IMG/VR virus record: IMGVR_UViG_3300044797_000021
Coordinates: 1 to 22,197 of that record
Strand: one strand, 5' to 3'
Source: a virus
DNA: 22,197 bases
Shown: piece after piece, positions 1 through 22,197 of the stretch
Numbering within the stretch: position 1 is the stretch's first letter
How the letters are laid out: every line of letters starts with the position of its first letter
Position numbers and translations under genes: made by a program
Notes under the pieces: generated by a model
Seen by the model: only the letters and a program-made list of their open reading frames with translations
Databases searched by the model: none
Told to the model about the DNA's origin: nothing

Positions 1-2
1 AA

Positions 3-293
3 GTCGAAGGCTTGCCCGATGACTACCGCGGTGCCCCGCTAAATCACTCTCTCAACAGTCGCATTGTGATTCCCGATGTTGCAAAAGAACCAAACCGCCT
101 AGCGAAAGTAGTTGCCATCGGAAACGGTCGGATGCATGATGGCACGCAGTATGAGTTCTCGGTAAAGGTAGGCGACATCGTTTTGTGCACCCGTTACCCC
201 AAAACTGGCGCTGGCGTGAAGTGGCAGGGCAAAGAATTGTTTTTTATGAGCGAGAGCGAGATTCTCGCATTGGTGGAATTGAAGAATTCATAG
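3..293 (+). CDS. groES: GroES-like co-chaperonin (5' end outside window)
   Basis: This is probably a phage-encoded Cpn10/GroES, the cap that works with host GroEL to fold proteins, classically the major capsid protein. Visible family features are the segment RIVIPDVAKE, corresponding to the end of the mobile loop and its hydrophobic tripeptide (IVI), then KVVAIGNGR, VKVGDIVL and the C-terminal FMSESEILALVE, which is nearly the E. coli GroES C-terminal strand. The frame is open to the window edge, and the N-terminal strand of the family is missing, so the true start lies upstream; the TTG at 12 is only an internal candidate. The stretch before the tripeptide (EGLPDDYRGAPLNHSLNS) looks longer than the E. 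coli mobile loop, as in T4 gp31-type proteins. The location a few genes upstream of portal and coat fits a capsid-folding role. Family assignment is fairly firm; the role is inferred. Confidence 0.8.
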   Translation, partial: VEGLPDDYRGAPLNHSLNSRIVIPDVAKEPNRLAKVVAIGNGRMHDGTQYEFSVKVGDIVLCTRYPKTGAGVKWQGKELFFMSESEILALVELKNS

Positions 294-322
294 TTATCGC
301 ACGATGCATCGGGGGGATTATT

Positions 323-607
323 ATGGCTAAGACTGCTGATGTTGGCGCTTCTACACACCGGGAACGCAAGCCGAAGAAAGCCATCTCGCACATCCGCGTC
401 GAAGAGGGCGAGAACGGTGGCCACATACTGACGCATGAGCATACCCATTTCGAGCATCCGCCCGAGGTTCACGTCTTCGGTAAAGGGCAGTCGATGGAAG
501 CGCACAAACACCTGGCAGATCATCTGTCGATGCCGATGACCAATGTGGGCGCGGGCGAAGGATCAGAAGAAGCGGCACTCGAATCGAAGGAATCTGCGGA
601 AACTTAG
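323..607 (+). CDS. Small histidine-rich protein of unknown function
   Basis: A 94-residue protein with no family I recognise. The ATG at 323 is preceded by a G-rich ribosome site (GGGGGA, 311-316); the frame is open further upstream but that part overlaps the GroES-like gene and has no good ribosome site. The N-terminal third is basic (RERKPKK). The middle holds eleven histidines in about 60 residues, including HILTHEHTHFEH and EAHKHLADH, and the C-terminus is acidic and Ala/Glu-rich. Clustered His and Glu could bind a metal ion, but no known metal-site signature is evident. It is followed after 8 bases by another His-containing small gene, so the two probably form a pair in the same transcript. 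Confidence 0.7.
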   Translation: MAKTADVGASTHRERKPKKAISHIRVEEGENGGHILTHEHTHFEHPPEVHVFGKGQSMEAHKHLADHLSMPMTNVGAGEGSEEAALESKESAET

Positions 608-615
608 GAGGCAGC

Positions 616-945
616 ATGGAGCGCAAGGAAATAGCCAAGGTTGAGCCTCGTTGGAATGACCATGTGCTTTTAATTTTCACCGACAATACGCAGCAGATGA
701 TTCAGAGGCAGGAGCACCAAGGCATCCACTCGCATCAGGAGGCCAATGCGAATACTCCCAAGACGCTGACAACGGTGCATCACCTGAAGCCTGGCGATAT
801 GTGGCCTCCGTTGCCTGAAGTTCACAGCGAAAGTTATGGGGAAATGCAGGCACGAGTTGAGCGTGGGCGTTTAATGCGGCCATCCGCTGACGATCTGGAC
901 AAAGTTGCCGAAGAGTCGAATATTGCCGATGAGACAAATGCGTAA
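616..945 (+). CDS. Small protein of unknown function, histidine-containing
   Basis: A 109-residue protein with a strong ribosome site (AGGAGG, 607-612, overlapping the previous stop region) in front of the ATG at 616. The N-terminal half reads like a short beta-hairpin domain (RWNDHVLLIFTDNTQQMI) followed by a His/Gln-rich stretch (QRQEHQGIHSHQEAN). The C-terminal half is charged and probably helical. No family is recognised. It follows another His-rich gene by 8 bases and the pair lies between the GroES-like gene and the portal, where podoviruses often carry short accessory genes. Confidence 0.75.
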   Translation: MERKEIAKVEPRWNDHVLLIFTDNTQQMIQRQEHQGIHSHQEANANTPKTLTTVHHLKPGDMWPPLPEVHSESYGEMQARVERGRLMRPSADDLDKVAEESNIADETNA

Positions 946-1066
946 TATTGTAAGTAAACTGTGGGTCAGGATGGGATGGCTATACATGCCTAAGTGGTTG
1001 TTTGTGTGGATGTATATAAAACCAGCCTTGGAATACCATTTCAAAGATGCCCGTAGAACGCTTTAA
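938..1066 (+). CDS. Possible 42-residue protein with aromatic/hydrophobic segment
   Basis: A short frame beginning ATG CGT AAT overlaps the end of the preceding gene by 8 bases and the start of the next by 20 bases, and fills what would otherwise be a 100-base gap. The product is small and basic with a Trp/Met/Tyr-rich stretch (LYMPKWLFVWMYIKPALEY) that could lie in or on a membrane. There is no strong ribosome site, so translation would depend on coupling to the upstream stop. No family is recognised. The overlap pattern resembles that of other genes here, but length alone cannot prove it is coding. Confidence 0.4.
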   Translation: MRNIVSKLWVRMGWLYMPKWLFVWMYIKPALEYHFKDARRTL

Positions 1067-1271
1067 GAACAAAGAAGCATATCGACGTAATATGGCCTAT
1101 CGCCATATTCACGGTATCCCTTTCACTGCCTCGAAGGTTGTTGTAGGCGGTAAGGCACACGAAGTAAAGCATTCTACGAGCCCATCGCGTAAGAAGATCG
1201 ACGCCAGGCAGCGAAAGAAAGTAGCCAAGCGCAAGGATACCAGCGCATCAGTAGCCGGGAGATCGGTTTGA
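1047..1271 (+). CDS. Small basic protein of unknown function
   Basis: A 74-residue, strongly basic protein. The ATG at 1047 has no obvious ribosome site, but the gene may be coupled to the short frame that overlaps it. The C-terminal half is Lys/Arg/Ser-rich (SPSRKKIDARQRKKVAKRK), so binding to nucleic acid or an acidic partner is conceivable; no domain is recognised. Its stop overlaps the start of the next gene by four bases (TTGA). It is one of two small coupled genes leading into the portal. Confidence 0.65.
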   Translation: MPVERFKNKEAYRRNMAYRHIHGIPFTASKVVVGGKAHEVKHSTSPSRKKIDARQRKKVAKRKDTSASVAGRSV

Positions 1272-1465
1272 ATCCTTATCCAGAGTATAACTGGATTGCC
1301 ACGTCGTTCCCGAAGCCTAGTCGCAGCGAATTGCGATCCTTCGATGAAATAATCTGCAAATTGCTTGCCGCTTCTGTCTCGGTGAGAATCATTAACGCCA
1401 AGCACGGCCCAATTGTCGTGACGTGGCTTGCTTCCAATCCTCCGCAGCCTTTCCTGCCCGCATGA
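1268..1465 (+). CDS. Small protein of unknown function upstream of portal
   Basis: A 65-residue product starting at TTG (1268), with a GGGAG ribosome site about 8 bases upstream and a four-base TTGA overlap with the preceding stop. The stop TGA overlaps the portal ATG (ATGA, 1462-1465). These overlaps at both ends make it likely that the frame is translated and that it couples portal translation to the upstream genes. The protein looks like a small alpha/beta fold (FDEIICKLLAASVSVRIINA, then GPIVVTWL). No family is recognised. Confidence 0.6.
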   Translation: MNPYPEYNWIATSFPKPSRSELRSFDEIICKLLAASVSVRIINAKHGPIVVTWLASNPPQPFLPA

Positions 1466-3561
1466 TTTCTCAGGAAGACAAAGAGTTCCTCCAAAAAGCA
1501 AGAGAGAGATTTGCCTACTGCCATGAGCAATGGCGAGACATTCGAGAGCAAGCCGACCTGGACGCCCGATTCCTAGCAGGCGACTCGTGGGATGAACGCG
1601 AGAAGCAGAAACGTAAAGACCGGAACATCCCCGCAATCCACCTCGATGAAATAACCCAGTTTATCAATCAGTTGGTCAACGATGTGCGCCAGAACAAGCG
1701 TGCGGTGAAGGTAATGCCGAAGGGCGGTGGTGCCACCAACCAAACCGGCAGCCTGCGTGCCGATTGGATTCGCAGTGTGGAGTATGACTCTCAAGGGCAA
1801 TCGGCCTATATCACGGCATTCGAGAGCGCGGCAGGGCGCTCATATGGGTTCTGGAAGCTAGAAACCTACTACGACAATCCGAACAGCTTTGATCTAAGCG
1901 CTCGGATCATGCCGATTGTCAATCCGAACACGATCATCTTCGACCCGGATTGTAAGCAGTACGATTGCTCCGATGCCGAGGACTGTTTCGAGATTGATTT
2001 CATCTCCCACGATGCATTTAAGCGGAAGTATCCCGATGCGGAAATAGCTGAGTTTACCGACGACATCCGCCAGCAAGATTTAGCCTCCGAATGGATCAAA
2101 GACCAGCAGGTACAGATAGCCTCCTGGTGGCGCGTAGTGGTGGACAAGATTCAATTGCACCTCGTGGATGCAGAAGGCTCCAAGCAGCCGGTCGTTATGC
2201 GCTCAACTCAATTGCCAGAGAATTTAGACAGGCAGCGCATCCTGAAATCCAGGGATTACGATGATCGCCGCATCGTGCAATACCTCATCAATGGCGTGGA
2301 AATCCTTCAAACCAACGATCCGCGCAAAGGAAAAGGCTGGCCCGGCAAGTGGATTCCGATAATCCCGGTATGGGGCAAAGAACTCTACATTGACGAAGGC
2401 TCGGGTTCGCGCCGGATGCTGTTCTCGCTGATTCGCATGGCACGCGATCCGCAAAGGTTGCTTGATTACTATGCTTCGCAGGAAATGATTGAAGCGAAGA
2501 TGACGCCGAAGGTGCCCTATGTCGGTCCAAAGGGCATGTTCAGTAACCAGGCCGAACAGTGGGAGAGCTTGAACGAGGAAGGCCGCGCATGGGTTGAATA
2601 TGAAATCCCCGACGGATTCCAGCCCGGAAGCATCAAGCCCGAAAGAGTGCCTTTTGTGCCCAATTTTCAGCAGTATGAGCTTGCCAAGGAAGCGTGTAAG
2701 CGGCACATCATGTCGGCAATGGGTATTGCACCGCTGCCCACGGCGGCACAAAGAAACAATGAGAAGTCCGGGGTTGCGCTTTCGAAGATTCAAGGGGAAC
2801 GCGCCCAAGGCTCATTCCACTTCATAGACAACTACGACCGCTCGCTGGAATATTCCGGCCGGCAGTTGGATGATCTGTTCGACATCATTCACGACATGCC
2901 GCGAGACATCGCTCTTCGTAAAGAAGATGGCACGCACGAAATGGCCCGAGTGAACGATCCGGGGCACAAACTCAACAAAGAGTACAAGGGCGAGCACAGC
3001 GTCACGATTACCACAGGTCCGAGTTATGAAAGCCAGCGCGAAGAGGCCGCCGAGTTTACCGATACGCTTGCAAGCGTGCCCGGCGTGTTCCCGCTCATCG
3101 GCGATTTAATTGTAAGAATGCGAGCGCTTGGGCCTATTGGCGATCAGATAGCGGAACGGCTCACGCCTCCGCAGTTTGCCGACTTGGATGGAACAAATCT
3201 GCCCGATATCGCCAAGAATGCGATTGGACAGGTAAAGCAGCAATTGCAGCAAGCGACTGCGGCTGTAGCCCAGCTCCAGCAGGAAAAGGCCGCAAAGATG
3301 TGGGAGATGGACGGCAAGCTCCAGATCGAGAAAATCCACTCCGACACGCAGAAAGCTGTTGCGGAAATCAACACCAAGGCGCAATTATTGAATGAACGCA
3401 TCAAGGCTTTGGAGGATTTGCAGGCTGACTTTCATCAGATGGCGCATGATACTGCGCTGAGCGCCCAGGAGCACCAGCAGACATTACAGCAAGGCCAGCA
3501 AGCGGCAGCGCTTGCACCTCAGCCAGATTCAAGCAATAATGGCGGCGGTGCAATGCAGTGA
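1462..3561 (+). CDS. Portal protein, P22 gp1-like
   Basis: The portal forms the dodecameric ring at one capsid vertex through which DNA is packaged and ejected, and to which terminase and the gp4-type adaptor dock. The 699-residue length is close to P22 gp1 (725). The N-terminal half is the charged, aromatic-rich portal core (for example DARFLAGDSWDEREKQKRKD near residue 35). The C-terminal hundred or so residues are a Gln/Ala-rich coiled coil (QQLQQATAAVAQLQQEK onward), equivalent in position to the helical barrel of P22-type portals, ending in a flexible Gly/Asn tail. The ATG at 1462 overlaps the previous stop (ATGA); an upstream in-frame TTG at 1423 is less attractive because it overlaps the preceding gene further and lacks a ribosome site. 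Synteny with scaffold, coat, gp4 and gp10 supports the call. Confidence 0.9.
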   Translation: MISQEDKEFLQKARERFAYCHEQWRDIREQADLDARFLAGDSWDEREKQKRKDRNIPAIHLDEITQFINQLVNDVRQNKRAVKVMPKGGGATNQTGSLRADWIRSVEYDSQGQSAYITAFESAAGRSYGFWKLETYYDNPNSFDLSARIMPIVNPNTIIFDPDCKQYDCSDAEDCFEIDFISHDAFKRKYPDAEIAEFTDDIRQQDLASEWIKDQQVQIASWWRVVVDKIQLHLVDAEGSKQPVVMRSTQLPENLDRQRILKSRDYDDRRIVQYLINGVEILQTNDPRKGKGWPGKWIPIIPVWGKELYIDEGSGSRRMLFSLIRMARDPQRLLDYYASQEMIEAKMTPKVPYVGPKGMFSNQAEQWESLNEEGRAWVEYEIPDGFQPGSIKPERVPFVPNFQQYELAKEACKRHIMSAMGIAPLPTAAQRNNEKSGVALSKIQGERAQGSFHFIDNYDRSLEYSGRQLDDLFDIIHDMPRDIALRKEDGTHEMARVNDPGHKLNKEYKGEHSVTITTGPSYESQREEAAEFTDTLASVPGVFPLIGDLIVRMRALGPIGDQIAERLTPPQFADLDGTNLPDIAKNAIGQVKQQLQQATAAVAQLQQEKAAKMWEMDGKLQIEKIHSDTQKAVAEINTKAQLLNERIKALEDLQADFHQMAHDTALSAQEHQQTLQQGQQAAALAPQPDSSNNGGGAMQ

Positions 3562-3590
3562 ATCCAGCGATGTTTTTGGGAGCGATAGTG

Positions 3591-3761
3591 ATGAACAAAA
3601 TGAAGATGGAAAAGAAGCCCATGTCACGCGGCGCGTCGAAGGTTAACGTGAGCGGGATGAATGAGGAATCGACCGGGACCCAGATGCACAAGGATTTCGG
3701 ACACGTGAAGAAGGTCGCTTCGGCCCTTCATGGTTCCGATCCGTTCAAGCACGTCAAGTAA
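3591..3761 (+). CDS. Small basic protein of unknown function between portal and scaffold
   Basis: A 56-residue basic protein rich in Lys and Met (MNKMKMEKKPMSRGASK at the N-terminus, then MHKDFGHVKKVASAL). The start at 3591 was chosen because GGGAG (3578-3582) lies 8 bases upstream. An in-frame GTG at 3558 that overlaps the portal stop is an alternative and would add 11 hydrophobic residues. No family is recognised. Small basic proteins at this position are common in podoviruses, but their role is not known to me. Confidence 0.6.
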   Translation: MNKMKMEKKPMSRGASKVNVSGMNEESTGTQMHKDFGHVKKVASALHGSDPFKHVK

Positions 3762-3764
3762 TTG

Positions 3765-3794
3765 TTGACAATCGGGTAATTGCGGTAGCATTAT
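3765..3794 (+). promoter_or_regulatory. Candidate sigma70-type promoter upstream of scaffold and coat
   Basis: A perfect -35 hexamer TTGACA (3765-3770) is followed after 18 bases by CATTAT (3789-3794), 4 of 6 matches to TATAAT. It sits in the only gap over 100 bases in the first 7 kb (3762-3896), just before the scaffold and coat genes, which need high expression. The leader downstream could fold a small imperfect hairpin (3808-3815 with 3828-3834). I see no gene in the gap. The weak -10 makes this a candidate only. Confidence 0.4.
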
Positions 3795-3896
3795 TGCGCG
3801 AAGCTGGTCCCTCAGCGGTTGGAACATCTGGGGAGTAACACGACGGATGGAGGGGTCGTCTCCCGATGAAGGCGTAAAACTTCGTCGGAGTGATGA

Positions 3897-4925
3897 ATGG
3901 CATCTGAAGCTGTAACGATTGAATCACCCACAAAGATTCTCGCCTCGCTGACCCCAAAGCAGAAAGCAGAATGGCGTCAGACAGGCGCACTCCCCGAAGC
4001 ACCGAAAGAAACTCCCCCAAAAGAAGCGACGGAAGCGGCATCGTCACCCGCTGCGAAGGAATCACCCGAGCCTGTCAAGGCTGAAGCGTCTGCTGCATCG
4101 GCACCAGCAGTCAAAGAAGAGCCCAAACCCAAGGGTGCGGAAGCGCGCATTAAGGAATTGCTCGCGGACAACAAAAGGCTTGAATCCGAGCTCGATGAAC
4201 TCCGCAAGCGTCCGATTGCAGCGCCAGCGAAAATCGAGGAAGTCGCGAAACCTCGCCGCGGTGAAGTGGACCCCAAGACGGGACAGGCACTGTATGCGAC
4301 CGATGAGGCCTTCGAGGAAGCGCTTGATAAGTACCTTTCGACCAAAATCAAGGCCGAGAGCAGGCGCGAATTTGAAGAGTCTCAGCGGCAGGCGCGCATA
4401 GCCGAGCAGAACCGGATTACCGAAAAGCGTTGGCAGAACTCGCTCAAGATTGCCACGGAACAGCATCCAGACTTTGCCCAGGTGCTTGATATCGGGGATG
4501 AGGGAGATAGGAAAGGCGTCTTCCGCAATAAAGACCTGAAAACCATCAAGACCAACGGCGTGTTGGATGCATGGATACTCGATTCCGAATATGGCGCGGT
4601 GATGCTCTATCACCTGGCCAAGAATCCTTCGGAAATCGAGCGCATCCAGTCTCTTGCTCCATTCCATGCTGCGCGAGAACTCACCAAGCTTGAGGATAAG
4701 CTGGCTTCTGGTTCCGTAACCACTCCCAAGGAAAGCCCCAAAGAAAGCTCTTCTTCCCCCACTGAGACGCGAAGGGTATCGAGCGCACCTGCGCCGGCCG
4801 CTTCGGTCAGTGGCCGAGCCACCGCCCCGGTTGACGAGGTTGAAGCCGCCGTCAAGTCCGAGGATTTCGGGCGCTATGCCAGAGCCGCTAATGCGGAAGA
4901 GGCAGCGCGAAGGAAAAAGAGCTGA
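3897..4925 (+). CDS. Scaffolding protein
   Basis: This is the probable internal scaffold for procapsid assembly, between portal and coat as in P22 (gp8, 303 residues; here 342). The N-terminus has a short helix (LTPKQKAEWRQTG, residues 18-30), then a low-complexity Ala/Glu/Pro/Lys linker (about 33-80), a coiled coil (AEARIKELLADNKRLESELD, about 81-100), a long charged helical middle, another Ser/Thr/Pro-rich linker, and a basic C-terminal tail (YARAANAEEAARRKKS) of the kind that binds coat in P22. The ATG at 3897 follows GGAG at 3887-3890. The gene ends three bases before coat, so the two are likely translated together. The assignment rests on composition, coiled coil and position. Confidence 0.8.
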   Translation: MASEAVTIESPTKILASLTPKQKAEWRQTGALPEAPKETPPKEATEAASSPAAKESPEPVKAEASAASAPAVKEEPKPKGAEARIKELLADNKRLESELDELRKRPIAAPAKIEEVAKPRRGEVDPKTGQALYATDEAFEEALDKYLSTKIKAESRREFEESQRQARIAEQNRITEKRWQNSLKIATEQHPDFAQVLDIGDEGDRKGVFRNKDLKTIKTNGVLDAWILDSEYGAVMLYHLAKNPSEIERIQSLAPFHAARELTKLEDKLASGSVTTPKESPKESSSSPTETRRVSSAPAPAASVSGRATAPVDEVEAAVKSEDFGRYARAANAEEAARRKKS

Positions 4926-4928
4926 CCA

Positions 4929-6176
4929 ATGCCAAACGTATTTGCGTTCCCGCAGTGGGTTTCAATGGAAGCCCTGCGGCTTCTGCTCAACAAGCTGGAA
5001 GTGTGCAGTTGCTTTAACACGAACTGGCAAAAGGAGTTTGAGCAGGAGTTTCCCATTGGTTCCACGTCGCAGGTGAAAATCCCGCAACGGTTCACGATCC
5101 GCGACGGCCTTGGGTACAATCCGCAGGCAATCAATCGGTTGACCACTACGGTCAACTGCAATCAGATCATGGGCGTTGACTTCGAGTGGGATGACTTCGA
5201 GCAGGCTTTGAATATGGAACGCTCGAAGGAAGAGATTCGGCGTCAGTATCTTGAGCCTGCCGTCGCTCAGTTGGCGCAAGAAACCGACTCCAGGGCGGCT
5301 CAGTTCGCCTATCAGAACGCCAACAATATCGTGGGTGTTTTGGGCGTCGATCCCACGTCCGTAACAACATTCGCGCAAGCTCGGCAGCGCCTCTTTGAAC
5401 TTGCCTGCCCTCCGGGAGGAGAGAAAGCCCTCTGCATTCCGCCGCAATTCTCAACCTCGATGGTCCCCGCACTGCAAACGCTGCTGAATCCGCAGGACGA
5501 TATCAGCAAGCAGTTCAAGGAAGGATCGCTCGGCAAGCTCCACGGCTTTGACGTTTACGAGTGCATGTCGCTCTGGCGTCACACCGCTGGAACGATTGCC
5601 GGGGCTTTCACGGTCAATACCGGAAACGCGAACAATGGCGGGAACCAGATCGGCGTAAACCTCACGGCGGGCGACACGGTAAACGCTGGCGATGTGATCT
5701 CGATTGCCAATGTGAACCAGGTCAACCCGATGACACGGCGAACGCTTTCTACCACGCTCAAGCAGTTTGTGGTTTTGCAGCCACTGACTGCGGCGGGCGG
5801 CGGTGCGGCAGGGGATTATTTGATTGTTTCCCCGGCACTGTTCGGACCGGGCTCGCAGTATCAGAACGTGGATGCGCTGCCGGTCAACGCGGCAACCGTC
5901 ACATTCTGGCCTGGAACCCCTGCGCCGAATGCGAAGTCTGGTGCCCAGGGCTTGGTGATTCACGGCGATGCCTTTGCTTTCGTCGGAGTCAAACTGGAAG
6001 AGCCTAAGGCCACGGAAATGACGACCCAGACCCGCGACCCGGAAACACGAGCTGCGGTGAGGTTCGTCAGGATGTGGGACCCGGTTCAAGCCAAGATGAT
6101 TAACCGCTGGGACTCGGTATTCGGGTTCGGCCAATTGTACGCGGATAGCTGCTCGGTTCGCATGGTGGGGGCATAA
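4929..6176 (+). CDS. Major capsid (coat) protein, P22 gp5-like
   Basis: The HK97-fold coat protein that builds the icosahedral head. Its 415 residues compare with 430 in P22 gp5. Features in keeping with the P22 coat family are the N-terminal helix followed by a segment ending VKIPQRFTIRDGL, the basic/acidic helical spine (EEIRRQYLEPAVAQLAQETD), and a beta-rich insertion around residues 220-305 (GVNLTAGDTVNAGDVISIAN) at the place of the P22 I-domain. The C-terminal segment includes RFVRMWDPVQAKMINRWDSV, typical of the family end. It follows the scaffold by three bases. A phage GroES-like protein is encoded 5 kb upstream and could serve its folding. Confidence 0.9.
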   Translation: MPNVFAFPQWVSMEALRLLLNKLEVCSCFNTNWQKEFEQEFPIGSTSQVKIPQRFTIRDGLGYNPQAINRLTTTVNCNQIMGVDFEWDDFEQALNMERSKEEIRRQYLEPAVAQLAQETDSRAAQFAYQNANNIVGVLGVDPTSVTTFAQARQRLFELACPPGGEKALCIPPQFSTSMVPALQTLLNPQDDISKQFKEGSLGKLHGFDVYECMSLWRHTAGTIAGAFTVNTGNANNGGNQIGVNLTAGDTVNAGDVISIANVNQVNPMTRRTLSTTLKQFVVLQPLTAAGGGAAGDYLIVSPALFGPGSQYQNVDALPVNAATVTFWPGTPAPNAKSGAQGLVIHGDAFAFVGVKLEEPKATEMTTQTRDPETRAAVRFVRMWDPVQAKMINRWDSVFGFGQLYADSCSVRMVGA

Positions 6177-6177
6177 C

Positions 6178-7035
6178 GTGAACACACTGAAGAAACTCGC
6201 TCTTGGACTCCTCGCTTCTCTGGTGGTTCTGCTTTGCCCGACATTTGCTCAGCAGAACTATCTCACCCAAACCTATCTGTCCGCGGCATTGGCAGAGCCT
6301 GCGAGTCCGGGTACGCCTCCGGTTCCGCAAAGCAATGTGCAGGTCAATTCGGCCACTGGCATTACGGCACCGTCATTTAACAGCACTGGCACCATCAATA
6401 CCCAAACTCAATGGCAAATCTACGTTGACCGGGAATTGATGACGGTTGTTGGCGTCAACGGTTCCAACCTCACGGTTCTGCGAGGCCAGGGTGGAACTCG
6501 GGCGACAGGACATGCTTCAGGCGCAATGGTTCTGGCCGGCCATCCGAATTGGTTCTATGTTGCCGATCCTGGTGGAATCAGCGTTCAGGGAATCACGGCA
6601 CCAAGCAGCGCTCCGTGCGTCCTTAGCAATGTCGTTGTTTCTCCCTGGGTCAACATCAGAACCGGCTTGCAATGGGTTTGCAACCCGACTTCGGGCGTGC
6701 TGACTTGGCAGGCTGGCTTCGGGAATCCATACAACCTCTACGACGACAGCATGGCGACGGTGTCATCTGTCGCTGGGGCTACGAACATTTCGTTTCCGAT
6801 GATAACCATATCGGGGACGAATGCGATCACCTCATTCACATTCACGGGTAACGGGGCCATCGGCGTGGCCGGGGCCGCAACAGCAAACCAGGCAATTTCC
6901 AACTTCTGTGTCATTCCAACTGGAGCTTTCACGACCGTTGTGGGAAACAACATCGGATCAGCCCAAACTGCCGTAGTTGGACAGATCATGTGTTGGTATT
7001 GGAACGGGAAGAATGGCACTTGGTTGACCCACTAA
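6178..7035 (+). CDS. Virion-type protein with Sec signal peptide
   Basis: A 285-residue protein that starts at GTG (6178), one base after the coat stop, with a GGGGG run (6168-6172) as ribosome site. The N-terminus is a textbook Sec signal: positive MNTLKK, a hydrophobic core LALGLLASLVVLLC, and a probable cleavage TFA|QQ after residue 24. The following region contains IYVDRELMTVVGV and LTVLRGQGGTRATGHASGA, a motif type I associate with phage structural proteins next to coat genes. The rest is beta-rich, Gly/Ser/Thr-rich and has four cysteines, an even number that would suit disulfides in the periplasm. It is probably a capsid-associated protein, but export is hard to reconcile with cytoplasmic head assembly. 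Function is unknown. Confidence 0.7.
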   Translation: MNTLKKLALGLLASLVVLLCPTFAQQNYLTQTYLSAALAEPASPGTPPVPQSNVQVNSATGITAPSFNSTGTINTQTQWQIYVDRELMTVVGVNGSNLTVLRGQGGTRATGHASGAMVLAGHPNWFYVADPGGISVQGITAPSSAPCVLSNVVVSPWVNIRTGLQWVCNPTSGVLTWQAGFGNPYNLYDDSMATVSSVAGATNISFPMITISGTNAITSFTFTGNGAIGVAGAATANQAISNFCVIPTGAFTTVVGNNIGSAQTAVVGQIMCWYWNGKNGTWLTH

Positions 7036-7044
7036 GGGGAATCC

Positions 7045-7497
7045 ATGACGACAATCCTAACGCCTGAAGTAGCCAACATCATCCAAGGCCCGCGTGGAAT
7101 CGGAGCGCGGGCCGCTGGCGGGGCCTACACCCAGGACTGCCAGCAGGATCTGATCGACACGGACTCCCTGCACGTCGCTCCTACCGTACTGACGGGAACA
7201 AGCGACGCCATCAACCCACATGTCTCCGGGAATTACATTATCGCCACGGGCTCAGCCGATGCCATTACCTTGGGCGTACCGACTGCGGGGGCGGACGATA
7301 ATCTCACGATCAACTTCTGGTCCGACACGCTTTATGCTCACACGATCACCTGTCCCAGCGCCGTGATTGCCGGAGGCGATCAAGTCGTTAAGGCTGCAAT
7401 CACCCTCAAAGCGTTTCGTGGCGCCGGCGTATGCCTGCGAGCATGGAATGGCACGTGGCAGGTAATTTGGAGAAGCGGTATCACATCGATCGCTTAG
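7045..7497 (+). CDS. Probable capsid-adjacent beta-rich virion protein
   Basis: A 150-residue protein with AGGGGA in front of the ATG at 7045. It has no signal peptide. The middle is a run of beta strands of the type ADAITLGVPTAGADDNLTIN, ending with LRAWNGTWQVIWRSGITSIA. This arrangement (alternating strands and a terminal WNGTW-type strand) is frequent in small phage decoration or head-associated proteins encoded just after the coat. No enzymatic motif is seen. It lies in the short coat-proximal block that ends at the terminator at 7884-7930. Confidence 0.65.
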   Translation: MTTILTPEVANIIQGPRGIGARAAGGAYTQDCQQDLIDTDSLHVAPTVLTGTSDAINPHVSGNYIIATGSADAITLGVPTAGADDNLTINFWSDTLYAHTITCPSAVIAGGDQVVKAAITLKAFRGAGVCLRAWNGTWQVIWRSGITSIA

Positions 7498-7506
7498 GAG
7501 TGACAG

Positions 7507-7863
7507 ATGCAGACTGACGTGGAAATACTGGAAGCGGCACGGCGGATAGTCGCTGCAGCCACTCTCACGGAGAAGCCGAAGGGCTTGCCTCCGGACTATC
7601 ATGGGCCAATCGACTTGAATTATGTGCGTCCCAAGCCGGTTGAGTTTCCCAAGATGGTCTACAGGGCGAGCGCGAAGGCGCCTGAGGGGTACATCACCAG
7701 AATCGTCAAAACCAAGGAAGAACAGGATGCCCTTCCGAAGGGCTGGCTCACGACCCATGCCGAGATTCATGGTCTTCTGACTCCGTTCGTCCAGGCAAAG
7801 AATGCACCACCGGACGCGGAGGCTGAAGAGCAGGAGGCGGAGAAGGTCAAAAAAGCTAAGTAG
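7507..7863 (+). CDS. Small phage protein of unknown function, charged C-terminus
   Basis: A 118-residue protein with TAGGAG (7496-7501) in front of the ATG at 7507. The centre (EFPKMVYRASAKAPEGYITR followed by IVKTKEEQDALPKGW) resembles a short module I associate with phage head-region proteins: a 'P-KM-Y' strand followed by a 'V-EEQ-LP-GW' helix-turn. The C-terminus is a highly charged helix (DAEAEEQEAEKVKKAK). It is the last gene before a strong terminator, so it closes the capsid transcription block. The exact function is unknown; a role in head completion or assembly would fit its place. Confidence 0.65.
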   Translation: MQTDVEILEAARRIVAAATLTEKPKGLPPDYHGPIDLNYVRPKPVEFPKMVYRASAKAPEGYITRIVKTKEEQDALPKGWLTTHAEIHGLLTPFVQAKNAPPDAEAEEQEAEKVKKAK

Positions 7864-7883
7864 TTTCCGAGGGCTGAGAAAAG

Positions 7884-7930
7884 AAGAGGCTGCACTGCAC
7901 TAAACTGGCAGTCAGCCTCTTTCGTTTTTT
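7884..7930 (+). terminator. Rho-independent terminator
   Basis: AAGAGGCTG (7884-7892) pairs with CAGCCTCTT (7913-7921). Inside it ACTGC (7894-7898) pairs with GCAGT (7908-7912) around a 9-base loop, with one bulged C at 7893. A T-rich run, TCGTTTTTT (7922-7930), follows directly. The 14 paired bases and T-tract make this a convincing intrinsic terminator. It lies 20 bases after the stop of the previous gene and just before the gp4-like gene, so it would reduce or regulate transcription from the capsid block into the tail block. Confidence 0.85.
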
Positions 7931-7942
7931 AGGGGACCAAGA

Positions 7943-8782
7943 ATGCCAGTTTTGCCAGCAAATCCGCCGATTACTGAAGTACCGCCAGCGCCTAATACGG
8001 TGGGGCAGGTCATCACGAATGCCCTGTATGAAATCAACGTGGTGGCACCTGGCGAGAATCCCGATCCGCTGGAAATGAATTTCGCGCTGAGCAAGTTCAA
8101 TCAACTCCTTGACTCATGGAGCGCAAGGGCCGAGAAGATTTATGCCTATGACCTGCTGAGCGCAACACCCGGGCCGTCTCCGACCCCATATTTGCTCGTT
8201 CCGAATCTCTACCCGCACACGATCGGTCCGGCCGCGTTCCCAAGTGAACCCACAGCCCCGACACCGACATTCATCGTCAACGGCGAGAGACCTGTACGCA
8301 TCAAGCACATCAATATTCTTCTCAATAACGTGACGCCGGTTGTTCGATATCCCTGCACCAAGAGGGATAAGGATTGGTGGGCGACCGAGCGGGTCCAGAC
8401 GATCACGACAACATTGCCAACGGACTTCTATTACCGTCCGGACTGGCCTCTTGGTTCGATTTTCTTCTGGCCCGTTCCGAGTTATGCCTATGGCGTGGAA
8501 ATCGAAATAGAGACGTTTCTGAATGGCGCGGCCAATCTGACGACTCAGTTCATCTTCCCTCCAGGCTATGAACTGGCGATCACGCTGACACTTGCGGAAC
8601 TTCTCTGTCCATCTTTTGAGAAGCAGCCTAACCCAATTCTCGTTGCGTCGGCACTTAGGGCGAGGCAGTCGATCGATGGATTGAACGCACAGCCACCCAG
8701 AATTGACTTGGGTGGTGATTGGACAACGAGTACGAGGAAGCCGCGGCCAAGCTTCAATTACCACACTGGCTACAGCACCTAA
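7943..8782 (+). CDS. Head-tail adaptor, P22 gp4-like (tail accessory factor)
   Basis: P22 gp4 binds under the portal ring after packaging, keeps DNA in, and provides the platform for gp10. The diagnostic region here is the helix-turn-helix near the N-terminus (NALYEINVVAPGENPD, about residues 26-41, then FALSKFNQLLDSWSA), which matches the opening helices of gp4-family adaptors. The remainder (279 residues in all, longer than the 166 of P22 gp4) has beta-rich segments such as YRPDWPLGSIFFWPVP and a helix near the C-terminus (YELAITLTLAELLCPSF). AGGGGA at 7931-7936 precedes the ATG at 7943. Its place before a gp10-like gene supports the assignment. Confidence 0.8.
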   Translation: MPVLPANPPITEVPPAPNTVGQVITNALYEINVVAPGENPDPLEMNFALSKFNQLLDSWSARAEKIYAYDLLSATPGPSPTPYLLVPNLYPHTIGPAAFPSEPTAPTPTFIVNGERPVRIKHINILLNNVTPVVRYPCTKRDKDWWATERVQTITTTLPTDFYYRPDWPLGSIFFWPVPSYAYGVEIEIETFLNGAANLTTQFIFPPGYELAITLTLAELLCPSFEKQPNPILVASALRARQSIDGLNAQPPRIDLGGDWTTSTRKPRPSFNYHTGYST

Positions 8783-8783
8783 A

Positions 8784-8793
8784 AAGGAGGTGA
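8784..8793 (+). promoter_or_regulatory. Perfect Shine-Dalgarno site for a TTG start
   Basis: AAGGAGGTGA is fully complementary to the anti-Shine-Dalgarno end of 16S rRNA and lies just upstream of TTG at 8798. It fixes the non-AUG start of the signal-peptide protein that follows and predicts strong translation despite TTG. Confidence 0.8.
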
Positions 8794-8797
8794 GCAT

Positions 8798-9220
8798 TTG
8801 AAACGATATCTAGCATGGCTGTTTCTGTTTGCTCTCTTTGGCCCATCGGCCTATGCCCAGACGCAGATCTTCACTGCCAACTTGACCGTTGTGGATAGCG
8901 CCTCCTGTGCGAATGCTGCAACGACCGCAAAGTCCACGCTGACGGTGCCCCTCACTAATAGCAGCGGTTCCGCCGTGATCCAACTTGCGGGAACATTCAG
9001 TGCGACCGTTTACTTCCAAGGGACGGCGGATGGAGCAGACTGGGTGAGCGTTAATGCGCTGCCAGTCAGCGGCACGCAGACTGCGGTTACTTCCGCCACG
9101 ACAGCAAATGCTTGGCGCGTGAACGTGTCCGGCCTGCAATCGGTGCGAGCCTGCATCGAGGCTTACACGAGCGGTACGGCGGTAACGACAATCACCAGTT
9201 CTCCGGCTGGCGCTGTCTAA
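8798..9220 (+). CDS. Small beta-sandwich virion protein with Sec signal peptide
   Basis: A 140-residue product from a TTG start set by a perfect ribosome site. It opens with a Sec signal peptide (MKRYLAWLFLFALFGPSAYA, cleavage after residue 20 before QTQ). The mature part is a compact beta-rich domain; the strands around ATVYFQGTADGADWVSVNAL and AWRVNVSGLQSVRACIEAYT match a layout frequent in small phage structural proteins (a binding or decoration beta-sandwich). Two cysteines, one near each end, could form one disulfide. Its stop overlaps the start of the next gene (TAATG). A role as an accessory surface or tail component is inferred; the signal peptide is unexpected for one. Confidence 0.7.
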   Translation: MKRYLAWLFLFALFGPSAYAQTQIFTANLTVVDSASCANAATTAKSTLTVPLTNSSGSAVIQLAGTFSATVYFQGTADGADWVSVNALPVSGTQTAVTSATTANAWRVNVSGLQSVRACIEAYTSGTAVTTITSSPAGAV

Positions 9221-9516
9221 TGGGGCAGTCGATTAAAACTTTTGCGATTGATGCCTCGGGGCCATATGTGGTTACAGCACAGACCCCCTGCTGGCGCATC
9301 GAGGTGCGAGAGAATTACGATCTGGCGAGTCTCCCGCAATGCGATCTTCAGCAATTCGCTCCTTCGATGACGACCACGCCGGCGCTAATTCCCAAGGGGA
9401 CCGTCGCAAGATACAGTCAAATGGGAGCCTATTATCCTGGGCAAGAGGCCGGACGAATCAACACCGCTTCGGGATCTTGCACAGTGGTGCAAATAGAATA
9501 TGGACGCGACGCCTAA
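9220..9516 (+). CDS. Small virion-type protein of unknown function
   Basis: A 98-residue protein with its ATG at 9220 sharing an A with the preceding stop (TAATG), so it is translationally coupled. It has no signal peptide and is beta-rich (IDASGPYVVTAQTPCWRIEV near the N-terminus), with a conserved-looking turn and strand PKGTVARYSQMGAYYPGQEA and a closing SGSCTVVQIEYG. Small proteins of this type are frequent among podovirus tail-region genes. The next gene starts 17 bases before this one ends. No enzymatic motif is seen. Confidence 0.65.
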   Translation: MGQSIKTFAIDASGPYVVTAQTPCWRIEVRENYDLASLPQCDLQQFAPSMTTTPALIPKGTVARYSQMGAYYPGQEAGRINTASGSCTVVQIEYGRDA

Positions 9517-11005
9517 GCACCCTGATTACGATAGGCATTATGCGGAATGGCAGAGAACTCTGCCCAATGCTTCCCATGAAGCGCTCCACGACAAGGTGCT
9601 GAAGCACCTTGCATTCAAGGAGCAGAGTCAGGCAGTTGCGACCAAGCCGCAATCGCTAATTCCTTGCCAGTTCTTCCCGGTGAAATGCGAGTTTCAGGAA
9701 CCCCGTGTGACAAAAATCCCCTGGGAACTGCGAGCCATCGTTATTCTTTTGGGACTTATCTTTTTGTCGATGGTAGCAAAGATTGCCCACGGAGACCCTG
9801 CACCGCCTCTGCCAATTCCATTTTCTCGTGTAATGATGCTGCCTCAAGCCGGTAACGTTCCGATTCCTTTGCCTATCCAGGGGAGCGGTTCAAGCAGTCC
9901 GGTATATGTCATTTGTTCGTCTGGATGCTCGGCGGCCGGAGCGTTTGCGGACAATTCTGCTTTTACGGTAGGGACAACCCCAGGATCTATTCTCTTCGGT
10001 TACTACACGAGCGGTTCAGCGCCAACGCTTTCGACTGGCAACGCCGCACGTGCGCGGATTGATTCCAATTCCTACTTGATCGTAGATTGCGCCACGGGTT
10101 GCAGCGCAGGAAGTCTCACGAATAACAATGCCGCACCGACTAATAATCTAAGCGGAGTAATGCCAGCCGTCGCCAATGCTGCTGCCCAGAGTTGGAGCGA
10201 AGGAAATCAAGTTTTGTTGTCTGTTGACTTGGCTGGCAGGCAAAGAGTCACTGGCGCTGGCGGGACATTCCCGGTAACGGGTACGTTCTGGCAAGCAACT
10301 CAGCCTGTATCCGGTACGTTCTGGCAGACTACGCAACCTGTTAGTGGAACATTTTGGCAGGCGACCCAACCAGTATCAGGTACCTTTTGGCAAGCTACTC
10401 AGCCTGTGTCAGGTACTTTCTGGCAGACTACCCAGCCTATATCAGCAGCTAGCCTACCACTCCCATCTGGGGCATCTACAGCAGCAAAGCAGCCAGCATT
10501 AGGTACTGCTGGGTCTGCGTCCGCTGACGTGATAACGATACAGGGTATTGCGAGCATGACGAAGTTGCTCGTAACTCCTGATTCAGTTGCCCTCCCGGCC
10601 AATCAGTCGGTCAACGAGAATCAAATAGGCGGGACAGGCGTGGTCGCCAATCCCTGCCAGGAAGCAGTTCCAACAACGGTAGCTATTTCTCAGACGGCTA
10701 ACACAAAGATCATTTCCAACTCGACCGGGAAAAAGAACTACATCTGTTCAATTCTGATTATCGCCGGGGCTGCCGAAATACCGTCCCTCGTTGAGGGAAC
10801 CGGCTCTACTTGCGGCACAAATACAACAGCCGTTGTCGGATCGACAACAACCGCAAACGGCATGAGTTTAGCAGCCAATGGTGGATTCACTATGGGCAGC
10901 GGGGCAGCGGCGGTAATCCCAGGGATCAACGCCAGCTATGATACCTGCCTGTTTCAGAACGGCTCAAATCGACTGGCGGGAATGATTTCCTACGTACAGG
11001 AGTAG
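9500..11005 (+). CDS. Membrane-anchored or exported repeat protein, tail-region
   Basis: A 501-residue protein with three parts. Residues 1-70 are a soluble, charged N-terminal region (HPDYDRHYAEWQRTLPNAS). Residues 75-97 contain a hydrophobic segment (AIVILLGLIFLSMVAKIAHG) that could be a signal anchor. The rest is Gly/Ser/Thr-rich and beta-prone with eight cysteines. Residues 258-312 are five tandem copies of an 11-residue unit (consensus PVSGTFWQATQ). GTG at 9707 (residue 70), preceded by AGGA, is a possible internal start that would turn the hydrophobic segment into a cleavable signal peptide. The ATG at 9500 overlaps the previous gene by 17 bases. FWQ-type repeats occur in other phage structural proteins; a fibrous surface or tail role is inferred. 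Confidence 0.7.
   Translation: MDATPKHPDYDRHYAEWQRTLPNASHEALHDKVLKHLAFKEQSQAVATKPQSLIPCQFFPVKCEFQEPRVTKIPWELRAIVILLGLIFLSMVAKIAHGDPAPPLPIPFSRVMMLPQAGNVPIPLPIQGSGSSSPVYVICSSGCSAAGAFADNSAFTVGTTPGSILFGYYTSGSAPTLSTGNAARARIDSNSYLIVDCATGCSAGSLTNNNAAPTNNLSGVMPAVANAAAQSWSEGNQVLLSVDLAGRQRVTGAGGTFPVTGTFWQATQPVSGTFWQTTQPVSGTFWQATQPVSGTFWQATQPVSGTFWQTTQPISAASLPLPSGASTAAKQPALGTAGSASADVITIQGIASMTKLLVTPDSVALPANQSVNENQIGGTGVVANPCQEAVPTTVAISQTANTKIISNSTGKKNYICSILIIAGAAEIPSLVEGTGSTCGTNTTAVVGSTTTANGMSLAANGGFTMGSGAAAVIPGINASYDTCLFQNGSNRLAGMISYVQE
10271..10435 (+). repeat. Five in-frame 33-base tandem repeats (PVSGTFWQATQ)
   Basis: Five consecutive 33-base units at 10271, 10304, 10337, 10370 and 10403 encode PVTGTFWQATQ, PVSGTFWQTTQ, PVSGTFWQATQ, PVSGTFWQATQ and PVSGTFWQTTQ; a degenerate sixth (PIS...) follows. 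The protein units are nearly identical, but the codons differ from copy to copy (for example GTF is ggtacgttc, ggaacattt, ggtaccttt, ggtactttc). The units are therefore old and held by selection on the protein. This is coding sequence, not a CRISPR array. Confidence 0.9.
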
Positions 11006-11008
11006 AGA

Positions 11009-11374
11009 ATGGCGAAGCAAGTAATTATCCTGAGTCAGACCAGCAACGGGACGCAAATCAATATTAACGGTCTGTTCTGGTTTCCCATCACCACCAAGCC
11101 GCAGCCGCAATCTAACGGAAGTGCGTGGACTGCGATAGCGGGAACATCCATCGGCCCATCTACGGCAGAGACGGCGGCGATTCAGGCCGGGACCGTGAAA
11201 GAGGAGTCGTTTAACTTCACCTTCCCGATTGGCGTAGCGCCTGCTGTATCGGAAGGCTACATGCAAGAGGCGTGGACTGCGAGGAACGCCGAGATAAACG
11301 GAATTGGCGGTTACGTCTACTACGGGGCTTACTACGACCCGAATGCGAATGGTGGGGCATGGGCACAGCAATAA
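11009..11374 (+). CDS. Small tail-region protein of unknown function
   Basis: A 121-residue protein, ATG at 11009 with AGGAG (10999-11003) upstream. It has no signal peptide. It begins with a hydrophobic strand (KQVIILSQTSNGTQININGL), has a low-complexity middle (WTAIAGTSIGPSTAETAAIQ) and ends with a helix-like stretch in which RNAEINGIGGYVYYGAYYDP is notable. This pattern (a strand, then 'AI-GTV-EE', then a WT-RNAEING helix) resembles small structural proteins of other tailed phages. Its last 16 bases overlap the start of the next gene. Confidence 0.65.
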   Translation: MAKQVIILSQTSNGTQININGLFWFPITTKPQPQSNGSAWTAIAGTSIGPSTAETAAIQAGTVKEESFNFTFPIGVAPAVSEGYMQEAWTARNAEINGIGGYVYYGAYYDPNANGGAWAQQ

Positions 11375-12153
11375 AACGACTCCTTCCAATTCTCGCGCTG
11401 GTGTTCTTTGTGGCTCCATCCTACGCCTCAATCGCCCACGATGCGGACAGTAACTCGGGAGCCAAAACTACGGCTAGCTTTAGCTGGACGCATACAATGG
11501 GCAGCGTATCCAACGGCGTTCTGTTTCTTATCGGATATAACGATGCCTTGACAGTCTCAACGGGAGCGTCTGCGACTTATAACGGAGTCTCGTTGACACA
11601 GATCGCCTTTGTTCCATCAGGAACAGCATGGTTCTCGTCAACCCACTCTATGTGGATAGGATGCCTTGCTAATCCGGCGAGTGGAGCAAATACAGCCACC
11701 ATAACGTTTACGGGGGGAAGCGGCACGCCAGCAAATGCAGGAATAGGTATTTCATTCTCGGGTGTGCAGTCTTGCACCTTAGACGCAGGCCCAACGACAA
11801 CGAGTGCATCGTCTTCCTCGTCGGTATCTTTGAACATCACGACAGTCGCCGCGAACGCATGGATTTTGGATTACTACTACAATTCCACCACGTCGTTTGT
11901 GACAACTTCGGCTAATTCCCCGCAAGTTATCAGTTACCATGAGCCTAACTTTGGAAGCATTGCGGGTGGAGGCATTGGAGCGTCCTACCAAGGCCCAGTC
12001 GTAACTCCTACTTCTACTTCTGATGGATGGACCTCCACGGGTACGGGGACAGCATCATTGGATTGGTATTTAGGGGCTATTTCGTTGGTCCCGGCAGGTG
12101 GGGCTGCGGCTCCAGTCTGCACCCTCTCAACTCTAGGCGCGGGGCCTTGCTGA
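11359..12153 (+). CDS. Exported beta-sandwich protein of unknown function
   Basis: I place the start at ATG 11359, because the product then opens with a Sec signal peptide (MGTAIKRLLPILALVFFVAP, cleavage about SYA|S, residue 23). Upstream in-frame starts would give an Arg-rich sequence that is out of frame with the preceding gene's product. The mature protein (about 240 residues) is a Ser/Thr/Gly-rich beta protein; the core resembles the SWTHTMGSVSNGVLFLIGY type of lectin-like or jelly-roll domain seen in phage and bacterial surface proteins. Four cysteines are present, two of them near the C-terminus. The ribosome site is poor, so translation may be coupled to the overlapping upstream gene. 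The next gene starts two bases after this one ends. The role is probably a virion surface or receptor component. Confidence 0.65.
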   Translation: MGTAIKRLLPILALVFFVAPSYASIAHDADSNSGAKTTASFSWTHTMGSVSNGVLFLIGYNDALTVSTGASATYNGVSLTQIAFVPSGTAWFSSTHSMWIGCLANPASGANTATITFTGGSGTPANAGIGISFSGVQSCTLDAGPTTTSASSSSSVSLNITTVAANAWILDYYYNSTTSFVTTSANSPQVISYHEPNFGSIAGGGIGASYQGPVVTPTSTSDGWTSTGTGTASLDWYLGAISLVPAGGAAAPVCTLSTLGAGPC

Positions 12154-12154
12154 T

Positions 12155-13720
12155 ATGGCGCGCTTCGGACTCATTGGCGGATCATATACTTCTCAGAGCC
12201 TAACGGCCGACGCGCAGCGGACCATGAATTGGTACCCTGAGACTCTAGAGAACCCGCTGGGTAAGGCAAGCATGGCCCTCTACCCGACCCCTGGAACAAG
12301 CCTGTTCTGCACCCTACCGGGAGACGGACCTGTCCGCGGGCAGATTGAAATCAATGGGCTAGCATTCGCAGTGTCGAAGAGCAACTTCTGCCAGGTATTT
12401 CCGAATGGGACTTTTAATGTCATCGCGCAAGTAGCAAACGACAACTTGCCTGTCTCGATGGTGGCGAGTCCGCAGCAATTGCTTATCGCCTCAGCAGGCA
12501 GCCTGTACGTCTACCAGATTCAGGGAACACCCAACTCCCAAAACATCGGCGCTGGGGCCTTCTATCAAGTCCCTAACAGCACATTTACCCTTCCCGGTGG
12601 AGCGCAGCCACTTCCTTTACAAGTCGAATACATTGATGGGTTCTTCCTCGTGCTTCTGCGAGACTCGCAGACAATCTACATTTCGACTCCCCTGGACGCG
12701 ACGAGCTGGCCCGCTTTGCAGCAGATCACTGTCTCAGTATTCTCCGACAACGTGCAGGGAATGATTCAAAATCAGCGTCAACTGTACGTTTACGGCCGTA
12801 AAAGGAGTACGACTTACTACGATTCAGGCAGCCCAAACATCTTCGATGTGAATCCTTCGGGCACCGTCGAGGATGGCATGGTAAGCAACTTCGGATTTTG
12901 CCGGCTCGATAACTCTGTTTTCTGGATTGACCAGGACGAGCGCGGCTCTGGAGTGGTAAGGCGTTACTCGGGCTTCACGCCCACAAGAGTCAGTAATCAC
13001 GCTATCGAGTTTGCCATGCAGGGTTATCCCACAATTTCAGATTGCGTGGCTTATCCCTGCCAGGATCAAGGACACGCCTTTGCCGTGTTCTACTTCCCGA
13101 CCGCAAATAAGACTTGGGTGTATGACGTGGCAACCGGGCAATGGCATGAACGGGGCTACTGGAACGAAAACACCGCATTGTATTCGGCGCACAAGTCGCA
13201 AAATCACATGCTGGCGTTCGGAAAGCATTTGGTGGGGGATCCGACCAGTGGGAATATCTATCAGATGGCCATTCCCTCAACGGCAATCGGCGGCGGCTAC
13301 AACTTCGTGACCGATAACGGCAACCCCATTGTGAGAATGAGGCGATCCCCGCACATCTCGGCGGAAAATAAATACTCGTTCTATAACGAGTTGGTTCTTG
13401 ATATGGAGACAGGGCTCGGGCCGATGCCTCCCCTCCTCGATGGCGCCGGGAATCCTCGCGGGCCTAAAGTCCTGCTCCGTTGGTCCAAAGATTATGCCCA
13501 TACGTGGAGCAATTACTACTCGCTCGATGCAGGACAGGCTGGGCAGTATCGACAGCGAGTAAGGCGCTCGCGCATGGGGCGGGCCAGGGACATGGTTTTT
13601 GAGGTGTCATGCAGCGATCCAATTCCTTGGAGGTTGATCGACGGCTATTTGGATGCTGACGGGCCGAGTCCGTACAAGCCTTCGAGCAGGCTAGCTTTGA
13701 CATACGGGAAGGTAAGCTGA
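12155..13720 (+). CDS. Tail hub / packaged-DNA stabilisation protein, P22 gp10-like
   Basis: P22 gp10 forms the hexameric tail hub that attaches to gp4 and carries the tailspikes. Here the N-terminal motif GGSYTSQSLTADAQRTMNWY (residues 8-27) followed by YPTPGTSLFCTLPGDGPVRG is characteristic of gp10-type hubs (the 'ADAQ/N-YPE...PG' opening). The body is a run of beta blades (LYVYQIQGT, YIDGFFLVLL, TKTWVYDVATGQWHERG-like segments) in keeping with a propeller, and 521 residues compares with 472 in P22. The start lies one base after the preceding stop. Synteny with the gp4-like gene supports the call. Confidence 0.8.
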   Translation: MARFGLIGGSYTSQSLTADAQRTMNWYPETLENPLGKASMALYPTPGTSLFCTLPGDGPVRGQIEINGLAFAVSKSNFCQVFPNGTFNVIAQVANDNLPVSMVASPQQLLIASAGSLYVYQIQGTPNSQNIGAGAFYQVPNSTFTLPGGAQPLPLQVEYIDGFFLVLLRDSQTIYISTPLDATSWPALQQITVSVFSDNVQGMIQNQRQLYVYGRKRSTTYYDSGSPNIFDVNPSGTVEDGMVSNFGFCRLDNSVFWIDQDERGSGVVRRYSGFTPTRVSNHAIEFAMQGYPTISDCVAYPCQDQGHAFAVFYFPTANKTWVYDVATGQWHERGYWNENTALYSAHKSQNHMLAFGKHLVGDPTSGNIYQMAIPSTAIGGGYNFVTDNGNPIVRMRRSPHISAENKYSFYNELVLDMETGLGPMPPLLDGAGNPRGPKVLLRWSKDYAHTWSNYYSLDAGQAGQYRQRVRRSRMGRARDMVFEVSCSDPIPWRLIDGYLDADGPSPYKPSSRLALTYGKVS

Positions 13721-13959
13721 TGGCCAACCCTGTCCAGCGACCCCCAGATGATCCGACGAAGCCCACGACTACCTTCTGGACAAATTGGTGGGCAGCGTTG
13801 ACAGCCCCAGCTAGTCCGGTGGCTCCTCCGGCAACTTCATCGACGCCGGGGATAGCAGGGCAGTTAGCTTTCAGTTCGACGTATTTGTATGTGTGCATTC
13901 AATCAAACAGTCCGACACAGGCGGCGATATGGAAACGGATCGCGTTAGCAGCATTTTGA
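13720..13959 (+). CDS. Small tail-region protein
   Basis: A 79-residue protein whose ATG shares its A with the stop of the hub gene (TGATG). The first half is Pro/Thr-rich with an aromatic patch (TTTFWTNWWAALTAP); the second half is a compact beta module ending in YLYVCIQSNSPTQAAIWKRI, a strand pair that is common at the C-terminus of small phage tail proteins (YVC...WKR-A). It occupies the position where P22 encodes the tail needle gp26, but lacks the long trimeric coiled coil of a needle. Its last 31 bases overlap the acyl carrier protein-like gene. Confidence 0.7.
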   Translation: MANPVQRPPDDPTKPTTTFWTNWWAALTAPASPVAPPATSSTPGIAGQLAFSSTYLYVCIQSNSPTQAAIWKRIALAAF

Positions 13960-14150
13960 TTGGGCTTCTCTCTGAGGCAAGCGGTCGCCCCGAAGAAGAG
14001 ATTAGCGTCGTGGATCGACTGGAGGACTTTTCTCTGGATTCTCTTGAGTTCGTAGAGTTCATGCAGGAAGTCTCGAAGATCAAGCCGATTCCTCAGGATA
14101 AGTGGGCGACATTCGACACAGTAGGGGACCTGATAAGGGCGGTTGAGTGA
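13929..14150 (+). CDS. Acyl carrier protein-like protein
   Basis: A 73-residue protein with the size and helix plan of a stand-alone acyl carrier protein. Helix I is RVSSILIGLLSEASG. The loop and helix II contain LEDFSLDSLEFVEFMQEVSK, in which DSL (Ser38) is the 4'-phosphopantetheine attachment motif with the usual 'ED-x-x-x-DSLE-VE' context. The last part (ATFDTVGDLIRAVE) matches the family's helix IV ('TV-DL---V'). The ATG at 13929 was chosen because it starts just before helix I, with GGCGG nearby; a GTG at 13893 would add 12 residues inside the preceding gene. The gene ends in a four-base overlap with the GNAT gene (GTGA). Activation would need a host phosphopantetheinyl transferase, as none is seen here. 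Recognition is by motif and size. Confidence 0.75.
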   Translation: METDRVSSILIGLLSEASGRPEEEISVVDRLEDFSLDSLEFVEFMQEVSKIKPIPQDKWATFDTVGDLIRAVE

Positions 14151-14602
14151 GCACGACATTTCAAGTCGAGAAGTGGAGCGATTGCCTCTCTGAATTGAGG
14201 CCATTGTTTGCTTTTCTTTGGAAGGATGTAGCAGTTGACCAAGATCGGTTCGTTGCGAAGTGCGAGGAATCAAAATACAAAGCACTCGAAGAGGCCGGGG
14301 CACTTTGCCTCACCACGATGAGGATTGAAGGGAAGTTGGTAGGTTTCTATGCCGCGCTGATTCTTCCCAACCCTCACTATGAGGGGCAAGGGAAGATGGT
14401 ATACACGGATATGTATTTTGTGCTTCCGGTGATGCGGCGCGGGAATCTTGGCCTGAAACTATTCACATTTTCTGAAAAGGTCTGGAAGCAATGGGGAGCG
14501 GTAAAAGCCTACTCCAGCCATAAGATTCATCGGGACCGTAGCAAAATGCTCCAGGCGCTCGGTTGGAAAGCAACAGACACGGTATATAGCAAGATTCTTT
14601 AG
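14147..14602 (+). CDS. GNAT-family acyltransferase
   Basis: A 151-residue GNAT enzyme, which would move an acyl group from CoA or a carrier protein to an amine. The core shows a strand pair (LCLTTMRIEGKLVGFYAALI, about 53-72), then YTDMYFVLPVMRRGNLGLKL (86-105), in which R97-R-G-N-L-G102 is the pyrophosphate-binding loop region of motif A, followed by helix FTFSEKVWKQWGAVKAY and the C-terminal SKMLQALGWKATDTVYSKIL typical of the family's last strands. The GTG start overlaps the ACP-like stop (GTGA), so the two are co-translated. GNATs are common among podovirus structural genes; direct coupling to an ACP is not. The substrate is not deducible. Confidence 0.8.
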   Translation: MSTTFQVEKWSDCLSELRPLFAFLWKDVAVDQDRFVAKCEESKYKALEEAGALCLTTMRIEGKLVGFYAALILPNPHYEGQGKMVYTDMYFVLPVMRRGNLGLKLFTFSEKVWKQWGAVKAYSSHKIHRDRSKMLQALGWKATDTVYSKIL

Positions 14603-14605
14603 GAG
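14601..14605 (+). promoter_or_regulatory. Shine-Dalgarno site directing an apparent ACG start
   Basis: AGGAG overlaps the TAG stop of the GNAT gene and is followed after five bases (ATTTT) by ACG at 14611. No ATG, GTG or TTG occurs in the downstream frame until 14785. The site therefore points to ACG as the start of the next gene. Confidence 0.6.
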
Positions 14606-14610
14606 ATTTT

Positions 14611-15477
14611 ACGTCAACCGTTGCGATAGGGTCAATAGCAGCAGCAGGAATCGGAGCCGTAGGTTCAGGACTTGCTGCGTCCACTCAGGCTGGAGCCGCC
14701 GAGAGCGCCCAAGCATTACAGGCCCAAGAAGCCCAAAATGCTCTCAATTTCCAAGAGCAAGAATGGAATACCCAGCAGCAGAACTTGCAGCCGTGGCTTC
14801 AGGCGGGCGGTAGTGCCGTCACAAATCTGTCTTCGATGCTTAACGGCACGCCGGGAACGTCTACGCCATCGACAATCGGCGGGGCGCAATACAACCTTCA
14901 GGAAGGCAATGGCGGCCTGCTTGAGCCTTGGAACAACCAATTTCAGGCACCCACGGCAGCGCAAGCCGAACAGACTCCGGGTTATCAGTTCACTCTCGGA
15001 CAGGGTGAACAGGCGGTCCAAAACTCAGCGGCAGCCAGCGGTGGATTACTTACAGGCGGGACGCTCAAGGCGACAACGGGCTATGCGGAAGGGCTTGCAG
15101 ACACGACGTATCAGCAGACCTACCAGAACGCCCTGCAGCAGTATCAGCAGGCTTACAATCAGTTCCAGAACAACCAGACCAACACATTCAATCGGCTCTC
15201 AGGGGTCTCAGGAGTTGGTCAGACGGCGGCTACGAATCTCGGACAACAAGGGCAGGCTGCGGCATCGAACGTCGGGAGCATCAATCTCACGACCGGCGCA
15301 CAACAAGGCCAGCAATTGAACAACGCAGGAGCAGCCACGGCTAGCGGATACACGGGAGTCGCGAACTCATTGTCAGGCGGAATTAGCAACATTGCTGGTT
15401 CTCTGACTTTGCAGCAACTATTGGCGGGGCAGAACCAGAATCCAACATCAACGACTTTGCCATACGGAGGCTACTAG
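14611..15477 (+). CDS. Probable ejection / internal virion protein with ACG start
   Basis: A 288-residue protein if translated from ACG at 14611. The frame is closed by TAG at 14587 and has no ATG, GTG or TTG before TTG at 14785, yet the first 58 codons read as a continuous family-type N-terminus: a small-residue hydrophobic stretch (GSIAAAAGIGAVGSGLAAST) followed by an Ala/Gln/Glu helix (QALQAQEAQNALNFQEQEWN) that runs unbroken into QPWLQAGGSAVTNL. Then come a PGYQFTLGQGEQAVQN region and a Gln/Asn/Ala-rich helical C-terminal half (QQYQQAYNQFQNNQTNTFNR). This organisation is common to podovirus internal proteins and some genes annotated as DNA transfer proteins. It is followed directly by two more ejection-type genes, as P22 gp7-gp20-gp16. 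Confidence 0.7.
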   Translation, partial: TSTVAIGSIAAAGIGAVGSGLAASTQAGAAESAQALQAQEAQNALNFQEQEWNTQQQNLQPWLQAGGSAVTNLSSMLNGTPGTSTPSTIGGAQYNLQEGNGGLLEPWNNQFQAPTAAQAEQTPGYQFTLGQGEQAVQNSAAASGGLLTGGTLKATTGYAEGLADTTYQQTYQNALQQYQQAYNQFQNNQTNTFNRLSGVSGVGQTAATNLGQQGQAAASNVGSINLTTGAQQGQQLNNAGAATASGYTGVANSLSGGISNIAGSLTLQQLLAGQNQNPTSTTLPYGGY

Positions 15478-16944
15478 GTGGCGAGCATACCCCTTTTAGC
15501 TACGACAATCCGACCGCCAGAGAATCCGTTAGATCAATATGCTAAAGCTCTGTCCGTCCAGTCGATGATTCAAGGGCAGCAACTCCAAAAGACGCAGTTG
15601 GCTGGGGAGCAACAAGCACAGCAGCAGCGCGCTGCATTGTTTCCAGGGCAGCTTCAGGAGCAAGAAAATCTCACGGCCGGTTCGGGGATTGATCTGCAAA
15701 TGAAGCAATTGGGACTCAAGAATGCCCAAATCACCAACTCCGCATTGAGCGATCCGAATCTGTCGAGTGAACTAGATGAATGGCAGAAGCAGAAAGGTGG
15801 GGACCAGGAAGCGCCAACAGGAGGCACGGGCATTCAGCTTCACCCCTTGGCTCAGTTCCTCATGGAGAAGAGAGGATTGCCGGCACTTGGCCCTGGCGGG
15901 GCGCTTGAAATCTCCAAGAACCTTACCGAGAGCGCACAGCAAATGGCGACTCTTATTAAGACGCAGGGCGATGCGGCGACGTCGAAATTGACGGCCTATG
16001 GCAAGCAGATCGACAATCTGACAAACGCGGCGGCACCGATCTTCGAGGAAGCCGATCCAGCCAAGCAGCAGAATGCTTTAGGAACATTCAAGAATACCGT
16101 ACTCGCCAATCCGACTGATTACCCTCCTGAATTAGTGAAGCAAGTTCAGGGTATCAACACTGTTGGCGATCTGGCGAAGATGACCAATTATGCCAAGATG
16201 CATGAAACGGTAATCGAGGACGCGCAAAAGGCGGCTGAAGCATCGCAGAAAGTCACGGCTGCCGCACCTCCAACATTCCAGCAGCAATCGGATGCCAAGA
16301 ACACGCTGGCAAGCTACTTGGCGATTCCCGCTCCGCAAAGAGCAGGACTGGCGCAGGAGATGTCTCACGCCCCAGATTTCGAGAGTTTGCAGAAGATTCA
16401 GGCCCGGGCAGATGAAACACAGAAGTCATTCCAGATGTCAGCCGATGCCCGTCAGAATGCGATGGCGATGAAGGACGTAGCTGTGGGTCAGGCAATGGCG
16501 ACACAACTCATCGGAGAGGACAAAGCCCTCGGAACCAACCTCGACCAGACACGGGGCATTCGTGGGTTGCTCGATATGAGTACCGGAGGGAATCAGGCGG
16601 CGACCGCAGCGGCCCAGACACGCTTCGCGGAGCACGAAATTGTCGAGGGTGGCGTCAAGAGAATGAACCAAGTGGAATACGAAAACTTGGCTGGCTCGCT
16701 CGGTTCCTACGGGCGTAAGTTTCAGTCATGGGTCGATGGCGGATTCAAGGGTCAGATGCCCCCTGCAACGAATGGAGAAATGGCGAAGATTCTTGACGCC
16801 GAAGATGCGACCGCGACAGCAGCGCACCAACGCAACGTCGGATTCATTCAGGATCGCTTCTCGGCTATAAATAAGGGCGGTTTGCCGACGCAGGCGAATC
16901 CGGCAGCTAAGCCCGTGAATAACGATCCGTTGGGGATCCGATGA
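15478..16944 (+). CDS. Probable internal virion (ejection) protein
   Basis: A 488-residue protein, GTG start directly after the previous stop, with GGAGG (15466-15470) in front. The N-terminus (ENPLDQYAKALSVQSMIQGQ, then a Gln/Ala-rich helix) is of the type seen in podovirus internal virion proteins. The remainder is almost entirely helical and Ala/Gln/Lys-rich, with no enzyme motif. The order and length match the second ejection protein of P22-type phages (gp20, 471 residues). Such proteins leave the head ahead of the DNA and build a conduit across the host envelope. The stop overlaps the next start (ATGA). Assignment is by position and composition. Confidence 0.65.
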   Translation: MASIPLLATTIRPPENPLDQYAKALSVQSMIQGQQLQKTQLAGEQQAQQQRAALFPGQLQEQENLTAGSGIDLQMKQLGLKNAQITNSALSDPNLSSELDEWQKQKGGDQEAPTGGTGIQLHPLAQFLMEKRGLPALGPGGALEISKNLTESAQQMATLIKTQGDAATSKLTAYGKQIDNLTNAAAPIFEEADPAKQQNALGTFKNTVLANPTDYPPELVKQVQGINTVGDLAKMTNYAKMHETVIEDAQKAAEASQKVTAAAPPTFQQQSDAKNTLASYLAIPAPQRAGLAQEMSHAPDFESLQKIQARADETQKSFQMSADARQNAMAMKDVAVGQAMATQLIGEDKALGTNLDQTRGIRGLLDMSTGGNQAATAAAQTRFAEHEIVEGGVKRMNQVEYENLAGSLGSYGRKFQSWVDGGFKGQMPPATNGEMAKILDAEDATATAAHQRNVGFIQDRFSAINKGGLPTQANPAAKPVNNDPLGIR

Positions 16945-17876
16945 CAACTACCGCCAATCCCATCGTTACCCAACTCAGCCAAGGACTTAATCCTCTGGTC
17001 GATAAAATACGGGCAACCCATCCGGGTGCCTATGATGACCTCAGTGATGCGGAGCTTACCGCGAAAGTGGTAGCGAAATATCCCCAATATGGAGACTTGG
17101 CAGCGCCGTATGATAAGACGAACGCCCTAGCTATGAATCAGGCTCACGGTGCCGTCTCCTTGATGGGCCATCCAGCATCTTCGCAGGCGCAAGACACGGC
17201 ATTTGACGAAGCCCTGAAATCTCCCAGCGCCCCGAAAAATCCCCTTTACCTTTCTGGGCCAACTCCAGAAGTCCCGAAGGGAATGGATGCAGTTGCTCAC
17301 ATCGCGGAGAGCATTCCGGCCGTGGCTGGTGCGGCTGCATCTTTCGTTCCTGCCGAGGGGCTTATCTCTGGTGCCAGCAATATCCCAACTGCCGCAAAGG
17401 CTGGTGCTGCATTGCGGGACGTGAAGGCCGTTGCCGGCGGCGTTCCTATCGACATCTCTGAAGCTGGCAATACTGCCCTTGAAATGATGACTCAAAAAGA
17501 GCGCGGTGGACAGCTCCCCCAAGCGGTGAGGCAGCTCGTGAGTCGTTTCACCGACCCGAGCAAGGGACCAATCACCTACGAGGAAGCGAAGGACTTCCAG
17601 TCGAACATCTCTAATCTATCGGCGAATGAAAAAATGGCACTCAAGCCGAATACTGTTCGCCTTCTTGGGCAACTGAATTCCAATCTAAAGGACGCTCTAG
17701 AATCTGCTGCGGACACCCAAGGTAAGGGACAGCAATTCGTTAACGCCATGAAGGACTACCACAATGCCATGAGGATCAGGGGGATGTCCGACGCTGCCAA
17801 AGAAGCCGCGTGGCGGGCCGCATTGGGTGCAGCGGGAGTTTACGGAGCAAAGAAAATATGGGACGCGGGACAATGA
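16941..17876 (+). CDS. Probable ejection protein (third internal virion protein)
   Basis: A 311-residue protein coupled to the preceding gene through ATGA (16941-16944). The first 50 residues contain IRATHPGAYDDLSDAELTAK followed by VVAKYPQYGD, a motif often found at the N-terminus of podovirus ejection and internal proteins. A Pro/Ala-rich linker follows, then an Ala/Val-rich hydrophobic stretch (ESIPAVAGAAASFVPA) that could insert in a membrane, and a helical C-terminus. P22 gp16 is 609 residues, so this protein is much shorter, but the place in the cluster is the same. Its stop overlaps the next start (ATGA). No lytic transglycosylase motif is recognised. Confidence 0.65.
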   Translation: MTTTANPIVTQLSQGLNPLVDKIRATHPGAYDDLSDAELTAKVVAKYPQYGDLAAPYDKTNALAMNQAHGAVSLMGHPASSQAQDTAFDEALKSPSAPKNPLYLSGPTPEVPKGMDAVAHIAESIPAVAGAAASFVPAEGLISGASNIPTAAKAGAALRDVKAVAGGVPIDISEAGNTALEMMTQKERGGQLPQAVRQLVSRFTDPSKGPITYEEAKDFQSNISNLSANEKMALKPNTVRLLGQLNSNLKDALESAADTQGKGQQFVNAMKDYHNAMRIRGMSDAAKEAAWRAALGAAGVYGAKKIWDAGQ

Positions 17877-19636
17877 AAAGGCTTCTATTCCTAATCGCAC
17901 TCTTTGTCTCGCTGGCCCATGCCCAGACGCCGACCAGCTTGCTCCCTGTCCCGCGGCAGCAATTCCTGAATCCGCAAGGGCAACCGCTGGCCGGGGGCTG
18001 TGTCTTTACCTACATCTCCGGTACGAGCACACCTCTTGCAACCTATACGGATTACACGGGAACCATCGTCAATTCAAATCCCGTGATCCTCGACAGCGGC
18101 GGCTTCGCATCTGTTTGGTTACAGAGTGGCACGGCATACACAATTACCGTTTTCGCAAATGGCGGCACCAACTGCGCGACAGGCTCACAGCAATGGTCGG
18201 TGAACGGAGTTACCGGACCGCCCAATCTTCTGGCTCCAGGACCGATCGGCACCACGGTTCCGAATGTCGTTGAGGCCACTTATTTTCTAACCGGATCAGC
18301 TTCGCCTGCATTGAGTGGATTGATCCGTCTCGCATCGGGAGACTCGATCTGCTGGCGCAACAACACGAACACTGCCGATGAGTGCTTGTATAAAGACACA
18401 TCGGAAACCCTGACTTGGCCGGCCGGGGAAGCGGCCCTGGTCAACAATTGCAACGTAGCTGCTGAGTATGCGGCGACTCAAGGTGGTGCGGTCGGTTCCA
18501 ATGCTCTCGCTGGTTGCGTGTCCATTCCTCCAAGCACTGCAGCTATTGGCTTGAATGGTATGGCGGGATTTGCTGTTTCATCCTGCAACTCGATGGTGCG
18601 GACTGTTTGTAATGGAGTCGGGGCATACGGACAGGGCCGAGCTATTGTGAACTATGCATCGGCCTGGGGCGGGAACCATCTTGCGCAGGATTTAGTTGGA
18701 ACGGCCCACACCAACCTAACCGGAGATGAGATTGATGTAAATGTCTTGGGTTCCCCAGACAATGTTTGGGGACTACTCGTTACAGGAAATTTTGGCGGAA
18801 CAATACCCGCTAGCAGTTGGGCGTTTAATTTCAGTCCCACCTCGGGCCAGGTTCAAAACGGCATCCAATTGGCCGATGGATCTGTTATTGGTTACGGTGC
18901 AATCTTTGGCTCACAGACGCAGACCGCCAATTCTGCCTCTCAGCCTGTTTGCTTCAATTTCCGCGACAGTTCCAACATGCCTCACTGTATTTATATCGAG
19001 GCCGACGCGTCTGGCGATCTGATCCTTGCTCCTTATGCGGGCTCAAACATCCAGTTGAATGGCTCGACCTATCTCGGATCGGGTTACATCTTCGGCTCAG
19101 GTACGGTCAACATTGCACAAACGGGCGTAATCCGGCTTGCAAACACAGACCCATTGTGCTGGCGCAATGCTGCCAACAGCGCTGACCTTTGCATTACTCC
19201 GGGCTCAACAAATCAGCTACTCCCTGCCGTTGTTTCCTATAATCTGCAAAATCTGGCAAGCGGGGGAAGTGTGACTTCTGGCGTGCTGACGACGGTGGAC
19301 AGCAAATCGGTAACGATGCCTTCGACGGGGTGCCCCTGCCGCGCTTTCATTTCCTATAGTTATTTCTGGACCACGGCGGCATCGGCAACGGTGGCTGATT
19401 TCTATGTAACCGATGGGACTAATAACTTCCTGCCTTCACAGAGCGGCGCGGGCTCTTCGCCGGTAACGACCACGGGAGATTCCGCATCAGGATTCTCCAG
19501 CGTAACTTATGCCAACAGTGCGACGGTTGTATTCACCATGAAGGTACAGACGAATCAGAACATCACGATCAACCAAACGTCTACCAGCGCATCGCAGAAC
19601 AGCAATTTTCAGGTAGTTATGGTGCCGAGCGACTAA
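17873..19636 (+). CDS. Tail fibre/spike-like protein with Sec signal peptide
   Basis: A 587-residue protein. The ATG at 17873 overlaps the previous stop and opens a clean signal peptide (MKRLLFLIALFVSLAHA, cleavage before Q18). Right after it comes a domain (about 24-100) with PRQQFLNPQGQPLAGGCVFT, then TYTDYTGTIVNSNPVILDSG and ASVWLQ, which matches the layout of N-terminal head-binding domains of P22-type tailspikes and fibres. Two copies of a motif I-R-L-A-x-x-D-x-x-C-W-R-N-x-x-N-x-A-D-x-C occur at 151-171 and 419-440. The rest is beta-rich, low in charge and Gly/Ser/Asn/Thr-rich, with 14 cysteines in all. It is the first of two fibre-like genes. A virion-attached receptor-binding role is likely; the signal peptide is odd for it. 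Confidence 0.7.
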   Translation: MKRLLFLIALFVSLAHAQTPTSLLPVPRQQFLNPQGQPLAGGCVFTYISGTSTPLATYTDYTGTIVNSNPVILDSGGFASVWLQSGTAYTITVFANGGTNCATGSQQWSVNGVTGPPNLLAPGPIGTTVPNVVEATYFLTGSASPALSGLIRLASGDSICWRNNTNTADECLYKDTSETLTWPAGEAALVNNCNVAAEYAATQGGAVGSNALAGCVSIPPSTAAIGLNGMAGFAVSSCNSMVRTVCNGVGAYGQGRAIVNYASAWGGNHLAQDLVGTAHTNLTGDEIDVNVLGSPDNVWGLLVTGNFGGTIPASSWAFNFSPTSGQVQNGIQLADGSVIGYGAIFGSQTQTANSASQPVCFNFRDSSNMPHCIYIEADASGDLILAPYAGSNIQLNGSTYLGSGYIFGSGTVNIAQTGVIRLANTDPLCWRNAANSADLCITPGSTNQLLPAVVSYNLQNLASGGSVTSGVLTTVDSKSVTMPSTGCPCRAFISYSYFWTTAASATVADFYVTDGTNNFLPSQSGAGSSPVTTTGDSASGFSSVTYANSATVVFTMKVQTNQNITINQTSTSASQNSNFQVVMVPSD

Positions 19637-22197
19637 ATGAGACTAAGAATTTTAGCATTGATGATTCTCTTTCTTTTCGGAGCATCGGCCTACGGGCAAG
19701 GGGTTCGCTTTGGCGACGGCCAGCCTGTTTTCTCCGTGCCATATCCAGATGGACCTGTTTACTCGGTAGCAGGTGCGACCATTTCATTCTGCGCGAGCCC
19801 TGCGAATGGCGTGCCATGCACCAATCGCGTCACCACATACACTAGTGCCACATTGGGAACGGCCTGCTCAACGAGTACGCAGATTGTTCTGGCGGGGACC
19901 ACTACTTGCGTGGGAACAGCGGATAACTATGGGAATTGGGGCGTTTGGGTACCATCAGGGAACTACACCTATACGATCACTTATCCGGCCGGCAATTCAG
20001 TCGGCCCTTACTCGGTTACGCTGGCTTCGGGTGGGGGCGGAACTCCAGGCGGAACGAGCGGGCAAGTCCAATATAACAATGGTGGGATTTTCGACGGATT
20101 TACATTCGCAGGCGATTGCTTGCTGAGCATCCCAACCATCCTTTGTACGAAAACCAACGGAACTTTATTCGCCCCGAGTGCCACTATAAACACGACGAAT
20201 GCGAGCAATATTTCCAGCGGGACGCTGAGTTCGCCGCGAATGAGCGCGGTCAATCTTGCAGCGACCGGAAATGGAGGTGTGACTGGCAACCTTCCCGTGA
20301 CCAACCTGAATGGGGGGACTGGCGCCTCCAGTTCGACCTTCTGGCGAGGTGACGGAACGTGGAACACGTTAGCTGGACCAATTTTCACGGTGAATGGCGG
20401 TGGCGCCATTCCATCCCCCGTCAATTGTCAGAACGGGAGCACTCCAGTAAACGGAATCACCATCAATTGCAGTAACCCATCGTTAGGAAATTTCCAGTTG
20501 GCGATCACGGGGACGGCTACTGAGGCGCTTCTTCCCGCAACGACGGTATTCACCGACCAGAATGCCACTTTCGGAGCGCATGTCTATGACTTTTCTGGTG
20601 CTACTACCTTTCGTCCCAAGTTCGGAACTACTGCAAGCCTGCCTGCAACCTGCGCGGTGGGAGATGTCTACGAATCCACCAATGCCACAGCAGGGCAAAA
20701 CTGGTATTTCTGCACCGCAACAAACACCTGGACGCAACAGCTAAACACAGGGGGAAGCGTACCGGGCTCCAATACTCAGGTAATCTTCAACAATTCAGGT
20801 GCTCTCGGAGCGAGTGCAAACCTCACATGGTCCAGTCCATATCTTTCATTCGGAGCATCTGGTACCACGGGCGGAACTAAATATGTAGGGGCGACCAGCG
20901 GCACCGTCACAGTGCAATCGCTCGACACTGCCGGGACGTGGACCTTCAAGTGGCCTAACAGCGGAGGGACAACCGGCTATGTTCTCACCACGGACGGGTC
21001 CGGTAATACGTCTTGGACGAATCCGAGCACAGGCGGCACGGTCACCAGCATCGCATTCTCTAGCCCTCTCACCGGGGGCACCATCACCACTTCGGGAACG
21101 GTAGGCTGCGCATCGTGCGTAACGTCGTCGTCTCCTGGTGCTGGCGTGGCGCATTTTGCAGGCTCAACACAGGCAGTCACCTCAAGCGCAGTAACATCAT
21201 CGGATGCGACTGGGAACACAAGCGGCAGCGGGAACTTCTGCCTAGTGACTTCCTGCACGATGATAAACCCAGCACTCGGAACTCCTTCGGCACTTGTGCT
21301 CACCAATGCCACAGGCCTGCTCGTTGCGGGCGGTGGAACCGGGCAGGCCACTCTTACGGCGCATGGTGTCTTAATGGGTGCCGGAACCTCTGCGATCGGT
21401 GCGAGCACTGCAGGCACGCTCAACCAACCATTCCTGTCAGGGGGTGCCAGCACTAACGGAGCCTACGGCAACACGCCTGTAATCGGCACCGCGGGCGTCT
21501 ATGGATTCGGAGCCGGGGGCACAGCTGACACGGGTATCTCTCGTGACTCGACAGGCGGGGCTGGCTACTTCGACTTCGGCAACGGCACGGCCAACGATAC
21601 AACAGGCTACGTGCAAGCGACCACGTTTCACACGACCGGCTCAAACGGCGGCGTCTCGTGCCCTGAAGGAACGGGCGGAGCGCTGACTCCCTCGACCAGC
21701 GTAGACGTGCTGTGGTGCGATTCAACCGGCCAACGTCTTGCGATGAACAACCATAATACCGGAAAGGTTTACCTGTCCGGGATCGCATCGGCAGCTACTG
21801 CCAATGACTGCCCAAAGTTTGCAGCGAACGGCTATGACTTTGTAGACTCGAATGCAGGGTGCGGAGGGTTGTCCGGGCTGACCACCAACGTTCTCCTAAA
21901 AGCAACTAGTTCTACCGCCGCAGGAAATTCATCCATAACGGATAACGGAACGACTGTTTCCTCGGCCGAATCGGCATCATTCGGTACAGGTCCTATTGCG
22001 GTCTATACGACGGCTGGAGCCAATCAGGAGTTTGATATCGGGTCCGGGAACGGCTCTGGTGCGCTAGGAGGTACCGGACCAACCTGTGTCAGTTCTAACG
22101 TTGCGTTGCAGACCTGTTGGAATGGTTCCGATATTATGAACACCTACACGGGAATTACCCTGGCATCGTCTACGGGATCCCTAGGACAACCTATCCA
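19637..22197 (+). CDS. Large tail fibre-like protein with signal peptide (3' end outside window)
   Basis: The frame starting at ATG 19637, immediately after the preceding stop, is open to the window end (853 complete codons). The N-terminus is a Sec signal peptide (MRLRILALMILFLFGASAYG, cleavage before Q21). The next part (PYPDGPVYSVAGATISFC, then NWGVWVPSGNYTYTITYP) looks like a beta-sandwich. From about residue 135 there are repeated tail-fibre modules: TSGQVQYNNGGIFDG, then NLNGGTGASSSTFWRGDGTW, SNTQVIFNNSGALGAS (about 377), YVLTTDGSGNTSWTNPS, and TVTSIAFSSPLTGGTITTSG (about 468). These are familiar phage fibre-shaft motifs. It is Gly/Ser/Thr/Asn-rich throughout and cysteine-containing. 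The C-terminal (receptor-binding or chaperone) end is not in view. Confidence 0.8.
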   Translation, partial: MRLRILALMILFLFGASAYGQGVRFGDGQPVFSVPYPDGPVYSVAGATISFCASPANGVPCTNRVTTYTSATLGTACSTSTQIVLAGTTTCVGTADNYGNWGVWVPSGNYTYTITYPAGNSVGPYSVTLASGGGGTPGGTSGQVQYNNGGIFDGFTFAGDCLLSIPTILCTKTNGTLFAPSATINTTNASNISSGTLSSPRMSAVNLAATGNGGVTGNLPVTNLNGGTGASSSTFWRGDGTWNTLAGPIFTVNGGGAIPSPVNCQNGSTPVNGITINCSNPSLGNFQLAITGTATEALLPATTVFTDQNATFGAHVYDFSGATTFRPKFGTTASLPATCAVGDVYESTNATAGQNWYFCTATNTWTQQLNTGGSVPGSNTQVIFNNSGALGASANLTWSSPYLSFGASGTTGGTKYVGATSGTVTVQSLDTAGTWTFKWPNSGGTTGYVLTTDGSGNTSWTNPSTGGTVTSIAFSSPLTGGTITTSGTVGCASCVTSSSPGAGVAHFAGSTQAVTSSAVTSSDATGNTSGSGNFCLVTSCTMINPALGTPSALVLTNATGLLVAGGGTGQATLTAHGVLMGAGTSAIGASTAGTLNQPFLSGGASTNGAYGNTPVIGTAGVYGFGAGGTADTGISRDSTGGAGYFDFGNGTANDTTGYVQATTFHTTGSNGGVSCPEGTGGALTPSTSVDVLWCDSTGQRLAMNNHNTGKVYLSGIASAATANDCPKFAANGYDFVDSNAGCGGLSGLTTNVLLKATSSTAAGNSSITDNGTTVSSAESASFGTGPIAVYTTAGANQEFDIGSGNGSGALGGTGPTCVSSNVALQTCWNGSDIMNTYTGITLASSTGSLGQPI

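Follow-up and report, generated by a model that had tools for sequence, protein, structure and literature searches.

An acyl carrier protein (ACP) gene, a GNAT-fold acyltransferase gene and a DNA ejection protein gene follow one another in the late module of an IMG/VR virus contig, and the same order recurs in related phages. It is quite possible, if somewhat short of probable, that the three form a single cassette in which the GNAT N-alpha-acylates the ejection protein while the ACP serves as acyl donor; both the acylation target and the acyl donor are what we infer. In agreement with an earlier note on this DNA, no phage system of the ACP-GNAT kind was found described in the open-licence PMC papers searched.

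The window, i.e. the whole stretch analysed, comprises 22,197 nucleotides (positions 1 to 22,197 of record IMGVR_UViG_3300044797_000021). On this contig, profile matches identified an ejection gene of the gp7 type, along with an Hc3/gp10 gene and a P22-like portal. The genes relevant here are the following:

12155..13720, + strand, head closure Hc3 / P22 gp10-like protein (phrog_578, E 6e-84)
13720..13959, + strand, tail-associated protein of 79 aa, lying between gp10 and the ACP (tail protein phrog_17312, E 7e-7)
13929..14150, + strand, acyl carrier protein (ACP), 73 aa, with Ser38 in LDSLEF (PF00550, AF2 model)
14147..14602, + strand, GNAT-fold acyltransferase, 151 aa, GTG start (PF00583, phrog_1249, AF2 model)
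14611..15477, + strand, gp7/gp14-like DNA ejection protein, probable ACG start (phrog_598; start taken from relatives)
15478..16944, + strand, second ejection-block protein, in the position of P22 gp20 (by gene order only)
16941..17876, + strand, third ejection-block protein, in the position of P22 gp16 (by gene order only)

Pfam and phrog profile searches gave no family match for the last two products. With the Hc3/gp10-like gene upstream, the phrog_598 gene downstream and the P22-like portal on the same contig, the placement of the pair in a tail/ejection block, as proposed in the earlier note, is borne out. Small genes resembling that for the 79-aa tail-associated protein are also found in L012, L014, L250 and L266. 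By eye, several late virion or fibre-like proteins have Sec signal peptide-like starts (e.g. MKRYLAWLFLFALFGPSAYAQ; window positions 6178, 8798, about 17873 and 19637), as is also the case in L002 and L014, which is odd for virion proteins. The MAGs holding related loci in a survey baited with the gp10-like protein are named Acidobacteria, Acidiferrales and Sulfotelmatobacter. Soil Acidobacteria are probably the hosts of this virus group, and only probably, because binned phage contigs can be misassigned.

The stand-alone 73-residue gene with its DSL motif lies exactly where it had been placed by the first reading, and its product is an acyl carrier protein with a phosphopantetheine-type serine, as judged from sequence and predicted fold. 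Its PF00550 match scores 26.9 bits against a cut-off of 20.8 (E 2.6e-7 on the window), and the AF2 model (pLDDT 91.6) is a helical bundle of the ACP type, with a TM of about 0.8 to E. coli AcpP and other ACPs. The earlier note had made conservation of Ser38 in homologues a point to check; the DSL serine is invariant in alignments of 5 and 6 sequences and retained in further relatives, even where these ACPs share only 24-41% identity with that of the window. The ACPs of L205, L208, L215, L230 and L201 pass the Pfam cut-off independently; that of L217 does not. Neither the window ACP nor the L002 ACP gave a match when used to search annotated phages. Other phage ACPs (phrog_5934; Vibrio, Prochlorococcus and Caulobacter phages) share the same fold and occur mostly in large-genome phages.

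The GTG start of the GNAT gene overlaps the ACP stop by GTGA, exactly as had been noted. The gene product is a member of phrog_1249 with, by its predicted structure, an intact fold (PF00583, 23.4 bits against a cut-off of 20.7; phrog_1249, E 6e-11; AF2 pLDDT 94.4; PDB GNAT folds matched at E 4e-9), confirming its assignment as a GNAT acyltransferase. E8, A29, Y44, R59, G66, H77, D88, R97, G99 and K126 are invariant in 36 divergent GNATs. The candidate pyrophosphate loop reads R-x-G-x-x-G, an apparent variant of Q/R-x-x-G-x-G/A, with Arg97 and Gly99 invariant and Gly102 mostly kept in these sequences. At least 565 relatives turned up in viral contigs, and a genome-contig scan with the GNAT gave no match. 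The nearest PDB folds (the 50 best) belong to acetyl-CoA GNATs, AAC and RimI among them, and this counts against the proposed N-acylation with the ACP as donor. The likeness to LuxI, HlyC and FeeM drawn in the earlier note did not translate into membership, as none of these families was matched in Pfam at E ≤ 1 or among those 50 folds. The window GNAT may nevertheless work like LuxI, FeeM or HlyC, though it is not a detectable member; it is the adjacent ACP that hints at acyl-ACP use.

A scan for close relatives with the GNAT returned three contigs, all of which (3/3) carry an ACP directly upstream of the GNAT, and a scan with the ACP alignment added two more. The survey baited with the gp10-like protein of the window added 79 viral loci and three from Acidobacteria MAGs, and recovered L021 a second time. 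By profiles, the order ACP, GNAT, ejection protein is present in L201, L204, L205 (with near-copies L206 and L214), L208, L209, L210, L211, L215, L217, L221, L229, L230 and L021, four of which are contigs also held under a second name (L204=L014, L209=L012, L229=L003 and L021=L002). Together with the window and L004, which is cut before the ejection gene, this brings profile-detected ACP-GNAT adjacency to 15 distinct contigs. Wherever an ACP-GNAT contig continues, a P22-gp7/T7-gp14-like ejection gene follows the GNAT. In the gp10-baited survey the GNAT adjoins every profile-detected ACP except that of L252, which lies at the contig end. An NTGA overlap of about 4 nt is found at the ACP/GNAT junction in most loci and at the GNAT/gp7 junction in several. 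As 15 distinct contigs share the adjacency, with the ejection gene next on those that run on past the GNAT, the ACP beside the GNAT is no chance neighbour, and this co-conservation also rules out a chance or mis-called open reading frame.

The earlier note had named GNAT relatives that lack an ACP and use acetyl-CoA only as evidence against its reading, and this applies in part: in the wider GNAT family (phrog_1249), which spans podo- and siphophages, an ACP was found in 0 of 50 records, so the ACP is a clade-specific addition. A tree of 34 GNATs places those with an ACP in one clade of 14 (support 96/98), made up of 13 ACP rows and one, L250, with no profile-detected ACP, and none of 500 shuffles of the ACP label clustered as tightly. 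By eye, and with no Pfam support, L250 shows an in-frame fusion of a DSL-containing segment to the GNAT, while in L266, outside the 14-row clade, an ACP-like open reading frame with DSL overlaps the GNAT. In L230, an ACP is paired with a GNAT of another subfamily. In the related phages L202, L203, L207, L212, L238, L241, L243, L249 and L267, the gene that immediately precedes the ejection gene is a GNAT of another or a shortened type, and the ejection proteins that follow mostly start with MP.

GNATs of the same family or fold are known from BPP-1 (bbp24), VpV262 (ORFS), ZP6 (ORF12), SIO1 (pc40) and CRP-4, where they occupy this slot ahead of the ejection or internal virion genes; unlike the window, the records tested have no ACP. 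Published accounts, in the passages available, make no mention of an ACP for the GNATs of ZP6 and Cobaviruses (same slot) and CRP-4/5 (late module). Limnohabitans phage DC33 (PQ492659.1, L011) carries a GNAT and a BPP-1-like late gene; it is filed under Inoviridae at 39 kb, a taxonomy that looks wrong.

The gene downstream of the GNAT matches phrog_598 ('DNA ejection') on the TTG start at 14785 proposed by the ORF finder. Its start is, however, most likely the ACG at 14611, since relatives have ATG or GTG at this point before STVAI and so begin MSTVAI. A Shine-Dalgarno AGGAG stands five bases before this ACG, from which the predicted N-terminus is (M)STVAIGSIAAAGIGAVGS. MSTVAI is invariant in five ejection proteins, among which there is no conserved lysine. 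A tblastn search of annotated phages with the gp7-like protein gave no match. In L215, the ejection gene probably starts at an ATA overlapping the GNAT stop; L215 and L221 were left out of the counts of residue 2 given below, their start codons being uncertain.

Across the family, in podo- and siphophages, the gene right after the GNAT appears to encode a membrane-active tail or ejection protein, either gp14/gp7-like or a J-like tail-tip protein (sequences read by eye, J by homology), which mostly starts M-[A/G/S] followed by a hydrophobic Gly/Ala-rich stretch. Related ejection or tail proteins without GNAT or ACP often start M-P. In the siphophage set, residue 2 is A, G, S or T in 36/37 proteins beside a GNAT versus 18/47 beside DUF6950, Pro in 0/37 versus 24/47, and an M[AGST][IVL] start is found in 32/37 versus 0/47. 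In the acidobacterial phages, Pro at residue 2 occurs in 0/11 proteins with ACP and GNAT versus 20/33 of the rest (p 3e-4; the rows are related rather than independent, so such p-values are too small and indicative only), and in 0/13 versus 20/31 when the two by-eye ACP-like open reading frames are added. The contrast emerged from the data instead of being predicted beforehand, and it has exceptions. SP6 gp35 begins MAIGTAL with no GNAT before its gene, VpV262 has a GNAT and its ORFT begins MSKAVRF, L235 and L256 have a GNAT but MP ejection proteins, and L230 has ACP and GNAT yet an MP ejection protein. Tail-tip proteins after DUF6950 also have a hydrophobic N-terminus without a GNAT, so that hydrophobicity alone is not specific. 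In siphophages L103-L108 and L110-L189, DUF6950 occupies the slot directly before the J-like protein that is otherwise the GNAT's, and the J-like proteins that follow often start MP; hhalign found no homology between the GNAT and DUF6950.

In the proposed mechanism, a host phosphopantetheinyl transferase would load the phage ACP, host fatty-acid enzymes would charge it, and the GNAT would transfer the acyl group to the ejection protein while this is being made, at the free alpha-amine of a Ser, Ala or Gly exposed once Met is removed. The modification might prime the N-terminal hydrophobic Gly/Ala-rich segment for virion packing or outer membrane insertion. In the wider family the same GNAT would draw on a CoA thioester (acetyl-CoA, probably), and the donor would have changed in the ACP clade. 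The N-terminal residue statistics are what suggest a RimI-like N-alpha-acyltransferase role, and RimI-type enzymes, which act on the protein N-terminus, resemble the window GNAT in fold (TM about 0.70-0.78); unlike the window cassette they use acetyl-CoA and no ACP. N-alpha-acylation fits most because, once Met is gone, a Pro at residue 2 offers no primary amine and because no lysine is conserved among five relatives of the ejection protein. An acylated N-terminus would also have a use, since T7 gp14 is ejected before any other protein and forms a pore in the outer membrane (PMC8954989). On the other hand, the small residue 2 could serve Met removal only. No report of N-terminal acetylation of phage virion proteins was found among the open-licence PMC papers listed. 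Where the earlier note had an acylated virion protein, perhaps an ejection protein or fibre, gene placement makes the ejection protein the most economical candidate target.

The slot itself allows a different reading, one that we judge unlikely: the GNAT would serve the ejection protein as chaperone or assembly factor, catalysing little or nothing, and the ACP would be a structural partner. T7 gp13 and P22 gp14, small morphogenesis proteins, sit directly before gp14/gp7 just as the window GNAT does, T7 gp13 is called a probable scaffold protein, PMC6775973 sees in it a possible counterpart of the SIO1 GNAT, and ACPs appear in the PDB list as subunits of other complexes. Invariance of the P-loop Arg/Gly and other residues in 36 divergent GNATs and retention of the ACP serine nevertheless argue against this reading. 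T7 gp13 (PF11090) and P22 gp14 (DUF2824) form Pfam families of their own, and hhalign detects no relation of their sequences to that of the GNAT (E 0.12-0.16, probability below 1%, on shallow alignments). By eye, P22 gp14 (L197, 1912-2367), directly before gp7, has the look of a degenerate GNAT, which profile comparison did not confirm. It is rather improbable that acetyl-CoA is the donor with which the GNAT acetylates the ejection protein, as is presumed of the wider family, and that the ACP has a separate role. Relatives without an ACP and the fold nearest AAC and RimI agree with this reading; the position of the ACP does not, as it adjoins GNATs of two subfamilies and in most cases overlaps them.

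HlyC-type RTX acyltransferases have a GNAT-like fold, take acyl-ACP as donor and are encoded directly upstream of a pore-forming protein, a logic analogous to that of the window. We give a slim chance to HlyC-like lysine acylation of the ejection protein or fibre, as the HlyC-type enzymes act on lysine and use host ACP, whereas the ejection protein (one gp7-like type, five relatives) has no conserved lysine and the window GNAT has no RTX acyltransferase profile match or top fold match. FeeM/FeeL, an N-acyl amino acid synthase in which a GNAT has its own ACP, sets, with LuxI, a precedent for a small-molecule product, such as an N-acyl amino acid or lactone signal; FeeM/FeeL lies outside any virion module. 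Alternatively a host surface molecule or host protein might be modified, and PMC7552054 describes a phage GNAT, Rac, that acts on host RNA polymerase. Taken together, such small-molecule and host targets seem no less improbable than lysine acylation, given the fixed late-module position beside a membrane-active virion gene in podo- and siphophages and the lack of a LuxI or FeeM match; the lipid signal and host-surface modification offered in the earlier note thus gained no support here.

Should N-acylation of the ejection protein by the ACP-GNAT pair hold true, phages would chemically prime their genome-ejection pore, and this phage-encoded lipidation would be what N-myristoylation of capsid proteins is in eukaryotic viruses. 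Phage genomes often carry late-module GNATs, which have so far been guessed to change host metabolism or to be equivalents of T7 gp13. A direct, testable function follows from their fixed link to a membrane-active protein whose N-terminus could be acylated, and the ACP clade is the clearest case. The full proposal, in which carrier-protein-dependent lipidation N-acylates an outer-membrane-penetrating ejection protein and late-module GNATs in podo- and siphophages act as N-terminal acyltransferases dedicated to membrane-penetrating proteins, is somewhat doubtful as a whole.
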